64,000 nucleotides of DNA from Gemmatimonadales bacterium. Lineage in GTDB: Bacteria > Gemmatimonadota > Gemmatimonadetes > Palauibacterales > Palauibacteraceae. The stretch is taken from the NCBI GenBank assembly GCA_009840115.1, contig VXOJ01000016.1:1-64000 (forward strand). The letters are read 5' to 3'. A program made the translations under genes and the position numbers. A model generated the notes under the pieces. It worked only from the letters and a program-made list of their open reading frames with translations, made no database searches and was not told where the DNA came from. Each line of letters starts with the position of its first letter. The first letter of the stretch is position 1. Positions 1-64,000 of the stretch are shown one piece after another.

Positions 1-110
1 ACCCTCCCCGCCGCCTCCCGCCCCCCGGGGGGGCCCCGCCCCCCCCCCCCCGGCGCCCGCGCGCCCGGCGGGGTCGGGGGGGGCGACGGGGACGATCCGG
101 GGGCGGCGGC
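1..110. other. Extreme G/C homopolymer stretch at window edge
   Basis: The first ~110 bases are almost purely runs of C and G. Read on the minus strand in the ddl frame they stay open but give a Gly/Pro/Arg-rich string with no resemblance to the family. This may be a sequencing or assembly artefact at a contig end rather than real coding sequence. Confidence 0.6.
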
Positions 111-357
111 CGGGCGTCAGGGCGAGCCGGACCGGCGCGTCCGGGAGGCGGATGCGCCGCGGGTCCGAAGCGTGCCGGAGAAAGCGCGATTCGTCGGCGA
201 GGTGCCAGCGGCCGCGGCGGTCGATGCCGATGAGCACGATGTCGCAGCGCTCGCGGTCGATCGCCTCGATGACGTTCTTCGCCGAGCGGAGCGATACCTC
301 GTGCTCCGGGGACTCGCCGCCGAAGAGCACGCCGACGCGCAGGCGGCGGTCAGCCAC
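1..357 (-). CDS. ddl: D-alanine--D-alanine ligase, N-terminal part (runs off window)
   Basis: Partial gene for the ATP-grasp ligase that makes the D-Ala-D-Ala dipeptide for peptidoglycan in the cytoplasm. From a GTG start at 357 the frame reads [20 protein letters not shown], followed by [14 protein letters not shown] and the [11 protein letters not shown] segment, the classic Ddl N-terminus. The GTG overlaps the TGA of the upstream TonB-like gene by 8 nt, so the two are probably translationally coupled. From about residue 80 onward the reading becomes a Gly/Pro/Arg-rich string, and the conserved LHGxxGEDG motif expected near residue 95 is not seen. The identity of residues 1-75 is clear; the rest is doubtful because of the G/C-run region. 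Confidence 0.85.
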
Positions 358-790
358 GGGGCCCCGGCGCGGGATAGTGGACGGGGAGTTGCGCCCAGAT
401 GGCGGTGGGGGCGCCGCCGTGCTGCGCCGGCCGGTACCGAAGCTGGCGGGCGCCTTCCACCGCGGCCGAGTCGAGGACGGAATGTCCCGACGAGGTCACG
501 ACGGCGACGGAGTCGACGCGTCCGGCATCGGTGATCCGAATGCGGAGGACGATGTCTCCGCCCGCGCCCTCCTCGAGAGCCTCGGCCGGGTAGGGGAACG
601 AGGGGGACGGCGCGGACTCGAGCACGGGCATCACGAGGCCGCCCTCGCGGAGCTGGTCCACGCGCAGCGCGCCGACCTCGGGGTCCGAGTCGTCCGCGCA
701 CCCGGTGGACGCGACGGCGGCAAGCGCGGCGAGGGCGGCGAAAACCGCAACGACGCCGGACGCGGGGCGTTGCCGCGCGCGGCTAGCCAT
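350..790 (-). CDS. Lipoprotein with TonB C-terminal-like domain
   Basis: A 146-residue exported protein. Residues 12-31 form a hydrophobic signal ending in a lipobox-like ASTGC (Cys31). Residues ~62-140 match the TonB C-terminal fold: P-x-YP start, [16 protein letters not shown], the SSGHSVLD turn, then RYRPA and a closing strand. There is no N-terminal membrane anchor or Pro-rich spacer, so this is not a classical TonB; such domains also occur as stand-alone envelope proteins. The ATG overlaps the mutS stop (TAG at 783-785), and the TGA overlaps the ddl start. The gene therefore sits inside a mutS-ddl transcription unit. Domain call fairly sure, role unknown. Confidence 0.7.
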
Positions 791-3428
791 CGCCGAACGC
801 CTTCCACTCGGCGAGCGTGTTCAGCGCTTCGAGCGGCGTCATCCCGTCGAGGTCGAGCGCGGCCAGCTTCTCGAGCACCGCGCGGGCGGCCGCGATGTCC
901 GCGCTTTCGGCCTCGCCGGACGGCGTCGCGTCGCCCTCCCGGCGGGAGACGGCGGCCTCGAACAGGGAGAGCTGTCCCATCCCCGCCTCGGCGAGCGCGG
1001 CGCCACGGCCGCCGGCGCCCCACGGCCCGCTCTCGAGCACGCCGAGGATGCGGGCGGCGCGCCCCACGACGTCGGGGGGCAGCCCGGCCAGCCGGGCGAC
1101 GTGGACGCCGTAGGAACGGTCCGAGCCCCCCGGCTGCAGCCGGTAGAGGAAGACGATGTCCTGACCGGTCTCGCGCACCGCGACGTTGAAGGCGGCCGCG
1201 CGCGGCAGCGACTCCGCGAGGCCGACGAGTTCGTGGTAGTGGGTGGCGAACACGGTGCGCGCCCCGAGTTCGTGCAGCCGCTCGGTCACCGCCCACGCGA
1301 TCGAGAGGCCATCGTACGTCGACGTGCCCCGCCCGATCTCGTCGAGGAGGACGAGCGAGCGCTCGGTGGCGCCGTGCAGGATGGTCGCGGTTTCCGTCAT
1401 CTCCACCATGAAGGTGCTCTGCCCCGCCGCGAGGTTGTCGCTCGCGCCCACGCGCGTGAACACGCGGTCGCAGACCCCGATGCGGGCCCGGCGAGCCGGG
1501 ACGAAGGAACCGATGTGCGCCATGAGCGCGATGAGTCCCGCCTGGCGCAGGACGGTGGATTTCCCCGCCATGTTCGGGCCGGTGACGATCAGGGTCCGGC
1601 GCTCCTCGTCCAGCCGCATGTCGTTCGGGATGAAGGTGTCCCGCGCGACCGCGTTCTCGACGACCGGGTGCCGGCCCTCTTCGATGTCGAAGACGACGTC
1701 GTCGCTGAGCCGCGGGCGCACGTAGTCCTCGGCGGCGGCGACCTCGGCGAGACAGGCGAGGAAGTCGATCTCGGCGACGAGGGCGGCGGTCGCCTGAATC
1801 CGCCCGACCTCGGCGGCGACGGCGTCCCGCAGCGAGTGGAAGAGCTGCGCCTCGAGCCGCGCGATCTCGTCGTCGGCCCCGAGGACCTTCGCCTCCCACT
1901 CCTTGAGTTCCGGCGTGAGATAGCGCTCGGCGTTCGTGAGCGTCTGCCGGCGGGTCCACTCCTCCGGCACGCGGTCGAGCTTCGAGCGCGTGACCTCGAG
2001 ATAGTACCCGAACACCTTGTTGAACCCGATCTTCAGCGTGTCGATGCCGGTGCGCTCGCGCTCCCTCACCTGCATGCCGGCGATGAACTCGACCGCGCCC
2101 CCGCGCACTCCGCGCAGTTCGTCGAGTTCGGCGGAGAAGCCCTTCCGGATCACGCCTCCGTCCTTGAGGGCGTGGGGGGCATCGGGGTCGATGGCTTCGG
2201 CGATGCGGGCCGCCACGTCCCGGAGCGGGTCGAAGCCGGAGCGAAGCTCGGCGAGACGGCCGGCTTCCAGCGGCGAGAGGGCGGCGGCGAGTCCGGGCAG
2301 CGCGTCGAGCGAGAGGCCGAGACCGAGGAGTTCCCGGGGCGCCGCCCGGCCGGTGGAGACGCGGGCGGCGAGCCGCTCCAGGTCGCGGATGGGGCGGAGC
2401 GCGCCCCGGACGCGCTCGCGCGCCTCCGCCCGCTCGACGAGTTCCTGCACGGCGTCGAGGCGGGCCGCGATCTCGTCGCGGACGACGAGCGGGCGCAGCA
2501 GGCGTCGCCGCAGCAGGCGCGCGCCCATCGGCGTCCGCGTGCGGTCGACGAGGGCGAGCAGCGACGCCCCCGCGCCGGGGCGCAGCGGTTCAACGAGTTC
2601 GAGGTTCCGCCGGGTCATCTCGTCGAGGTACATGACGCGCCCGGCCCGGTCCACGCGCGGCGGCCGCAGGTGGTCGAGGCCGGCCGGCCGCACCTCCGCC
2701 AGGTAGCCGAGGAGGGCGCCGCTCGCCGCGAGGAGAAGCGGGTCGCGCGCGGGATCGAGGCCGAAGCCGGTGGAGGAGGCGACCCCGAACCACTCGCGGA
2801 GCCGCTCGTCCCCGAGCGAGGCGTCGAAGCGCCAGGCGGGCCGCTCGGTCAGGTGCCAGGGTCCGGCGGGCGCCTCCGTCTCCTCGGGGATCACGATCTC
2901 GGCCGGCTCGAGCCGCCGGAGTTCGTCGTCGAGATCCGGCGCCGCCACCTCGCGAAGCTCGAACTCGCCGGTCGAGAGGTCGACGGTGGCGAGCCCGAAC
3001 GGGGCGTCTCCGGCGATCGCGACCACGTAGTTGTTGCGGCCCGCCGCGAGGAGCCTGTCCTCGAGCACCGTGCCCGGGGTGATGATCTCGACGACATCCC
3101 TCTTCACGATTCCCCGGGCCTCCGCCGGGTCCTCGAGTTGCTCGCAGATCGCCACGCGGCGTCCCATCTCGAGCAGGCGGGAGACGTACTCGTTCAGCGC
3201 CTTGACGGGAACGCCCGCGAGGGGAACGTCCCGCTTTCCGCCGTTGTTGCGCGCGGTGAGGGTGAGTCCCAGCAGGCCGCTCCCCTCCTCCGCGTCCTCG
3301 AAGAACATCTCGTAGAAGTCGCCGACCCGGAAGAAGAGGAGCGAGTCGGGATGGCGCGACTTGATGTCGAGATACTGCCGGATGAGCGGCGAGTGCCCGC
3401 GCGGGTCCGGGGTGGCCGGGGCCATCAT
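783..3428 (-). CDS. mutS: DNA mismatch repair protein MutS
   Basis: ATPase that recognises base mismatches and starts methyl-independent or MutL-dependent repair. Length 881 residues from the ATG at 3428, normal for MutS1. The N-terminal mismatch-binding loop GDFYEMF carries the Phe-x-Glu pair that contacts the mismatch. The Walker A GPNMAGKST begins at about residue 617, and LLDEIGRGTSTYDG supplies the Walker B/signature region. A longer frame reaches 3473 but would run into the SPOR gene; the ATG at 3428 (or 3425) follows a GTGAGGCG ribosome site and leaves a 4-nt gap after the SPOR stop. It lies in a co-directional chain with holA and the SPOR gene. Confidence 0.97.
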   Translation of the reverse strand: MMAPATPDPRGHSPLIRQYLDIKSRHPDSLLFFRVGDFYEMFFEDAEEGSGLLGLTLTARNNGGKRDVPLAGVPVKALNEYVSRLLEMGRRVAICEQLEDPAEARGIVKRDVVEIITPGTVLEDRLLAAGRNNYVVAIAGDAPFGLATVDLSTGEFELREVAAPDLDDELRRLEPAEIVIPEETEAPAGPWHLTERPAWRFDASLGDERLREWFGVASSTGFGLDPARDPLLLAASGALLGYLAEVRPAGLDHLRPPRVDRAGRVMYLDEMTRRNLELVEPLRPGAGASLLALVDRTRTPMGARLLRRRLLRPLVVRDEIAARLDAVQELVERAEARERVRGALRPIRDLERLAARVSTGRAAPRELLGLGLSLDALPGLAAALSPLEAGRLAELRSGFDPLRDVAARIAEAIDPDAPHALKDGGVIRKGFSAELDELRGVRGGAVEFIAGMQVRERERTGIDTLKIGFNKVFGYYLEVTRSKLDRVPEEWTRRQTLTNAERYLTPELKEWEAKVLGADDEIARLEAQLFHSLRDAVAAEVGRIQATAALVAEIDFLACLAEVAAAEDYVRPRLSDDVVFDIEEGRHPVVENAVARDTFIPNDMRLDEERRTLIVTGPNMAGKSTVLRQAGLIALMAHIGSFVPARRARIGVCDRVFTRVGASDNLAAGQSTFMVEMTETATILHGATERSLVLLDEIGRGTSTYDGLSIAWAVTERLHELGARTVFATHYHELVGLAESLPRAAAFNVAVRETGQDIVFLYRLQPGGSDRSYGVHVARLAGLPPDVVGRAARILGVLESGPWGAGGRGAALAEAGMGQLSLFEAAVSRREGDATPSGEAESADIAAARAVLEKLAALDLDGMTPLEALNTLAEWKAFGDG

Positions 3429-3432
3429 CGCC

Positions 3433-4254
3433 TCACGAGACGACGGGGATGACGGAAGGCTCGAAGCCCGCATCCCGGAGTCGGCGCACGAGGCTCTCCG
3501 CCGCTTCCCGGCGGGCGAAGCGGCCCAGCCGGACGCGGTGCAATCCGTCGAGCTCGACGACGCGGGAGAAGAAGCCGGCGGCCTCCAGCCGCCCGCGCGT
3601 CTCCTCCGCCGGATCCCGGCGCGAGAACGCCCCCACCTGGATCGCGAAGCGCGGGGCGCCCGGGGCGCAGCCGAGCGATGCGGCCTCCGCGAGGCGCTCG
3701 GTCTCCGTGGCGCCGACGCGCCGGCCCTCCGCGGCGGCCCGTTGCCACGCCTCGCACGCCCGATCGATCAGCCCCCGGGCCTCGAACGTCCGCGCGGTCC
3801 AGTACCAGGACTCGACGGTCTCGGCGCTCCGGGGATGGTCCGACCGCAGGCGCTCGAGATCGGCCGCCGCGCGGGAGGGTTCGTCGAGCGCCAGGTCCAG
3901 TTGCGCGAGCCTCAGCCACGCGCGGGAGCCGTAGCGCGAGCCGCCGTCCATGGCGACGGAGAGGAGTTCCGCGCGGGCGGAGTCCGGGTCGGGCAGGAGA
4001 CGCGCCCGCAGGTACCGCGCGCGCAGCACGTCGCCGCGCGCCGCGTTCCGCCCCTCCGTGGCGAACCAGCGCTCGATCGCCTCCGCGGCGCCCTCGACCC
4101 TCCCGGCTTCGATCCGCGCCTCGAGAAGGTCCAGATCCACGGGAGCGGCGGCTTGCGCGGCCTGACCGGCCTGCGCGGCGGAGGGGACGGAGAGCCCCCA
4201 CAGCGGCGCGCCGGCGAGGAGCGCCAGCGCCCACCCGCGGCCGCTCCCCGTCAT
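3433..4254 (-). CDS. Secreted SPOR-domain protein with helical repeats
   Basis: A 273-residue protein starting MTGSGRGWALALLAG with a cleavable signal (cut after AAQA, near residue 28). The middle (~35-195) is rich in helix-turn-helix repeat-like segments resembling tetratricopeptide arrays. The C-terminus (~200-273), from FAIQVGAFSRRDPAEE to RRLRDAGFEPSVIPV, is a SPOR domain, a fold that binds glycan strands lacking stem peptides at division sites. The start is set by a 4-nt ATGA overlap with the holA stop (4251-4254). An upstream open extension contains no signal and overlaps holA. It probably acts in envelope maintenance; the exact role is inferred from the domain only. Confidence 0.8.
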   Translation of the reverse strand: MTGSGRGWALALLAGAPLWGLSVPSAAQAGQAAQAAAPVDLDLLEARIEAGRVEGAAEAIERWFATEGRNAARGDVLRARYLRARLLPDPDSARAELLSVAMDGGSRYGSRAWLRLAQLDLALDEPSRAAADLERLRSDHPRSAETVESWYWTARTFEARGLIDRACEAWQRAAAEGRRVGATETERLAEAASLGCAPGAPRFAIQVGAFSRRDPAEETRGRLEAAGFFSRVVELDGLHRVRLGRFARREAAESLVRRLRDAGFEPSVIPVVS

Positions 4255-5261
4255 CTCCCGGCGGTTTCCGCCCGCCCCAGTTCCAGGAGCGTCCCGGCGA
4301 GCACGGCGTGGTCTCCCCGCCCCGACTTGAGGTGCCGGTCGGCGCGGTGGAGCGCCCGCAGCGCGTGATCGAGTTCGTGTACGGTCCATGCCCTCGCCTG
4401 CTTCGCGTAGGCGTTCGCTTTCCAGGAGAGATAGCCGCGCCCGGTCTCCGACAGGGCGGCTCGCAGGCCGGCAGGTCCCGCGTCGAGGGCCAGACCAAGC
4501 AGAAGGTGCTGTTCCACAAGTCCGGCGACCAGCCCGACCCCCCGTTCCGAAGTGAGCACGTTTTCCAACTCGCGCAAGGCGCGGCGGTAGTCGCGAGAAG
4601 CCACGAGGTCGAGCCAGGTCCAGCGATCGATCCGGTGCGTCCGGGGAACGACGTCGCGGATGTCCGCGTCGGTCCGGCGGTCGGCGGGAAGCGAAGCGAG
4701 CTTCTCGAGTTCGGCGTCCAGCGTCGAGAGGTCCGATCCGACGGCTCCGGCGATCCACTGGGCCGCCGCCGGCGAGAGGTCGAGCTTCCAGCGCCGCCGC
4801 GCCCGGTCGTGGATCCAGCCGGGGATCTCGGCCGCCCGGGGCGTCGTCCACTCCAGCGTGCGGCAGACCTTCCTGAGGTCGCGGTAGAAAGCCGCGCGCG
4901 ACCCCTTGGGGATGCGCGCCGTCACGATGAGGGCGAGGTCGGCGGGCGGCGACGCGGCCACCTGTTGCAGGACCGCGCGGGCCTTCTTTCCCAGCCGCTC
5001 GACGTCGCGCACGAAGACGACGCGGCGCTCCGCCATCATCGGGGGCATGGCCAGGGTGGCGGCGAGCTGCTCGTCCGTCACGTCCCCGGCCTGGAACTGG
5101 TCGTAGTTGAAGTCGCGCGTGGCCGGATCGACGGCGGCCTCGACGAGCTGGTGCGCGGCTTCGTCCCGCAGGCGGATCGCGTCTCCGTGCAGGAACCAGG
5201 CGCCGGTCGGGGGACCCTGGCCCAGGGCTCGCGAGAGCCGCGGGTCGAGGGGCGTGCTCAC
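4251..5261 (-). CDS. holA: DNA polymerase III delta subunit
   Basis: Clamp-loader delta subunit that opens the sliding clamp ring. The 336 residues match the family's usual ~340. Family features are visible: FNYDQFQAGDV early, the MPPMMAERRVVFVRDVERL segment typical of HolA domain I, and the ALRELENVLTSERG collar-domain region. It lacks Walker motifs, as expected for delta. Starts at GTG 5261. The stop overlaps the following SPOR gene start (ATGA). Identification rests on overall pattern rather than catalytic residues. Confidence 0.9.
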   Translation of the reverse strand: MSTPLDPRLSRALGQGPPTGAWFLHGDAIRLRDEAAHQLVEAAVDPATRDFNYDQFQAGDVTDEQLAATLAMPPMMAERRVVFVRDVERLGKKARAVLQQVAASPPADLALIVTARIPKGSRAAFYRDLRKVCRTLEWTTPRAAEIPGWIHDRARRRWKLDLSPAAAQWIAGAVGSDLSTLDAELEKLASLPADRRTDADIRDVVPRTHRIDRWTWLDLVASRDYRRALRELENVLTSERGVGLVAGLVEQHLLLGLALDAGPAGLRAALSETGRGYLSWKANAYAKQARAWTVHELDHALRALHRADRHLKSGRGDHAVLAGTLLELGRAETAGR

Positions 5262-5301
5262 GACGACGGGAGAGACCCGTGCCGCGGGCCGCGGGGGTGG
5301 G

Positions 5302-5877
5302 TCAGCGAGACTCGTCGAGTTGGCCGGAGCGCCGCTCGGCCGGCAGGACGATGGCGTCGCTCGTCGCGATCGGCACCGCGTACGACTGCCCGAACAGCCC
5401 GCCTCCGTCGTCGAGCGCCGGAGCGAACGGCACGAGGAACCAGTCGGGCACGTAGGCGTCGCCGGCGAACCGGCTCCCCTGGCTCTCGGCCACCGCTTCC
5501 TGGGGCACGTCCGCCATCACCGGCGGAAGCTGAACTTCGACGAGCATGGGCTGGCTTCCGTTCGACACGCCGAGCGTGAACAGTCCCGCCGACGCCAGGG
5601 CAATGGCGGCGGCCCGGCCGACCTGGCCGCGCCAGGACCGCTTCGGGGACTCGTCGACATGGTAGAGGCGATGCTGCAGGCGGGGGAGGAAATCCGGAGA
5701 GGTGGTGACGCGAGGCAGGGCGCGCCATGCGGCGAGCCCGCGAGTCATGACCCGCTGGTAACGCCGACACGACCTGCAATCCTCCAGATGCGCGTCGAAG
5801 CGACGGCGCTCGCCGGCGGCAAGCGTACCGTCGAGGTAGTCGGTATGTCGGTCGATAAACTCTTTGCAAACCATCAT
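5302..5877 (-). CDS. Zinc-finger anti-sigma factor, membrane-anchored
   Basis: A 191-residue protein with an N-terminal zf-HC2 module: Cys4, His30, Cys34 and Cys37 in the HxxxCxxC arrangement of ZAS anti-sigma factors. A single hydrophobic segment at ~87-105 (AAAIALASAGLFTLGV) is followed by a ~85-residue periplasmic tail rich in Pro and Asp. It lies 46 nt downstream of an ECF sigma gene on the same strand, the usual sigma/anti-sigma arrangement, so it most likely holds that sigma factor inactive at the membrane until an envelope signal arrives. Two consecutive ATG codons (5877, 5874) could serve as start. Confidence 0.85.
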   Translation of the reverse strand: MMVCKEFIDRHTDYLDGTLAAGERRRFDAHLEDCRSCRRYQRVMTRGLAAWRALPRVTTSPDFLPRLQHRLYHVDESPKRSWRGQVGRAAAIALASAGLFTLGVSNGSQPMLVEVQLPPVMADVPQEAVAESQGSRFAGDAYVPDWFLVPFAPALDDGGGLFGQSYAVPIATSDAIVLPAERRSGQLDESR

Positions 5878-5923
5878 TGCACCAGCGTTCCTTCCGTTGT
5901 CCGGGCCGCGCGGGCCCGGAACT

Positions 5924-6580
5924 TCAATCGAGCATCGGGGCGATGATGCGGGCGAACCGGTTCCGCGCCCGATTGAGGCGCGACTTCACGGTGCCCAGCG
6001 TCACGCCCGTGATCTCGGAAATCTCCTCGTAGCTCTTCCCTTCCAGTTCGCGCAGTACGAATACCACACGGTGATGCTCGGGAAGTTCCGCGACCGCGGC
6101 CTCGACCTGTTCGCGCACCCGCCGCTTGCGGAACAGATCGTCGGGCCGGTAGGCCGTATCCTCGAACTCGAGCGGCCGGTGGTCGGCTTCCCAGCTCTTC
6201 CGGAGCGTATGGAAGAGTACCAGCGGATTGCGCGCCCGGTTCCGCAGTTCGTTCTTCGCCAGGTTGCTGGCGATCGTATAGATCCAGGTCGAGAACTTCC
6301 GCGAGGGATCGAACCGGTGGAGGTGCCGGTAGACCCGCACGAACGTCTCCTGCACGAGATCCTCGGCCCGGTCCCGGTCGCCGATCGTGCGGTAGATGAA
6401 GTTCAGCAGGCGGTCCTGGTAGCGGTCGGCGATCTCGTTGAACGCGAAGCGCTGCCCCCCCAGGTAGTGGGTGACGAGTTCGGCATCCTCGAGGCGCTTC
6501 AACTCTCCGCGCCCGAGCGATGCCATCTCCTCCGGCGCCGCGTACTGCCTCGATACCTCGAGGTTCGGCTTCGTGTCCAT
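5924..6580 (-). CDS. ECF RNA polymerase sigma factor (RpoE-like)
   Basis: A 218-residue sigma-70 family protein. Region 2 (YQDRLLNFIYRTIGDRDRAE, then FSTWIYTIASNLAKNELR) and region 4 (LPEHHRVVFVLRELEGKSYE, then GTVKSRLNRAR with its helix-turn-helix) are both complete, with a short linker and no region 3, as in ECF factors. The ATG at 6580 is preceded by AGGGAG. A longer open frame to 6934 lies within the NUDIX gene and is not needed. It is followed by a matching zinc-finger anti-sigma gene. It probably drives an envelope-stress regulon; the target promoters cannot be read from this window. Confidence 0.92.
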   Translation of the reverse strand: MDTKPNLEVSRQYAAPEEMASLGRGELKRLEDAELVTHYLGGQRFAFNEIADRYQDRLLNFIYRTIGDRDRAEDLVQETFVRVYRHLHRFDPSRKFSTWIYTIASNLAKNELRNRARNPLVLFHTLRKSWEADHRPLEFEDTAYRPDDLFRKRRVREQVEAAVAELPEHHRVVFVLRELEGKSYEEISEITGVTLGTVKSRLNRARNRFARIIAPMLD

Positions 6581-6624
6581 GCCGCTCCCTTTGCGGGGCT
6601 CCCCTTTGCGGGCGATTCGGCGCG

Positions 6625-7260
6625 TTAAACCCCGCTGTCGCCGATTCGATCCATCCGGCGGGCGACCCAGCGCGCCGCGAGGGTCAGCGCGCAGATCGTC
6701 TTGCCGTCGGTGATCTCTCCCGCATCGATCATCTCGATGGTACGGCGGAGGGGCAGCCGATGCACATCCATGAACTCGCTCGCCTCGTGACGCGTCTCCC
6801 CCGCCGCCAGCTCCCACGCCGCGAAGAGGTGGATGACCTCGTCCGTGAACCCCGGCGTCGTGTGCACGGAGGCCAGCCGCTCCAGGCGCCCGGCGCGGAG
6901 CCCCGCCTCCTCTTCCAGTTCCCGGAGCGCGCACGCCTCGGGGGGCTCGCCGGGCTCCAGGTTCCCGGCCGGCACCTCCCAGATGAACCCGGCGGCGGCG
7001 TACCTGTATTGGCGCACCAGCGTGACGATGGGTTCGGGCGGGGCGGCGCCGGCGGTCTCGCGGTGCGCGTCGGGAAGGTCCAGCGCGACGACGGCCGCGG
7101 CGCCGGAGTGGCGGATCAGTTCGAGCCGCCCGATGGACCCGTCCGGAAACCGCACGCGATCCACGTCGACATGGATCCTGCGGCCGGAGTAGACGCGCTC
7201 TCCGTCCACCCGGCCCGTCGAGGCGCGGCCCCTCTCGCCTTCCTGCGCGCCGCCGCTCAC
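6625..7260 (-). CDS. NUDIX hydrolase, ADP-ribose pyrophosphatase type
   Basis: A 211-residue hydrolase. The NUDIX box GX5EX7REUXEEXGU is complete (GNLEPGEPPEACALRELEEE, then AGL) in mid protein, preceded by VTLVRQYRYAAAGFIWEVPA, which is characteristic of the NudF/ADP-ribose pyrophosphatase branch. It would split ADP-ribose or related nucleoside diphosphates into AMP and a sugar phosphate. GTG start, 7 nt after the upstream M16 gene stop, so it belongs to the same transcript. Its substrate cannot be decided from the sequence. Confidence 0.88.
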   Translation of the reverse strand: MSGGAQEGERGRASTGRVDGERVYSGRRIHVDVDRVRFPDGSIGRLELIRHSGAAAVVALDLPDAHRETAGAAPPEPIVTLVRQYRYAAAGFIWEVPAGNLEPGEPPEACALRELEEEAGLRAGRLERLASVHTTPGFTDEVIHLFAAWELAAGETRHEASEFMDVHRLPLRRTIEMIDAGEITDGKTICALTLAARWVARRMDRIGDSGV

Positions 7261-7267
7261 GGCGCGG

Positions 7268-8614
7268 TCACGAAGCGGGCCGGACGTCCACGGGCCCGAG
7301 GCCGTCCAGCGTGGGCGCGGCCGTCGCCGCGTCGCCGACGGCGAGGAGCGTGAGGCGGTCGGGATCGAGGTACGTGCGGCAGACCTCCCGCACCTCCTCG
7401 GGCGTCACGGCCTCGATGCGGGAGCGGTACGTCTCCCAGTAGTCGTCCGGGAGGCCGAATACGCGCTGACGGCTCACCTTTCCGCAGATCTGCACGGCGG
7501 TCTCGAACTGGAGCGGCAGGGAGAGCGTGAGGGCGTTGCGGGCCAGCTTCATCTCGTCGTCGGTGACGGGCGCCGTGCGCATGCCCTCGATCTCGCGCAG
7601 GATCTCCTCGAACGCGGGTCCGGTCCGGCCGGTCTCGACGGCGGTGCGCGCGATGAAGGGCCCCGCGCCGCGGCGGAACCGGAAACTCGACCTCGCGCCG
7701 TAGGTCCACCCCTTGTCCTCGCGCAGATTGAGGTTGATGCGGGAGTTGAAGAGGCCGCCGAGGATCGCGTTGGCCACGATGATCGCGTGATGGTCCTCGG
7801 TGTTGTGCGGCACGCCCACCGTCGCGACGCGAATCTCGCTCTGGGCGCTGCCGGGACGGTCGATGAGGATGAGGCCGTTCGCCCGCGCCTCGGGCGTTTC
7901 CGGGGGGGAGACCGGGGCGGTCTCGCCGCTCCAGGCGCCGAAACGCGCCTCCGCCGCGGCCAGCAGACGCTCGCGGTCGAGGTCGCCGCACGCGATGAGG
8001 AGGGCGCCGCCGGGCCGGTACCGCTCTGCATGGAACTCCCGCACCGTTTCCGTGCCGATCGCCGACACGGTGGCCTCGGTGCCGGCCGCCGCCCGCCCGT
8101 ACAGGCCGTCGCCGTAGAGTTCGGCGATGGTCGCGAGACCCGCGACGGTCGCCGGGTCGTCCGCCTGGCGCTCGATCTCGTCGATGCGCTCGCGGCGGAT
8201 GCGTTCGACCTCGTGCTCGGGAAACTCGGAATCGAGGATGGTGGCGGCGAGGAACTCGAGCGCCTCCTCGAACAACTCCGACAGGAAGTGCATGGAGACG
8301 GCCCCGACGGCGTAGCCGGCCGTCGCGCGGTAGCCAACGCCGAGGCGGTCGAGCCAGCGCGCCATCTGGATGGCGTCCCGGCCGGGGGTGCCGGCGGTGA
8401 GGAGCCGGGCCGTGAGTTCGCCGAGGCCGCCGAGTCGCGGCGGTTCGGCGCCCGCGCCGCACTCGAGGACGAGGTGGAGCGACACCTCGGGCAGACCGGG
8501 GCGTTCGGCGTGCTCGATGCGGAGGCCGTTGGGGAGCGCGTGCCGCTCGAAGTGCGGAAGCGCGAGCGGGCGCGGGGCGGCCGGCGCCGGGCGCAGGGCC
8601 CGGTCGGGGGTCAC
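7268..8614 (-). CDS. M16 peptidase family, non-catalytic partner subunit
   Basis: A 448-residue protein with two M16 lobes (ALPNGLRIEHAERPGLPEVS at the start of lobe 1; the LREDKGWTYGARSSFRFRRG substrate-binding signature in lobe 2). The position where active members carry HxxEH reads GGLGELTARLL, so the zinc site is missing. The Arg/Tyr-rich lobe-2 signature is kept, as in the inactive chain of heterodimeric M16B peptidases. Starts with GTG in a 4-nt GTGA overlap with the stop of the active partner. It should pair with that partner to form the closed proteolytic chamber. Confidence 0.88.
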   Translation of the reverse strand: MTPDRALRPAPAAPRPLALPHFERHALPNGLRIEHAERPGLPEVSLHLVLECGAGAEPPRLGGLGELTARLLTAGTPGRDAIQMARWLDRLGVGYRATAGYAVGAVSMHFLSELFEEALEFLAATILDSEFPEHEVERIRRERIDEIERQADDPATVAGLATIAELYGDGLYGRAAAGTEATVSAIGTETVREFHAERYRPGGALLIACGDLDRERLLAAAEARFGAWSGETAPVSPPETPEARANGLILIDRPGSAQSEIRVATVGVPHNTEDHHAIIVANAILGGLFNSRINLNLREDKGWTYGARSSFRFRRGAGPFIARTAVETGRTGPAFEEILREIEGMRTAPVTDDEMKLARNALTLSLPLQFETAVQICGKVSRQRVFGLPDDYWETYRSRIEAVTPEEVREVCRTYLDPDRLTLLAVGDAATAAPTLDGLGPVDVRPAS

Positions 8615-9876
8615 GACGTCTCCTCCTCGGGCACGACGTGGAGGACCGTGAGGCCGCTCGGGTCGAGCACCTCGCGGGCCACGCGCTCCACGTCCGCGCG
8701 GGCGACGGCTCCGTAGCGTGTGAAAGCGTCGTTTATGTAGGCGGCGTCGCCCCGCAGCACGGCGGCGTGCGCGATCGCGTCCGCCCGGTCGCCGAAGCCC
8801 GCGCGCCCGTTCAGGAGCCCGCGCCGGGCCCGGTTCCTCGCCCCCTCGATCTCTTCCTCCTCGACCCCGTCGCGGAGCAGGTCGTCGATGACGTCTCTCA
8901 CTTCCGTCTCGAGGTCGGCGGCGGCGACGCCCGGGCGGGCGGTCGCGACGGCGAAGCACATCCCGGCGCTTTCGGTCGGCCAGGTGAAGGACGTCGCGTC
9001 CGCCGCCATCTGCTTCTCGTACACGAGCGTCTTCTCGAAGCGGGAACTGTTCCCGTCGGCGAGCAGGTAGTTGAGGATGACGACGGCCTCGAAATCGGGG
9101 TCCGCGTAGCACGGCGAATGGTACATGAGGTACACCCTGGGCATCTGGACGCGGTCCCGAAGGAGCGCCCGGCGCTCTCCGCCGCGCGCCGGCACGGGGA
9201 CGTCGGGGCGCGGCGCCACCGGTCGCGCCGGAATCTCCCCGAACCAGGCCTCGACCCGCTCCAGCGCCGCGGCCGGATCGAAGTCGCCGACGAGGACGAG
9301 GGTCGCGTTGTTGGGTCCGTAGTGGAGGTCGAAGAACTCGTGCACGTCCTCGAGCCGGGCCGCGTCGATGTCGGGCATGTAGCCGATGGTCGGATGGCGG
9401 TACGGGTGTCCCTCGTCGTAGGCGCGCGCGAGCAGGGTCTCGAACGCGAGCCCGTAGGGACGGTTCTCGTACGCCTGCCGCCGCTCGTTCTTCACCACCT
9501 CGCGCTGGTTGTCGAGCTTCTCCTGGGTGATCCCGGGCTTGAAGAACCCCATGCGGTCGGACTCCAGCCACAGGCCGAGATCCAGTTCGTTCGCGGGCAG
9601 CGTCTCGAAGTAGTTCGTGCGGTCGAACCACGTCGTCCCGTTGAGGGTGCCGCCGGCATCCTGCACGAGCTTGAAGTGGTGCTCGCGCGGCACGTGCTCG
9701 GACCCCTGGAAGAGGAGATGCTCGAAGAGGTGCGCGAAGCCGGTCCGGCCGGCGCGCTCGTTCTTCGATCCCACGTGGTACATGACGTGAACGGCGACGA
9801 GCGGCGCGGACGTATCGGGCTGCAGAACGACCCGCAGCCCGTTGTCGAGCGTGTGCTCAAGGATGTCGAATCTCAT
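8611..9876 (-). CDS. M16 zinc peptidase, catalytic subunit
   Basis: A 421-residue M16 (pitrilysin-type) metallopeptidase. The inverted zinc motif H49-L-F-E52-H53 lies in FAHLFEHLLFQGS, and the downstream conserved helix DNQREVVKNERRQAYENRPYG supplies the third ligand region. No signal peptide is seen at MRFDILEHTL, so it is probably cytoplasmic. It is coupled (GTGA) to an inactive partner and begins 38 nt after the 3' end of the rnpB gene on the same strand. Such two-gene M16B pairs degrade short peptides; the natural substrate here is unknown. Confidence 0.92.
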   Translation of the reverse strand: MRFDILEHTLDNGLRVVLQPDTSAPLVAVHVMYHVGSKNERAGRTGFAHLFEHLLFQGSEHVPREHHFKLVQDAGGTLNGTTWFDRTNYFETLPANELDLGLWLESDRMGFFKPGITQEKLDNQREVVKNERRQAYENRPYGLAFETLLARAYDEGHPYRHPTIGYMPDIDAARLEDVHEFFDLHYGPNNATLVLVGDFDPAAALERVEAWFGEIPARPVAPRPDVPVPARGGERRALLRDRVQMPRVYLMYHSPCYADPDFEAVVILNYLLADGNSSRFEKTLVYEKQMAADATSFTWPTESAGMCFAVATARPGVAAADLETEVRDVIDDLLRDGVEEEEIEGARNRARRGLLNGRAGFGDRADAIAHAAVLRGDAAYINDAFTRYGAVARADVERVAREVLDPSGLTVLHVVPEEETS

Positions 9877-9914
9877 CGCTGGTCTCCGTGCCGCTCCCGG
9901 CGCCGCGGCATGAG

Positions 9915-10313
9915 GTGAGGCGGAGGGAGATAAGCCGGGTTCTGTTACCGACGGGCCAGGCCCGCGGCGAGGTCATCTATCTGGGACCTCGGTTTCCCGA
10001 GGCCTCGTGCGGCCTACCCGGAACTCGAACGCGACGGGCCGCCGCTCGTTCCTGCTTGGCCTTGCTCCCGGCGGGGTTTGCCGTGCCGTCCCTGTCTCCA
10101 GGAAACGCGGTGGGCCCTTACCCCACCCTTTCACCCTTGCCTGTGCGTCTGGACCCCTGAGGGTCTCAGTCAGCCATCGGCGGTCTGCTCTCTGTGGCAC
10201 TTTCCGTCGCCTCGCGACGCCCGGGCGTTACCCGGCGCCGTGCCCTGTGGAGCCCGGACTTTCCTCGAACGGCGTGACGCGCACCCGTCCGCGACCTCTT
10301 CTCCCTCCGCCGC
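9915..10313 (-). ncRNA. rnpB: RNase P RNA, bacterial class A
   Basis: Catalytic RNA that trims tRNA 5' ends. On the minus strand the 5' core GAGGAAAGTCCGGGCTCC, then AGGGTGAAAGGGTGGGGTAA, GGTAGGCCGCACGAGG, CAGATAGATGA and the 3' core ACAGAACCCGGCTTAT appear in the canonical order. A 12-bp P1 helix closes it: GGCGGAGGGAGA (from 10311) pairs with TCTCCCTCCGCC (9930-9919). Length ~400 nt is normal. Ends are set from P1 and are accurate to a few bases. Open frames crossing this region are not genes. Confidence 0.97.
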
Positions 10314-10328
10314 GGACAACCTAATCGA

Positions 10329-10358
10329 TTGGCAACCCCTTGAGGAATTGTCTACTCT
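10329..10358 (+). promoter_or_regulatory. Possible sigma-70 promoter for the plus-strand secreted cluster
   Basis: TTGGCA at 10329-10334 (5/6 to consensus) and TACTCT at 10353-10358 (only TA...T matches), 18-bp spacer, in the divergent gap between rnpB and the propeller gene at 10445. Weak -10 element, so this is only a suggestion. Confidence 0.25.
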
Positions 10359-10444
10359 AAGGGTAGGAGGAGAAGTGTCCGGCGGAACGGGTTTCCGGGC
10401 CCGGAGACTTCAGGGAGAAGGAGTCGCGAACGCGCGTAAATCGT

Positions 10445-11578
10445 ATGCTACCTGAGTCTGCCATACCCCGCATGGCGATGGCCTTGTGGGCGCTGGGAAC
10501 GACGGCCGCGGCGGCCACGCCCGCGGTCTCCCAGGAAATCAGCCCCGACGGCCCGTCGTCGTATTACGTCTACGTGGCGGCCGAATCGGAGGATCGCGTC
10601 GATCTCATCCGGTTCGATGGCACCGGTGCGTCGGTGCTGGATTCCGTCTTCGTGGGCCGTTTCCCCACGGAAATCGACGGGCCCCACGGCCTGGCGGTCG
10701 ATCCGAGCGGGGAACGGTGGTACGTGACGCTCGCCCACGGGAACCCCTTCGGCACGGTCGTCGCCTATTCCACGGAGACGAACCGCCCGCTCGGGAGCGC
10801 GGAGCTGGGGCTCTTCCCCGCCACCATGCAGGTGACGCCGGCGGGGCTGCTGTTCGCGGCGAACTTCAACCTGCACGGCGACCACGAGCCGAGTTCGGTG
10901 TCGGTCGTCGACGTCGGCGCGATGATCGAGGTCGCGCAGATTTCGACCTGCACGATGCCGCACGGCTCGCGGCTCACGGCGGACGGGGCGCGGCACTACT
11001 CCGTGTGCATGATGGACGAGATGCTCGTGGAGGTCGACGCGCACCGGCTCGAGGTCACGCAGCGCTTCCTCCTCTTCCCGGGCTCGGAGCAGGCGTGGCC
11101 GCACGACTGGCTCCCGACGCGGCCGGTGGGAGCGGCGGCGTGCAGCCCGACCTGGGCGCACCCGGCCGTGGACGGACGCCATGTGTACGTCGCGTGCAAC
11201 CGGAACGCGGAGGTGCTGGAGATCGATGTGGGGTCGTGGCGGGTGACGCGACGGTTCGAGACGGGCGAGGGCCCGTACAATCTCGATGTGACTCCGGACG
11301 GCGCCTACCTCGTGGTGACGTACAAGGGCGGGCAGGCGACGGGCGTCTGGGATCTGGCCGACGGGACGGAAGTGGCCCGGGTTCCGAACACGCGGACGCT
11401 GCCGCACGGGATCGCCATCTCCCCGGATTCCCGGTACGCCTTCGTGAGCGTGGAGGGGGTGGGCGGAGAGCCGGGGACGGTGGACGTGATCGACCTCCGG
11501 GCCGGGGTCCGGGCGGCGAGCGTCGACGTGGGGAAGCAGGCGGGCGGCATCGCCTTCTGGAAGGCGGAACCGCGGTGA
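10445..11578 (+). CDS. Exported YncE-like beta-propeller protein
   Basis: A 377-residue protein with a signal peptide (hydrophobic residues ~10-28, cleavage near AVSQ). The mature part is a run of ~40-residue blades with the YVTN/NHL-type cadence: GPHGLAVDPSGERWYVT, MQVTPAGLLFAANFN, GPYNLDVTPDGAYLVVTYKG, PHGIAISPDSRYAFVSVEG. This is the pattern of periplasmic or surface seven-bladed propellers. No catalytic residues are recognisable. Its stop is overlapped (GTGA) by the start of the metallopeptidase-like lipoprotein, which is in turn coupled to a beta-barrel, so the three are likely made together and act in the envelope. Confidence 0.82.
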   Translation: MLPESAIPRMAMALWALGTTAAAATPAVSQEISPDGPSSYYVYVAAESEDRVDLIRFDGTGASVLDSVFVGRFPTEIDGPHGLAVDPSGERWYVTLAHGNPFGTVVAYSTETNRPLGSAELGLFPATMQVTPAGLLFAANFNLHGDHEPSSVSVVDVGAMIEVAQISTCTMPHGSRLTADGARHYSVCMMDEMLVEVDAHRLEVTQRFLLFPGSEQAWPHDWLPTRPVGAAACSPTWAHPAVDGRHVYVACNRNAEVLEIDVGSWRVTRRFETGEGPYNLDVTPDGAYLVVTYKGGQATGVWDLADGTEVARVPNTRTLPHGIAISPDSRYAFVSVEGVGGEPGTVDVIDLRAGVRAASVDVGKQAGGIAFWKAEPR

Positions 11579-14445
11579 GGCGCGGCGCGCTGGCCGTGCT
11601 CGCGGGGGTGCTCGCGGTCGCGTGCGGGGACGGAGGGAGCACGGAACTCGGCTCTCCGCCGACGACGCTCGTCCCCGTTTCCTCCGCCGTGGACACCATC
11701 GTGACGGGAGAGGCCACCGACCCCCCGATCGCGGTCCGGGTCGAGGATGCGCTCGGCAATGCGGTCGAGGGGGCGCCGGTCCGCTTCGTGATCGTGCGGG
11801 GCGAGGGCGAGCTTTCGCCGGGGGTCGCGGTCGCGGGGCAGAACGGCGTCGCGGAGTCGGTCTACCGCGCGGGGCCCACGCCGGGCGAGGCGGAGATCCA
11901 GGCGGACATCCCGAGTGCCGCGAACGTCCCGCCGCTCCGCTTCCTCGTCTTCGCGGAGGCCGCGGACACGGTCCGTCTCACCATCGTGGAGGGCGACGGC
12001 CAGCGGGCGGAGGCGGGGAGCCAGTTGCCGCTCCCGTTCTCCATCCGGGCGGAGACGACGAGCGGCGCCCCGGCCGGCGGCGTCCGCATCGCGTTCGGCT
12101 GGACGGCGCCCGAAGAAGCGCCGGCCGCGCTGGAAGCGGAGGAACTGCCGGAGGCCGGGGACACGGTGGCCGTGGCGGAGGCGCCGGAAGCGCCGGCGCC
12201 GGAGGAATCGCCGGAGAGCGGGGGCGCCCTCACGCACGACATCGTGATGACGGACGCGGACGGACGCGGCGGGGCCGTCTTCACGCTGGGCTCGCGTCCG
12301 GGCGAGTACCGGATCCACGTCTCCGCCACGGGCGGCGTGTACTCGGACACGCTCTCCTTCTCGGCCACGGCGCTCGCATCGGCGGGCGGCGCCGTACAAC
12401 TCGACTCGGTCGGGAACGGAAGGCTGGCCGCGGGCACGCGGGCGCTCCTGTACGGCGGCGGCTTCCGCCCGGTCGCGGCCGATAACGAGGTGTGGATCGA
12501 GGGCACGGCGGCGACGGTGGTGAGCGCCACCGAGACGGAACTCACGGTTGAAGTGCCGGCCTTCGCCCGCACCTGCCTGCCCGAGCGCGAGGTCGGCGTG
12601 CGGGTGCTCGCGGGCTCCGACGCCAGCAACGGTCTCCTCGTTCCGATCGAACCGGCGAACCTGCGCGTGGGTCTCGAGGTCGGCGAGTCGCTGACCCTGC
12701 GCGGGCCCGTCGAGGTCGAATGCGTCCAGTTCCGGCCCGGCGCGCCCGCGGAAGCGGGAGAGCCGGGAGAGCCGGGAGCGCCCGAGGACATCGGGGCGGT
12801 GACGCGGGAATACCGGATCGTCATCGGCAACACGGGGCGCGGCGCCTCGAGCGGGCTCCCGCTCCGGCTCACGATGCGGACGCCCGCCGACATGTCGGGG
12901 GACGGTCCGGCGGCGGCGCTCGACGCCAGGGCGATCGATCCCCGGGTCGCGGACGCCGCGCTCGCCGGCACGCGCAGGGACATCGGGATTCGCGCACGCA
13001 CGCTTGCCGCACTTGTTCAGGCCCGGATCTCGCCCCTCCGGCCCGATGGCTCGACGGCGGTTTCGGCGCCTGTCCCGGGAGACACGCTCGAGTACTTCTT
13101 CTCCGTCGGTCCGGAGCTGACGGCGACCTGCGTCGACCCCACGAGGACGGTACGGGGAGCGGTGCGAGCCGTGGGCGACGGCGTGGTCCTGGTGGAGGAT
13201 CTCACCGCGCCCGCGGGGGGTCCGACGGAGGAGGAGTGGCTCGCGCTCGCCGCGGAACTGGACGAGACGGTGCTTCCGGCCGTGACCTCCTACTTCGGCC
13301 CTCCCGAGGACATCGACCGGAACGGACGGGTCGTCGTCCTGTTCACGCCCGATGTGAACCGGCTCGGCGACGGCGATGCGGGCGTCGGCGGGTTCTCCCT
13401 CCCCCAGGACCTTGCGGCCTCGGGGCGGGGCGACGGCGAGTTGTCGGACCCGGACGGCGGCCTCTGCCCGGCGAGCAACGAGGCGGAGATCGTCTACAGC
13501 GTGAGCGCGGACCCCGAGGCGACGCTCGGCCGCGCCGTCTCGACGGAGGATCTGCTGCGGGAGACGCCGGCCCTCGTGGCGCACGAACTCCAGCACATCG
13601 TGAGCGCGGGGCGCCGCGTGCCCGTTTCTTCGGCGGGGTTCGGGGCCGCCGAGGAAGTATGGCTGGATGAGGCGCTCTCGAGTCTGGCCGAGGAGGTGGC
13701 GGGACTCGCCGCGCTCGGGCTCCCCGTGGGCGAACGCCTCACCTTCGACCGCGTGTCCGAGACGCCCGAGGCACTCGAGGCCTTCAACGCGTACATGCTG
13801 GGCAACTTCCGAAACCTCGGCCTGTACATGCTCGGACTCCCCGGGGCCCCCACGGTGTCGACGGACGACCCGGACGGCGTCGGCGGGTTGCAGATGCGGG
13901 GCTTCGGCTGGTTCCTCCTGCGACGGCTGGCGGACCAGGCGGGAGGGGACGAACGGGCCTTCTTCCGGTCCGTCGTCGGGGGCGGTCAGAACTACGGGCG
14001 CGGGATCGCGAACCTGGAGCGGGTCACGGGAAGGGAGTGGGCGAACATCCTGGCGGACGTGTCGGTTTCGCTGGCGCTGGGCGCCGGGACGCTGGGCGCG
14101 GGCACCGAGGATCCCTCGGAGGAGGATCTCGAAGCGCCGGAGGCGGGGCCGGACGCGGGGCCGCCGCGCGCCGCGGCAACGTGGGACGCCACCGATGTGT
14201 TCCGATCCTTGAATCAGGATACGGACACCCGATCGGGTCTTCCGACCGCGATCGCGCTCCGGGCCGAGCCGCTGGGGTTTGAAACCCGGGTGCTGAGCCT
14301 CGACGTAGGGCCGTCGAGCGTACAGTACTTCTCACTCGCCTCGGTTCCCGGCGCGCCGGGCCTTTCGCTGTCGCTGGAAACGGCGGGAGGGGCCCCGGCG
14401 GGTGAGACCGCGGAACCGCTAATCACGATCGTGAGGATCAAATGA
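11575..14445 (+). CDS. Large lipoprotein: Ig-like domains plus HExxH metallopeptidase-like domain
   Basis: A 956-residue lipoprotein starting at GTG 11575 (GTGA overlap). The signal VRRGALAVLAGVLAVAC ends in a lipobox (Cys ~17). Residues ~30-290 contain bacterial Ig-like repeats (VEDALGNAVEGAPVRFVIV; SGAPAGGVRIAFGW) interrupted by an acidic Pro/Glu/Ala stretch (~180-220). An IPT-like segment follows. The C-terminal third contains HELQH (H670) and, 28 residues on, WLDEALSSLAEE (E699), the spacing of gluzincin-type peptidases such as M30. It is probably a surface protease with adhesive stalk domains. Substrate unknown. The frame upstream of 11575 is only an open extension over the propeller gene. 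Confidence 0.78.
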   Translation: MRRGALAVLAGVLAVACGDGGSTELGSPPTTLVPVSSAVDTIVTGEATDPPIAVRVEDALGNAVEGAPVRFVIVRGEGELSPGVAVAGQNGVAESVYRAGPTPGEAEIQADIPSAANVPPLRFLVFAEAADTVRLTIVEGDGQRAEAGSQLPLPFSIRAETTSGAPAGGVRIAFGWTAPEEAPAALEAEELPEAGDTVAVAEAPEAPAPEESPESGGALTHDIVMTDADGRGGAVFTLGSRPGEYRIHVSATGGVYSDTLSFSATALASAGGAVQLDSVGNGRLAAGTRALLYGGGFRPVAADNEVWIEGTAATVVSATETELTVEVPAFARTCLPEREVGVRVLAGSDASNGLLVPIEPANLRVGLEVGESLTLRGPVEVECVQFRPGAPAEAGEPGEPGAPEDIGAVTREYRIVIGNTGRGASSGLPLRLTMRTPADMSGDGPAAALDARAIDPRVADAALAGTRRDIGIRARTLAALVQARISPLRPDGSTAVSAPVPGDTLEYFFSVGPELTATCVDPTRTVRGAVRAVGDGVVLVEDLTAPAGGPTEEEWLALAAELDETVLPAVTSYFGPPEDIDRNGRVVVLFTPDVNRLGDGDAGVGGFSLPQDLAASGRGDGELSDPDGGLCPASNEAEIVYSVSADPEATLGRAVSTEDLLRETPALVAHELQHIVSAGRRVPVSSAGFGAAEEVWLDEALSSLAEEVAGLAALGLPVGERLTFDRVSETPEALEAFNAYMLGNFRNLGLYMLGLPGAPTVSTDDPDGVGGLQMRGFGWFLLRRLADQAGGDERAFFRSVVGGGQNYGRGIANLERVTGREWANILADVSVSLALGAGTLGAGTEDPSEEDLEAPEAGPDAGPPRAAATWDATDVFRSLNQDTDTRSGLPTAIALRAEPLGFETRVLSLDVGPSSVQYFSLASVPGAPGLSLSLETAGGAPAGETAEPLITIVRIK

Positions 14446-15107
14446 GACGCCCGTCCGGCGTTCTTCGCTTTCTCTTTCTCTTTCTGTGCGGGCTCGCTCC
14501 CGGAGCGTCGCAACTGACGGCCCAGATGACCCCCGAGGCGCCGCTCGGCGGCGATACCGGTCCGGAATTCTTCGGACTCGCCGGCGTCATCCAGCCCCTC
14601 AACAACCTCACGGACAATACCGGCGCGTACGGCACCGTGATGCCGCCGGACGTGATGATGGGGGGCGAAGCGACCTACTGGGCCTCGCGCTCGGTGGGGA
14701 TCGGCGTCATGGGGCTTTATTCACCGGCGACGCTCGAAGGCGTCGGCGGCGGCGGCGGATTCGGACGTGGAATCGGAACGCTGGGCGAAATGGAGTACCT
14801 GGCGGGCACGGTGAACCTGACGTTCCGGCTGCGGTCGGCGGGCTCGGCGGGCGCGCTCGAACCCTACTTCACGGTGGGCGGAGGGCTCCGGCAGTTGAAG
14901 TTCTACGGCGCCGAGGTGCCGAAACTCAGCGCGACGGATCCGATGGCGACGGCCGCGATCGGGATCCGCGTCCAACTCCTGTCGTCGCTCTGGTTCCGGG
15001 GCGAACTCCGGGACATGGCGTCCTACTACATCTCCGCCCAGACGGACGCGTCGAAGCTGCAGAACGACGTCGGCATCACGATCGGCTTCGGCTACCGCTA
15101 CCGCTAG
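14442..15107 (+). CDS. Outer-membrane beta-barrel protein
   Basis: A 221-residue protein with a signal peptide (FLFLFLCGLAPGASQLTAQ, cut near residue 28). The mature part has alternating hydrophobic strands with Gly/aromatic turns (YWASRSVGIGVMGLYSPA, EYLAGTVNLTFRLRS, EPYFTVGGGLRQLKFYG), ending in the aromatic-rich ITIGFGYRYR, like 8-stranded barrels. Starts in an ATGA overlap with the lipoprotein gene, making it the third member of a secreted three-gene unit. No family name is supported. Confidence 0.75.
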   Translation: MRRPSGVLRFLFLFLCGLAPGASQLTAQMTPEAPLGGDTGPEFFGLAGVIQPLNNLTDNTGAYGTVMPPDVMMGGEATYWASRSVGIGVMGLYSPATLEGVGGGGGFGRGIGTLGEMEYLAGTVNLTFRLRSAGSAGALEPYFTVGGGLRQLKFYGAEVPKLSATDPMATAAIGIRVQLLSSLWFRGELRDMASYYISAQTDASKLQNDVGITIGFGYRYR

Positions 15108-15122
15108 CAGCGTCCGCCACCT

Positions 15123-18100
15123 CTAACCGGACGTCCCGCCCGTTCCCGCGGGCGGGACGCGCACCTCCAGGGTCCCGGGCGGGATCGAAACGGACGTCTC
15201 CCCGCCGTTCGGCCACACGACGTGCAGCGTCGCGGGACCGGCGGGCGGGTCGCCGGCCAGGCCGAGCGTCTGCGTCGATTCGTGGCGGGCCAGATAGCCC
15301 TCCCCCGACCGTACCTCCCGCGCCGGACCGAACGTGCCGTCCGCGTATTCGAGCCGGAGGCGGGCGCCGATGGCCCGCGGGTTCGCGGCCGGGCCCTCGA
15401 GCGTGACCCGGAGGCCGGGCGCCGCACCGACGTTGCGGTAGAGCCGGGTCTCGCCGCCGTTGACGCCGAAGGCCACGTCCACCCGTCCGTCGCGGTCGGG
15501 GTCCGCGAGCGAGACGGCGCGGGCGTCTCCGTAGACGGCGATCCCGGACCGGGGGGCCGGAACGGGCTCGAAGCCCCCCTGGCCGTCCCCTCTCAGCCAG
15601 AGTCCGCGCCCCGCGTCGTAGCGCGGCGCCCCCGGCCGGCCGGCGTAGAAGTTCTGCGCGAGGACGAGATCTTCGTGACCGTCCCCGTCGAGGTCGGCGG
15701 CGGCGACGCCGAAGGCGGGCGCGCGCTGGGCCGCCGCGGGCAGCGGGGCGCTCTCGAAGCCGGAGGGGCGATTGAGCCACACGGTGTGGCGGAGTTCGTT
15801 CGCGTCCAGCCGGCGCTCGGGGTCCAGGCCGCCGATGAGGTCGGTGAGCGGCGCGCGTGCGAAGCGCTCGTACGTCACCCGGAGGAGGGCCGAGAGTCCG
15901 CCTGGGACGGCGAGCGCGTCCCTGCCCCGTAGAGGGCGCCACACGCCGGATTCCGTCCGGGCCTCGACGAGATCGACGATGCCGTCGCGATTCATGTCGC
16001 CGTAGATGAGGGAATAGGCGGACGGCACGTCGAGATTCGCGCCCCAGCCGGTGGCGACGAGGTCGGGCCGTCCGTCCTCGTCGAAGTCCGCGGCGGCGAG
16101 GCCGTTCCAGCGCCCCGTGAGACGCGTGAGCCCCAGCGCGGCGCTCACATCGGTGAAACGGCCCGCATCGTTGCGAAAGAGGCGGACGCTGCCCCACTCG
16201 AGGGCGAGCGCGAGATCGGGGTCGCCATCGAGGTCGTAGTCCGTGAAGAGCGCGGCGGAGACGAGCCCCAGGCGCGCGAAGGGGCGGGAGCGCTCCGCAT
16301 CGACGCGCAGGGCGTCGCCGTCGTGGATCAGCAGGCGGGAGTCGACGGCGATGGGATAGGCGCCGGGGGCGACGCGTCCGCCCACGAAGAGGTCGAGGTC
16401 GCCGTCGCCGTCGATGTCGGCCTGGGCGAGCGGGCCGGTCGCAGCGGGGAGCTGACCGGGCGGGGCGCCGGGGGCTTCGATGAGCGGGGGCGCCGGCGCG
16501 GACGCGCCGAGCGGCGCCGCGATGACCGCGGGAACGGCCGCGGCTTCCGCGGGCGAGCCCGCCTCGTACGCGCTCGTGCCGATGAGCAGCGCGACGCGAC
16601 CGTCGGCCGCGCGGTGCGGCAGCACGGCGGTCGCGTCCCACGCCAGCGCGGGCACGAGGGCCCGCGGGGCGGCGAAACCGTCCCCCTCGTTCCGAATCAG
16701 GACCGGGCTGCCCCCCCGGCCGCTCCCGCCCACGAGATCCGCATCGCCGTCGTCCTCCCCGTCGATCCACGACACGCCGGGGCCGGGGCGATCGAGCGAA
16801 TGGGGCAGGAGCGGCTGCCGGAGCCGGTCGTCGAAGGGCGATTCGACATGCCGGTGCCCGAGCCGATCCGAGATGTCCACGAAGTGCGCGCCGGCCTCGG
16901 CCGTCGCCGCCGTGGCGGGGCCGGCCGGGTCGGGAGCCACCGGCTCCGCGGTGGCGGCATCGATCACGTATTCGCGGTTCGCGACGACGCCTGCCAGCCG
17001 CGTGCGGCGGCCGTCCGGCCAGTCGACGGTGAGGACCATCTCCCCGTCCGACGCCGCGGCGAAGCTGGCGGCGGGTTCCGACGAGGAGAGATAGGCGCCG
17101 CCCGCGGTGATCTCCCGCACCTGGGCCGGAAGCCCGTCGGGTCCGTCGAGGCGGATCCGGGCTCCGATCCCGCGCGTGTTCGGGCCCGGCCCCCGCAGCC
17201 GCACGAGGATACGGGGCGCCGGAGCGTCGTTGCGGTACATCACGGGCGGCGCGCCGAGCCGGGTCACGACGACATCGAGGTCTCCGTCGCGGTCGAGGTC
17301 GCCCGCCGCGACACCGTGCGAGATGTCCGCTTCGACCCCCCAGCGCCAGCTCTCGCTCACGTCCGTGAAGCCGTCCGCCCCTCCGCGGAAGGCGACGTTC
17401 GGCTGCGCGAGCGGCGGGAACATGCGCAGGGCCTGGTCCGCCGGCAGCCCGGGGATCGCCGCCACGCGCGCGTTGGCATCGCCGTCCAACTGGTCCCACG
17501 CGTGTCCCGTCGTCACGAGGATGTCGTTCCAGCCGTCGAGGTCCGCGTCCATGATGAGCGCGCCCCACGTCCAGTCGGAGGCGGCGAGCCCGAGTTCCCA
17601 CGCCGCCTCGGCGAACGTGCCGTCCCCCCGGTTGAGCTGGACCGCGTTCCGGTTCACCTGGATTCTCGTGTCCGTGACGCCGGACGGTTCCGGGACGGCC
17701 TCGTAGCTCGGGGTCTGGACGAGGCGCACCGCCGCGTCCCGGGCGAGCATGTCGGTGGTGAGCAGATCGAGGTCTCCGTCGCGGTCGAGATCGCCGACGT
17801 CGACGGCCATCGAGGAGAGGCTCGTCGTGCGGACGGCGACGGCCGGAGCGGGCGCGAACGTCCCGTCGCCGCGGTTGATCCAGATTCCGTCCTCGCTGTT
17901 GAAGTCGTTCGCCACGTAGAGATCCGGGTCGCCGTCCTCGTCCCAGTCGCTGAACCTCGCCGCGAGTCCCCAGTCGCGGGCCGGCGTCGAGACGTTCCCG
18001 CGGGAACGCGCGAGGGGCGCTCCGGGGGCCGCGGGCGCGAACCGTCCGTCCCCGAGTCCGGTGTAATACTCGTCCGGCTCGCCAAGCTCGAAGCGGCGCA

Positions 18101-18833
18101 CGAAGCGGCCGTCGAACTCCACGCGGTAGTGCTCGTCGTAGAGTTCCCGCAGTTCCGGAAGCGTGTCGAGATTTCCGTCCTCGCCGCGCTGGAGGTGGTT
18201 GATGTCGAGGATGTCCGGCGGGTAGAGGTCGTCGACCTGCCGTGTCTTGTAGTTGGCGACGTAGAGGTCCAGATCGCCGTCGCCGTCGGTGTCGGCCAGC
18301 GTGAGGGTCGTGCTCCCCCACGCCCCGGCGAGGCCCGCGTCCTCGAGTTCCGCGAAGCCGCCCGCGCCGTCGGCGAGGAAGACCCGGTTCCGGCCCCCGT
18401 GGACCGCGATCAGGAGATCGAGGTCATCGTCTCCATCGACGTCGACGAGCGCGGCGCCTCTCGCGAGCACGTCCTCGAGCGCGAGGGCGGGCGGCGTGAT
18501 CTCCTCGAAGCGCCAGCCGCCGAGGTTGCGGTAGAGCGCGCTCGCGCGCCCGAAGCCGGCGAAGAAGAGGTCGGCCAGGCCGTCCCCGTCCACATCCCCG
18601 ACCGCCACGCCCTGCCCTTCCGCGCGCACCCGGTTGCGCAGGCGCGTCTCCTCGTCGACGTCGTACAGGAAGGACACGCCGAGGTCGGAGCCATCGAGCG
18701 GCCGGAAGCCGCCCGAGCCCCGCGGCCGCAGCTCTCGCCAGCGGTGTCCGTCCGCCTCGACCCAGGGTCCGGGGTCCGGCGCCCCGCACGCCGAGACGAG
18801 GAGGGCCGCCGCGAGGAGCGTCCGTGTGTTCAG
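15123..18833 (-). CDS. FG-GAP/VCBS-repeat lipoprotein with two ASPIC/UnbV domains
   Basis: A ~1236-residue surface protein made of many FG-GAP/VCBS repeats with calcium-binding DxDGDGxxD loops (VGDVDGDGLADLFF, LADTDGDGDLDLYVAN, VGDLDRDGDLDLLTTD and others). Two ASPIC/UnbV modules occur, one in the middle (RGIGARIRLDGPDG...VDWPDGRRT) and one at the C-terminus (RAIGARLRLEYADG...VVWPNGGET), so two tandem propeller-ASPIC units are likely. The first ATG/GTG/TTG in frame is the GTG at 18677, which would omit an in-frame lipoprotein signal LNTRTLLAAALLVSACG. That signal begins at CTG 18833, in a CTGA overlap with the S9 gene stop and behind GGGGAGGG. I therefore place the start at CTG 18833; annotation pipelines may use 18677. 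Confidence 0.8.
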   Translation of the reverse strand: MNTRTLLAAALLVSACGAPDPGPWVEADGHRWRELRPRGSGGFRPLDGSDLGVSFLYDVDEETRLRNRVRAEGQGVAVGDVDGDGLADLFFAGFGRASALYRNLGGWRFEEITPPALALEDVLARGAALVDVDGDDDLDLLIAVHGGRNRVFLADGAGGFAELEDAGLAGAWGSTTLTLADTDGDGDLDLYVANYKTRQVDDLYPPDILDINHLQRGEDGNLDTLPELRELYDEHYRVEFDGRFVRRFELGEPDEYYTGLGDGRFAPAAPGAPLARSRGNVSTPARDWGLAARFSDWDEDGDPDLYVANDFNSEDGIWINRGDGTFAPAPAVAVRTTSLSSMAVDVGDLDRDGDLDLLTTDMLARDAAVRLVQTPSYEAVPEPSGVTDTRIQVNRNAVQLNRGDGTFAEAAWELGLAASDWTWGALIMDADLDGWNDILVTTGHAWDQLDGDANARVAAIPGLPADQALRMFPPLAQPNVAFRGGADGFTDVSESWRWGVEADISHGVAAGDLDRDGDLDVVVTRLGAPPVMYRNDAPAPRILVRLRGPGPNTRGIGARIRLDGPDGLPAQVREITAGGAYLSSSEPAASFAAASDGEMVLTVDWPDGRRTRLAGVVANREYVIDAATAEPVAPDPAGPATAATAEAGAHFVDISDRLGHRHVESPFDDRLRQPLLPHSLDRPGPGVSWIDGEDDGDADLVGGSGRGGSPVLIRNEGDGFAAPRALVPALAWDATAVLPHRAADGRVALLIGTSAYEAGSPAEAAAVPAVIAAPLGASAPAPPLIEAPGAPPGQLPAATGPLAQADIDGDGDLDLFVGGRVAPGAYPIAVDSRLLIHDGDALRVDAERSRPFARLGLVSAALFTDYDLDGDPDLALALEWGSVRLFRNDAGRFTDVSAALGLTRLTGRWNGLAAADFDEDGRPDLVATGWGANLDVPSAYSLIYGDMNRDGIVDLVEARTESGVWRPLRGRDALAVPGGLSALLRVTYERFARAPLTDLIGGLDPERRLDANELRHTVWLNRPSGFESAPLPAAAQRAPAFGVAAADLDGDGHEDLVLAQNFYAGRPGAPRYDAGRGLWLRGDGQGGFEPVPAPRSGIAVYGDARAVSLADPDRDGRVDVAFGVNGGETRLYRNVGAAPGLRVTLEGPAANPRAIGARLRLEYADGTFGPAREVRSGEGYLARHESTQTLGLAGDPPAGPATLHVVWPNGGETSVSIPPGTLEVRVPPAGTGGTSG

Positions 18834-21382
18834 CCACCCTCCCCGTTCGCCGACGCCCCGCGGCCGCCGCCGATCACGCGCTCGAACAACTCGTAGATGC
18901 GCCGGTATTCATCAGTCCACGACGAGGGCTCCGCGAAACCGTGGTTCTCCACCGGGTACACCGCCATCTCCCAGTTCTCCTTCCCCAGTTCTATGAGACG
19001 CTGGGCAAGGCGCACGACGTCGGAGAAATGCACGTTCGTGTCGTACATCCCGTGCGCGATGAGGAGGTGCCCCTCGAGGCCCTCGGCGAAGTAGATCGGG
19101 GAGGACTGGCGGTACGCCTCCTCGTCCTCGTGGGGGAGGTTGAGGATGCGGCTCGTGTACCAGTGGTTGTAGTGCGCCCAGTCGGTCACTGAGCGGAGCG
19201 CGCCGCCCGCCGCGAAGGACTGCGGCGCCGTGAAGAGCGCCATCAGCGTGATGAAGCCGCCGTAGGACCCGCCGTAGATCCCCATGCGGTCGGGGTCGAC
19301 GCCCTCCTCGCGGGCGAGGTACGCGGCGCCGTCCACCTGGTCGGAGAGGTCCCAGCCACCCATGTGCCGGTAGATCGCCGTGCGCCAGTCGCGGCCGTAG
19401 CCGGCGGAGCCCCGGTAGTCGATGTCGAGCACGGTGTAGCCCTGGGCCGCCAGGAAGTGGTGGAACATGTACTCGCGGTAGTAGTTCGACCACCAGTTGT
19501 GGACGTTGTGCAGGTATCCCGCCCCGTGGACGAAGATGACGCCGGCCCCGTTGGGTTCGACGCCGAAGTCGGCGGGCCGGTAGATGCGCGCGGGCACGGG
19601 CGTCCCGTCGCGGGCCTCGAAGTGCACGATCTCGGGCAGGAGCCAGGGGAAGCCGAGCCACGTCTCGGTGGGGGAGGTCGTGACCTGCGTCATCGCGGCG
19701 CCCGGCGCGGCGTCGGCGAGGTAGAGTTCGGGCGGGCGGTTCGCGCGCGAATGGAGGACGGCGAAGCGACGTCCGTCGGGCGACGGCGTGACGGTGAACG
19801 AGCCCTCTCCCTCGAGGAGCTGCACCCGGTCGGAGCCGTCGAAGCCCATGCGCCACGGGTGCTGGTCGAAGGGGGAGAGTTCGCTCGTCTGGAGGAGGAA
19901 GGCGTCCCATCCGTCCGGGATCGTCGCGCCCAGAACCTCCCACTCGCCAGCCGTGAGCGCCTCCTTGTCGCCGCCATCGGCGTCGACCGCGTACAGGTGG
20001 GAGTACCCCGTTTCCTCGCTCACATACCAGGCGCGCGGCACGTCGCCCGCGGCCTCCGCCGGGAGCCAGCCGATGCAGCCCGCGCCCTGGAAGCCGAAGC
20101 AGGGGCCGCCGACCCACGCCTCGTCGTGATGCGTGTCGAGCAGCGTCAGCGAGCCGGTCGCCGCTTCGAAGGCGTAGAGGCGCCACGTCTTGTAGTCGTA
20201 GTCCACGGCGAACACGAGCCCGTGGGAGCCCGCGTCGTTCCAGCCCGCGAAGCTCGCGACGGCGAGGCGATCGTCGGATGCCGCCTCGCCGGAACCGGCT
20301 TCGTCGGAGTCGGCCTCCGCGTCCGCCGACTCCGTCTCCTCCGAGTCCGCGTCCGAGCCGTCCCCCGTGAGGTCGAGCCAGGTCGCCTCGCCCGTCCCCG
20401 TGTCGACGACGGCGAGGCGCGAGACGCCCTGCTCGTCCCCGACCTTGGCCCTCATCTCCGTGTTCTCGGTGTAACCGGACTGCGTAACCCAGAGGGGGAT
20501 GTCCGTGCTCCGGCCCTCGCCCCCGAAGCCGCCGCGCGTGACGGTAACCGCGACGTGGCTGCCGGTGGGATCGGCGGCGAACGACTGCGCGCGCTCGCCC
20601 TGCGCGAGGTGCAGGGTCTCCCGTTGCCCGGCCTCCCGGAGCTCGCGCCGCTCGTCGGCCCGCTCCTCCCGGATGTCCTGCACGCGGATGTGCTCGAACA
20701 GCTCTCGCTGCTGCTCCTCGAGGAAGGCCTTGTGCCCCTCGGCCTCCGGGTCTTCGGGCTGCTCCGGACCGCCGACCGACGTGAGCTGCCGGATCTCGCC
20801 GTCGTCGATGTCGAAGGCGAAGAGGTTGTTCCCGCGGCGGAAGAAGATGGAGGCGCCGTCGCCGGAGAAGACGGGACTCATCTCGGCGTCCTGGGTGTGG
20901 GTCAGCCGCCGGGTCGCGGCGCCGTCCCGCTCGATCAGATAGAGGTCTCCGCCGGAGGACGTCACGCGCCAGCGGCCGTCCGGGGAGACGTCGCCCGGTG
21001 CGAGGATGGGGCCGAGGCGAAGTTCCTCCTCGTCATCGACCCGCTCCGGGGTGCCGCCGGTCGAACGGACACGGTAGAGGGCGCGCTGCTCGTGCCACTC
21101 GGCGCCGCCCGGGAGCCAGCGGAAGTAGATCCACTCGCCGTCGTCGGACCAGCTCACGCCGACGGGCGCCTGCCCGACGTGCTCGGAGCCCCGCATGATG
21201 GACTCGAGCGTGAGGGCGAACGCGTTGTCGCGCGCGGGGGCGGGCTCGAAGCTGGCAAGATTCTGCGCCTGGAGCGGCGGGGCGGCCGCCAGCGCGACCG
21301 CCGCCATGGCGGTCCACGCGGCGATCCGCCACGAAGCGGCACGCGACGCGGCGGGGGGGCAGAGCTTCGGGGAGTACTTCAC
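18830..21382 (-). CDS. Exported S9 (prolyl oligopeptidase/DPP IV-like) serine peptidase
   Basis: An 850-residue periplasmic peptidase. It has a signal peptide (AAWTAMAAVALAAAPPLQAQ), then a beta-propeller (~50-590) and an alpha/beta-hydrolase domain (~600-840). Catalytic Ser706 sits in GIYGGSYGGF, the acid in AHGMYDTNVHF, and the His in PVENHGF, in the right order. An unusual ~35-residue Asp/Glu/Ser-rich insertion lies in the propeller (around 20276-20360). The GTG start at 21382 follows GGAGGAGG and overlaps the upstream gene (GTGA). It removes dipeptides or cuts proline-containing peptides; this suggests peptide scavenging together with the exported neighbours. Confidence 0.92.
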   Translation of the reverse strand: MKYSPKLCPPAASRAASWRIAAWTAMAAVALAAAPPLQAQNLASFEPAPARDNAFALTLESIMRGSEHVGQAPVGVSWSDDGEWIYFRWLPGGAEWHEQRALYRVRSTGGTPERVDDEEELRLGPILAPGDVSPDGRWRVTSSGGDLYLIERDGAATRRLTHTQDAEMSPVFSGDGASIFFRRGNNLFAFDIDDGEIRQLTSVGGPEQPEDPEAEGHKAFLEEQQRELFEHIRVQDIREERADERRELREAGQRETLHLAQGERAQSFAADPTGSHVAVTVTRGGFGGEGRSTDIPLWVTQSGYTENTEMRAKVGDEQGVSRLAVVDTGTGEATWLDLTGDGSDADSEETESADAEADSDEAGSGEAASDDRLAVASFAGWNDAGSHGLVFAVDYDYKTWRLYAFEAATGSLTLLDTHHDEAWVGGPCFGFQGAGCIGWLPAEAAGDVPRAWYVSEETGYSHLYAVDADGGDKEALTAGEWEVLGATIPDGWDAFLLQTSELSPFDQHPWRMGFDGSDRVQLLEGEGSFTVTPSPDGRRFAVLHSRANRPPELYLADAAPGAAMTQVTTSPTETWLGFPWLLPEIVHFEARDGTPVPARIYRPADFGVEPNGAGVIFVHGAGYLHNVHNWWSNYYREYMFHHFLAAQGYTVLDIDYRGSAGYGRDWRTAIYRHMGGWDLSDQVDGAAYLAREEGVDPDRMGIYGGSYGGFITLMALFTAPQSFAAGGALRSVTDWAHYNHWYTSRILNLPHEDEEAYRQSSPIYFAEGLEGHLLIAHGMYDTNVHFSDVVRLAQRLIELGKENWEMAVYPVENHGFAEPSSWTDEYRRIYELFERVIGGGRGASANGEGG

Positions 21383-21978
21383 GGGGTACCTCCTCCGTTT
21401 CTGGAGGGCAGATACTGTCCCGGGATCGGCAGATCCGGCCGTTCCGCGGCCCAGTAGATCGTGACGACGTACCAGCGGTCGCCGTCGTGCATGAGCTGGA
21501 TCGAGTTGATGCCGCGCGCGAACGGTTCGGGGTCGTCCGCGGTGCGCTTCGAATCGTAGGTGGAGAACGCGTGCACCACGGGGCCGAAGCGCTCCTCGCT
21601 GCGGGCGATCTCCCGCTCGAAGAACCCGTTCTGTTCGAGGAAGCCGCCCGCCTGTTCGGCGTATTCGCCCGGGCTCCACACCTGGTAGCCGTGCTCGCCC
21701 TCCGGGGACCGGCCCGTGGGAATGAGGCGGGCCTCCGGGATGAACAGGGAGCGGAAGCGATCCCAGTCGCGCGCCTGCCCGGCCGGGCCCGAGATCACGT
21801 CGTAGAGCGCGGTCAGGATGCTGTCGACGGACTCCACGTCGGCGTGATCGGCGTCGGGCCAGCTCTCCGCCATGGCCACGTTGGCTCGGCCCTGCGCGAG
21901 GACGGGGGCGGGCGCCGCGAGCGCCAGGGGTCCGGCGGCCAGCGCGCCGAGGAGAAAGAGTGTACGCATTCGTCGCAT
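21379..21978 (-). CDS. Secreted NTF2-like (SnoaL/DUF4440-type) protein
   Basis: A 199-residue protein with a signal peptide (MRRMRTLFLLGALAAGPLAL, cleavage near VLAQ). The mature part has the helix-strand layout of NTF2-like folds: SVDSILTALYDVISG, DWDRFRSLFIPEARLI and a final GINSIQLMHDGDRWYVVTIYW. No catalytic set is visible. Its stop overlaps the GTG of the S9 peptidase gene, so both come from one transcript. An ATG at 21978 was chosen because the signal peptide starts there. Confidence 0.7.
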   Translation of the reverse strand: MRRMRTLFLLGALAAGPLALAAPAPVLAQGRANVAMAESWPDADHADVESVDSILTALYDVISGPAGQARDWDRFRSLFIPEARLIPTGRSPEGEHGYQVWSPGEYAEQAGGFLEQNGFFEREIARSEERFGPVVHAFSTYDSKRTADDPEPFARGINSIQLMHDGDRWYVVTIYWAAERPDLPIPGQYLPSRNGGGTP

Positions 21979-22074
21979 CGTTCCGCTCCGGGTGAGGGGG
22001 TTGGCATCCCCGAATCTAGCGTAGTGTCTCGGAAACCCGCGAGCGACGGAGAGCGCCGGGGCGCCGGCTCCCGG

Positions 22075-22103
22075 TTGCATTGGACGCGGGCCGGCTCTAC
22101 CGT
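22075..22103 (+). promoter_or_regulatory. Candidate promoter of tRNA-Arg
   Basis: TTGCAT (22075-22080), 17-bp spacer, TACCGT (22098-22103), placing initiation ~12 nt before the tRNA. Both boxes are only half-matching, so confidence is low; the position fits. Confidence 0.33.
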
Positions 22104-22121
22104 TTTTCGCTCGCGCCGCCC

Positions 22122-22195
22122 GCGCCCGTAGCTCAATTGGATAGAGCGTCTGACTTCGGATCAGAAGGCTGGGGGTTCGAGTCCTCCCGGGCGCA
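22122..22195 (+). tRNA. tRNA-Arg (anticodon TCG)
   Basis: A 74-nt cloverleaf. The acceptor stem GCGCCCG pairs with CGGGCGC (22188-22194), followed by discriminator A. D-arm GCTC...GAGC, anticodon stem TCTGA/TCAGA with loop CTTCGGA (anticodon TCG, reads CGA), and T-loop GGTTCGAGTCC are all present. The CCA end is not encoded. The less GC-rich block begins directly downstream. Confidence 0.96.
22184..22194 (+). repeat. Direct repeat, copy 1 (3' end of tRNA-Arg), possible attL
   Basis: CTCCCGGGCGC, the last 11 bases of the tRNA acceptor/T region, recurs exactly at 26538-26548, just beyond the last gene of the tRNA-adjacent block. Such tRNA-end duplications flank integrated elements. At this GC content an 11-nt match could still be chance. 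Confidence 0.4.
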
Positions 22196-22250
22196 TGATC
22201 CCCCGGCCGATGACGCCAGAGACTCATTCGACTCCGGTGACTCCGCAGAC

Positions 22251-22727
22251 ATGAAACCGAGTCCAGACACGCGACACAGCCGGCCCGCGACCCCTGCGCC
22301 GGCCGCCCAGTGCCCCATCGATCACGAGGCGGCCGAGCGCGCCGCGCGCGCACTGCCCGGCCCCGTGCGGCGGGCCGTCTTCCTGGGCGTGGGGAGCCTA
22401 AGCGTGAGCGCCGGCATCATCGGCATCGTGGTGCCGCTCTGGCCCACGACCTGCTTCCTCCTGCTCGCCGCGTGGTGCTTCGCGCGCAGTTCACCTCGCG
22501 CCGAGCGCTGGCTGTACGAGAACCGCCTCTTCGGCCGCTACCTCCACGCCTACCGGGAGCGCGGCGTGATCTCCACCCGCGTCCGGCGCGGCGCCACGAT
22601 CTTCCTGTGGAGCGCGATCCTCGTCTCGGCCGTATTCGCCGCCGGCCAGCTCTGGCTCGTCGCCCTCCTCCTGCTCGTCGCCGCCCTCGTCACCGCCCAC
22701 CTCTACTCCCTCCCCGGCGAAGGCTAG
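22251..22727 (+). CDS. YbaN/DUF454 family inner-membrane protein
   Basis: A 158-residue protein. After a ~40-residue hydrophilic N-terminus come the DUF454 hallmarks: a first membrane helix (VSAGIIGIVVPLWPTTCFLLL), the WCFARSSPRAERWLYENRLF motif and GRYLHAYRERGVIS, then two more hydrophobic segments (LWSAILVSAVFAAG; LVALLLLVAALV). The function of the family is unknown. The ATG at 22251 is taken because the frame upstream runs back into the tRNA. It is the first gene after tRNA-Arg and sits just before the HipA-like pair. Confidence 0.85.
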   Translation: MKPSPDTRHSRPATPAPAAQCPIDHEAAERAARALPGPVRRAVFLGVGSLSVSAGIIGIVVPLWPTTCFLLLAAWCFARSSPRAERWLYENRLFGRYLHAYRERGVISTRVRRGATIFLWSAILVSAVFAAGQLWLVALLLLVAALVTAHLYSLPGEG

Positions 22728-22745
22728 TTCGGCGAAGCGCCAATC

Positions 22746-23636
22746 GTGCACGAGAACTACCCCGTGGTCGTGGTGGATCCGGAATGGCGTGGACCGGAAG
22801 ACATGGGCACAAAGCAGAAGTTCTGGTATCGAGAAGCCGAGGGTCACGGACCGGCCTGGCTCTTCAAGTATCCGCAACCCAACACGGGTCAGCACTGGGC
22901 GGAGAAAATTGCGGCCGAAATCGCGCGAGCCCTGGACATCCAGCACGCCAGAACCGAACTGGCGGAGTTTGAGAGCGAGCGTGGGTCGGTCTCCGAGTCC
23001 TTCGCTCCAGGAAGCACCGAGCTGGTTCACGGAAACCAGGTCCTTGCCCGGACCGTCGAGGGCTACGACCGAACGGCAAGGTTCGGTCAGTCAGACCATT
23101 CGTTCAGCAACATCTGGACATCATTCGAACGGATCTTTCAGGAGCAAGCCGCAACCGAAAAAAACCGGACGGCGTTCGCCGGGTATCTGGTGTTGGACGC
23201 GGTGATCGGGAACACCGATCGCCATCACGAGAACTGGGGCTTCCTGCGGCGTCGCGTTGGAGAGGATTGGAGAGGTGGGCTTGCCCCGTCGTTCGATCAC
23301 GCCTCCTCGCTTGGGAGGGAGCTTCTTGACGAAAGGCGAGCCCTCCTGTTGGACGAGAAGAGGGTGGATTGGTATTCGGAGAGGGGTCGTGGAGGAATCC
23401 ACTGGTCGGGGGATGCGCGGTACGGTCCGAGTCCCCTAGAGCTGGTGCGCAAGGCGGCCGAGCAGCACGGGTCCTATTTCCGCAGTACCTTGGAACGTGC
23501 GGCCGCGTTGACTGATGCCCTCGTAACGGAGCTGGTACATCGCGTACCGGTTGATTGGATGTCGGATCCCGCACGGGCGTTTGTCGTCGAACTGATCTGC
23601 TACAATCGAGACCAGCTACGGGAGGTCGCTCGATGA
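22746..23636 (+). CDS. HipA-like serine/threonine kinase (kinase core only)
   Basis: A 296-residue protein with the motif order of the HipA C-terminal kinase (pfam HipA_C, PI3/4-kinase-like fold). A candidate ATP-binding Lys41 lies in FKYP, with a Glu-rich helix WAEKIAAEIARALDI (~51-65). The catalytic loop is N156-T-D158-R-H-H-E-N-W, and the metal site is PSFDHASSLG (D184). At 296 residues it is shorter than full HipA (~440), and the N-terminal subdomain is missing. A gene coupled to it by an ATGA overlap supplies a protein resembling that subdomain. No HipB-type DNA-binding partner is nearby. GTG start at 22746. The base composition is clearly less GC-rich than the flanks. Target and toxicity are unknown. 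Confidence 0.75.
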   Translation: MHENYPVVVVDPEWRGPEDMGTKQKFWYREAEGHGPAWLFKYPQPNTGQHWAEKIAAEIARALDIQHARTELAEFESERGSVSESFAPGSTELVHGNQVLARTVEGYDRTARFGQSDHSFSNIWTSFERIFQEQAATEKNRTAFAGYLVLDAVIGNTDRHHENWGFLRRRVGEDWRGGLAPSFDHASSLGRELLDERRALLLDEKRVDWYSERGRGGIHWSGDARYGPSPLELVRKAAEQHGSYFRSTLERAAALTDALVTELVHRVPVDWMSDPARAFVVELICYNRDQLREVAR

Positions 23637-24376
23637 CTCCGAAAACTCTGTTCCTGGCGTGGCAGGAAAAGGACAGGCGGCAGTGGTTCCCCGTCGGCCG
23701 TCTCGATGTGGACGTATCTCAACCGGAGTACCGGTTCCGCTACACCGGCGGCGCCAGGCGAGCCCGGGCCGAAGCAGGGTTTCCGCTGCTCGTCGAGTTC
23801 CCGGAGCTGGAGGAGGATTACAAGGCGTCGAGCCTGTTTCCGCTGTTTCAGAACCGAGTGATCAACCCCGGCAGGCCGGACCTGAGGGACTACCTTCGCA
23901 ATCTGGACTTGGATCATAAGGCCGACCCGATCGAGATCCTGGCGGCGAACGGTGGTTTTCGTCAGACGGATGCCTACGAGGTCTTCCCGAAGATTGAGAG
24001 AGACGCGGACGGATCGTTTTTGTGCCGGTTCTTCCTCCACGGTTGGCGGCACGTCAACTCCGCGGCGAAGGAGCGTCTCAAGCGTCTGATGCCTGGAGAA
24101 GCGTTATACGTCACGTTGGAGCTCACCAATCCGGTCACCGGGTTCGCCGTCCAGATCCAGACCGAGGACTACTTCATGATCGGTTGGGCGCCTCGCTATC
24201 TGGCCGCCGACCTGGCGATGGCCATGGCGGGAGTGCCTGACCAATACTCCGCGCGAGTCGTGCGGATCAATCCGCAGCCCGCACCTTCCAAGCAGCGTGT
24301 TCTCATTGAGATGAAGGGTCGGTGGGACGGCCATGAGCCGATGAGCGGGCGCGACTATATTCCCGTGGTGGACTAG
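23633..24376 (+). CDS. HIRAN-domain protein with HipA N-subdomain-like region
   Basis: A 247-residue protein starting at ATG 23633 (ATGA overlap with the kinase gene). Residues ~5-90 (FLAWQEKDRRQWFPVGRLDV, then YRFRYTGGARRARAEAGFPL, then SSLFPLFQNRV) follow the layout of the HipA N-terminal subdomain: a strand with VGRL, an F-x-Y segment, a PL-x-FP segment and an FF/N-type end. Residues ~130-195 (FFLHGWRHVNSAAKERLKRL, then NPVTGFAVQIQT, then GWAPRYLAADL) look like a HIRAN domain, known from Rad5/HLTF where it binds DNA 3' ends. The combination suggests a split kinase whose regulatory half senses DNA. Domain matches are by eye; the HipA-like part is the less certain. Confidence 0.65.
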   Translation: MTPKTLFLAWQEKDRRQWFPVGRLDVDVSQPEYRFRYTGGARRARAEAGFPLLVEFPELEEDYKASSLFPLFQNRVINPGRPDLRDYLRNLDLDHKADPIEILAANGGFRQTDAYEVFPKIERDADGSFLCRFFLHGWRHVNSAAKERLKRLMPGEALYVTLELTNPVTGFAVQIQTEDYFMIGWAPRYLAADLAMAMAGVPDQYSARVVRINPQPAPSKQRVLIEMKGRWDGHEPMSGRDYIPVVD

Positions 24377-24483
24377 GGCAGGATACCGCAACGTAATCGC
24401 CGGCCCCCCGCTACGCGGTGCTGTGCTTCCTGCCTGGCGCCGCCATGTGTTCGCCGGTCCTTTGCCGCGTGTCGAGGAAACCT

Positions 24484-25386
24484 CTATCGCAGCGCCCAGA
24501 GCTTCGTGCTCGCGTCGTATGTCACGACACCCTTCCGCTTCAGGTATTGCTGCGCGTTCCTCACCCCGTGTTTCCACCGCTTCCCGTAGCGCTCGCCGTT
24601 GATGACGAGTTCCTCGGAGTCGTCGCAGAGATCCGGTAACAGCCGACCAACCTCCTCGTTGATCGCAGTTGTGGGTTGCGGCCCGCGCGCCAGCACAAAG
24701 CGAATTGCCTCGCCGAAGACGGAGTTCGCGCTTCTGTTTCCAACCTGTGCCCCAACGAACCGAGGTCTGGCGCCGCGCATGATCGTCCTGAATCTCGCTC
24801 GCGGCTCATGCTCCGCATCTTCGTCGGCCTTCCTTCTGGCTTGGCGGAGATCGGTCTCGATGGATGCAAGTTCGCCGAGCGCAAATCGACTGACCTGATT
24901 CCCCAAGCGAACGAACGAGTTCATGTCGTCGCGAATCGTGCGCACAATCGAAGGGTCGCGGAGCATCACGCCATACTCGAGGTTCGTGTCGAGGCCCGCG
25001 CGAGTAAGGTTGCCCGACGTCACGATCGCCACCTTCTCATCGGCTATGAAGACCTTTGCGTGGAGGTTAGGTAGTGCGAACACGCGTGCCTTTTCGGACT
25101 GTTCCGCGAAGTGGACCAGGGCGGTCACGTCCAGCGCGGATGAAGCGACCGCTTCCGCCCTGATCGCGGTAAGTGTGACCAGTGCAACATCCGGTGCAAG
25201 CTGGCGACGGAACCAGACGGCGGCGGAATATGTGATGAAGGGGACCGCGACCACCATGGATTGGCGAGCGCTATTGGCCATATCGGCCAACTCGGCACGC
25301 CAGCCCGGGCCGAGGAGTTGCGTCCGTTGACCGGCCCCAGCCGTCCTCGCTGTCTCACCTTCCCACGTGTCGGGCGTCACGGACAT
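24484..25386 (-). CDS. Phospholipase D-like nuclease-family protein
   Basis: A 300-residue protein with one PLD (HKD-type) motif: H109-A-K111-V-F-I-A-D116, followed by IVTSGNLTRAGLDTNLEYGV (S124, N126, E138), the usual PLD active-site continuation. One motif per chain implies a homodimeric active site, as in Nuc and BfiI-type nucleases. The C-terminal ~120 residues (VFGEAIRFVLARGPQPTTAI, then WKHGVRNAQQYLKRKGVVTY) look like a winged-helix DNA-binding region. Last gene of a four-gene minus-strand operon that begins with VapB/VapC; its start overlaps the preceding stop by 10 nt. It is probably a restriction- or defence-type nuclease, though substrate and trigger are not visible. Confidence 0.75.
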   Translation of the reverse strand: MSVTPDTWEGETARTAGAGQRTQLLGPGWRAELADMANSARQSMVVAVPFITYSAAVWFRRQLAPDVALVTLTAIRAEAVASSALDVTALVHFAEQSEKARVFALPNLHAKVFIADEKVAIVTSGNLTRAGLDTNLEYGVMLRDPSIVRTIRDDMNSFVRLGNQVSRFALGELASIETDLRQARRKADEDAEHEPRARFRTIMRGARPRFVGAQVGNRSANSVFGEAIRFVLARGPQPTTAINEEVGRLLPDLCDDSEELVINGERYGKRWKHGVRNAQQYLKRKGVVTYDASTKLWALR

Positions 25387-25778
25387 GGCAGGCGTTTCCG
25401 GTCCAGCCCTCGCCAGATATCCCAGCCGTTCGATGCATCCGCGACGGCCGCCATCACTGCCGCCACTTCATCAGCCGTTCGGCCCTCAGCATCATTCCAC
25501 TTCCCGGCGTCACCGATGTGGGCTTCCAGGAGCAATTCCAGACGGGCGGTGCTGACATACGGGCGTGTGTCGTTGGCGGCGTACATGGCGCCGACGGCGC
25601 ACCACCGTACGGCTGCCTGATCTTCCGGATCACAGGTGCACCAATCGGCATCCGCGGCGATATCGCCTTGGATCCAGCCGCGTCGGACCAGTGCTGCCGC
25701 GTTCCGGATGATGCGACGCGCTTCCACGTATTCGGACCTTCCATTTGGCTTCATCAGCGCCTTCCGTTGTTTGGTCAA
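25377..25778 (-). CDS. Small unknown protein, possibly DUF6197-like
   Basis: A 133-residue protein with paired Trp/Cys motifs (RRGWIQGDIAADADWCTCDP; AAVRWCAVGAMYAAND) and a C-terminal WNDAEGRTADEVAAVMAAVA segment. The WC-xx-GA pattern recalls DUF6197 proteins, but I am not certain. The start is taken as TTG 25778, which makes a TTGA overlap with the vapC stop; an in-frame ATG at 25754 is the alternative. It sits between vapC and the PLD gene in a fully overlapping operon, so it may be an immunity, adaptor or sensor component. No catalytic residues are recognised. Confidence 0.55.
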   Translation of the reverse strand: MTKQRKALMKPNGRSEYVEARRIIRNAAALVRRGWIQGDIAADADWCTCDPEDQAAVRWCAVGAMYAANDTRPYVSTARLELLLEAHIGDAGKWNDAEGRTADEVAAVMAAVADASNGWDIWRGLDRKRLPCP

Positions 25779-26245
25779 CTATTCGCATCGTGCGGTACCT
25801 CTGAATGTACGCGGGACGGTGCACTGGTTTCCGGCCCCGGCGGAGTGATGATTCGGCAGGCGGGCCCGGGGGCCCGCGCAAGCCGGCGATCAAGCGTCAA
25901 CAGGGGGCATGAAAGCGCTTCGGCAAGCGCCACGTACCATCCATCGTAAATGCTGAGGTTGTGGCGCAGTTCCCAGACGCGATCGGCTAGAGGTTCGAAC
26001 GGGAACGGCTCGATATCGAGCGTCAGCAGGTCGCGGCGGGCGAGATTGACCTCGGAGGTCTCCAGCCGTTCGGCAAGCTCCAGCCGGCGAAGAACGTTGC
26101 TCGCTTCCGCGAGGGCGATCTGTGGGCCCGCTAGGGCACGGCCTTCGCGAGTTGCCTCCGCTATGGCAGCTTCCGACCAGGCGCCGTCCGTCCCGAGGTC
26201 GGCTACCGCCGCCGCGAGGACCGAGGCATCAACAACGACCGTCAC
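25775..26245 (-). CDS. vapC: VapC-family PIN-domain toxin
   Basis: A 156-residue PIN-domain ribonuclease. The acidic residues that bind metal are in place: D6 in VTVVVDASVL, the Glu in ALAEASNVLRRLEL, the Asp in LSIYDGWYVALAEAL, and the final Asp in PLLTLDRRLARA. VapC toxins cut tRNA or rRNA when their antitoxin is degraded. The start is the GTG at 26245, in a GTGA overlap with the antitoxin stop. The antitoxin-first order and coupling are typical of FitAB/VapBC modules. The ~20-residue tail after the PIN fold is not conserved. Confidence 0.88.
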   Translation of the reverse strand: MTVVVDASVLAAAVADLGTDGAWSEAAIAEATREGRALAGPQIALAEASNVLRRLELAERLETSEVNLARRDLLTLDIEPFPFEPLADRVWELRHNLSIYDGWYVALAEALSCPLLTLDRRLARAPGPACRIITPPGPETSAPSRVHSEVPHDANS

Positions 26246-26478
26246 TTCCGGTCGGCGTCTCGCGCCTGCAGGATGCTCTCGGTGGTCACCCGATTGGTCG
26301 ACAGCCGCTTGCGGGCGCGAACGCTCTCGACCCACTCCTCAACGGTCGGCTTCGCTACCAACCGCGTGAGTTCGCCGCGCAGATACCGCTGCATCGACTG
26401 GCCGCGAGAAGCCGCGCGCACCTTCAGCCGGTCACGCACTTCCTCGGGGACGTCTCGAATCGTGATTTGAACACTCAT
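26242..26478 (-). CDS. vapB: FitA/VapB-type ribbon-helix-helix antitoxin
   Basis: A 78-residue antitoxin. The N-terminus MSVQITIRDVPEEVRDRLKV, then SRGQSMQRYLRGEL, is a ribbon-helix-helix DNA-binding domain of the FitA type. The C-terminal half (VEEWVESVRARKRL) is the part expected to wrap the PIN toxin. It precedes vapC with a GTGA overlap. The ATG at 26478 was chosen over an upstream in-frame ATG because it begins the RHH strand and lies at the predicted transcription start. Two TGACATC repeats at the promoter suggest autorepression by the VapBC complex. Confidence 0.85.
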   Translation of the reverse strand: MSVQITIRDVPEEVRDRLKVRAASRGQSMQRYLRGELTRLVAKPTVEEWVESVRARKRLSTNRVTTESILQARDADRK

Positions 26479-26513
26479 GACATCATTTTGACATCGGCAG
26501 CATCGTTTCGCAA
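26478..26513 (-). promoter_or_regulatory. vapBC promoter with direct-repeat operator
   Basis: On the minus strand: TTGCGA (26513-26508), 17-bp spacer, CAAAAT (26490-26485). Initiation would fall at or next to the vapB ATG (26478), so the mRNA may be leaderless. On the plus strand TGACATC occurs at 26478-26484 and 26489-26495, exactly 11 bp apart (one helical turn) and straddling the -10 box, a fitting site for a ribbon-helix-helix repressor. Confidence 0.5.
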
Positions 26514-26520
26514 GCACGCG

Positions 26521-26536
26521 CGTTCCCGCGGGAACG
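26521..26536. repeat. Perfect 16-bp palindrome
   Basis: CGTTCCCGCGGGAACG reads identically on both strands. It lies between the cystathionine synthase stop (26559) and the vapB promoter, directly beside the 11-nt tRNA-end repeat. It could be a hairpin without a T-tract, a protein site, or part of a recombination site. Confidence 0.6.
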
Positions 26537-26537
26537 T

Positions 26538-26548
26538 CTCCCGGGCGC
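26538..26548 (+). repeat. Direct repeat, copy 2, possible attR
   Basis: Exact copy of the last 11 bases of tRNA-Arg (22184-22194), located where the less GC-rich block ends and the next housekeeping gene begins. Confidence 0.4.
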
Positions 26549-26558
26549 GTCCGTCGCT

Positions 26559-27938
26559 CTATGCGCCGAGGGCGGAGATGAGGTCGGAGCGGGTGAGGAT
26601 GCCCAACGTGGCGTCTTCCTGCCGTACGAGCACGGCGGGCTGGTCTCCGCTGAGGGCGTTCGCGAAGGCGTGCACGGGGCTCGAGGCCTCCACGACCGGG
26701 AAGGGCGGGCCCATGACGTCGCGCACGAGGCGCCCCCGGGCGTCGGGATCTCCCATGAGGAAGCCAAGGATGTTCTGCTCGATGAGGCTCCCGACGACTT
26801 CTCCTCCCTCCGTCACCGGAAGCTGCGAGATCGCATGCTCACGCATCGACGCGATCGCATCCTCGAGCGACATGTCGACCGGGGCCGACACGAGCGGCCT
26901 TTCGGTCGAACGGCGTGCGACGAGCGCTCCCGCGGTAAGGGTCTCGCCCTCCTCGAGGAAGCCGTGCTCCTGCATCCAGACGTCGTTGTAGACCTTGCCG
27001 AGCGCGCGGTAGCCGCCGTCGGGCATGACCACGACGAGCACATCCTCGTCCGAGATCGCCTCGCGGTTCGCCTCCATCCACTGGAGCGCGCCGGCCATCG
27101 CCATGCCGCACGAGCCGCCGAGGAACATCCCCTCCTCGCGCGCGAGCCGGCGGGTCATGAGCATCGACTCGCGGTCCGTGACGCGCACGTAGTCGTCCAC
27201 GATCTCGAAGTTCATGTTGCCGGCGAGGATGTCCTCCCCCACCCCTTCGGTGACGTAGGGCTGGATTTCGTCCTCGTCGAACTCGCCGGTGTGGAAGTAC
27301 TTCCAGTAGACGGAGCCGTACGGGTCCACGCCGATGATCCGCACGTCGGCGTTCCGTTCCTTGAGGTAGGCGGCGGAGCCCGAAATCGTGCCGCCGGTGC
27401 CGGAGCCGACGAAGAGGTGCGTGATCCTCCCCTCCGTCCCCTCCCACAGTTCCGGGCCGGTCGTCCGCAGGTGGGCGAGCGTGTTGGCGGGGTTGTCGTA
27501 CTGGTTCATGTAGAAGGAGTTGGGCGTCTCCTCCGCGAGCCGGCGCGAGACCTGGTAGTAGGAGCGCGGATCCTCGGGGTCCACCGCGGTCGGGCAGACG
27601 ATGACCTCCGCCCCGAGCGCCCGCAGGATGGCGATCTTCTCGGGGCTCTGCTTGTCGGTGGTCGCGAAGATGCACTTGTAGCCGCGCGCGATGGCGGCGA
27701 GCGCGAGCCCGACGCCGGTGTTGCCGCTCGTGCCCTCGACGATCGTGCCGCCGGGTGCGATCAGGCCCCGCTCCTCGGCGTCGTCGAGCATCGAGACCCC
27801 GATCCGGTCCTTGACGGAGCCGCCCGGATTGAAGTACTCGAGCTTCGCGAGGACGGTGCCCGGCAGGTGCGCGGCGAGCCGGTTCACGCGCACCAGCGGC
27901 GTGCCGCCGATCGTGCCCAGGATATCCTCGTGCCACAT
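26559..27938 (-). CDS. Cystathionine beta-synthase (PLP domain plus CBS pair)
   Basis: A 459-residue PLP enzyme that joins serine and homocysteine to cystathionine (or makes cysteine). The fold-type II core has the PLP lysine K43 in FNPGGSVKDRIG and the phosphate loop SGNTG (71-75). GSGTGGTISG later binds the cofactor phosphate. A CBS-domain pair occupies ~330-459 (DMSLEDAIASMREHAISQLP; ASSPVHAFANALSGDQPAVL), the regulatory module of eukaryotic-type CBS. No haem-binding N-terminal extension is present. The homocysteine methyltransferase gene 2.3 kb upstream on the same strand suggests local sulfur amino-acid metabolism. Confidence 0.9.
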   Translation of the reverse strand: MWHEDILGTIGGTPLVRVNRLAAHLPGTVLAKLEYFNPGGSVKDRIGVSMLDDAEERGLIAPGGTIVEGTSGNTGVGLALAAIARGYKCIFATTDKQSPEKIAILRALGAEVIVCPTAVDPEDPRSYYQVSRRLAEETPNSFYMNQYDNPANTLAHLRTTGPELWEGTEGRITHLFVGSGTGGTISGSAAYLKERNADVRIIGVDPYGSVYWKYFHTGEFDEDEIQPYVTEGVGEDILAGNMNFEIVDDYVRVTDRESMLMTRRLAREEGMFLGGSCGMAMAGALQWMEANREAISDEDVLVVVMPDGGYRALGKVYNDVWMQEHGFLEEGETLTAGALVARRSTERPLVSAPVDMSLEDAIASMREHAISQLPVTEGGEVVGSLIEQNILGFLMGDPDARGRLVRDVMGPPFPVVEASSPVHAFANALSGDQPAVLVRQEDATLGILTRSDLISALGA

Positions 27939-27978
27939 GAAGATTCGCCCTCCCTTGCGCCGGCGCCCGCTCGACGGG

Positions 27979-30243
27979 CTACCCGGTCAGGTTGAAGAGC
28001 CGGCTGTACTTGACGACGAGTTGGCGCTGCTTCGGACCGGCCATGATTCCCGTGCGCTCAAGCGAGCCGGTGTGATTCGTGTCGTTCCACACCACGTACA
28101 ACCCCGTCCCGGCCGTGTCGAGCCACGCGAACCGGATGTTGGTCCCGACATCCTTCGTATCGTCGTTGTACTGGACGTTCGCCTGCAGGTAAACGCGCGG
28201 CGTGAACGAATATGACGCGTTGAAGCGCACGACCGCGGTCTTGAAGCTGCCCTCGTCGAGGCGGACGTCGAAGTAGTTCGTGATCAGGCTCGCGCTGAGG
28301 CGGTCTCCGTAGCGGTACGCGAGCGTCGCGTTCGGCCCGAATCGGGTTCCGCTGTAGAACCCGCCAAGGTCCCAGCCGACGGAAAGCGACAGCGGAGCGC
28401 CCCGGTTCGTGTTCGCCCTGAACTCCCAGTCGATGTTGTGGTACGTGCCGGCCGGGATGACGATGTCCTCCCGGATCGCGAACGGTGCCTCGAGACCCTC
28501 CCCCGTGAAGTTGAAGCCGGGAAGCTGGAAGAAGGCGCCGTTCTCGAACTGGAAGTGGTTGTCGATGTGCAGGAGATACGACTCGTTGAAGCCGCCCAGC
28601 GTCCACCAGCTGTTCCCGGAGATGTGGGGGCGGAACTCGCGGAACCAGGACACGCCTTCCGTGCGCATGTGGCGGAGGAAGCGCCAGTTCACCTGCCGGT
28701 AGCCGCGCCGGTTCACGAAACCGACCTCCGGGTTGAAGGCGTCGCCGATCTGCCGGTACCCGGTCGTGATCTGCCAGTCGCGCGTCACGTACCGCATGCC
28801 GCCGGCGAAGCCGTACTCGCCGTCGTTGAACCCCGAGCCCGCGGCTTCCTCCCCGGTCGGGACGGGCGTGGCGGTGAGGCTCGCCCAGCCGTTGAACGTC
28901 AGGGCGTCGCCGATGCCGAGCCTGCCGTCGATCCCGTACGTGAGGTTGTGGTCTCCCGCATCGGCCGCATTGAGGCGCGACACGAAGATGGCGCCGAGCT
29001 GCGAGCGGTTGCCGAACTCCCGGTACGCCCGCAGCACGCCGAAGTTGTTCGCCGGCGCGATCCGTTCGCTGAGGCCGGTGTCGTCGTCGAAGTGGAAGGC
29101 CTCGTCGGTCTGGATGTTGAGCATGCCGACCTGGAAGGCGCCCACCTTTCCGGTCATCCGGGCGCCGGCCGTGATCGGCACCTCCCGTCCGCCCTGAAGC
29201 CCGATGCGGCGGCTGAAGAAGAGTTCGGCCGAACGGCTCGCGCCGACGGCGAAGGTGCCCGCGTTCTCCAGGAAGAAGGCGCGCTTCTCCGGGAAGAAGA
29301 GGCTGAAGCGCGTGAGGTTCACCTGCTGATCGTCGACCTCCGCCTGCGCGAAGTCGGTGTTCACGGTGAGGTCGAGGGTGAGGCTCTGGTTGAGGCCGAT
29401 CTTGGCGTCGCCGCCGATCTGCCGGCCGAAGTCCGTCTCCGGCGACGGCACGCGGTAGTCCCTGAAGCCGTCCATGAGCGCGTACGGGCTGATCGATACC
29501 GTCCGCCGGGCGGGGGCTTCCAGCGCGAGGGTGCCGGCGAGCGAGACCCGGTACACGCCGAACTGCCTGGGCAGGGGCGCCCACATCGACTGCTCGCTGT
29601 TGCGCCGGATCTTGCGCTCGAAGTTCAGGCCCCAGTCCTGCGGTCCCCCGGCGCCGTAGCGGAGGGTCGAGAACGGGATCCGCATCTCGGCGTACCAGCC
29701 GCGTTCATCCCGGCTCGTGGCGACCTCCCACGAGGCGTCCCAGTTGAGGTTGAAGCCGCCGGCCGAGCCGCGCTGCTGGCGGCCCCCGCCCCGGCCTCCG
29801 CCCACCCCCTCGCCGGTGACCTGGCCGTCGTACTCGATGCCGGCCGGCGTGGTGCCGAAGACGAGGGCGTTCTGCCGGTCCAGGTAGGTGTCGAGCACGA
29901 CGACGAAGGCATCGGAGTCGTCGAGCGAGGCGTCGCGCAACGTCTGGCCCGTGACGATGCCCGCCGGGTCGTCGTCGAGGAGCCACGCGCCGATGTAGAG
30001 CGCCGCGCCGTCGTAGCCGACGCGGACCTCCGTGGACTGCGACACCGGCTGGCCCTCGGTAGGCTCGCGCTGGGTGAAGCCGTCGAGCGGTTCGAGGCCC
30101 GACCAGGCGTCGTCGTCGAGCCGGCCGTCGATGACGGGCGGCGCCGCGATCTCCGACGCCCGCGCCCGGGGCGCCTGCTGGCCGCCCAGCAGGCCGGGCA
30201 CGGCAAGGCTGGAGATGGCGACGAGGCCAAGTACGGCGCGCAC
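27979..30243 (-). CDS. DUF5916 outer-membrane protein with N-terminal CBM9-like domain
   Basis: A 754-residue exported protein with a signal peptide (VRAVLGLVAISSLAVPGLLG). The N-terminal ~30-210 is a family-9 carbohydrate-binding-like fold (APPVIDGRLDDDAWSGL; TEVRVGYDGAALYIGAWLLD), interrupted by a Gly/Arg-rich loop. The rest is a long beta-barrel-like DUF5916 region with many amphipathic strands (FSLFFPEKRAFFLENAGTF is a family hallmark). It ends with an aromatic-containing strand. Start GTG 30243 is preceded by a purine-rich site; open sequence upstream belongs to another gene. Proteins of this type are common in Bacteroidota and Gemmatimonadota, with function unproven. Confidence 0.85.
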   Translation of the reverse strand: MRAVLGLVAISSLAVPGLLGGQQAPRARASEIAAPPVIDGRLDDDAWSGLEPLDGFTQREPTEGQPVSQSTEVRVGYDGAALYIGAWLLDDDPAGIVTGQTLRDASLDDSDAFVVVLDTYLDRQNALVFGTTPAGIEYDGQVTGEGVGGGRGGGRQQRGSAGGFNLNWDASWEVATSRDERGWYAEMRIPFSTLRYGAGGPQDWGLNFERKIRRNSEQSMWAPLPRQFGVYRVSLAGTLALEAPARRTVSISPYALMDGFRDYRVPSPETDFGRQIGGDAKIGLNQSLTLDLTVNTDFAQAEVDDQQVNLTRFSLFFPEKRAFFLENAGTFAVGASRSAELFFSRRIGLQGGREVPITAGARMTGKVGAFQVGMLNIQTDEAFHFDDDTGLSERIAPANNFGVLRAYREFGNRSQLGAIFVSRLNAADAGDHNLTYGIDGRLGIGDALTFNGWASLTATPVPTGEEAAGSGFNDGEYGFAGGMRYVTRDWQITTGYRQIGDAFNPEVGFVNRRGYRQVNWRFLRHMRTEGVSWFREFRPHISGNSWWTLGGFNESYLLHIDNHFQFENGAFFQLPGFNFTGEGLEAPFAIREDIVIPAGTYHNIDWEFRANTNRGAPLSLSVGWDLGGFYSGTRFGPNATLAYRYGDRLSASLITNYFDVRLDEGSFKTAVVRFNASYSFTPRVYLQANVQYNDDTKDVGTNIRFAWLDTAGTGLYVVWNDTNHTGSLERTGIMAGPKQRQLVVKYSRLFNLTG

Positions 30244-30260
30244 GCGGATCTCTTCCCCCC

Positions 30261-31235
30261 TCAAGTGACGGTCCGCTGAGAAGGTACGGCCCCGCCGCGG
30301 ATGGCGGCGATCGCGGCGGGGCCCACGCGGCAGCAGCCGCCGACGCCGTCGGCGCCCGCCGCCCGCCACTCGGCCGCGCTCCGGGCCCAGTCCGTCGGGG
30401 TCGCGGGGCCCGTCCAGCGCTTCGCGTCCGCGTCCCATTCCTCCCCCGAGTTGGGATAGGCGAGGATCGGTTTTTCGGTCGCCCGCCGCGCCGCGCGGAC
30501 GAGGGGGACGACGAGGCGCGGATCGACACAGTTCACGCCGACCGCGACGACGTGCGGTTCGGCGTCGCACAGGGCGACGGCAGTCTCGAGCGGGGTGCCG
30601 TCCGCGAGGCGCGCGCCGTCGCGACACTGGAAGCTGATCCACGTCGGGCGGTGGGAGACGGCGGCGAGCCGGCAGTAGGCGCGCGTCTCCTCCACCGAGG
30701 GCGTCGTCTCGCAGGCGAGGACATCGGCCTCCGTCTCGGCGAGGACCTCCCAGCGCGGGGCGTGGAAGTCGTACAACTCGGCCGCGGAGAGCCCGTAGTC
30801 GCCCGTGTACTCCGATCCATCGGCGAGGTAGGCCCCGTACGGCCCGATGCTCGCGGCGACGAGCGGCGGCGGACGGCTCGCGGGCGGCGCGCCGCCGGGC
30901 CCGGGCGCCGCCCGGCCGCCGAGGAAGTCCGCGCGGGCCGAGATCGCCGCGTCGACGGACTCGCGCAGGATGCGGGTGGTCGCCGCGGCGCCGAGCCCCC
31001 GGGCCGCGAACCCCTCGAAGGTCGCCTGGTAGGTCGCGGTGGCGATGCAGTCGGCCCCCGCCTCGAGGAAGCGGCGGTGCGCGGTGCGTATCGTCTCGGG
31101 GTCGTCGATGAGGGCGCGGGCGGACCACAGGGGATCGTCGAGATCGCAGCCCAGCGCCTCGAGTTCCGTCGCCAGGCCCCCATCGAGGACGAGGAAGCCC
31201 TCCCGCTCGATGAAGTCGCGGATCGGGTCGGTCAA
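30261..31235 (-). CDS. mmuM: Homocysteine S-methyltransferase family protein
   Basis: A 324-residue zinc-dependent methyltransferase that moves a methyl group from S-methylmethionine (or SAM) to homocysteine, giving methionine. Zinc cysteines are visible in VAVGVNCVDP and in GVGGCCRVGP near the C-terminus, with LDGGLATELEALGCDL at the N-terminus and TATYQATFEGF typical of MmuM/BHMT. Start is TTG 31235 in a TTGA overlap with the preceding MBL gene stop. No corrinoid-binding domain follows, so it is not MetH. Confidence 0.88.
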   Translation of the reverse strand: MTDPIRDFIEREGFLVLDGGLATELEALGCDLDDPLWSARALIDDPETIRTAHRRFLEAGADCIATATYQATFEGFAARGLGAAATTRILRESVDAAISARADFLGGRAAPGPGGAPPASRPPPLVAASIGPYGAYLADGSEYTGDYGLSAAELYDFHAPRWEVLAETEADVLACETTPSVEETRAYCRLAAVSHRPTWISFQCRDGARLADGTPLETAVALCDAEPHVVAVGVNCVDPRLVVPLVRAARRATEKPILAYPNSGEEWDADAKRWTGPATPTDWARSAAEWRAAGADGVGGCCRVGPAAIAAIRGGAVPSQRTVT

Positions 31236-32197
31236 CTCGGGTCCGGGCCGATCATGATCGAGAACCCCTCGAACACGAACTCGATCCCGCCGTCCCGCAG
31301 TCGGTTGCCGACGGCGATGCCCTCGAACATGGCTTCCACGGCATCGTGCAGCTCCAGCAGCCGCGACGGCTCCGCGACCGGCGTGTTGTGGGCCGTGAAC
31401 AGCGTCGTCAGCCCGGGTGCCAGCTCGGCGAGCCGGGCCACCGATGTCCGGTACGCCTCCAGGTCCGTCTCCGGCGCGAAGAGCCAGATCGGGCCCTCGT
31501 AGAAGGAATCCCCGGTCCAGAGGAAGCCGGCGTCGCGGTCGAGGAGGGCGATCGCGTCGGGCGTGTGGCCGGGGACGGCCACGACTTCGAGGGTGCGCCC
31601 GCCCAGGTCGATCCGGTGTCCGTCTTCGATGAAGGCGGAGACCTCGAAGGCGGGCGTGTGGTAGTTGTCCTCGGTGATCCCCGCGGGAAGGACGCGGCAG
31701 AGGGCGCTCGCGGCCACTTCCCCCCGCACCTCGGGGTTCGTGCGGCCACGGGCGCGCGTGCGGGTGAACTCCGTGTCCATGGCGAGCACGCGCTCGAACT
31801 CGGCGTTGCCCCCGACGTGGTCCATGTGCGTGTGCGAGTTGAGGACGGTCACGGGCAGCGCCGTGAGCTCGTCCACGACGGTGCGGATGCGCCCGATCCC
31901 CATCCCCGTGTCGAAGAGGAGGGCGCGCTCCTCGCCCAGGATCAGGTAGGAGATGACCTCCTGGAACTGGAACGGCTCGTAGATCGCGTACACGCGCGGG
32001 GCGACGCGATACACCTCGAACCAGTCATCGGTGGCTTCGACGCGCTCGAGGTCCTCGTACTGCGAGCGGGGCACGTTCGAGCAGAACCCCGCCGTCGCGG
32101 CCCTCGATTCGGGGGCGATGTCCGGGCCCGGCGCGCAGGCGAGCGCCCCCCCGGCCAGCGCGCCCGCGCCCGCCAGCCGGAGGATCGCCCCGCGCAC
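31232..32197 (-). CDS. Metallo-beta-lactamase-fold lipoprotein hydrolase
   Basis: A 321-residue exported hydrolase. A signal with lipobox GALAC (Cys21) anchors it to a membrane. The metal motif HTHMDH is at residues 122-127, the preceding LLFDTGMG is present, VPGHTPD supplies the next histidine, and LWTGDSFYEG the bridging Asp. This is the general MBL-fold layout (quinoprotein-relay, lactonase or beta-lactamase types cannot be separated). Coupled to the homocysteine methyltransferase gene downstream by TTGA, and 5 nt after the sortilin-like gene. Substrate unknown. Confidence 0.85.
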   Translation of the reverse strand: MRGAILRLAGAGALAGGALACAPGPDIAPESRAATAGFCSNVPRSQYEDLERVEATDDWFEVYRVAPRVYAIYEPFQFQEVISYLILGEERALLFDTGMGIGRIRTVVDELTALPVTVLNSHTHMDHVGGNAEFERVLAMDTEFTRTRARGRTNPEVRGEVAASALCRVLPAGITEDNYHTPAFEVSAFIEDGHRIDLGGRTLEVVAVPGHTPDAIALLDRDAGFLWTGDSFYEGPIWLFAPETDLEAYRTSVARLAELAPGLTTLFTAHNTPVAEPSRLLELHDAVEAMFEGIAVGNRLRDGGIEFVFEGFSIMIGPDPS

Positions 32198-32202
32198 GCC
32201 CG

Positions 32203-35200
32203 CTATCCGTCTTCGTCGGTGGTGATGACGCGCCCGACCCTCGCCTGGAGCATCCGGTTGAACTCGGCGAGTTCGTCGGCCAGCACCGCCTGCAGCCGCA
32301 CGACCACTTCATCGATCTGGTCGCTCAGGAGCTGCGCCACCTCGGCGTGCTGGTCGGTGGGCGGGAAGTCGGCCGTGCCGACCGCCCCCTGGAGGTACTG
32401 CAGGCGGCCGGCGATCATCGAGGGCCAGCGCACTCCGTCCGGCCCCGTGTTCTTGAGCTGCACGAGTTCGCCCTCCACCTCGATGAGCGATTCGTCGAGC
32501 GCCTCTCCCGCCTCGAGCACGTCCTCCGCGTCCCCGGCCTCTTCGAGCACCGGTCGCAGGTCATGGATCTGCCGCCGCAGGAGTTCGATCTGGTTGACGG
32601 CATCGGCGAGCCGGTTCCGATCCTCCACGATGTCGTCGAGCAGCGCCTTCTGCGCGAGGATGTCCGCCATCGAGCCCTCGGAACTCGGATCGCGGAGGAC
32701 CGTCAGTTCCTCGGTCCCCACGTCCTCGCCGTCCACGACCAGCGTCACGGTGTAGGTGCCCGGGGGCTGACGCGGCCCGCCGCCGAAGCCGAAGAAGCCG
32801 CCTCCGGCCGTGCGGGAGACCTCCGGCATCGGCATCCAGTCCGCGAACTGCGGCTTCGTGCGGTACTCGATCGGGTTCGCGTCGGGGCCGCGGAAGTTCC
32901 ACCACACCCGGTTGAAGCCGTCGTGGCTGGAGCCGTCGAGCGTGGCCAGCGTCTCGCCGTCCGAGTTCTCGACCCGCACCTGGACTTCGCGTCCCTCCCC
33001 GCCGCCGAGCCAGTAGTTGATCGACGCCCCGTTGGGCGGGTTCTGACCCACGGACCAGTCCTCGTACATGATCTGCGGCTCGGAGATGTCGTTGAAGCGG
33101 TACGCGTCGCGCGGCGCGAACAGGTGGGCGTCGGTGGCCGCGATCTCGGGCGTGAGCTGCTGCACCCCGCTCAGGTCGTCGAGGATCCAGTAGCCGCGGC
33201 CGTACGTCCCGGCCACGAAGTCGTTGAAGTGCTCCTGGATGATGAGCCCGTAGTACGGAGACGGCGGGAGGTTCGGCATGAAGAGCTGCCAGCTCTCTCC
33301 GTCGTCGTAGCTGATGTAGACGTTCGTCTCGGTGCCGAGGTAGAGGAGGCCCGGCCGCACCGGGTCCTCGAGCAGGTAGCGCGTGTAGTCGACCGGATGG
33401 TTGTCGACCCCATCGGTGATCTGCGTCCACGTCGCCCCGAAGTCGTCCGTCTTGTAGGCGCGCGCGTCGAAGTCGCCCACCTGGTGGTGCTCGATCGTGA
33501 TGTAGGCCTTCGCGACGTCGAAGCGGGAGGCGTCGATGCTCCGCACGATGCCGTCCGGGGGCAGGTTCGGGATGTTCTCCGTGACGTTCGTCCACGTCGC
33601 GCCGTCGTCGCGGCTCACCTGCACGAGGCCGTCGTTCGTGCCGGCCCAGAATACGCCCTGCTCGATGGGCGACTCGTCGAAGGCGTAGATCACGCAGCAG
33701 AACTCCACGCCGATGTTGTCGGGCGTGAGCCCGCCGGAGACGGTCATCCGCTCCCGGTTGTTCGTGGAGAGGTCGGGGCTGATGACCTCCCAGCTCTGGC
33801 CGCGGTTGCGCGTGCGGTGCACGTGCTGACTCGTGACGTAGATCGTCTCGTTGTCGTGCGGGGAGATGAGGAGGGGGAAGGTCCACTGGAAGCGGTAGCG
33901 GATCTCCTCCGCCGGATATCCCATCGTGGACTCGGGCCACACCTCGACGTCGCGGAACTGGCCGCGCTCCCGGTCGTGCCGCACGACGATGCCGCCGACC
34001 GCGCCGGCGCCGGACGCGCTCGACCACACGATGTTCGGGTCGGTGGGATCGGGCGTCGCGAAGCCGCTCTCACCGCCCCCCACGGTCGTCCAGTCGCCGC
34101 GCGGGATGAGTCCGCGCGCCCAGAAGCCGCTGTAGCGCGTGTTCGACGGCCCGTGGTAGGAGGGCCCGTCCTGCCGGTTCCCCATCACGTTGTAGGGGAT
34201 CTCGTTGTCCACCGTGACGTGGTACATCTGCGCGATCGGCAGCTGCATGCGCGACCACGACTTCATCCGGTTCTCCGTGATCGCGACGCCGCTGTCGCCG
34301 CCGATGAAGACGCGGTCCGAGTTCTCCGGATCGACCCAGATGTCGTGCAGGTCCCACCCCGGGGCCTGCGGGTCTCCGCCCAGGGGCCCGCCGCCGAGGA
34401 AGTTGAACATCTCGTACGTCGCGCCCCCGTCCCGGCTCACGCTGAAGCTGGACGAGAGGAAGTAGAGTTCGTCGCGGTCGTCGGAGGCGACGCCGCAGCG
34501 GGTGTAGTAGGCCTGCCGGGTCGCGAGGTCGTGGCTGTAGTTCACGAGCCGCCACGTGCGGCCGCCGTCATCGCTGCTCCACAGCTCGCCCGTGTCGGTC
34601 TCGTACCCCTCCATCGGCACGCCGTCGCTCGTCTCGATGAGGGCATACACCCGGTCCGAGTCCGAGTGGGACATGCAGACGGCGATCTTGCCGAGCGTGC
34701 CCGTCGGAAGCCCGTTCCCTTCGAGTTCGGACCACGTGTCGCCGCCGTCCATCGTCAGGTGGAGACCGCTCCCCGGCCCGCCGCTGTCGCGCTTCCACGT
34801 CTTGAGATCGATGTCCCACATCGTGGCGAAGATCTTCCGCGGGTTCGCCGGGTCCATGACCATGTCGTAGGCGCCCGTCCCGCGGTCCACGAAGAGGATC
34901 TTCTCCCAGGAGGCGCCGCCGTCCGTGGTCCGGTACACGCCCCGCTCGTCGGACTCCGCGTAGGCGTGGCCGAGCGCCGCCACGTACACGACGTCCGCGT
35001 CGGTGGGATGGATCAGGATGCGGCCGACGCGGCCGGTCCCCTCCAGCCCCATGTGCGTCCACGTCTCGCCGCCGTCCGTCGACTTCCAGACCCCGTTCCC
35101 GATCGAGACGTTCGAGCGGATCGAGGTTTCGCCGGTCCCCGCCCACACGACCGCGTGGTCGCTCGGGGCGACGGCGAGGGCGCCGATGGAGTGCACGGGC

Positions 35201-35454
35201 TGGTCATCGAACACGGGCCGCCAGTGCAGGCCGGCGTCGTCCGTCTTCCAGATCCCTCCGGTGGCGGCGCCGGCGAAGTACGTGTTGCGGTCCCCGGGGA
35301 CGCCGGCGATCGAGGAGACGCGGTTGCCGACGGGTCCGATGTGGCGCGCCCGCAGCCCCTCGTACTGCTCGGGCGTGAGTTGCTGGGCCGCCAGCGGCGC
35401 GGCGGCCGCAAGGGCGAAGACGAGACTGATGGAGAAGCGGCGAACGTTGGACAT
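32203..35454 (-). CDS. Exported sortilin/VPS10-like BNR-repeat protein
   Basis: A 1083-residue protein starting MSNVRRFSISLVFALAAAAP (signal cut near AAQQ). Residues ~25-760 are a large propeller with repeated BNR/Asp-box motifs (STDGGETWTHMG, TTDGGASWEKI, SRDDGATWTNV, YDDGESWQLF), the layout of bacterial VPS10/sortilin-like and xyloglucanase-like proteins. After residue ~860 comes a beta-domain (GTYTVTLVVDGEDV) and then a long helical, probably coiled-coil C-terminus (~900-1070). No glycosidase catalytic pair is recognised. The ATG at 35454 begins the signal; open sequence further upstream overlaps the acyl-CoA dehydrogenase gene. Confidence 0.85.
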   Translation of the reverse strand: MSNVRRFSISLVFALAAAAPLAAQQLTPEQYEGLRARHIGPVGNRVSSIAGVPGDRNTYFAGAATGGIWKTDDAGLHWRPVFDDQPVHSIGALAVAPSDHAVVWAGTGETSIRSNVSIGNGVWKSTDGGETWTHMGLEGTGRVGRILIHPTDADVVYVAALGHAYAESDERGVYRTTDGGASWEKILFVDRGTGAYDMVMDPANPRKIFATMWDIDLKTWKRDSGGPGSGLHLTMDGGDTWSELEGNGLPTGTLGKIAVCMSHSDSDRVYALIETSDGVPMEGYETDTGELWSSDDGGRTWRLVNYSHDLATRQAYYTRCGVASDDRDELYFLSSSFSVSRDGGATYEMFNFLGGGPLGGDPQAPGWDLHDIWVDPENSDRVFIGGDSGVAITENRMKSWSRMQLPIAQMYHVTVDNEIPYNVMGNRQDGPSYHGPSNTRYSGFWARGLIPRGDWTTVGGGESGFATPDPTDPNIVWSSASGAGAVGGIVVRHDRERGQFRDVEVWPESTMGYPAEEIRYRFQWTFPLLISPHDNETIYVTSQHVHRTRNRGQSWEVISPDLSTNNRERMTVSGGLTPDNIGVEFCCVIYAFDESPIEQGVFWAGTNDGLVQVSRDDGATWTNVTENIPNLPPDGIVRSIDASRFDVAKAYITIEHHQVGDFDARAYKTDDFGATWTQITDGVDNHPVDYTRYLLEDPVRPGLLYLGTETNVYISYDDGESWQLFMPNLPPSPYYGLIIQEHFNDFVAGTYGRGYWILDDLSGVQQLTPEIAATDAHLFAPRDAYRFNDISEPQIMYEDWSVGQNPPNGASINYWLGGGEGREVQVRVENSDGETLATLDGSSHDGFNRVWWNFRGPDANPIEYRTKPQFADWMPMPEVSRTAGGGFFGFGGGPRQPPGTYTVTLVVDGEDVGTEELTVLRDPSSEGSMADILAQKALLDDIVEDRNRLADAVNQIELLRRQIHDLRPVLEEAGDAEDVLEAGEALDESLIEVEGELVQLKNTGPDGVRWPSMIAGRLQYLQGAVGTADFPPTDQHAEVAQLLSDQIDEVVVRLQAVLADELAEFNRMLQARVGRVITTDEDG

Positions 35455-35552
35455 GGCTCTCTGCCTCGTGAAACGGGTCGTTTTGGGCGAGGAAACGTGC
35501 GGCCCGGGACGAATGCGGGCCAGAGCCCGGCGAACCTCGCTCGTCGCGCCGG

Positions 35553-36737
35553 TCAGTTGTAGGCGGGCAGCCCGGTCGCGTCGTGTCCCAGGATCAGGGA
35601 ATGGATGTCGTGCGTGCCCTCGTACGTATAGACCGATTCCAGGTTCGCCATGTGACGCATCGAGGCGTACTCGGCGAGGATCCCGTTCGCGCCGAGCAGG
35701 CGCCGCGACTCGCGCGCGCACTCGCAGGCCATGTTCACGTTGTTTCGCTTCGCGAGGGAGACGTGTTGCGGCCGCATCGTGCCCTCGTCCTTCATCCGGC
35801 CGAGCCGGAGGCAGAGGAGCTGCGCCTTCGTGATCTCGGTGAGCATGTCCGCGATCCGGACCTGCTGGATCTGCGTCTGCGCGATCGGCGTGCCGTCGAA
35901 CTGCACGCGGTTCTTCGCGTAGTCGACCGATTCCCGAAAACAGGCCATGGCGGCGCCGACGGCGCCCCACGAGATCCCGTAGCGCGCCTGCGTGAGACAC
36001 TTCAGCGGGCTCTTGAGCCCCCCGCTGCCGGGGAGGAGGCTCGTGCGCGGCACCCGCACGTCCTGCAGAACGAGTTCGGAGGTGTCGGAGGCCAGGAGCG
36101 AGAGTTTCCCCTTCTGGTCGCTGGCGGAGAAGCCGTCGCGCCCCGTCTCGACGATGAAGCCGCGGATCGAGCCGACATCGTCCAGGTCTCCGGTCTTGGC
36201 CCAGATCACCGCCACGTCGGACATCGAGCCGTTCGTGATCCACATCTTGGCGCCGTTGAGGATCCACTCGTCCCCGTCCTCGACGGCCCTCGTGATCATG
36301 CCGCCGGGGTTGGAGCCGAAGTCGGGCTCGGTGAGGCCGAAGCAGCCGATGGACTCGCCGCTCGCCAGCCGCGGCAGCCACTCGCGCTTCTGTTCCTCCG
36401 ATCCGAAGGCGAAGATCGGATACATGACGAGGGCGCCCTGTACGGAGACGAAGGAGCGGATGCCCGAGTCCGCCCGCTCGAGTTCCTGCATGATGAGGCC
36501 GTAGGCCACGTTGTTGAGGCCCGCGCAGCCGTACTCCTCGGGGAGGTTCGCCCCGAAGAAGCCGAGTTCGCCCATCTGGGGGATGAGTTCCCGCGGGAAC
36601 GTGCGTTCGATGTAGTGGTGGCCGATGATGGGCAGGACCTCCTGGTCCACCCACTCGCGCACCAGGTCCCGAATGGCGATCTCCTCCTCGTGAAGGAGCG
36701 CATCGAGATTGAAGTAGTCGACACCTTCGAAAGTCAT
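35553..36737 (-). CDS. Acyl-CoA dehydrogenase, glutaryl-CoA dehydrogenase-like
   Basis: A 394-residue FAD enzyme. GCFGLTEPDFGSNPGGMITR and WILNGAKMWITNGSMSDVAV are the flavin-contact motifs. The catalytic base lies in ESVYTYEGTHDIHSLILGHD, a sequence close to glutaryl-CoA dehydrogenases, and NVNMACECARESRRLLGANG fits the same group. It would oxidise (and perhaps decarboxylate) glutaryl-CoA to crotonyl-CoA, passing electrons to ETF. Start ATG 36737 overlaps the preceding small gene (ATGA). It lies at the end of an operon with LeuA-like and IDH-like genes. Confidence 0.88.
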   Translation of the reverse strand: MTFEGVDYFNLDALLHEEEIAIRDLVREWVDQEVLPIIGHHYIERTFPRELIPQMGELGFFGANLPEEYGCAGLNNVAYGLIMQELERADSGIRSFVSVQGALVMYPIFAFGSEEQKREWLPRLASGESIGCFGLTEPDFGSNPGGMITRAVEDGDEWILNGAKMWITNGSMSDVAVIWAKTGDLDDVGSIRGFIVETGRDGFSASDQKGKLSLLASDTSELVLQDVRVPRTSLLPGSGGLKSPLKCLTQARYGISWGAVGAAMACFRESVDYAKNRVQFDGTPIAQTQIQQVRIADMLTEITKAQLLCLRLGRMKDEGTMRPQHVSLAKRNNVNMACECARESRRLLGANGILAEYASMRHMANLESVYTYEGTHDIHSLILGHDATGLPAYN

Positions 36738-36991
36738 TCGTGAATCTCTCCGGATTCCGGGCAGCCCGTGGCTGCGGGACGAGGGACGGCGGACGAATCC
36801 GCGCGGAAACAATGGACGCCGAGCGCGACGCCGGCGGCGGCGAGGAGGAGGCCCCCGACGACGCCCGGCCAGCCGTACACGTGCGCGTTGATGACGAGGA
36901 CGACGCCGACCATGGTGGCGAGCGCCGCGGCCGGAAGCCCCAGCACGGTCCGGACGCCGGCGCGCCGGGCGCCTATCGGGCGAGCCGCCAT
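36734..36991 (-). CDS. Small two-helix membrane protein
   Basis: An 85-residue protein with two hydrophobic segments (VRTVLGLPAAALATMVGVVLVI and WPGVVGGLLLAAAGVALGVH) and a hydrophilic tail. No family recognised. Starts at ATG 36991, overlapping the end of the zinc-ribbon gene by 19 nt, and its own stop overlaps the acyl-CoA dehydrogenase start. The two overlaps argue that it is a real gene within the operon. Confidence 0.55.
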   Translation of the reverse strand: MAARPIGARRAGVRTVLGLPAAALATMVGVVLVINAHVYGWPGVVGGLLLAAAGVALGVHCFRADSSAVPRPAATGCPESGEIHE

Positions 36992-37293
36992 CGGGTGTAG
37001 CCCTTCACGACCTCGCGGCCGATGCGGAAGCCGAGATAGTACGCGGCCACGAGCGGCAGGCCCCACGCGTACGCGGGCAGGAACCCGAGTTCGGGGGAGG
37101 CGCGGAGCCAGACCACGACCCAGACGCCGAAGGGCAGCGTGATGCCCGCGGCGACCACGTGGCGCCAGATCCGCATGCGCCGCTGCATGCGCGGCCCGCA
37201 GGCCTCGCACCAGTCGTCGGCGTCCAACTGCCCCTTGGGGAACATCAGGCCGCAGGCGCCGCACATCACGCCCTTGAAGTGAAGCTCTTCCAT
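36973..37293 (-). CDS. Zinc-ribbon membrane protein
   Basis: A 106-residue protein with an N-terminal C4 ribbon (CGAC at ~11-14 and CEAC at ~31-34) and two membrane helices (RHVVAAGITLPFGVWVVVWL; YAWGLPLVAAYYLGFRIG), ending in a basic tail. The ATG at 37293 is used because it starts just before the ribbon; an in-frame upstream extension shows no conservation features. Role unknown. It lies between the IDH-like gene (34-nt gap) and the small membrane protein. Confidence 0.6.
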   Translation of the reverse strand: MEELHFKGVMCGACGLMFPKGQLDADDWCEACGPRMQRRMRIWRHVVAAGITLPFGVWVVVWLRASPELGFLPAYAWGLPLVAAYYLGFRIGREVVKGYTRWRLAR

Positions 37294-37327
37294 GGGTTCC
37301 CGCTCCGTGCCGGTCGTTCCGCGCCGG

Positions 37328-38362
37328 TCATTCACCCGCGGCATCCAGTCGTTCGATCACCGCGGCGGCGAACTCCGCCGTGCCCGCGGACCCGCCGAGG
37401 TCCGGAGTATAGCCGGCGCCCTCCTGCAGGGTCCGGTGCAGGGCGGCGCGGATGCGCGCGGCCGCTTCGCGTTCTTCGAGGTGGTCGAGCAGGAGGCAGC
37501 CCGCGAGCAGGAGGGAGGTGGGGTTCGCGATCCCCTGCCCCGCGATGTCCGGGGCCGATCCGTGCACCGCCTCGAAGATCGCCGCCCGCTCGCCGAGGTT
37601 CGCTCCCGGCGCGAAGCCGAGCCCGCCGATGAGCCCGGCCACCTGATCCGAGAGGATGTCGCCGAACATGTTCTCGGTCACGATCACATCGAAGCGGTAC
37701 GGATCCAGCGCCAACTGCATCGCCGTGGCATCCACGATCTTCTCGTCGAATTCCACCCTTCCCTCGTACTCGGCCGCGACGTTGCGACCGACCTCGAGGA
37801 AGAGACCCTGCGTGTATTTGAGGATATTCGCCTTGTGGACGAGCGTCACGAGACGCCGGCCGTGGGCGAGGGCGTACTCGAACGCGAAGCGGACGATGCG
37901 GCGCGACCCGTAGCGCGTGATGAGCATGACGGATTCGGCGACGGCGCGGGGGTCGTTCTCCATCCCGATGAAGTGCTCGATCCCGGCGTAGAGGCCCTCC
38001 GTGTTTTCGCGCACGATCACGAGGTCCACGTCCGGATAGCGCGCGGCCGGAAGCAGGGTGACCGCCGGACGGACGTTCGCATACAGATCGAAGTGCTTGC
38101 GGAGCGCGACGTTCACGGACCGGAAGCCGGAGCCGATGGGGGTCGTGAGCGGCCCCTTGAGCGCGACGCCGGTCGCCTCGATCGCTTCGAGGGTCGCCTG
38201 CGGCAGCGGCTCTCCGACGGTCTCCATGGCGGTGACGCCCCCGAGGCACTCGCGCCAGCGGATGGGCGCGCCGGCGGCCTCCAGGATCGCGAGCGTGGCC
38301 TCGGCGATCTCCGGGCCAATGCCGTCCCCCGGGATCAGTACAACGTCGTGCGGCGTCTTCAT
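37328..38362 (-). CDS. Isocitrate/isopropylmalate dehydrogenase family, NAD-IDH-like
   Basis: A 344-residue beta-decarboxylating dehydrogenase. [20 protein letters not shown] starts the fold. [19 protein letters not shown] matches the substrate loop of NAD-isocitrate and homoisocitrate dehydrogenases rather than isopropylmalate enzymes. The metal-binding aspartates are in [18 protein letters not shown], and [20 protein letters not shown] closes the cofactor site. ATG 38362 follows the previous gene by 2 nt; an in-frame GTG at 38368 would make a GTGA overlap and is equally possible. Located two genes downstream of a LeuA-like synthase, which raises a chain-elongation role. Confidence 0.85.
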
Positions 38363-38364
38363 CG

Positions 38365-38976
38365 TCACGAGGGTGCGAGCCGGTCGGCCACGCGCAGCGC
38401 GAGCGTGGTGAGGGCGAACGGCGACGCGGCCTCCGCGGCCGCCCCCGCGACGGCGCCGTGCCAGAGGACGGCGCTGCGCCGCACGTCGATGACGGCGAGC
38501 TGCAGGACGGCCCGGCGCTCCCGATACGACACCGCGAGCGGCAGGACGACGAGGCGGGCGCCGAACAGGGCGGCCACCTGGCGGAGCTGCGTGTGGAGCG
38601 GTTCGTAGAGCTGCGACCGGGCGTCCGGCGCGGCGAGCAGGCCCCGGTAGGCGAGCCGCCCCGGGTCGACGCCGATCGTCGGGTTGCGGGCCAGGCGGGC
38701 CTCCACGGCGGGCGCGAGCGCCCAGTGCGCGGCCCCGTCCTCCTCGCCGAACGCGAACTCGATCTCCGCGTTGAGGAGGTCGATCGTGCGCGCCGCGCTC
38801 CCCGTCCCCCCGGCCCACGCCCCCTCGCCGTCCGGGACGGCCGACTGCACCGGGAGGACGACGACCGGCACGCCCGCGGGCACCTCCGGCGGGTCGGCGG
38901 CCGGAGGCTGCTGCGCCGCCAGGGCCCCGGCGGAGAGAAGGGCGAGCGCGCCGCACGACGCGGTGCGGCGTCTCAT
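38365..38976 (-). CDS. Exported protein of unknown function
   Basis: A 203-residue protein with a signal peptide (MRRRTASCGALALLSAGALAA, cut near AAQQ). The mature part includes VPVVVLPVQSAVPDGEG, RTIDLLNAEIEFAFGE, then QVAALFGARLVVLPLAVSYR and LQLAVIDVRRSAVLWHGAVA. This recalls envelope proteins that report or assemble with lipoproteins, but no family name is supported. Starts in an ATGA overlap with the LeuA-like gene and ends next to the IDH-like gene. It is odd to find an exported protein between two metabolic enzymes. Confidence 0.55.
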   Translation of the reverse strand: MRRRTASCGALALLSAGALAAQQPPAADPPEVPAGVPVVVLPVQSAVPDGEGAWAGGTGSAARTIDLLNAEIEFAFGEEDGAAHWALAPAVEARLARNPTIGVDPGRLAYRGLLAAPDARSQLYEPLHTQLRQVAALFGARLVVLPLAVSYRERRAVLQLAVIDVRRSAVLWHGAVAGAAAEAASPFALTTLALRVADRLAPS

Positions 38977-40214
38977 GCCCGCGCCGCCTCGACGCCCGCG
39001 ATCTCGGCTTCGATCTCCTCCTGCGAGAGGGTGCGATCGCACTTCTTGGCGAGCCGGAACACCGCCTCGCACAGGGTTTCGTCCCCGGCGTCGTATCCGT
39101 GCTGGCTCAGCCAGAAGCGGACGTTGCTGAGACCGGACACCGGAGAAATCTCGATGATCTGCTTCCGGCCCACGATCGAAGCGGGGACGCCGCTGTAGAC
39201 GCAGTCCTCCAGCCAGCCGTCCCCCTTCTGCATGGCCTTGATGATCGCGGCCGCGTGCACGCCCGTCCCCGTCCGGAACGCGTCGTCCCCGATGACGGGA
39301 TAGTTGTGGGGCACGTCGACCCCGCACATCTCCGCCGTGAGGCGGCAGTAGTCCGACAGCCGGTCGATCGGGTGGTCGTGCGTTCCCAGCAGGTGGAGGT
39401 TCACGAGCAGCAGGTCCATCTCGACGTTGCCGATCCGTTCGCCGATCCCGAGCGCGGTGGCATGCACCCGGTCGACACCCTCCTCGATCGCCGCCAGCGC
39501 ATTCGCGAGCCCGAAGCCGCGGTCGCGGTGTCCGTGCCAGTCGATCTTCACGGATTCTCCCGTGCCGGCCACGATGTCCTTCGCGAACCGCACAAGTCGC
39601 CGCACCCCGTGGGGCGTCGAGTGACCGACGGTGTCCGCGAGACAGATCCGGCGGGCCCCCGCCTCGACCGCGGCCGAGAAGAGCCGGGCGAGCGTCCGGG
39701 GCCGCGACCGCGTCGTGTCTTCCGTCACGTACATGACCTCGAGTCCCTCGCCGATGGCGAACTCGATGGCGTCGCGCGACGAAGCGAGGATCTGGTCCAC
39801 ATCCCAGTTCTCGGCGTACTGGCGGATCGGCGAGCTGCCGATGAAGGTCGCGACCTCGATGTCCAGACCCGTCGCCTGCTGGACGCGCGCCACGGGTTCG
39901 ATGTCGGCCCGGACCGTGCGGGCGGCCGCGTTGGCCTCGATCGGGAGCCCTCCATCGACGATCTCGCGAGCCAGCGCCAGGCACGCTTCGTAGGCGCGGG
40001 GGCCGGCGCCGGGAAGGCCGATGTCGACGGCGTGGATGCCGAGGTCCACCATCAGGTGGAGGAGTTCGATCTTCTTCTCGATGGGCGGGTCCTTGACGGA
40101 CGGATTCTGGAGGCCGTCGCGCAGCGTCTCGTCATCCAGTTCGACCCGGGTCGCCGCGTAGTCGTGGCTCCCCGGAAGCGCATTCCAGTCGTATATCAGT
40201 TCGTCCTGGCTCAC
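38973..40214 (-). CDS. LeuA/homocitrate-synthase-like HMGL-family enzyme
   Basis: A 413-residue TIM-barrel acyltransferase or lyase. The metal/substrate motif ETLRDGLQNP lies near residue 30. KIDWHGHRDRGFGLANALAA supplies the two metal histidines (HGH), and LGIGERIGNVEMDLLLVN matches the LeuA GEraGN motif. The C-terminal LeuA regulatory (leucine-binding) domain is absent. The enzyme would condense an acyl-CoA with a 2-oxo acid: isopropylmalate, citramalate or homocitrate synthase are all possible. GTG start overlaps the nucleotidyltransferase stop (GTGA). Lysine is probably made by the diaminopimelate route here (lysA at 57 kb), so a biosynthetic homocitrate role is not obvious. Confidence 0.78.
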   Translation of the reverse strand: MSQDELIYDWNALPGSHDYAATRVELDDETLRDGLQNPSVKDPPIEKKIELLHLMVDLGIHAVDIGLPGAGPRAYEACLALAREIVDGGLPIEANAAARTVRADIEPVARVQQATGLDIEVATFIGSSPIRQYAENWDVDQILASSRDAIEFAIGEGLEVMYVTEDTTRSRPRTLARLFSAAVEAGARRICLADTVGHSTPHGVRRLVRFAKDIVAGTGESVKIDWHGHRDRGFGLANALAAIEEGVDRVHATALGIGERIGNVEMDLLLVNLHLLGTHDHPIDRLSDYCRLTAEMCGVDVPHNYPVIGDDAFRTGTGVHAAAIIKAMQKGDGWLEDCVYSGVPASIVGRKQIIEISPVSGLSNVRFWLSQHGYDAGDETLCEAVFRLAKKCDRTLSQEEIEAEIAGVEAARA

Positions 40215-41203
40215 GTCCGCTCGCCTTCGACGACTCCGTCGTCTCCCACGCTCACTCTGCCGCGCACGCCTCGAAGCGTCACGCGGTCCCCGACGAGGGA
40301 ATCTATCAGATCGCAGTCCTCGATGACGCTGTCCGCGCCGACGATCGTGTGGCGGAGGCGCGAACCCCGGACCCGGCTGCCGGCTGCGACGCTCACGTTG
40401 GGGCCGACCGCGGACGTCTCGACGACGGCGTCGGCGGCGACGGCGATGGCCCCGTCGACGGTGACGGAATCCGGGAGGTCCGGATCCCCTCCGTGTCCGC
40501 GCTCGAGCATCACCCGATTCGTCTCGAGCAGCGTTTCCGGCTGCCCGCAGTCAAACCAGCCGCCGACTTCCGCCGTATGGAGACGTGCGCCGCGGTCGAT
40601 CATGTACTGGAACGCGTCCGTGAGGAAATACTCCCCGAGGTCAGGGTCCCGATCCATCACATGCCGAATCCCCTCGAACATCAGCTCGTGATCCTTCACG
40701 TAGTAGACGCCGATGTTCGCGAGCTTCGATACCGGTTCCGACGGCTTCTCGACGATCCGCTTCATGAATCCCGCTTCGTCCGTCAGGATGACGCCGAACC
40801 GCTGGTAGTCCTCGACCTCCTTGGCCCAGATGATGCCGGACGCGGACGCGTGGCGGTGCAGGACGCTGAAGTCGGCGTCGAAGAGCGTGTCCACGAACAC
40901 GATGAGGACCGGCCCGGTCACGTGGGGTTCCGCCAGCGCGATCGCGTCCGCCGTCCCCCGCTGGACGGACTGTTCCACGTACGTGACCGGGAGGCCGGGG
41001 AACTCCTCCGCCATGAAGGCCCGGATCTGGCCGGCGAGGTGCCCGGTGATGCAGATGAGATCGTCCACGCCCTCGGCTCGGAGCTGCTCGACGACGTAGG
41101 AAAGCACGGGCCGATTGGCCACGCGGAGTAAGGGTTTGGGACGGGTGTGGGTGTGTGGACGGACCCTTGTACCCATTCCCGCCAACGGTATTATGGCCTG
41201 CAT
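40211..41203 (-). CDS. Sugar-phosphate nucleotidyltransferase (RmlA/GlmU-like) with left-handed beta-helix
   Basis: A 330-residue enzyme. The N-terminal signature IIPLAGMGTRVRPHTHTRPK binds NTP, and VLIVFVDTLFDADF carries the metal Asp. The C-terminal ~70 residues (VTVDGAIAVAADAVVETSAV, then GDRVTLRGVRGRVSVGDD) form hexapeptide repeats of a left-handed beta-helix. It activates a sugar-1-phosphate (glucose- or mannose-1-phosphate likely) to a nucleotide sugar for surface polysaccharides. First gene of the minus-strand operon; its start faces a plus-strand operon across a 135-nt gap. Confidence 0.87.
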   Translation of the reverse strand: MQAIIPLAGMGTRVRPHTHTRPKPLLRVANRPVLSYVVEQLRAEGVDDLICITGHLAGQIRAFMAEEFPGLPVTYVEQSVQRGTADAIALAEPHVTGPVLIVFVDTLFDADFSVLHRHASASGIIWAKEVEDYQRFGVILTDEAGFMKRIVEKPSEPVSKLANIGVYYVKDHELMFEGIRHVMDRDPDLGEYFLTDAFQYMIDRGARLHTAEVGGWFDCGQPETLLETNRVMLERGHGGDPDLPDSVTVDGAIAVAADAVVETSAVGPNVSVAAGSRVRGSRLRHTIVGADSVIEDCDLIDSLVGDRVTLRGVRGRVSVGDDGVVEGERT

Positions 41204-41338
41204 GTTGAGCCGTCAGAGTTTCGGGAGAGTGGTGCTGCTTTCTGCGGGGGCCGGGAGCCCGGGCCAACCGGGCCCCGCGGATCGCCAAGCTATCCGTGCG
41301 CGGCGGACGCGGGCAACCGGGGAAAGAGGGCTTCCGGG

Positions 41339-41794
41339 GTGACGGAGGCATCTCCCGAGGGCGGGCAGACCGGCGGACGCTCCCGCTGGCTGCACGAGAA
41401 TTCGGCGGACACCCGCGCGCCGGGCGGGCCCGAGCCGCGCGTCTACGAGATCGCCTTCTCCCGGGTCTGGGACCAACTGCTGAAATACGTGGGGCGGCGC
41501 TGGTGGTGGACGCTCGCCCACCGCGACGAAGACCTCGGACTCATCTCCGTCAGGTGTGCGGTTCCGCTCCTGCGCTGGTCGGATGACCTGACCATCTGGG
41601 TCGCCCTCGATTCGAACGGGCTCACGCGGGTCGAAGCGTTTTCCCGCGCGCGGAGGCGGGATTTCGATCTCGGCATGAACCGGCGACGGATCCGGCGCAT
41701 GCTGAAGTCGCTCGACCGGGCGCTGGGACCGCGAGCCCGACTGCCCGAGTTCGCTCCCGGCGGGGACGCGCGGGATGCGCCGGGGGGGACGTGA
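41339..41794 (+). CDS. DUF1499-like protein
   Basis: A 151-residue cytoplasmic protein. The second half (WVALDSNGLTRVEAFSRARR, then DFDLGMNRRRIRRMLKSLDR) matches the end of DUF1499 proteins (S-x-SR...DLG-N-x-RI), and the VWDQLLKYVG start is similar. Function unknown. Starts at GTG 41339 after AGAGGG; earlier in-frame ATG codons lie in a non-conserved stretch. Its stop is overlapped by the lipoprotein gene (GTGA). Confidence 0.6.
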   Translation: MTEASPEGGQTGGRSRWLHENSADTRAPGGPEPRVYEIAFSRVWDQLLKYVGRRWWWTLAHRDEDLGLISVRCAVPLLRWSDDLTIWVALDSNGLTRVEAFSRARRRDFDLGMNRRRIRRMLKSLDRALGPRARLPEFAPGGDARDAPGGT

Positions 41795-42696
41795 TCGGGC
41801 GCTGGCTCCCCAGGGCGGCGGGCGCCGTCCTCGTCCTCTTCGCGTGTGCAGGACCTCCCCCCGACGGAACGGCGGAATCCGGCGCGGAGATCGCCGGCGA
41901 GCCGCTCACTCCGGCGGTCGACGCGCGCTATCTGACGCACCTTCTCTTCGCCGCCGACGACGGGACCGCGTTCATCGGCTCGTTCGATCAGACGGCCGAG
42001 GGCGAAGATCTGCGCCTTGACTACGACGTGCGCCTCGCGGAGGGAGACGCCTGGCGGCCCCTCGTTCTTTCGCGGGACACGGTGTCCGTGGCCCGCGCGG
42101 CGTGGCGGCTTCTGCCTACGCCGTCGATGGCGGTGCGCGTGGGCGACGCCGGCCAGATCGTGAGTCTCCGGTTCGGCGAGGGCGAGGACGCGGATCCCGT
42201 GCGTCTCCTGGCGGGGGAGGAGGTGTCCGTCTGGACGGGGCCGACAGGGCAGCGGGAGTCGCTGGGGATCGCGGCGCTGCAGACGAGTGACGGGGCGGTG
42301 CCGGGCATCCTCTTTTTTCGGCGTGCCGCGCGGGCGCTGAGCATCCCCGTCGCGACGACGGATGGCCAGACCTTCGTGTTCGCCGACTCGCTCGGGAACG
42401 GCCTCGTCGTCCACGCGGGCACCCTCCGCCAGCCGGCGGTGGCCTACACCTGGCTGCACGGCGTCGACGCGGCGTGGGGCGACGTGACGCTCGAGCCGCC
42501 GGATCCGGGTCGGGCCGGCGGGGAGGCCGCGGCCTGGCGGTTCGAGATCTCGGGTACGACGGTCCGCGGGAGCTTTCGGCCGCTGGCGAGCGAGGACCCC
42601 GGCGACGGCACGCTCATCCGCATGGAGGCCGTGGTCAACATCGGAACGGAGGTACTCGACTTCAACGGGTTTGCCGCCACGCTGCCTTCGCCCTGA
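41791..42696 (+). CDS. Lipoprotein of unknown function
   Basis: A 301-residue protein with a lipobox signal (AAGAVLVLFACAG, Cys19). The mature part is mostly beta-strand, with no catalytic motif and no recognised family. GTG start overlaps the DUF1499-like stop, and its stop shares one base with the DUF445 start (TGATG at 42694-42698). The operon continues to SCO1 and CtaG, so a link with oxidase assembly or the envelope is possible but unproven. Confidence 0.65.
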   Translation: MIGRWLPRAAGAVLVLFACAGPPPDGTAESGAEIAGEPLTPAVDARYLTHLLFAADDGTAFIGSFDQTAEGEDLRLDYDVRLAEGDAWRPLVLSRDTVSVARAAWRLLPTPSMAVRVGDAGQIVSLRFGEGEDADPVRLLAGEEVSVWTGPTGQRESLGIAALQTSDGAVPGILFFRRAARALSIPVATTDGQTFVFADSLGNGLVVHAGTLRQPAVAYTWLHGVDAAWGDVTLEPPDPGRAGGEAAAWRFEISGTTVRGSFRPLASEDPGDGTLIRMEAVVNIGTEVLDFNGFAATLPSP

Positions 42697-44285
42697 TGGA
42701 GTTCGACTGGCTGCGCGCCCTCGTCACGGTGGCCTTCGGCGCCCTGGCGGGCGGAATCACGAACCGGATCGCCGTGTGGATGATCTTCCATCCCTACCGT
42801 CCGCCGAAGGTCCTGGGCCGGCCCGTGCGGTGGTTGCAGGGCGCGGTGCCGAAGAACCAGAAGCGGCTGGCGGATTCGGTCGGGGGCGTCGTGGGGGGAG
42901 CGCTCCTCACCCCGGAAGACATCACCTCCGAACTGCGGCAACTCGAGTCCGCGTTCCGGGAGCGGCTGCGGGAGCTTGCGGTCGAACTCGGCGAGGAAGA
43001 GCAACCCGCGCTGGCCGACCTCCTCCCGGAGGCCGCGCTCGCCGAAGTCCGTGAACTCCTCACGCGGATCCTCGGACAGGGCCGCGAGTTCCTGGCCGGG
43101 ACGCTGGACTCCCCGGACTTCGGGGATGAAGCCGGGCGCCTCCTCGAGTCGATCCGGGAGTCGCTGAGCGACGAATCGCTCGCGCAGACCCTGGAGCCGG
43201 AACGGATCGCGGCCATCCGCGACACGATGGACGGCTGGCTCGCGCGGCTCGTCGATTCGTCGGCCTTCGAGGCGACCGTGCGTCGCCACCTGGACGAGGC
43301 CGCCCGGCAACTGCTCCAGCCGCACCGCACGTTCGAGCAGCTGATTCCCGCGGGGCTCGTTGCCGCGCTGGAGCACGCGATCAAGGACTACCTTCCGGTC
43401 GCGATCGAGCGCCTGGGCCGACTGCTCGATGATCCGGACGCGCGGCGGCGGATCGAGCACGTGCTCGGGGAGCTGTTCGACCGCTTCATGCAGGATCTCC
43501 GCTTCCACCAGCGCGTCGTGGCCCGCCTCATCGTGACCGAGGAGACCGTGACCCACGCGCTCGATGCCCTGCGGGAGGAGGGCGCCGACCGCCTCGGCGG
43601 GGTGCTGCGAGAACCGGAGGTCCAGACGGCGATCGCGCGGCACGTGAACGACGGCGTCGTCGAGTTCCTCCGGCACCCTCCTTCGGAGGTCATCGGCGGC
43701 GCGGGCGATCCCCAGGTCGAGAGCGCGCTCGATGCGTCGGCCGAGTGGCTCGTGAGGGCGGCGCGGGACCCGGGCTCGCGGGCCTTCCTGCTCGACCGGC
43801 TCGAGGGGCTGCTCGAGCGCTTCGGAGAGAGGAGCTGGGCGGACCTGCTGCGCGCCGTCCCGGCCGACCGCGTGGCGGCCTCGCTGGCCGCCGGGTTCCG
43901 GTCCGACGCGGGACGCGTCCTCTTCGACTCGATCGCCGAGCCGATGGCGGACCGGCTCCTGCACACGCCGATCGGGCGGCTCGGGCGCTTCCTGCACGAG
44001 GACGCCGCGGTACGGCTTGCGGATACGCTCGCCACGCCCGCCTGGGACTGGATCGTCAACCGCGTGCCGGAGGTGGCGGAACGAATCCGGATCGCCGAAC
44101 GTATCTCGACGAAAATCGAGAACTTCTCCATCGAGCGGATCGAACACCTTGTTCGCGACATCAGCCAGCGCGAATTCGACCTCATTGTGCGGCTCGGATA
44201 CCTGCTCGGCGCCGGCATCGGCACCGGGCTCGTGATCCTCGACTCCCTCCCGGTACTCGAGTTCATCCGGGGACTGTTCGGATGA
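42696..44285 (+). CDS. DUF445 family membrane protein
   Basis: A 529-residue protein. The N-terminal membrane helix includes ALVTVAFGALAGGITNRIAV, then WMIFHPYRPPKVLGRPVRWL and GAVPKNQKRLADSVGGVVG, all hallmarks of DUF445. A long, mostly helical cytoplasmic or periplasmic body follows, with repeated amphipathic helices. A C-terminal hydrophobic segment (LLGAGIGTGLVILDSLPVL) mirrors the N-terminal one. Function unknown in the family. The ATG at 42696 overlaps the lipoprotein stop by one base, and its stop overlaps the SCO1 start (ATGA). Confidence 0.85.
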   Translation: MEFDWLRALVTVAFGALAGGITNRIAVWMIFHPYRPPKVLGRPVRWLQGAVPKNQKRLADSVGGVVGGALLTPEDITSELRQLESAFRERLRELAVELGEEEQPALADLLPEAALAEVRELLTRILGQGREFLAGTLDSPDFGDEAGRLLESIRESLSDESLAQTLEPERIAAIRDTMDGWLARLVDSSAFEATVRRHLDEAARQLLQPHRTFEQLIPAGLVAALEHAIKDYLPVAIERLGRLLDDPDARRRIEHVLGELFDRFMQDLRFHQRVVARLIVTEETVTHALDALREEGADRLGGVLREPEVQTAIARHVNDGVVEFLRHPPSEVIGGAGDPQVESALDASAEWLVRAARDPGSRAFLLDRLEGLLERFGERSWADLLRAVPADRVAASLAAGFRSDAGRVLFDSIAEPMADRLLHTPIGRLGRFLHEDAAVRLADTLATPAWDWIVNRVPEVAERIRIAERISTKIENFSIERIEHLVRDISQREFDLIVRLGYLLGAGIGTGLVILDSLPVLEFIRGLFG

Positions 44286-44974
44286 GACCGGCGCGCATCG
44301 TTGCCGCCGCCGCGGTCGCATGCGGCGTCGGTCTCGCCGGGTCCGCCTGCGCTTCTCCCGATGCGGCGATCGACCGCACGGAGGGCACGGGGGAGTTGCG
44401 CGGGCTGGCGATCGAACAGCCTTTCGAGGCCCCGGAGTTCGCCCTGACGGATTCGCGGGGGCGCCGGTTCGACTTCCGGCCGGAGACCGCGGGGTCGCTC
44501 ACGCTGCTCTTCTTCGGGTACACGAACTGCCCCGATATCTGCCCGGTGCAGATGGCGGTGCTCGGGGCCGCTCTCGACGATCTTTCGTACCCGGAGCGCC
44601 GGGAGATCGAAGTCGTGTTCGTGACGACGGACCCGGCGCGCGACACGCCGGACCGGCTGCGGAGCTGGCTGGACCTCTTCGACGCCTCCTTCGTCGGCCT
44701 CTACGGGGAGATGGAGACGGTGAACGAGATCCAGGCCGGGTTCCGTCTTCCGCCCGCGCGGATCGAAGGGACCTCGCCCCCGCCGGGCGCGGGAGAGCCG
44801 TACCTGGTGGGACACGCGACGCCGGTCGTCGCCGTCACGGGCGACGGCGTGGCGCGGGCGCTGTACCCGAGCGGCGTGCGCCAGACCGACTGGCGGCACG
44901 ACCTTCCGCTGCTCCTGCGTCTCAACCGGTCCGTTTCGAAGCCGGGGGGCGAAGCGGGTCCGAGCGGCGGCTGA
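44282..44974 (+). CDS. SCO1/SenC copper-delivery protein
   Basis: A 230-residue exported thioredoxin-fold protein that passes copper to the CuA centre of cytochrome c oxidase. The Cu ligands are visible: C83-P-D-I-C87 in FGYTNCPDICPVQ and His178 in LVGHATPVVAV. The N-terminus carries a signal with Cys near residue 26 (GLAGSACASPD), so it may be lipid-anchored. It directly precedes ctaG (8-nt gap). The oxidase subunits themselves are not in this window. Confidence 0.92.
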   Translation: MRPARIVAAAAVACGVGLAGSACASPDAAIDRTEGTGELRGLAIEQPFEAPEFALTDSRGRRFDFRPETAGSLTLLFFGYTNCPDICPVQMAVLGAALDDLSYPERREIEVVFVTTDPARDTPDRLRSWLDLFDASFVGLYGEMETVNEIQAGFRLPPARIEGTSPPPGAGEPYLVGHATPVVAVTGDGVARALYPSGVRQTDWRHDLPLLLRLNRSVSKPGGEAGPSGG

Positions 44975-44982
44975 GGCACGCG

Positions 44983-45768
44983 ATGCAATGGTGGTGTGCC
45001 GCCCAGGGCATCCCGTGGGACTGGTCGTGGCGCCCCTACCCGGGCGTCTGGCTCTTCGTCGCGTGCCTGTGCCTCGCCTATCGCGCCTTCACGCGGGGCG
45101 CCGTGCCTTCGCGACTCGAGGTCGTCCGCTTCGCCGGCGGCGTGCTCATCCTCTGGATCGCGCTGGACTGGCCGGTGGGTGCGCTGGGCTCGGGATACCT
45201 GGCGTCGGTGCACATGGTGCAGTTCCTCCTCATCGCGCTGCTCGCCCCGCCGCTCCTCATCGCGGGGCTTCCGCGCGCGGCGCTGGAGCGCGTGCGGGGC
45301 GGCCGGGCCCTCTCCCTCCCCGGATTCCTCGCGCGGCCGCTCATCGCGCTGCTCTTCTTCAACGCGATCGTCATCGCGACGCACTGGCCGGAGGTCGTGG
45401 ACGGTCTCATGGCCTCGCAGGCGGGCTCGCTCGCCCTCGACATGGCCTGGCTGGGCGGCGGACTCATCTTCTGGTGGCCCGTCGTGAGCCCGGTGCCGCA
45501 CCGGCCGCGCTTTCCGCTCGGCGTGCGGATCTGCTACCTGATCGCGAGCACCGTGCTGATGACGCTGCCCTACGTCTTCCTGACCTTCGCGGAACTCCCC
45601 TTCTACGCCACGTACGAACTCGCGCCGCCGGTAGGGACGCTCTCCGCAGGGGAAGACCAGCGGCTCGCGGGGCTGATCATGCGGATCGGCGGAGGCACGA
45701 TCCTGTGGTCGGCGGCGGGGATCATCTTCTGGTTCTGGTACCGCTCGGAGAACGACGCCACCCGCTGA
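44983..45768 (+). CDS. CtaG-type cytochrome c oxidase assembly membrane protein
   Basis: A 261-residue integral membrane protein with about seven hydrophobic segments, for example VWLFVACLCLAYRAF, FAGGVLILWIALDWPVG and MVQFLLIALLAPPLLIAGLP. It also has the GYLASVHMVQF and VIATHWPEVVDGLM motifs of the caa3-type CtaG family, which is distinct from the Cox11/CtaG copper chaperone. It works with SCO1 in putting copper into the oxidase. ATG 44983 follows GAGG. A hairpin with a T-tract overlaps its stop codon and ends the operon. Confidence 0.88.
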   Translation: MQWWCAAQGIPWDWSWRPYPGVWLFVACLCLAYRAFTRGAVPSRLEVVRFAGGVLILWIALDWPVGALGSGYLASVHMVQFLLIALLAPPLLIAGLPRAALERVRGGRALSLPGFLARPLIALLFFNAIVIATHWPEVVDGLMASQAGSLALDMAWLGGGLIFWWPVVSPVPHRPRFPLGVRICYLIASTVLMTLPYVFLTFAELPFYATYELAPPVGTLSAGEDQRLAGLIMRIGGGTILWSAAGIIFWFWYRSENDATR

Positions 45769-45779
45769 GGCGGGGTTTT
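45761..45779 (+). terminator. Intrinsic terminator after ctaG
   Basis: CCCGC-TGAG-GCGGG hairpin (45761-45774) followed by GTTTT. The loop contains the ctaG stop codon. It separates this operon from the convergent cutA gene, which ends at 45791. Confidence 0.6.
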
Positions 45780-45790
45780 GCCAAGGGGCG

Positions 45791-46111
45791 CTAGTCGCTC
45801 ACCTGTTCGGAGACCCAGTCGACGTAGGGCGCGGAACCGGCGGTCACGGAGATGAAGAGGATCTCCGGCACGTCGTAGGGATGGAGTTCGCGGATGCGCC
45901 GCTCCACGGCGTCGCTGCGGGCGGCCGTCGTCTTGAGGATGCCGAGGGCCTCCGCTTCCTCGCACACCTCGCCCTGCCAGCGATACACGGAGGTCACGCG
46001 GTCCACGACGTTCAGGCAGGCGATGAGCCGTTCTTCGACGAGGGTCCGTCCCAGCCGCAAGAGTTGTTCGCGGTCGGGCCCCGTGACGAGCCCGGCCACG
46101 ACGTCGCTCAC
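45791..46111 (-). CDS. cutA: CutA1 divalent-ion tolerance protein
   Basis: A 106-residue protein of the trimeric CutA1 family, linked to copper tolerance in E. coli and later to membrane-protein anchoring in eukaryotes. RTLVEERLIACLNVVDRVTS, then YRWQGEVCEEAEALGILKTT, and IRELHPYDVPEILFISV are signature segments. GTG start in a GTGA overlap with the acyl-CoA synthetase stop. Its length matches the family exactly. Confidence 0.92.
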   Translation of the reverse strand: MSDVVAGLVTGPDREQLLRLGRTLVEERLIACLNVVDRVTSVYRWQGEVCEEAEALGILKTTAARSDAVERRIRELHPYDVPEILFISVTAGSAPYVDWVSEQVSD

Positions 46112-47979
46112 GGGCGGTCCCGCTCTTTTTCCCGCCCGCTCATGGCGTCCTCGGCCCGCTCGTAGAGCGCTTCGATCGCGTCGGCGAAGCGGGCCTCGAT
46201 CACGCGACGCTTGACCTTCAGGGTCGGCGTCAGCTCCCCGCCCTCGACGGTGAACGGCCCCGGGACGAGGAGTACGTCGCGCGGCCGCTCGTAGTGCGCG
46301 AAGTCCCGGCAGCGGTCCCGCACGGCCTGTTCGAGCATGGCGCGCGTCCGGGCGTCCGCGACGAGGTCGGCGTCCGCCGCTTCCTCGACCCCGTGCAGCT
46401 CCGGACGAACGGCCTCGAATTCGGGCACGACGATGACGATCGGGAACTTTCTCCCGTCGCCCAGCATCACGGCTTCCGCCACCATCGGGTGCCGCTTGAT
46501 CTCCGCCTCGACGGGCTGCGGGGCGATGTTCTTTCCGTAGGCGGTGATGATGAGGTCCTTCTTGCGGTCCGTGATCCGGAGATACCCGTCGTCGTCGATC
46601 TCGCCCACGTCGCCGGTGTGGAACCAGCCGTCGCCGTCGATGGCTTCGGCCGTCGCCTCGGGCTTGTTGTAGTAGCCCGCCATGATCTGCGGCCCGCGGA
46701 TGAGGATCTCGCCGTCCTCGGCGATCCGGATCTCGGTGCCGGGGATCGGCTTGCCGACCGTGCCGAGGCGGATGGCGTCGATCGGATTGAAGCTGACGGC
46801 GGGCGAAGTCTCCGTGAGCCCGTACCCTTCGACGATGGGCAGGCGCGCGGCGAAGAAGAAGCGGGCGATGGCGGGCGCGAGCGGGGCTCCGCCGCTCACG
46901 AAGTAGCGGACCTGTCCCCCCGTCCGGGCGCGCAGCTTCGAGAACACGAGGCGGTCGGCGAGCTCGGCCTGGAGACCGAGACCCGGCCCCACCCGGCGTC
47001 CCTCGAGCTCGGCCATCGCACGCGCTTCCCCGACGCGACGCGCCCAGTCGAAGATCTTCTGCTTCGCGCCGCCCGCCTCCCGGGCGGTGGCTTCGGCCCG
47101 TTCGAGCACCTTCTCGAACACGCGCGGGACGGCGGCCATGAAGGTGGGCGAGACCTCGCCGAGATCGCGGGCCACCGTGTTGGGGGACTCCGCGTACGCG
47201 ACGGTCACTCCCGCTCGCCACATGATGTAGTGGCCGACCGTGCGCTCGAACACGTGCGCGAGGGGCAGGAGCGCGAGGGCCACGTGCGTGGAGTCGATCG
47301 GGAACACCCGCAGCGCCATGTCCGCGTTCGAATGGAAGTTGCCGTGCGTGAGCATCACGCCCTTCGGGTCGCCGGTCGTGCCCGAGGTGTAGATGAGCGT
47401 GGCCAGGTCCTCCGGACGCGTCTTGCGGGCGTGCGCTTCGTACGTCGCCGCGAGCGCTTCGGGCGCGGACTCGCCCAGATCGGAGAGGGCGTCGAGCTGC
47501 AGCGTCGCGAGCGAGGAGCCCTCGGGCGCCGTGACGGCCCCGAAGGCGATCGCCAGTTCCAGGGCGGGCAGGTCGTCCTTTACCCCCGCGACCTTGTCCA
47601 GTTGCTCCTGGTCCTCCACGAACACCGCGCGCGCGCCGGAGTCCGCGAGGATGTAGCGGACCTGGTCGGCGGGCAGCACGGGGTAGACGGGGACGGAGGT
47701 GAGCCCCGCCATGACGATGCCCCAGTCCGCCAGGGCCCACTCGAGGCGGGTCTGCGAGAGGATCGCGATGCGGTCGCCCGCCGTGAAACCTCGTGTCCGG
47801 AGCCCGAGCGCGATGGCGCGGGCGCGGCGCCCGATGTCCTCCGTGGAGGTCGAAACCCACGCGCCGCCCGCTCCCCGCGTACGCGCCGCGTCCTCGCGGG
47901 GCCGCGAGAGCCCGTCGAGGAAGAGTTCCGGTAATGTGCCGGGCCGATAGTCGTCCGGGAGCGGGCTCGAGACGTGCAC
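46108..47979 (-). CDS. Long-chain acyl-CoA synthetase (AMP-forming)
   Basis: A ~623-residue adenylate-forming enzyme that activates fatty acids to acyl-CoA. The P-loop ATLIYTSGTTGDPKGVMLTH, GYGLTETSPAVSFNP, the adenine-site DGWFHTGDVGEIDDDGYL, and the C-terminal lysine in ITAYGKNIAPQPVEAEIKRH are all present. The internal FLSQTR-type N-terminus and ~600-residue length fit the FadD15/long-chain group. The start is uncertain: GTG 47979 avoids overlap with the TPR gene (stop at 47999), while longer in-frame starts would enter it. Coupled to cutA. Confidence 0.9.
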   Translation of the reverse strand: MHVSSPLPDDYRPGTLPELFLDGLSRPREDAARTRGAGGAWVSTSTEDIGRRARAIALGLRTRGFTAGDRIAILSQTRLEWALADWGIVMAGLTSVPVYPVLPADQVRYILADSGARAVFVEDQEQLDKVAGVKDDLPALELAIAFGAVTAPEGSSLATLQLDALSDLGESAPEALAATYEAHARKTRPEDLATLIYTSGTTGDPKGVMLTHGNFHSNADMALRVFPIDSTHVALALLPLAHVFERTVGHYIMWRAGVTVAYAESPNTVARDLGEVSPTFMAAVPRVFEKVLERAEATAREAGGAKQKIFDWARRVGEARAMAELEGRRVGPGLGLQAELADRLVFSKLRARTGGQVRYFVSGGAPLAPAIARFFFAARLPIVEGYGLTETSPAVSFNPIDAIRLGTVGKPIPGTEIRIAEDGEILIRGPQIMAGYYNKPEATAEAIDGDGWFHTGDVGEIDDDGYLRITDRKKDLIITAYGKNIAPQPVEAEIKRHPMVAEAVMLGDGRKFPIVIVVPEFEAVRPELHGVEEAADADLVADARTRAMLEQAVRDRCRDFAHYERPRDVLLVPGPFTVEGGELTPTLKVKRRVIEARFADAIEALYERAEDAMSGREKERDRP

Positions 47980-47998
47980 GCTGCTGGTACGCGGGCCG

Positions 47999-48436
47999 CT
48001 AGTGAGCAACCGATTCCGCGGCCGGCACACCCAGCCGCTGCAGCGTGCGCCGGGCATGCTCGAGGTGCCTCGGCTCCTCCCGGTCTCCCCCCGCGTAGGC
48101 GAGGAACTCCTGAAGGTGCCGCGAGGCGTCCCGCTCGGCGCCCTTCTTCAACAGGAGGAACGCCAGGCCGTAGTGCGCCGCGGTGCTGCGCGGGCGCTCC
48201 TTGAGGGCGGCTCCGTAGGCGCGAACCGCGTCATCGGTCAGTCCGATGTGCGTGTACACCACGGCCATCTGTTCCAGCGTAGCCGGATGTCGCGGGTTGT
48301 ACTTCAAGGAGAGCCGAAATGAAATGAGCGCCTCATGGTAGAGTTCCTGCCGAACCAGTTCCACACCTTCCTCGTAGAAGTCCGGCTGCTTCCGTCGGCG
48401 CCGTCCGTCAGTGTCCCAGATCTTCCACCACACCAT
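47999..48436 (-). CDS. Tetratricopeptide-repeat protein
   Basis: A 145-residue protein with three TPR-like helix pairs (YEEGVELVRQELYHEALISF, then LEQMAVVYTHIGLTDDAVRA, then HYGLAFLLLKKGAERDASRH). No signal peptide, so a cytoplasmic scaffold is likely. The ATG at 48436 follows a strong GGGGGGAGGTGG site; an upstream in-frame ATG (48499) lacks one. A near-consensus promoter lies ~85 nt upstream. Confidence 0.72.
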   Translation of the reverse strand: MVWWKIWDTDGRRRRKQPDFYEEGVELVRQELYHEALISFRLSLKYNPRHPATLEQMAVVYTHIGLTDDAVRAYGAALKERPRSTAAHYGLAFLLLKKGAERDASRHLQEFLAYAGGDREEPRHLEHARRTLQRLGVPAAESVAH

Positions 48437-48519
48437 GCCACCTCCCCCCGAGCGAGCTGGACCGTACGTCTCACTCAACCACCTTCCACACAGCCCCACA
48501 CATCTGGCGACAACGGGGA

Positions 48520-48547
48520 ATTATAGCGTTTCGTCAAGCTGTGGCAA
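48520..48547 (-). promoter_or_regulatory. Strong sigma-70-type promoter for the TPR/acyl-CoA synthetase/cutA unit
   Basis: Minus strand: TTGCCA (48547-48542, 5/6) and TATAAT (48525-48520, 6/6) with a 16-bp spacer, in the only AT-rich patch nearby. It would give a ~75-nt leader before the TPR start. A TTCCGGCTACG direct repeat sits just upstream of the -35 box. Confidence 0.7.
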
Positions 48548-48574
48548 ATTTTCCGGCTACGCTTCCGGCTACGT

Positions 48575-49288
48575 CTAATGGCGTTCACCGACCCAGACGG
48601 TGCGGTCGGAGGCGACTTCCGCGAACTCGGACGCCGCGAGCAAGTCGAGGTCCGGAGGGGTCGGAGTCTCCACGACGAGGCGTGCGCCGGGCCGCGCGCA
48701 GCGCGTGACCTCGGACAGTCGGAGGGCCATGGGAGCGGCGAGCGCGATGCCGTGCAGCGCGCCGGAGCGGATCGGCCAGCGGTCCGGCGCGGCGCCCAGA
48801 AGCGGATCGACGCCGACGACGAGGTCCTCGATGGCCACGGCGGCCGGGGAGGAACGGTCGCCGGTGTCCGGCAGCCAGGCGACCACCTCGAGACGGTCGC
48901 CGAGACGGGCGACGTGAGGGGCGTACGCGGCCAGCCGCGGGCCGAGGAGCACCGCCATGCCGGCGCGGTCGCTCACGCCCAGCAGGGCGGCAAGACGCAG
49001 CGCCGCGTCCGGAGCGGCGTCCCCGGCGGGTCCGGCCGAAGCCGCCGCGGCATCGAGCGCCGTGGCGTCGGGGGGTGCCGTCCCGGCGTCCGGGGTGGCC
49101 CGTCGCGCGGCATCGGAAAGATCGAAGCGCATCGTCCCGCCGCGGATGGGCACCTCGATCTCGCACAACGGACAGCCCAGCCGACCCTCGACCACGCGAC
49201 GCGACGCGGCCCGGTCGACGAAGGCGACGAGCCCGGCCGCCGCCCCGCAGTCGGGACAGTCCAGGACTTCAGCCAGTTCGAGAAACAC
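48575..49288 (-). CDS. Zinc-ribbon (Trm112-like) protein with degenerate methyltransferase-like region
   Basis: A 237-residue protein. Residues ~1-55 form a four-Cys ribbon (CPDC and CPLC) with the Trm112 pattern: LAEVLDCPDCGAAAG, then GRLGCPLCEIEVPIRGGTMR. The remainder resembles the second half of a SAM methyltransferase (IALAAPMALRLSEVTRCARPGARLVVETPT), but the glycine-rich SAM-binding loop is not evident. It may be a regulatory subunit for another methyltransferase or a decayed enzyme. It precedes no obvious partner; folE lies upstream on the same strand. Confidence 0.55.
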   Translation of the reverse strand: MFLELAEVLDCPDCGAAAGLVAFVDRAASRRVVEGRLGCPLCEIEVPIRGGTMRFDLSDAARRATPDAGTAPPDATALDAAAASAGPAGDAAPDAALRLAALLGVSDRAGMAVLLGPRLAAYAPHVARLGDRLEVVAWLPDTGDRSSPAAVAIEDLVVGVDPLLGAAPDRWPIRSGALHGIALAAPMALRLSEVTRCARPGARLVVETPTPPDLDLLAASEFAEVASDRTVWVGERH

Positions 49289-49314
49289 GCCGCCGTTTCG
49301 GGCCGGCCACGACG

Positions 49315-49875
49315 CTAGTCCGAGCGGGTGAGGCGGAGGAACTCCTCGCGCGTCCGGTGATCCCGCCGGAACAGGCCGCGAACGGCGCTCGTGATCGTCT
49401 TCGAGTTCTGCTTCTCAACGCCCCTCATCATCATGCAGAGGTGAATGGCCTCCACGACGACGCCGACCCCCTGCGGGTTGAGCGCGTCCTCGATCGCCTG
49501 CGCGATCTGCTCGGTCAGGCGCTCCTGAAGCTGAAGCCGGCGGGCGAACACGTCCACGATGCGGGGGAACTTGGAGATGCCGACGATGCGTCCGTTCGGA
49601 ATGTACGCGATGTGCGCCTTGCCGAAGAAGGGGAGCATGTGGTGTTCGCACAGCGAATAGACTTCGATGTCCTTGACGATGACCATCGAATCGTGGGGTT
49701 CCTCGAAGATCGCCGTGCCGATGACCTCCTCGACGGTCTGGCCGTAGCCGCGGGTGAGAAACTCGAGGGCGGAGGCCACGCGCGCCGGCGTCCGGACGAG
49801 CCCCTCGCGGTCGGGGTCCTCGCCGATCAACTCGAGCTGTTCGCGGACGAGACGCGACAGACGCTCTTCGCTCAC
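49315..49875 (-). CDS. folE: GTP cyclohydrolase I
   Basis: A 186-residue enzyme that opens the GTP ring to give dihydroneopterin triphosphate, the first step of folate (and queuosine) synthesis. The zinc ligands are clear: Cys-x-x-His in [20 protein letters not shown] and the second Cys in [17 protein letters not shown]. The GTP-binding [20 protein letters not shown] is intact. GTG start at 49875 after GGAGGAG. An intrinsic terminator and a long structured RNA lie 70-250 nt upstream on the same strand and may be its leader. Confidence 0.95.
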
Positions 49876-49945
49876 GGGCTCCTCCAGGAGTGTTCCGGGA
49901 TGTCGCGGACGAATGCGGGGCGCAGCCGCGCCCCGTCCGGGATGC

Positions 49946-49971
49946 AAAAGGGGCGACCCGTGGGTCACCCC
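49946..49971 (-). terminator. Intrinsic terminator downstream of the structured RNA, upstream of folE
   Basis: Minus strand GGGGTGACCC / GGGTCGCCCC hairpin (49971-49950, one G-U pair, tight loop) followed by TTTT. It ends the putative RNA gene or acts as an attenuator ahead of folE. Confidence 0.6.
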
Positions 49972-50131
49972 CTCTGTAGAATCAGATGCAAGGGGATTTC
50001 TTGAAGCCCTCCGCAACACGGTTCGGCCCCTCCCATCGGTTTCCGCCGTCCCCGCAGGGCATGACGTCCGCCTCCGGATCGGAGACTCTATGGGCAATTG
50101 TTGGCTCAAGAAATATGGCCTTGCATCCGTC
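49946..50131 (-). ncRNA. Candidate structured RNA (6S-like rod, or folE leader element)
   Basis: A ~185-nt transcript is predicted from a promoter at 50139-50167 to a terminator at 49946-49971. Its ends pair: GATGCAAGG..ATTTCTTGA..GCC (50127-50103) with GGGCTTCAAGAAAT..CCTTGCATC (50009-49985), 21 bp in three blocks separated by small internal loops. Inside are CAACA/TGTTG, CCCAT/ATGGG, and hairpins around CTCCG-ATC-CGGAG and CCC-TGC-GGG. No protein frame fits. The long rod, open centre and total length recall 6S RNA. The alternative is a folE-regulating leader, because the terminator sits 70 nt before folE. Confidence 0.5.
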
Positions 50132-50138
50132 TGCGTGA

Positions 50139-50167
50139 ACGTTAGTGCGGCTTCGGGTTCGCGGCAA
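50139..50167 (-). promoter_or_regulatory. Candidate promoter of the structured RNA
   Basis: Minus strand TTGCCG (50167-50162) and TAACGT (50144-50139) with a 17-bp spacer. Initiation ~7 nt downstream falls at ~50131, just before the 5' arm of the long stem, which supports the pairing of promoter and RNA. Confidence 0.45.
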
Positions 50168-50260
50168 ACCCCTGTGGCGCACGCCGAACGGAGGGCCCCG
50201 GTGGCGCGCGGCGATCGCCGACACCATGATGCTTCCGAACATCTCCCCAACGGAGGCGCC

Positions 50261-50545
50261 ATGGCCCGCCGACCCTCGCCGCCACGTTCCGCCGCGTCGT
50301 CACAGGAGGTGACGGATGAGCAACTCGACGCGTACATCCGCACGCGCCTCGCGCTCGCCGGCGTCGATCTCTCCGTGCTCCCCGACGACGATGAGGATGC
50401 GCCGGCGGATCAACGCCGCATCATGGCGTCCGCACGGCGCTTCCTGAGGTCGACGCCCGGGGCGATCGCGGACTTCGAGTTCGACCCCATGGGGCCGGCG
50501 CCGGCCATCTACCCCGCCGAAGTGAGCGCGTGGAACCGTGGGTGA
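50261..50545 (+). CDS. Small unknown protein preceding the amidase
   Basis: A 94-residue, charged, cytoplasmic-looking protein ([40 protein letters not shown]). No family recognised. The ATG follows CGGAGG. Its last 8 bases overlap the GTG start of the exported amidase, so it is probably co-translated. The C-terminal Pro/Trp-containing segment resembles small partner proteins of Tat-exported oxidoreductases and amidases only in size and position. Confidence 0.55.
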
Positions 50546-52343
50546 GCTGAACCGGCGCCGCTTCCTCGAGCGGATGACGGCGCTGACCGCGACGGCCATG
50601 GCGGCCCCCGCGACCCTGGGCGCGGTCTCCGGCACGGGATCCGGGGTCGGGGTGCGACCCCCGGGAAGGACCGGAGCCGGCGGCCGGAGCGGAGAGGGCG
50701 GCCGGGCCGTGGCCGGACGCCTCGGCGAACCGGACCTTCCGCCTGCCAGCCGTCCCCAGCCTGCGGACCCGACCGAACTCACGCTCGCGGAGGCGGCGCG
50801 GCTCCTTCGTGACGGCGACCTGGGCGCGGTCGAACTCGTCGAGGCGTATCTCGCGCGGATCGGCCGTTGGGACCCCCGCTACCAGGCGTTCAACACGGTG
50901 GTTTCCGTGTCCGCATTGGAAGCGGCCCGGGCCGCCGACCGGACGCGCGGGCGGGCGCCGCTGACCGGGGTGCCGCTCGCGATCAAGGACAACTACTTCA
51001 CGGCCGGGGTCCGCACGACGGCCAACTCGTTCATCTTCGAGGACTTCGTGCCGGACTTCGACGCGACCTCGTGGGCCCGGCTTCACGACGCGGGCGCGAT
51101 CCTGCTCGGCAAGACCCAGATGGGCCCGCTCGCGACGACGGCCGCCTCGACGCCCACCGGAGAGCGCACGACGGTGAACGCCTGGGCTCCGCACCACGAC
51201 GATGTGAGCCCGGGCGGGTCCTCGAGCGGGTCGGCGACGGCGGTCGCGGCGCGCATGGCCGCGTCGAGCACGGGCACGCAGACGGGCGGCTCGATCACGA
51301 ACCCCTCGAACGCGCAGGCCCTGACGGGAATCAAGCCGACGATGGGCCGGGTCTCACTGCACGGGATCCTCCCTCTCACCTATACGCGCGACCATCCCGG
51401 CCCCCTGGCCAGGGACGCGGTCGACGCCGCGCTGATGCTGCAGATCATGGCGGGGCCGGACCCCGCGGACCCCCGGTCCCTCGGCCTCCCGCCGGTCCCG
51501 GACTACCTGGGGGCGGTGCGCGGGGACGACGCCGCGCTCAGGCATCCGGAGCGCGGGGGGGCGGTGCGGATCGGCGTCCTGCCGGGCTTTCTGGACGAGC
51601 CCGAACCGCCGGAGGATCCCGGGCCCGACCCGGATCCCGACATCGACCGCATCGGGAGTTCGTTCCCGCGGCGCGAGCGGACGCAGGCGGCGTACCGCCG
51701 GGAGGTGGCGACGGTCGAGGCGCGGCGGCGCATGCTCGCGACCCTCGAGGAGATGGGGGCGGAGATCGTCGAACTCGACTTCCCCACCCACTGGGAGACG
51801 CTGACGAGCTTCAACTTCAACAACGTGCGGCTCCCGGAGCGCTCCGAGATCTTCCTCGAACACCTTCGCGATGACGTGCGGAAGTTCGGCGTCTCGCTCG
51901 CGCCGTGGATCAACGGGCTGCTCCTCCCCGCGGCGGAATACGTGCGCGGCTCGCGGGCCCGGCTCGTCCTCCTGAGGGAAGTGCTCGACGACGTGTTCGG
52001 CCGCTGCGACCTGGTGACGCAGACCGCGCCCTTCCCCTTCGACATGGTGGGGCTGCCGCTCATCGGCTTCCCGATCGGGTTCGAGACCGGGTCGACGGGA
52101 TACCCGAGACCCATCGGGGGCATGTTCGGCGCGGAACCCTACGCGGAGCACCACCTGCTCGCGGTCATCGCGGCGTACCAGCGCGCGACGGACTGGCACC
52201 TGCGGCGCCCCGCGGACCCCGGCGACCTTCGCCCCGCGGACGGAGACGGGGACGGTCCGCGCGACGGATCCGACCGCCGGGGCGGCCGGACCCGTTCACC
52301 GGGGCGCTACGACCTGTTCGACGTGATGGAGCGCGGCGAATAG
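50538..52343 (+). CDS. Tat-exported amidase (amidase-signature family)
   Basis: A 601-residue hydrolase. The N-terminus [20 protein letters not shown] is a twin-arginine signal. The Ser-cisSer-Lys triad is visible: Lys150 in VPLAIKDNYFTAG, cis-Ser228 in the PGGSSSGSATA run, and nucleophile Ser252 in TGTQTGGSITNPS, 24 residues apart as in the family. It would cleave an amide or ester in the periplasm; the substrate is not predictable. A Pro/Asp-rich loop (EPEPPEDPGPDPDPDIDR) is unusual. Starts with GTG inside the end of the upstream small gene. Confidence 0.9.
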   Translation: MGELNRRRFLERMTALTATAMAAPATLGAVSGTGSGVGVRPPGRTGAGGRSGEGGRAVAGRLGEPDLPPASRPQPADPTELTLAEAARLLRDGDLGAVELVEAYLARIGRWDPRYQAFNTVVSVSALEAARAADRTRGRAPLTGVPLAIKDNYFTAGVRTTANSFIFEDFVPDFDATSWARLHDAGAILLGKTQMGPLATTAASTPTGERTTVNAWAPHHDDVSPGGSSSGSATAVAARMAASSTGTQTGGSITNPSNAQALTGIKPTMGRVSLHGILPLTYTRDHPGPLARDAVDAALMLQIMAGPDPADPRSLGLPPVPDYLGAVRGDDAALRHPERGGAVRIGVLPGFLDEPEPPEDPGPDPDPDIDRIGSSFPRRERTQAAYRREVATVEARRRMLATLEEMGAEIVELDFPTHWETLTSFNFNNVRLPERSEIFLEHLRDDVRKFGVSLAPWINGLLLPAAEYVRGSRARLVLLREVLDDVFGRCDLVTQTAPFPFDMVGLPLIGFPIGFETGSTGYPRPIGGMFGAEPYAEHHLLAVIAAYQRATDWHLRRPADPGDLRPADGDGDGPRDGSDRRGGRTRSPGRYDLFDVMERGE

Positions 52344-52361
52344 CGCCACGCCAGCCAGCGC

Positions 52362-54269
52362 TCACCACGCGATGCCGTAGTCGTCGCCGTGGTGGCTCGA
52401 GCCGCCCCAGAAGGCGTCGTTCTCCCAGTCGAAGAAGATCGCGTTGATCGGCCCGGACGTGCGCTCCGAGAAGGTCAGGTCGTATCCCATCGACTCCAGG
52501 GCGGAGCGGATCCAGGGCGGGGTCGCGTCCTGCAGGAGCATCCGTCCCGGGCGCGTCTCGTGCTGGCCGAACGAGCCGCGCATCTGGAAGCTGTTCATGT
52601 TCGGCGCCTCGACCGCCTGCTGCACGTTCATGTCCCACTCGACCACGTTGAGGAAGAACTGGAGCAGATTCTGGTCCTGGCCGTCGCCGCCCTGGACCGC
52701 GAAGGAGAGGAAGGGACGGCCGTCCTTCAGCGCCATGCCCGGCGTGAGCGTGGCGCGCGGGCGCTTGCCGGGTTCGATCACGTTGTACGGGTTGTCCGCC
52801 TCGTCGAGCACGAAGCTCTGGGCCCGCTGCGAGAGCCCGATCCCGGTCTCCCCGGCGACGACGGCGGGGATCCAGCCGCCGGAGGGCGTGATGGAGACGA
52901 CCCAGCCCTCGGCGTCCGCCGCCTGTACGGAGGTCGTGCCGAGATAGAAGTCCTCATCGAGTGCCGCGTGATCGCCCAGCGACAATTCGACGCCCTGTTC
53001 CGTGGTGACTTCGGCCCGCGTCCCCCAGCGCTCGAGCAGGTCGGCGAAGGGGTTCTCCTCCCCCTGGAAGGGATAGGGATCGCCGGGCCCCGCGTTCGGA
53101 TCGTTCCGGTCCCAGTCGATGGTCTCGAGCCGGGCTCGCGCGTAGTCCTTCGAGAGGAGTCCCTCGATCGGTTCCGCGGGCGGGAAATACGGGTCGCCGT
53201 AGTAGAAGTCGCGGTCGGCGAAGGAGAGGTTCATCACCTGGTAGAGCGCGTGGAGGTAGTTCGCGCTGTTGTATCCCATGGCCTGGAGGTCGAGCTGCTC
53301 GGCCATGTTGAGCGCCTGCAGCATGACGGGCCCCTGGACCCAGGTCGTGAGCTTGTAGACGTCGATCCCCTTGTAGTTGGCGGTGACGGGTTCCTCGAGG
53401 TAGACCTGCCAGTTCGCCATGTCCTCCATCGTGATGAGCGAGCCGGCCGCCCGCGCGCCCGCGACGAAGTCGGCCGCGATGTCGCCCCGGTAGAAGGCGT
53501 CGTAGGCCGCGTAGATCGCCTCCTTGCGGCTGGCGCCTCGCGCCAGCGCCGCGGCCTCGGCTTCCACGAGCCGTTCGAGCGTCCGCTTGAGGTCGGGCTG
53601 CCGGAAGATCTCGCCCTCCCGCGGGCCCGGGTTCTCCGCGTCGTCCGGGTGCGTGAAGTAGACATCCACGGACGACGGCCACTGCCGAATCTCGTCCGCC
53701 GTATTCCGGATGCGGCGCGCCGCGTCCGCTTCGATCGGGTACCCGTCCGCCATCTCGATCGATGGCTGCAGGACGTCGGCGAGACTCAGCCGGCCCCACT
53801 CGGCGAGCATCGTCATGAGCCCGCCGGGCGTGCCGGGGGTCACGGCCGACAGCGGACCGAACTCGGGCGGGAAGTTTTCGTGGCCCTCCGCCCGGTAGTG
53901 GTCGGGGGTCGCGCCGGTCGGCGCCACGCCGAGCGCATTGACGCCGATCACGCGCTGTTCTCCGGGGTGATAGACGAGCGCCTGCGTCTCCCCTCCCCAC
54001 GAGAGCACGTCCCACATCGTGGAGGTCGCGGCCAGCATGGCGGCCGCCGCGTCGACCGCGTTCCCGCCCTGGTGGAACATGCGCGCGCCGGCGGTGGCGC
54101 CGAGCGGCTTGCCGGTGATCGCCATCCAGTGGCGTCCGTGCAGGACCGGCTTGGCCGTGCGCTGGGCCTCGAGGACCGGGGGCAGAACCAGGAGCAGCAG
54201 GGCCGCGAGCGCGACGCCGGGCGTCCGCACGGGGCGGGGGGAGCGGGAGCCGAAAGCGACAGACATCAT
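52362..54269 (-). CDS. Exported gamma-glutamyltransferase-family protein
   Basis: A 635-residue Ntn-hydrolase with a signal peptide (LAALLLLVLPPVLEAQ). Large-subunit motifs (HQGGNAVDAAAAML, SAVTPGTPGGLMTML) and the autocleavage region DFYLGTTSVQAADAEGWVVS are present. In typical GGT the cleavage site is TTHxSVxD; here TTS replaces TTH, so the nucleophile Thr is kept but its neighbour differs. The glutamate-binding Arg/Asp region is less conserved. It probably breaks gamma-glutamyl peptides such as glutathione in the periplasm, or is a divergent acylase. Start ATG 54269; its end faces the amidase gene. Confidence 0.85.
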   Translation of the reverse strand: MMSVAFGSRSPRPVRTPGVALAALLLLVLPPVLEAQRTAKPVLHGRHWMAITGKPLGATAGARMFHQGGNAVDAAAAMLAATSTMWDVLSWGGETQALVYHPGEQRVIGVNALGVAPTGATPDHYRAEGHENFPPEFGPLSAVTPGTPGGLMTMLAEWGRLSLADVLQPSIEMADGYPIEADAARRIRNTADEIRQWPSSVDVYFTHPDDAENPGPREGEIFRQPDLKRTLERLVEAEAAALARGASRKEAIYAAYDAFYRGDIAADFVAGARAAGSLITMEDMANWQVYLEEPVTANYKGIDVYKLTTWVQGPVMLQALNMAEQLDLQAMGYNSANYLHALYQVMNLSFADRDFYYGDPYFPPAEPIEGLLSKDYARARLETIDWDRNDPNAGPGDPYPFQGEENPFADLLERWGTRAEVTTEQGVELSLGDHAALDEDFYLGTTSVQAADAEGWVVSITPSGGWIPAVVAGETGIGLSQRAQSFVLDEADNPYNVIEPGKRPRATLTPGMALKDGRPFLSFAVQGGDGQDQNLLQFFLNVVEWDMNVQQAVEAPNMNSFQMRGSFGQHETRPGRMLLQDATPPWIRSALESMGYDLTFSERTSGPINAIFFDWENDAFWGGSSHHGDDYGIAW

Positions 54270-54378
54270 GGAATCCTCCGGGTAGGGACCGAGCGAGCCG
54301 ACAGCCGAATATGGACCCCGCCATGCGCGTGGCGAAAGCCGGGCCGGAGCCGGCAGCCCGTGGCCGGAAACCCGGCGG

Positions 54379-55599
54379 CTAGCGCCGGCGTCGGATCCCG
54401 CGCCTCAGGGCGGTGGGCTCGGGGCGCTCGACCTCCGCCTCCTCCGGGGGCGGCGGCTCCACGTCGGGTTCGAAGCCGGGAACGACGCGGCGCTCGATCG
54501 TCTCGCCCAGCAGCCGCTCGATGGCCCGGATCTCGACCCAGTCGCTCGCGGCCATGAGCGTAATCGCGTCGCCGGTGTCGTCGCCGCGGGCGGTGCGGCC
54601 CACCCGGTGCACGTAGTCTCGGGGATCTTCGGGCACGTCGAAGTTCACGACATGGCGGATGCCGCGGATATCCAGACCCCTCGCGGCCACGTTCGTGGCG
54701 ACGAGGACGCGGATCGAGCCCTCGCGGAAGCGCCGCAGCGCCTTGTCGCGCTGGTCCTGGTGCTTGCCGCCGTGCAGCCCCGCCACCGCGACGCCGTGCG
54801 ACCGCAGATAGTCGGCGAGGTAGGTCGCCGTCACCCGCGTGCGCGTGAAGACGAGCACCTGTCCGTCCGGCCACTCGCCGAGCAGGTGGTGAAGGAGCGC
54901 GTGCTTCTGCGACCAGTCCACCGGATGGAGGACCTGGCGGATGCCCTCCGCCGCGGTCTCCCGGCCCACCTGCACCTCCTCGGGGTCGGTCATCAGCTGA
55001 TGCGCGAGCCAGCGGACGCCATCGGGCATCGTCGCGGAGAAGAGGAGCGTCTGCCGGTCGTCCGGCGTGTGGCGCACGATCTCCTTCACGTCGTCGATGA
55101 ACCCCATGTCGAGCATGCGGTCGGCTTCGTCCAGCACGAGGACCTCGACGCGGGACAGGTCCGCGTTCCCGCGCTTGATGTGGTCGAGCAGGCGGCCCGG
55201 GGTGGCGACGAGCACGTCGCACCCGAAGGCGAGTTCTTCCTTTTCGGGTCCCAGCGGGGTGCCGCCGTGGACGATGACGGACTCGATGGAGGAGACCGCG
55301 CCGTAGGTCGTGACGGCGGCGCCGACCTGCTGTGCGAGTTCGCGCGTCGGCGTGATGACCAGGCCCCGAGGGGCGGTGGACGGTTCCGTGGCCGCGAGCC
55401 GCTGCACCGCGGGGAGGGTGAAGGCCGCCGTCTTCCCGGTGCCGGTGTGCGCGGTGCCGAGGACGTCGCGCCCGGCGAGGATGGCGGGAATCGCCTGGCG
55501 CTGAATCCCGGTGGGCTCGGCGTAGCCCGCCCTCGCCACGGCCTCGACGAGATCGGACGAAAGACCGAGTTCGGCGAAGGGGTGCCCTTCGTCACTCAC
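54379..55599 (-). CDS. DEAD-box RNA helicase (RhlE-type)
   Basis: A 406-residue ATP-dependent RNA helicase. All core motifs are present: Q motif GIQRQAIP, Walker A AHTGTGKT, PTRELAQQ, TPGR, DEAD in VLVLDEADRMLDMGF, SAT, and domain-2 motifs including ARGLDIRGIRHVVNFDVP and HRVGRTARGDD. The short basic/acidic tail after residue ~370 is of the RhlE kind. It unwinds structured RNA for ribosome assembly or mRNA decay. A 248-nt gap separates it from lysA upstream; I see no gene or clear signal in that gap. Confidence 0.93.
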   Translation of the reverse strand: MSDEGHPFAELGLSSDLVEAVARAGYAEPTGIQRQAIPAILAGRDVLGTAHTGTGKTAAFTLPAVQRLAATEPSTAPRGLVITPTRELAQQVGAAVTTYGAVSSIESVIVHGGTPLGPEKEELAFGCDVLVATPGRLLDHIKRGNADLSRVEVLVLDEADRMLDMGFIDDVKEIVRHTPDDRQTLLFSATMPDGVRWLAHQLMTDPEEVQVGRETAAEGIRQVLHPVDWSQKHALLHHLLGEWPDGQVLVFTRTRVTATYLADYLRSHGVAVAGLHGGKHQDQRDKALRRFREGSIRVLVATNVAARGLDIRGIRHVVNFDVPEDPRDYVHRVGRTARGDDTGDAITLMAASDWVEIRAIERLLGETIERRVVPGFEPDVEPPPPEEAEVERPEPTALRRGIRRRR

Positions 55600-55847
55600 G
55601 TGCGTACCGTCTCATGAGGCGCGGGGTGCGGCGGGCGAACCGCCGGACCGGCGAGCGTTTCTTCGGGAGCGGGCAGGATGACCAGACTTCGTTTCGCCAT
55701 GGAATGGGACAGCCATCGGGTCTTCGCCCGACGGAGCATGCGCCGCCACGGTGGGGCGCGGGAAGTCGCTTCGCAAGACGGAGGGGAGTCCGCAGGGGCG
55801 AAGCTCCGCCGCGGCGGGGGCCGAAGGCGTGCGCTTCGACCCCGACG

Positions 55848-57212
55848 TCAGCGTGCTCGCGACGGCCGAACTGCGGCGCCGCTCACCCGGGCGGCACCTC
55901 GGGCCGGCTCCGGGCTGCCGAGCGTGAGGTCGCACGCCAGGAGATCGTCGTCCGTCTCGCGGCGAACCACCTCCCGCGCCGCGCCGTCCCGCACGAACAC
56001 GACGGAGGGGCGTCCGACCCCGTTGTAGCGGCTCGACATCGCGAACACGTAGGCGCCCGTGCCCGGGATGGCGAGCACGTCGCCCACTGCCGTGTCGCCG
56101 GGGAGCGTCGCCGCCGGCGCGATCACATCGCCCGACTCGCAGTGCCGTCCCACGACGCGAAACGTCGGCCCGGCCTCGCGGGGCGGGCGCGACGCGTTCA
56201 GCACCTCGTAGCTCGCCCCGTACAGCGACGGGCGCGGGTTGTCCGAGAGCCCGCCGTCCACGGCCAGCGCCTCCCCGGCCCCATCGATGCGCTTGCGCGC
56301 GTGAATCGTGTAGAGCGTGAGGCCCGCGTTCGCGATCACGGACCGGCCGGGTTCGACGATGAGCCGGTACGCGCCCAGCCGCGCCTCCGCGTCGGACCGG
56401 CGCAGGCCGGCCTCCAGCGCCTCGGCATACTCCCCCGGCGAGGGCACGTCGTCCCCCGCGCGGTACGGCGCCGCGAGCCCTCCCCCGAGATCCAGGTCGA
56501 CCGTCTCGGGGAAGCAGAGCCGAAGCGGCGCGACGAAATCCACCGCCGCCTCCGCGACGCGGGAGAAGAGGGCGGGGTCCCGAATCTGGCTGCCCGCGTG
56601 GATGTGGACGCCGGCCAGACGCCACTCTCCCGCGCCCGCGATCCGGCGCGCGACGGACGCCGCGACGGGCGGCGACATCCCGAAATGCGTGCCCGGCCCC
56701 ACGGTCCGCACCTTCTCGTGCGTTTCGGGGGTCAGGTCCACGTTCAACCGCAGGAGCAGGTCGGGACGACGGTCGGAGCCAACGACAGCCGCGGCCCTCC
56801 GCAGGTCGTCGACCTCATCGGGATGGTCGATGACGACCCGTCCCACCCCGTACGCGATGGCTCGTTCCAGCTCGACGGACGACTTTGCGTTCCCGTGCAG
56901 GATGACGTCGCGCATCGGGAACGCGGCCCGCCGCACGAGTTCGAGTTCCCCGCCGGAGACGACATCCACGAGCCAGCCCTCCCTGGCCAGGAGCCGCACC
57001 AGGGCGCCGCACAGGAAGGCCTTGCCGGCGTACGTCAGTCCGGCGTCCGCTCCGAAGGCGGCGCGAAAGCGGGCGAGACGATCCTCGAGATGGCTTTCGT
57101 CGACGACGACCAGCGGCGTGCCGAATCGGGCGGCGAGTTCCGCCAGCGCGACCCCGCCGACGCGCCCGCGCCCGCCGGCCTCCGTCCATGAGACGGGCAG
57201 AACGTCCCTCAC
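55848..57212 (-). CDS. lysA: Diaminopimelate decarboxylase
   Basis: A 454-residue fold-III PLP enzyme that decarboxylates meso-diaminopimelate to lysine. PLP Lys64 is in LTYAGKAFLC (YAxKA motif). VHIHAGSQIRDPALF, DLGGGLAAPY, the EPGRSVIANAG phosphate/substrate loop and the catalytic Cys in VVGRHCESGDVIAP are all present. A C-terminal ~20-residue tail is extra. GTG start overlaps the NhaC-type gene stop (GTGA), so transport and synthesis may be co-expressed. It indicates the diaminopimelate route to lysine in this organism. Confidence 0.94.
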   Translation of the reverse strand: MRDVLPVSWTEAGGRGRVGGVALAELAARFGTPLVVVDESHLEDRLARFRAAFGADAGLTYAGKAFLCGALVRLLAREGWLVDVVSGGELELVRRAAFPMRDVILHGNAKSSVELERAIAYGVGRVVIDHPDEVDDLRRAAAVVGSDRRPDLLLRLNVDLTPETHEKVRTVGPGTHFGMSPPVAASVARRIAGAGEWRLAGVHIHAGSQIRDPALFSRVAEAAVDFVAPLRLCFPETVDLDLGGGLAAPYRAGDDVPSPGEYAEALEAGLRRSDAEARLGAYRLIVEPGRSVIANAGLTLYTIHARKRIDGAGEALAVDGGLSDNPRPSLYGASYEVLNASRPPREAGPTFRVVGRHCESGDVIAPAATLPGDTAVGDVLAIPGTGAYVFAMSSRYNGVGRPSVVFVRDGAAREVVRRETDDDLLACDLTLGSPEPARGAARVSGAAVRPSRAR

Positions 57213-58645
57213 ATCAGCGCCCCGACGACGGCGAAGCCCGCGGTCGCGATCCCCCCGGCGACGATCGCATACGGAATCTGCGTCCGGACGTGCTCGATGT
57301 GATCGGTGGCCGACGCAAGAGAGGCAATGATCGTCGTATCGCTGATCGGGCTGCAGTGGTCACCGAAGATGCCGCCCGACAGCACCGCCGCCACGAAGGG
57401 CGCGGGCGGCAGGCCGAGGGCGTTCGCGAGCGGGACGGCCACCGCGAGCATGATCGCGAACGTCCCCCAACTGCTCCCGGTGGCGAAGGCGATCCCGCCC
57501 GTGACGACGAACACCAGCGGCAGCAGCACCATGAGCGGGAACGTGTCTCCGACGATGCCCGCCGCGTAGAGACCCGTCCCCAGCGATCCCGTCACGTCCC
57601 CGAGCGACAGCGCGAGCCAGAGCACGACCGCCATCCCGGTGAGCGCCCCCGCCCCCTTCAGGCCGACCCGGCTCAGGCTCTCCAGATTGAGGGAGCGCTG
57701 GCCCAGGGCGAGGAGCCAGGCGAGCGCCAGCCCTACCAGCACCGCCCACAGCACGCTCGTCGTGCCGGAACCCTCCGCGATGGTCCCTCCGCCCGTGACC
57801 CACATGAAGACGGGCATGGAGACGACCATGGCCGCGATCGGGATCAGCATGTTGCGAGGCTTGAGCGCGACGCCCTCGGCCGGCGGCGGTGCGATCTCAT
57901 CCGGGTCCGCGAGCGCCACCGCGTGGTCCCAGTGGAGACGCCCGTCCCGCGTGCGCGCCTCGGCCTTCTTCATCGGACCCCAGTTCCAGCCCCGGAAGGC
58001 GGTCAGGCCCGCGAGGATGAGCGCCGCGACGGCGTAGAGGTTGAGCGGAATCGCGACGAGGAAGACGCCGAGCGGGTTGGCCACGCCCTGCTCGGTCAGG
58101 ATGCCCAGAACCAGCGCGCCCCAGGCGTTGAACGGGATCAGGATGCAGACGGGCGCCGAGGTCGAGTCGACGATGTAGGCCAGCTTCTCCCGCGAGATTC
58201 GGAAGCGGTCGAAGAGGGGCCGCGACACGGAACCCGCGACGAGGATCGTGAGATTCGATTCGATGAAGACGACGATCCCGATCAGCCAGGCCATGATCTG
58301 GGCGCGCCGGGCGTTCGTTACCCACCGAGCCTCCTCGACCCAGCGCACGAAACCCCGCATGCCGCCGTTCGCCTCCACCGTGGCGATGAGGGCGCCGATG
58401 AGGAAGGTGAAGATGATGACCCGCGCGTTGCCCGCGTCGCCCAATACGCCGATCGCGCCATCGATCGCCGCCGCCGCGCCGGCGGCCGGGTTCCAGCCGG
58501 AGAGAATCGTGTGTCCGAGCCAGATGCCGGCCGCCAGGGAGAGGAAGACCTGGCGGGTGTAGATCGCGAGCCCAATGGCCAGCAGGGGGGGAAGAAGCGA
58601 GGCGAAGCCGTACGTACCGACTTCCTGCAGAGCGATTTCGGCCAT
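57209..58645 (-). CDS. NhaC-family Na+/H+ antiporter or amino-acid exchanger
   Basis: A 478-residue membrane protein with ~11-12 helices. VVTGGIAFATGSSWGTFAIM and AVLSGGIFGDHCSPISDTTI are the family signatures, the latter found in NhaC, MleN and LysW proteins. Directly coupled to lysA by a GTGA overlap. Some NhaC members are predicted lysine transporters (LysW, in lysine-riboswitch regulons), so a lysine-related substrate is a reasonable inference. No lysine riboswitch fits in the 38-nt gap upstream. Confidence 0.88.
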   Translation of the reverse strand: MAEIALQEVGTYGFASLLPPLLAIGLAIYTRQVFLSLAAGIWLGHTILSGWNPAAGAAAAIDGAIGVLGDAGNARVIIFTFLIGALIATVEANGGMRGFVRWVEEARWVTNARRAQIMAWLIGIVVFIESNLTILVAGSVSRPLFDRFRISREKLAYIVDSTSAPVCILIPFNAWGALVLGILTEQGVANPLGVFLVAIPLNLYAVAALILAGLTAFRGWNWGPMKKAEARTRDGRLHWDHAVALADPDEIAPPPAEGVALKPRNMLIPIAAMVVSMPVFMWVTGGGTIAEGSGTTSVLWAVLVGLALAWLLALGQRSLNLESLSRVGLKGAGALTGMAVVLWLALSLGDVTGSLGTGLYAAGIVGDTFPLMVLLPLVFVVTGGIAFATGSSWGTFAIMLAVAVPLANALGLPPAPFVAAVLSGGIFGDHCSPISDTTIIASLASATDHIEHVRTQIPYAIVAGGIATAGFAVVGALM

Positions 58646-58683
58646 TCACGTCCTCCCGGGGTGTAGCGGCCCGCGGCGGCGAC

Positions 58684-59285
58684 TCAGCGCTTCGAGACCC
58701 AGCGGCTCCGTCGATCGTAGAACCTGAGGGGTCGATCCGCCGCGCGCGAGATCCCGATCCGCGTCGTCACCTGCACGGCCGCCTCCGGGACAGGCTCTCC
58801 CCAAAGCAGGGAGAGCGGAGGATGATCGAGCCGGTGTCCCTGCAGTTCGGGGCCCACCGCGAGCGCCTGGGCGAGTCGGGCCGGACCGTTGGTGAGTTCG
58901 GCGCGGCCGCGGCGGCGGCGCATGACGTCGAGGCCCTCGGTTGGCTCGACGGCTCGCAGGAGAACGCCGGCCGGGAAGCCTTCCGGTCCCGTGACCACGT
59001 TCAGGAGCCAGTGGATGCCGTAGTTGCGGTGGATGTACGCGGTGCCCGGAGGTCCGAACAGCGGGGCGTTCCGCGCGGTGCGGCCGATCCGCGCCGCCGC
59101 GTGGCAGGCTTCGTCCTCGGGCCCGGTGTAGGCTTCCGTCTCGACGATGCGGCCGACCGTCCGCTCGCCCGCACAGTCGGAACGCACCGTGCAGCCGAGC
59201 AGCGCACGGGCCACCTCGACGGCGGGGCGGGACAGAAAGTCGGCGCCGATCGGTCCGGATCCGGGATCCGAGCCGGCCGGCTCGT

Positions 59286-59289
<4 letters not shown>
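58684..59289 (-). CDS. 3-methyladenine DNA glycosylase (Mpg/AAG family)
   Basis: A DNA repair enzyme that removes alkylated purines. GRIVETEAYTGPEDEACHAA carries the catalytic Glu; TAYIHRNYGIHWLLNVVTGP contains the intercalating Tyr region; LTNGPARLAQAL is the C-terminal signature. The in-frame sequence upstream of the first standard start (GTG 59214) still matches the family (GADFLSRPAVEVARALLGC, the FaRPtlevArdLLG pattern). Reading back, the first plausible start is CTG 59289, in a CTGA overlap with the NYN gene stop. I extend to CTG (201 residues); using GTG gives 176 residues without the conserved beginning. Confidence 0.85.
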
Positions 59290-61559
<2,270 letters not shown>

Positions 61560-61570
61560 GTCCTCTTGTT

Positions 61571-61647
61571 CCGTTCGTTGCCGCGAACGGCCCGGTGAGG
61601 CCCCTCTGCCTCGCCCCCGGTGGCGGGGGGGATGGTGAGAGGGGTCT
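61571..61647 (-). other. Two nested/adjacent hairpins in the gap upstream of the NYN gene
   Basis: CCGTTCG/CGAACGG (61571-61590) and an outer AGGCCCCTCT/AGAGGGGTCT pair (61598-61607 with 61638-61647) enclosing a CCCCC/GGGGG inner stem. They lie in the leader of the NYN transcript. No T-tract, so not a standard terminator. Confidence 0.4.
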
Positions 61648-61720
61648 ACGGATCGCCGTTCGCGCTCTCGCCGATCCGGTCGCGGGCCGCTTTGCCCGTC
61701 GACCGCAGCGGCGATCTGGT

Positions 61721-63328
61721 CTAGTCGGCCTCGGCGCGTACGATGCGGGCCAGATTCACGCGGCGCGCTTGTGTGCTGGAGGCCTCCGGCAGCTCATCCA
61801 GAAAGTGAATGAGATCCGGCACTCTGTGCTCTGCCAGAGATTCGTGGCAGAAATCGCGGATTTCGTCGGCCGTGATCAGGGCCCCTTCGGCAGTGATCAC
61901 GCAGGCACAGATGAGTTCGCCCAGCACGTCGTTGGGGATCCCGAGAACCACCGCTTCTTCCACCGCGGGGTGGGACCGGAGCTGCGCTTCGACTTCGGCG
62001 GGGTGAACGCTGTTACCCCCGCGAAGAATCACGTCGCTCAGGCGGCCGACGATATGCAGGTAACCCTCGGGGTCCACCATCGCAAGGTCACCGGTCTTCA
62101 GGAAGCCGTCCTCGGTCATGGTCTTCCGAGTCTGGCCGGGTTGGCGGAAGTATCCGTGCATCACGTTGAAACCGCGCACGGCGAGTTCGCCCACGGACTC
62201 GTTGGGGAGTTCCCCGCCGGCCTCGTCAAGCACCCTCACCTCGACCCCTTCGAGTGGCCGACCCACCGTGTGGGCCCGCTTCGACTCCGGATCCGACCGG
62301 GCCGTGATCGACACCGTGGGGGAGGTCTCGGTGAGGCCGTAGGCGCTCTCGAGATCGGGGATCAGGCGACGGCGCGCATCGCGCACGAGGGCCTCGCCGA
62401 CCGGGGCGCCCGCGATGACCCCGGTGCGCAGCGAGTCGGGCCGGGCCCTGCCCTGTTCCAGCGCCCTAAGCAGCATCACGAACATGGTCGGGACGCCGTG
62501 AACGACCGTGGCCTCGTGCTCCCGCGCGAGCGCGAGCGCGCCCGACGCGTCGAAGGTCTCCTGCAGCACGAGCGCCCCCCCGGTGCCGAGCGTCGTGAGC
62601 AGCGCCGTGAGCCCGAAGATGTTCGGCAGCGGGACGACACAGAGCGTGCGATCCTCGGCCTCCAACTCCAGCCGTGCGGCGGTCGCGAGCGCGGTCCGCA
62701 CCAGGTTGTCGTGCGTGAGGACGACCCCCTTCGGGGCCCCCGTGGTGCCGGGAGTGTACAGGATCGCGCACGGATCGCGGTGCGGGTCCACCTCCGTCGG
62801 CGGGATTTCCCGACCGCGGCCGCTCGCGATGAGATCCTCGAACTGGAAGATCCGGTCGTCGTACCAGAGATCCTCCTCTCCGACCGTCACCACGTACTGA
62901 AGATCCGGCAGCCGCGTGAGGAGGCTCTCGAAACGCTGGAGGTAGTCCACGCCGTTCCAGTTCTCCGCCGTGATCGCGACGGCGGCCTCGGAATTCCGCA
63001 GCGTGAAGCGGAGTTCGCGCGGCGAACAGTTCGGACCGATGGGCACGAGGACGGCGCCCGCTTCCGCGACCGCCAGGGCGGAGACCACGAATTCGGGCCA
63101 GTTGGGCAACTGGACCGCGACGCGGTCCCCCGGCTCGACCCCCAGGTTGTGAAGCCCCACCGCGAGGGCGCGGGCCTGCGCCGCGACGCGGGAATAGCTC
63201 CACGACCCGCCCCCCGCCCATATGCAGGGCGCGTGCGGGCTCAACTCCGCGTGTCGCGCGAAGAGACCGGCGACGCTGAGCGTGGAGGTCGGGGACGGTT
63301 CGGGGGGGATCACTTCCGACAATCTCAA
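61721..63328 (-). CDS. AMP-forming acyl-CoA/acyl-ligase family enzyme
   Basis: A 535-residue adenylate-forming ligase. The P-loop is CAILYTPGTTGAPKGVVLTH (a Pro replaces the usual Ser in YTSGTTG). SAYGLTETSPTVSIT, DGFLKTGDLAMVDPEGYLHI and ILRGGNSVHPAEVE follow; the catalytic Lys region near the C-terminus reads SSTQARRVNLARIVR, without the usual PRTxTGKI lysine. It may therefore be an impaired adenylator or act only in the second half-reaction. Starts with TTG 63328 in a TTGA overlap with aroB. Substrate not predictable. Confidence 0.83.
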   Translation of the reverse strand: MRLSEVIPPEPSPTSTLSVAGLFARHAELSPHAPCIWAGGGSWSYSRVAAQARALAVGLHNLGVEPGDRVAVQLPNWPEFVVSALAVAEAGAVLVPIGPNCSPRELRFTLRNSEAAVAITAENWNGVDYLQRFESLLTRLPDLQYVVTVGEEDLWYDDRIFQFEDLIASGRGREIPPTEVDPHRDPCAILYTPGTTGAPKGVVLTHDNLVRTALATAARLELEAEDRTLCVVPLPNIFGLTALLTTLGTGGALVLQETFDASGALALAREHEATVVHGVPTMFVMLLRALEQGRARPDSLRTGVIAGAPVGEALVRDARRRLIPDLESAYGLTETSPTVSITARSDPESKRAHTVGRPLEGVEVRVLDEAGGELPNESVGELAVRGFNVMHGYFRQPGQTRKTMTEDGFLKTGDLAMVDPEGYLHIVGRLSDVILRGGNSVHPAEVEAQLRSHPAVEEAVVLGIPNDVLGELICACVITAEGALITADEIRDFCHESLAEHRVPDLIHFLDELPEASSTQARRVNLARIVRAEAD

Positions 63329-64000
63329 ACGCCCGGGGCCGGTCGTAAAGCCGTCGCGAGCGGTTGTCCGAGGTCCTCCTCGCCGAGAGCGAAGCTGTGG
63401 CGTCCATCGGCGTCGGTGGCCACCTCGCCGAGCCGCGACAGGAATACGCAGCGGATCCGGTCCCGACGCGCCTTCTTGTCCTTCGACATCGCATCCCGAA
63501 TCTCGGCTGGCTCGCGGTCCGTCTCCCAGTCGCCGTCGAGCCCGCACGCTTCCAGCAGCGCGGTGAGCTGTTCGGAGGTTCCGTGCTCGGTGACGCCTAG
63601 CAGTTCTCCCAGACGCGATTCGACGCGCATGCCCGCGGCGACGGCCTCGCCATGCAGGAGCTTGTAGCCCTCGAGAGCTTCCAGGGCGTGGCCGACGGTG
63701 TGTCCGAAATTCAGGATCTCGCGGCGGCCGCGCTCCAGCGGGTCATCGCCGACCACCGCCGCCTTGTGCCCCACGACGCGCTCGATCAGTTCGCCGGACG
63801 CATCCGGGTCGCCGCTCGATAGCGCCGAAGCCCCCCGGTCCATCCAGTCCCAGAGCTCCACATCGAGAATCGCCGCCGTCTTCACGGCCTCCGCCAGCCC
63901 GGCGCAGCGCTGGTGCCGCGGCAGCGTCTCCAGGACGGCGGGATCGATGAGCACGGCCGATGGGTGATGGAAGGCGCCGATCAGGTTCTTGCCCGCCTCG
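63325..64000 (-). CDS. aroB: 3-dehydroquinate synthase, C-terminal part (runs off window)
   Basis: Second step of the shikimate pathway: DAHP to 3-dehydroquinate. The visible ~224 residues contain EAGKNLIGAFHHP at the window edge, CAGLAEAVKTAAILD, the zinc histidines in EILNFGHTVGHALEALEGYK and LLHGEAVAAGM, and MSKDKKARRDRIRCVFL, all AroB signatures. The N-terminal NAD-binding part is beyond the window. Its TGA overlaps the TTG start of the ligase gene. Confidence 0.93.
   Translation of the reverse strand, partial: EAGKNLIGAFHHPSAVLIDPAVLETLPRHQRCAGLAEAVKTAAILDVELWDWMDRGASALSSGDPDASGELIERVVGHKAAVVGDDPLERGRREILNFGHTVGHALEALEGYKLLHGEAVAAGMRVESRLGELLGVTEHGTSEQLTALLEACGLDGDWETDREPAEIRDAMSKDKKARRDRIRCVFLSRLGEVATDADGRHSFALGEEDLGQPLATALRPAPGV

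Follow-up and report, generated by a model that had tools for sequence, protein, structure and literature searches.

HipA and HipT are kinases that act on the translation machinery, and HIRAN is a fold known from the binding of DNA ends. In HipBA, a HipB-type DNA-binding antitoxin is encoded beside the kinase; in HipBST, the genes for HipB and for a detached lid, HipS, lie upstream of that for the short kinase HipT. Another arrangement, hipIN, was named along with the two domains of HipN, and with HipL, by Gerdes, Baerentsen, and Brodersen in mBio in 2021 (PMC8262856). There, sensing of DNA ends leading to abortive infection was already proposed for hipIN, neutralization of HipI by HipN was given as putative, and Table 1 contains no experimentally analyzed module for clade XI, the home of hipIN. 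The HipI clades in that paper belong to Actinobacteria, Firmicutes, Proteobacteria, and Cyanobacteria, with the terms "Gemmatimonad-" and "Acidobacteria" absent from the main text (PMC8262856). Among related reports, a 2025 paper reports that roughly one diDNase gene in three has HIRAN and HipA genes next to it and mentions a phage-defense role predicted for them (PMC11706625), and the 2026 DefensePredictor study validated a different HipA-kinase pair, HipAD, with a DUF3037/DUF1829 partner (PMC13092281). In the open-licence literature, we found no experimental test of hipIN, nor of the triggering by phage that was proposed in 2021 for HIRAN-bearing HipA kinases.

Here we analyze a gene pair from a Gemmatimonadales bacterium, located in a 64,000-nucleotide stretch of contig VXOJ01000016.1 (hereafter the window). 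The pair is the hipIN module already named in 2021 and not a new system; what our analysis adds is (i) a hipIN lineage spread over many phyla, (ii) a contrast between two types of HIRAN pocket, and (iii) the placement of homologues in prophages. We consider hipIN to be toxin-antitoxin-like and probably an anti-phage kinase switch carried as mobile cargo, a reading to which we assign a probability of roughly 0.6.

Identity of the gene pair

The two genes (Table 1) share an ATGA in which the stop codon of hipI and the start codon of hipN overlap, exactly at the coordinates and on the strand originally reported. Pfam places HipA_C over residues 21-202 of the hipI product (E 2.9e-13) and HIRAN over residues 130-227 of the hipN product (E 6.7e-7, over its cut-off), with Couple_hipA, the HipA N-subdomain family, registering in the latter at E 0.019, below its cut-off. 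HipA_C was found just once in the genome of the window. Nearly whole-length matches were obtained in PADLOC for both proteins, to PDC-M03A for hipI (E 9.6e-78) and to PDC-M03B for hipN (E 1.2e-77); PDC-M03 is a candidate label only, and the name was not found in the literature that we searched. A search of NCBIfam with the pair returned nothing useful.

Table 1. Coordinates of the hipIN genes, their domains and motifs, and the surrounding variable site in the window
Feature	Position	Strand	Details
hipI, short HipA-family Ser/Thr kinase	22746..23636	+	296 aa; without N-subdomain-1; GTG start, TGA stop
Gly-rich-loop region MGTKQKFW	22803..22826	+	T22 = candidate autophosphorylation site, by analogy with HipT/HipA
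Catalytic loop NTDRHHENW (156-164)	23211..23237	+	D158, N163 invariant in 76/76 aligned kinases
Mg-binding motif FDHASS, within PSFDHASS (181-188)	23292..23309	+	D184 invariant in 76/76
hipN, HipS-like + HIRAN partner	23633..24376	+	247 aa; ATG start, TAG stop
HipS-like domain of hipN (residues 3-121), predicted lid absent from kinase	23639..23995	+	Fold match
HIRAN domain of hipN (residues 124-240), altered pocket motif TNPVTGFAVQIQT	24002..24352	+	Pfam, fold, motif counts
Lineage-specific insert: hipIN + PLD-like gene + DUF6197 gene	22728..25835	.	blastn of relatives
tRNA-Arg(TCG), adjoins variable site	22122..22195	+	ARAGORN
DUF454 gene, conserved left flank of variable site	22251..22727	+	Pfam 3.1e-34; in 14/17 genus genomes

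Relative to the 2021 description of hipIN, the window pair shares the Hip kinase motifs, the missing N-subdomain-1, and a downstream gene for a HipS-like plus HIRAN protein, but its lineage reaches into many additional phyla and carries an altered HIRAN pocket. The same three domains occur in a single chain in HipL, whereas the window has two genes. With HipBST it shares a detached HipS-type lid and a short kinase, the predicted lid of HipN matching solved HipS complexes; unlike in HipBST, however, the lid gene lies downstream and is fused to HIRAN. The gene upstream of hipI encodes a DUF454 protein instead of HipB or HipS, so the three-gene order of HipBST is absent, and no HipB-type regulator was detected among the seven flanking ORFs scanned (one of these, at 21382-22353, having no Pfam match), which also sets the locus apart from HipBA. 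The distinction from both systems, and the lack of a nearby HipB repressor, had been correctly anticipated from the DNA alone. A FitA-like RHH gene does lie nearby, adjoining a PIN gene and not the kinase.

The kinase

Both HipA_C signatures on which the original prediction relied, NTDRHHENW and PSFDHASS, are present, and the N-terminal subdomain is indeed missing, with HipA_C beginning at residue 21. Across an alignment of 76 kinases, which includes that of the window and leaves out five interrupted ones, N156, D158, R159, H160, N163, W164, D184, H185, S188, and K41 are invariant. Since these active-site residues are intact, the kinase of the window would be expected to be active. A Ser or Thr occupies position 22, by the Gly-rich loop, in 70 of the 76, a count biased by the use of MG[TS]KxKFW as one of the search patterns; its proposed role in autophosphorylation is an analogy taken from Gerdes 2021 (PMC8262856). 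At 296 aa, the protein falls within the 279-321 aa given there as the joint size range of HipG, HipI, HipJ, and HipM.

When the 76-kinase profile was compared with solved chains, CtkA was the only match at E<=0.01 (E 7.6e-13). The nearest solved kinase by sequence is thus CtkA and not HipA or HipT, and a translation target is therefore not given by homology.

The kinase reading frame is interrupted in five of 80 genome loci (the best 80 of 415 relatives) and in the loci of two of the nine Gemmatimonadota genomes that carry the pair (L006 and L010); one of the two, G127, has its hipN split in two as well. Decay of a toxin gene was considered as an explanation and set aside, as the kinase is interrupted in 5/77 loci versus 1/77 for hipN (Fisher p 0.21, not significant), with errors in metagenome-assembled genomes being possible.

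Conserved coupling and spread

Kinase and partner are each found in 9 of 298 genomes of the phylum, and these are the same nine, with that of the window included. For two of the nine, the pair is broken at contig ends: in G148, the partner continues on another contig, and in G279, 34 residues of the partner are left. In the wider genome collection, the partner is encoded directly downstream of the kinase in 77/77 testable genome loci among the best 80 of 415 relatives, the other three meeting a contig edge before a scorable partner; at least 6 of the 80 loci lie on contigs equal in length to ones in the nine genomes, so the two sets overlap. The stop and start codons overlap by 4 bases in 52/77 of these loci and by 1 base in 11/77, with start codons having been chosen by script. 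Both parts are likewise present in 58/58 kinase loci on viral contigs, many of them near-identical and one of them a fusion. Coupling of hipI and hipN is near-absolute, and because the adjacency is conserved in this way, as had been proposed for checking, a chance arrangement is excluded.

By record title, the hosts of the genome loci include Gemmatimonadota, Latescibacterota, Acidobacteriota, Verrucomicrobiota, and Chloroflexota, together with Omnitrophota, Planctomycetota, Nitrospirota, and Pseudomonadota.

Predicted structure of HipN and a natural fusion

A profile of the HipN proteins of this lineage (77 rows) matched no solved chain at E<=10; a fold search succeeded instead. The HipN model (pLDDT 92.2, pTM 0.89) was built from 77 aligned sequences, an alignment that leaves out the interrupted hipN of locus L064. 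Residues 3-121 of the model match 7vkb_B with Z 11.8 (rmsd 2.1, 101 aligned; Foldseek, VIA-align), 8ezr_A, from the Legionella HipS-HipT complex, with Z 11.6, and 7ab3_E, from E. coli HipBST, with Z 10.9. From their length of about 100 residues and the entry titles, the matched chains would be the HipS chains; the title of 7vkb says only "a bacterial kinase complex." Residues 124-239 match the HIRAN domain of HLTF in 4xzf_A with Z 10.9 (rmsd 3.3, 105 aligned), with further HIRAN matches to HLTF 4s0n_A (Z 10.8) and Kluyveromyces lactis Rad5 (Z 8.7). The highest score for this part, Z 13.3, goes not to HLTF but to 3k2y, an uncharacterized Lactobacillus protein that is functionally uninformative.

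HipN is thus predicted to be a HipS-type lid followed by a HIRAN fold. The original prediction had guessed that the second protein combines the subdomain missing from the kinase with a HIRAN domain, and this guess is correct, the HipN model matching both HipS complexes and the HIRAN domain of HLTF.

The fusion among the viral-contig loci (L155) is a natural HipL, with kinase, HipS-like, and HIRAN parts in one 515-residue frame; further HipL fusions were sought in viral contigs and none was found. Its model, built from an alignment of 25 copies of L155, 12 HipN, and 25 kinases, is only fair (pLDDT 80, pTM 0.63) and was used for fold matches of the kinase and HIRAN parts, not for docking geometry. 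The kinase part of this model matches CtkA with Z 26-27 and HipT/HipA with Z 15-17, and the C-terminal part matches HIRAN with Z 11; for the middle, HipS-like part, there was no fold match among the 50 matches listed.

An altered HIRAN pocket

Although the fold of the HipN C-terminal domain is like that of the HLTF/Rad5 HIRAN domains (4xzf, 4s0n, 6l8n), the equivalents of HLTF Tyr93 and Asp94 are replaced in the lineage of the window. In the window itself, the altered motif TNPVTGFAVQIQT takes the place of the HLTF-type N-P-Y-D-x-x-A-I, and V168 and T169 align with Tyr93 and Asp94, in a register obtained by aligning HLTF chains with a profile of prophage-type HipN via N-x-Y-D (E about 0.1) and from there, by MAFFT, with the window; the fold match spans the pocket stretch but yields no residue register. 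Among the 77 lineage HipN, the Tyr93 place is aromatic in none (Ala, Val, or other instead) and the Asp94 place is Asp in four, being mostly Thr, while the Asn aligned with HLTF N91 is kept in 73. A motif A-V-Q-x-Q-T-x-D is strongly conserved (A in 74, Q174 in 74, Q176 in 68, T in 70, and D179 in 75 of the 77). H140 of the window's HipN is a tentative candidate for the equivalent of HLTF Tyr72; its column has H in 51, Y in 12, and R in 9 of the 77.

The HLTF-like pocket type predominates among the viral, phage, and plasmid loci compared. N-x-[YFH]-D is kept in 55 of 61 different HipN loci from viral contigs, a phage (L101), and a plasmid (L102), many of these being near-identical copies; the 68 entries come down to these 61 because L161 to L167 lie on contigs already represented. 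The remaining six comprise L156, with N-K-I-D, and L103-L106 and L168, of the altered type. For the alignment of 24 prophage-type HipN, an Asp count of 24/24 is not independent, as its rows were chosen after the types were known, with three altered-type viral rows omitted.

On a kinase tree of 62 rows, built from the relatives found here, the two pocket types require 2 changes versus 17.6 in shuffles. Labels for genome rows were first set by lineage (L052 being without HipN and L064 outside the HipN alignment); with labels taken from the HipN sequences and these two rows omitted, the number of changes is still 2. The 20 prophage-type rows fall together with support of 100/99; L156 sits inside this group on a long branch, and L155 lies apart on a very long one. 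This is evidence that the two pocket types travel with their kinases.

According to Achar et al. 2015 (PMC4666394), the cavity that takes up the DNA is flanked by Y72 and Y93 of HLTF, which stack on the bases of the bound dinucleotide, and a 2024 paper used N90A-N91A to disable the domain (PMC11237066). Gerdes 2021 states that the equivalent of HLTF Phe142 is absent from most bacterial HIRAN domains and that most DNA-binding motifs are retained, the exception being HipN of Actinobacteria (PMC8262856). It is possible, if somewhat improbable, that the proposal of 2021 and of the original prediction applies literally to this copy and HipN is a true DNA-end sensor, i.e., that its HIRAN domain binds the 3' ends or single-stranded DNA arising from phage replication or damage and thereby frees or activates HipI. 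The fold match to DNA-bound HLTF, the retained Asn, and the N-x-[YFH]-D of most viral, phage, and plasmid HipN all favor such a sensor, as does the switching of other immune regulators, e.g., CapK, by single-stranded DNA (PMC13373217); the loss in the window's lineage of the stacking aromatic at the Tyr93 place, and mostly of the adjoining Asp, speaks against it. The altered pocket argues against taking the window's copy for an end sensor of the literal HLTF kind, not against all DNA binding.

A more doubtful possibility is that the pocket of this lineage has been re-tooled and that what HipN senses is not simply a 3' DNA end, such that there would be two hipIN subtypes with different triggers. 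If this were true, candidate signals would include DNA ends that carry a modification or cap, short oligonucleotides, and phage proteins. Under such a reading, the HLTF-type N-x-Y-D would have become N-P-[AV]-T-x-x-A-V-Q-I-Q-T-x-D, which is strongly kept and tracks the kinase tree. The contrast between an HLTF-like and an altered pocket makes the DNA-end-sensor idea directly testable in a laboratory strain.

The original observation of a split kinase with a HIRAN-bearing partner is confirmed, and neither outcome named beforehand as refuting it, a second protein lacking these folds or a pair not kept as neighbors in other genomes, was obtained. Its interpretation is partly supported: the architecture of a two-part kinase stands, while DNA sensing by the regulator is weakened in this copy by V168/T169 and by the 0/77 aromatic residues at the Tyr93 place.

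A variable site in the window and its congeners

Twelve of the 13 congeners with the DUF454 flank were compared (G299 was left out). The stretch 22728-25835 is absent, with no more than about 100 bases between the flanks, in 7/12, and a larger gap, to 26555 or 26563, is present at the site in 3/12. One congener (G148) has hipIN at the site and, on the evidence of its two contigs, lacks the PLD-like gene, and another (G042) has hipIN elsewhere and a different insert at the site, its two ORFs encoding an Mrr_cat nuclease and an N6_N4 DNA methylase, a restriction-modification-like pair. The GC content of hipIN is 61.2%, compared with 71.0% for the window outside the insert, and lies below that of every one of 288 overlapping control windows. 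A search of the other 16 genomes of the genus for the PLD-like neighbor gave nothing at E<=1e-10. A 3.1-kb insert that is absent in congeners is evidence of mobility and supports a mobile defense role.

Proposed mechanism and alternatives

Our preferred reading, an anti-phage kinase switch, can be set out as follows. The HipS-like domain of HipN would dock on HipI as a detached lid and hold the kinase off. The HIRAN domain would read an infection-linked signal, upon which the lid would be released or re-posed; in the window's lineage, a plain 3' DNA end gripped in the manner of HLTF is an improbable candidate for this signal, because the aligned clamp residues differ. Once free, HipI would phosphorylate a target that the cell needs, most likely a component of the translation machinery as with HipA and HipT, and growth would cease before the phage spreads.

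Placement of the homologues likewise supports a mobile defense role. Of 5426 E. coli genomes, 21 carry a relative, at 22 places, none of them on a plasmid. We viewed seven loci from these 21 genomes; a P2-type portal gene directly adjoins hipIN in 7/7 (the portal being incomplete in one), and a replication endonuclease lies on the opposite side in all six regions that reach it, the seventh starting past it. A gene pair encoding SIR2 and an ATP-binding protein is next door in 2/7. This site is the same as the gpA-gpQ defense hotspot of P2 prophages (PMC9122126; also PMC9519451), and P2-type prophages of E. coli thus carry a ready homologue in a known defense spot.

Elsewhere, PM2-like Vibrio phages account for four records, the pair adjoining an integrase in the two viewed, and it likewise adjoins an integrase in Clostridioides phage phiCDKH02. 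Plasmid-borne pairs number five records, or eight with a second query.

A plain addiction module, which would keep a mobile element or variable locus in place through the death of cells that have lost it and would have no link to phage, is an unlikely alternative on this evidence. It would fit the few plasmids, the prophages, and the chromosomal insert adjoining a PIN/RHH toxin-antitoxin-type pair; however, all seven E. coli loci viewed sit in one phage defense spot, 0/22 E. coli places are on a plasmid, and an extra HIRAN domain would presumably be unneeded for addiction. Least probable of all is a nontoxic signaling pair in which the substrate of HipI, itself controlled by HipN, would be a repair or regulatory protein and HipI would not be a growth-stopping toxin, for although CtkA is the only solved sequence relative at E<=0.01 and the modeled L155 fold is far nearer to CtkA (Z 27) than to HipA/HipT, the patchy distribution (9/298 genomes) and the mobile elements are unusual for housekeeping signaling, and the paired genes overlap as in toxin-antitoxin genes.

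The kinase-switch reading also draws on the genes next to the pair. Neighboring ORFs of the genome loci were called by a simple script, with those above 900 aa left out (121/139 kept) and two kinase fragments dropped, leaving 119. A type I restriction-modification specificity domain was found in 8 of these 119 nearest flanking ORFs versus 41 matched stretches in 61 whole genomes, a control that implies a far lower background, albeit one drawn from a single phylum when the loci come from many. Nearness to defense genes is an association only. No Pfam family occurs in more than 8/119 neighbors, and housekeeping families, e.g., class I tRNA synthetase, are among those found.

Genomic settings of hipIN

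The site 3' of tRNA-Arg/DUF454 is a small variable hotspot of the genus, at which four states are found: empty; hipIN; hipIN with the PLD-like and DUF6197 genes; or a DNA methylase with an Mrr-type nuclease. In seven congeners, the DNA of the PIN/RHH genes adjoins DUF454, with no hipIN between; these genes are presumably a VapBC/FitAB-type pair. Among 17 genus genomes, the PLD-like protein has a match in that of the window only, and could be an additional defence effector.

In PM2-like Vibrio cyclitrophicus phages, hipIN occupies the end that adjoins the integrase, which is likely a cargo slot of such phages. On a Nostoc plasmid, it is adjoined by DUF499 and DUF1156 genes, which are reminiscent of defence clusters.

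Features of hipIN loci and their surroundings
Feature	Locus	Coordinates	Strand	Remark
Variable site	window	22728-25835		3' of tRNA-Arg/DUF454
Variable site	L201	2468-5241		3' of tRNA-Arg/DUF454
PLD-like protein gene	window	24484-25386	-	3' of hipN, facing it
PIN-domain and FitA-like RHH genes	window	25775-26517	-	right edge of insert
hipIN, PM2-like (Vinavirales) Vibrio cyclitrophicus phage	L101	10953-12646
hipIN, PM2-like (Vinavirales) Vibrio cyclitrophicus phage	L210	3015-4729
hipIN with DUF499 and DUF1156 genes	L102	217-4981		Nostoc plasmid
Natural HipL fusion	L155	9965-11511		viral contig

Kinase relationships

The solved structure nearest to the profile of 76 HipI-type kinases (alignment A4) is that of Helicobacter CtkA (E 7.6e-13), not of HipA/HipT. 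Likewise, the predicted structure of the single-chain HipL from L155 matches the CtkA fold with Z 27, versus Z 15-17 for HipA/HipT. Sequence and modelling thus suggest that CtkA may group with the short clade XI kinases. Where the frame of this HipL would be expected to begin, ATG is missing; ATC is found there, after a GAGGTG stretch.
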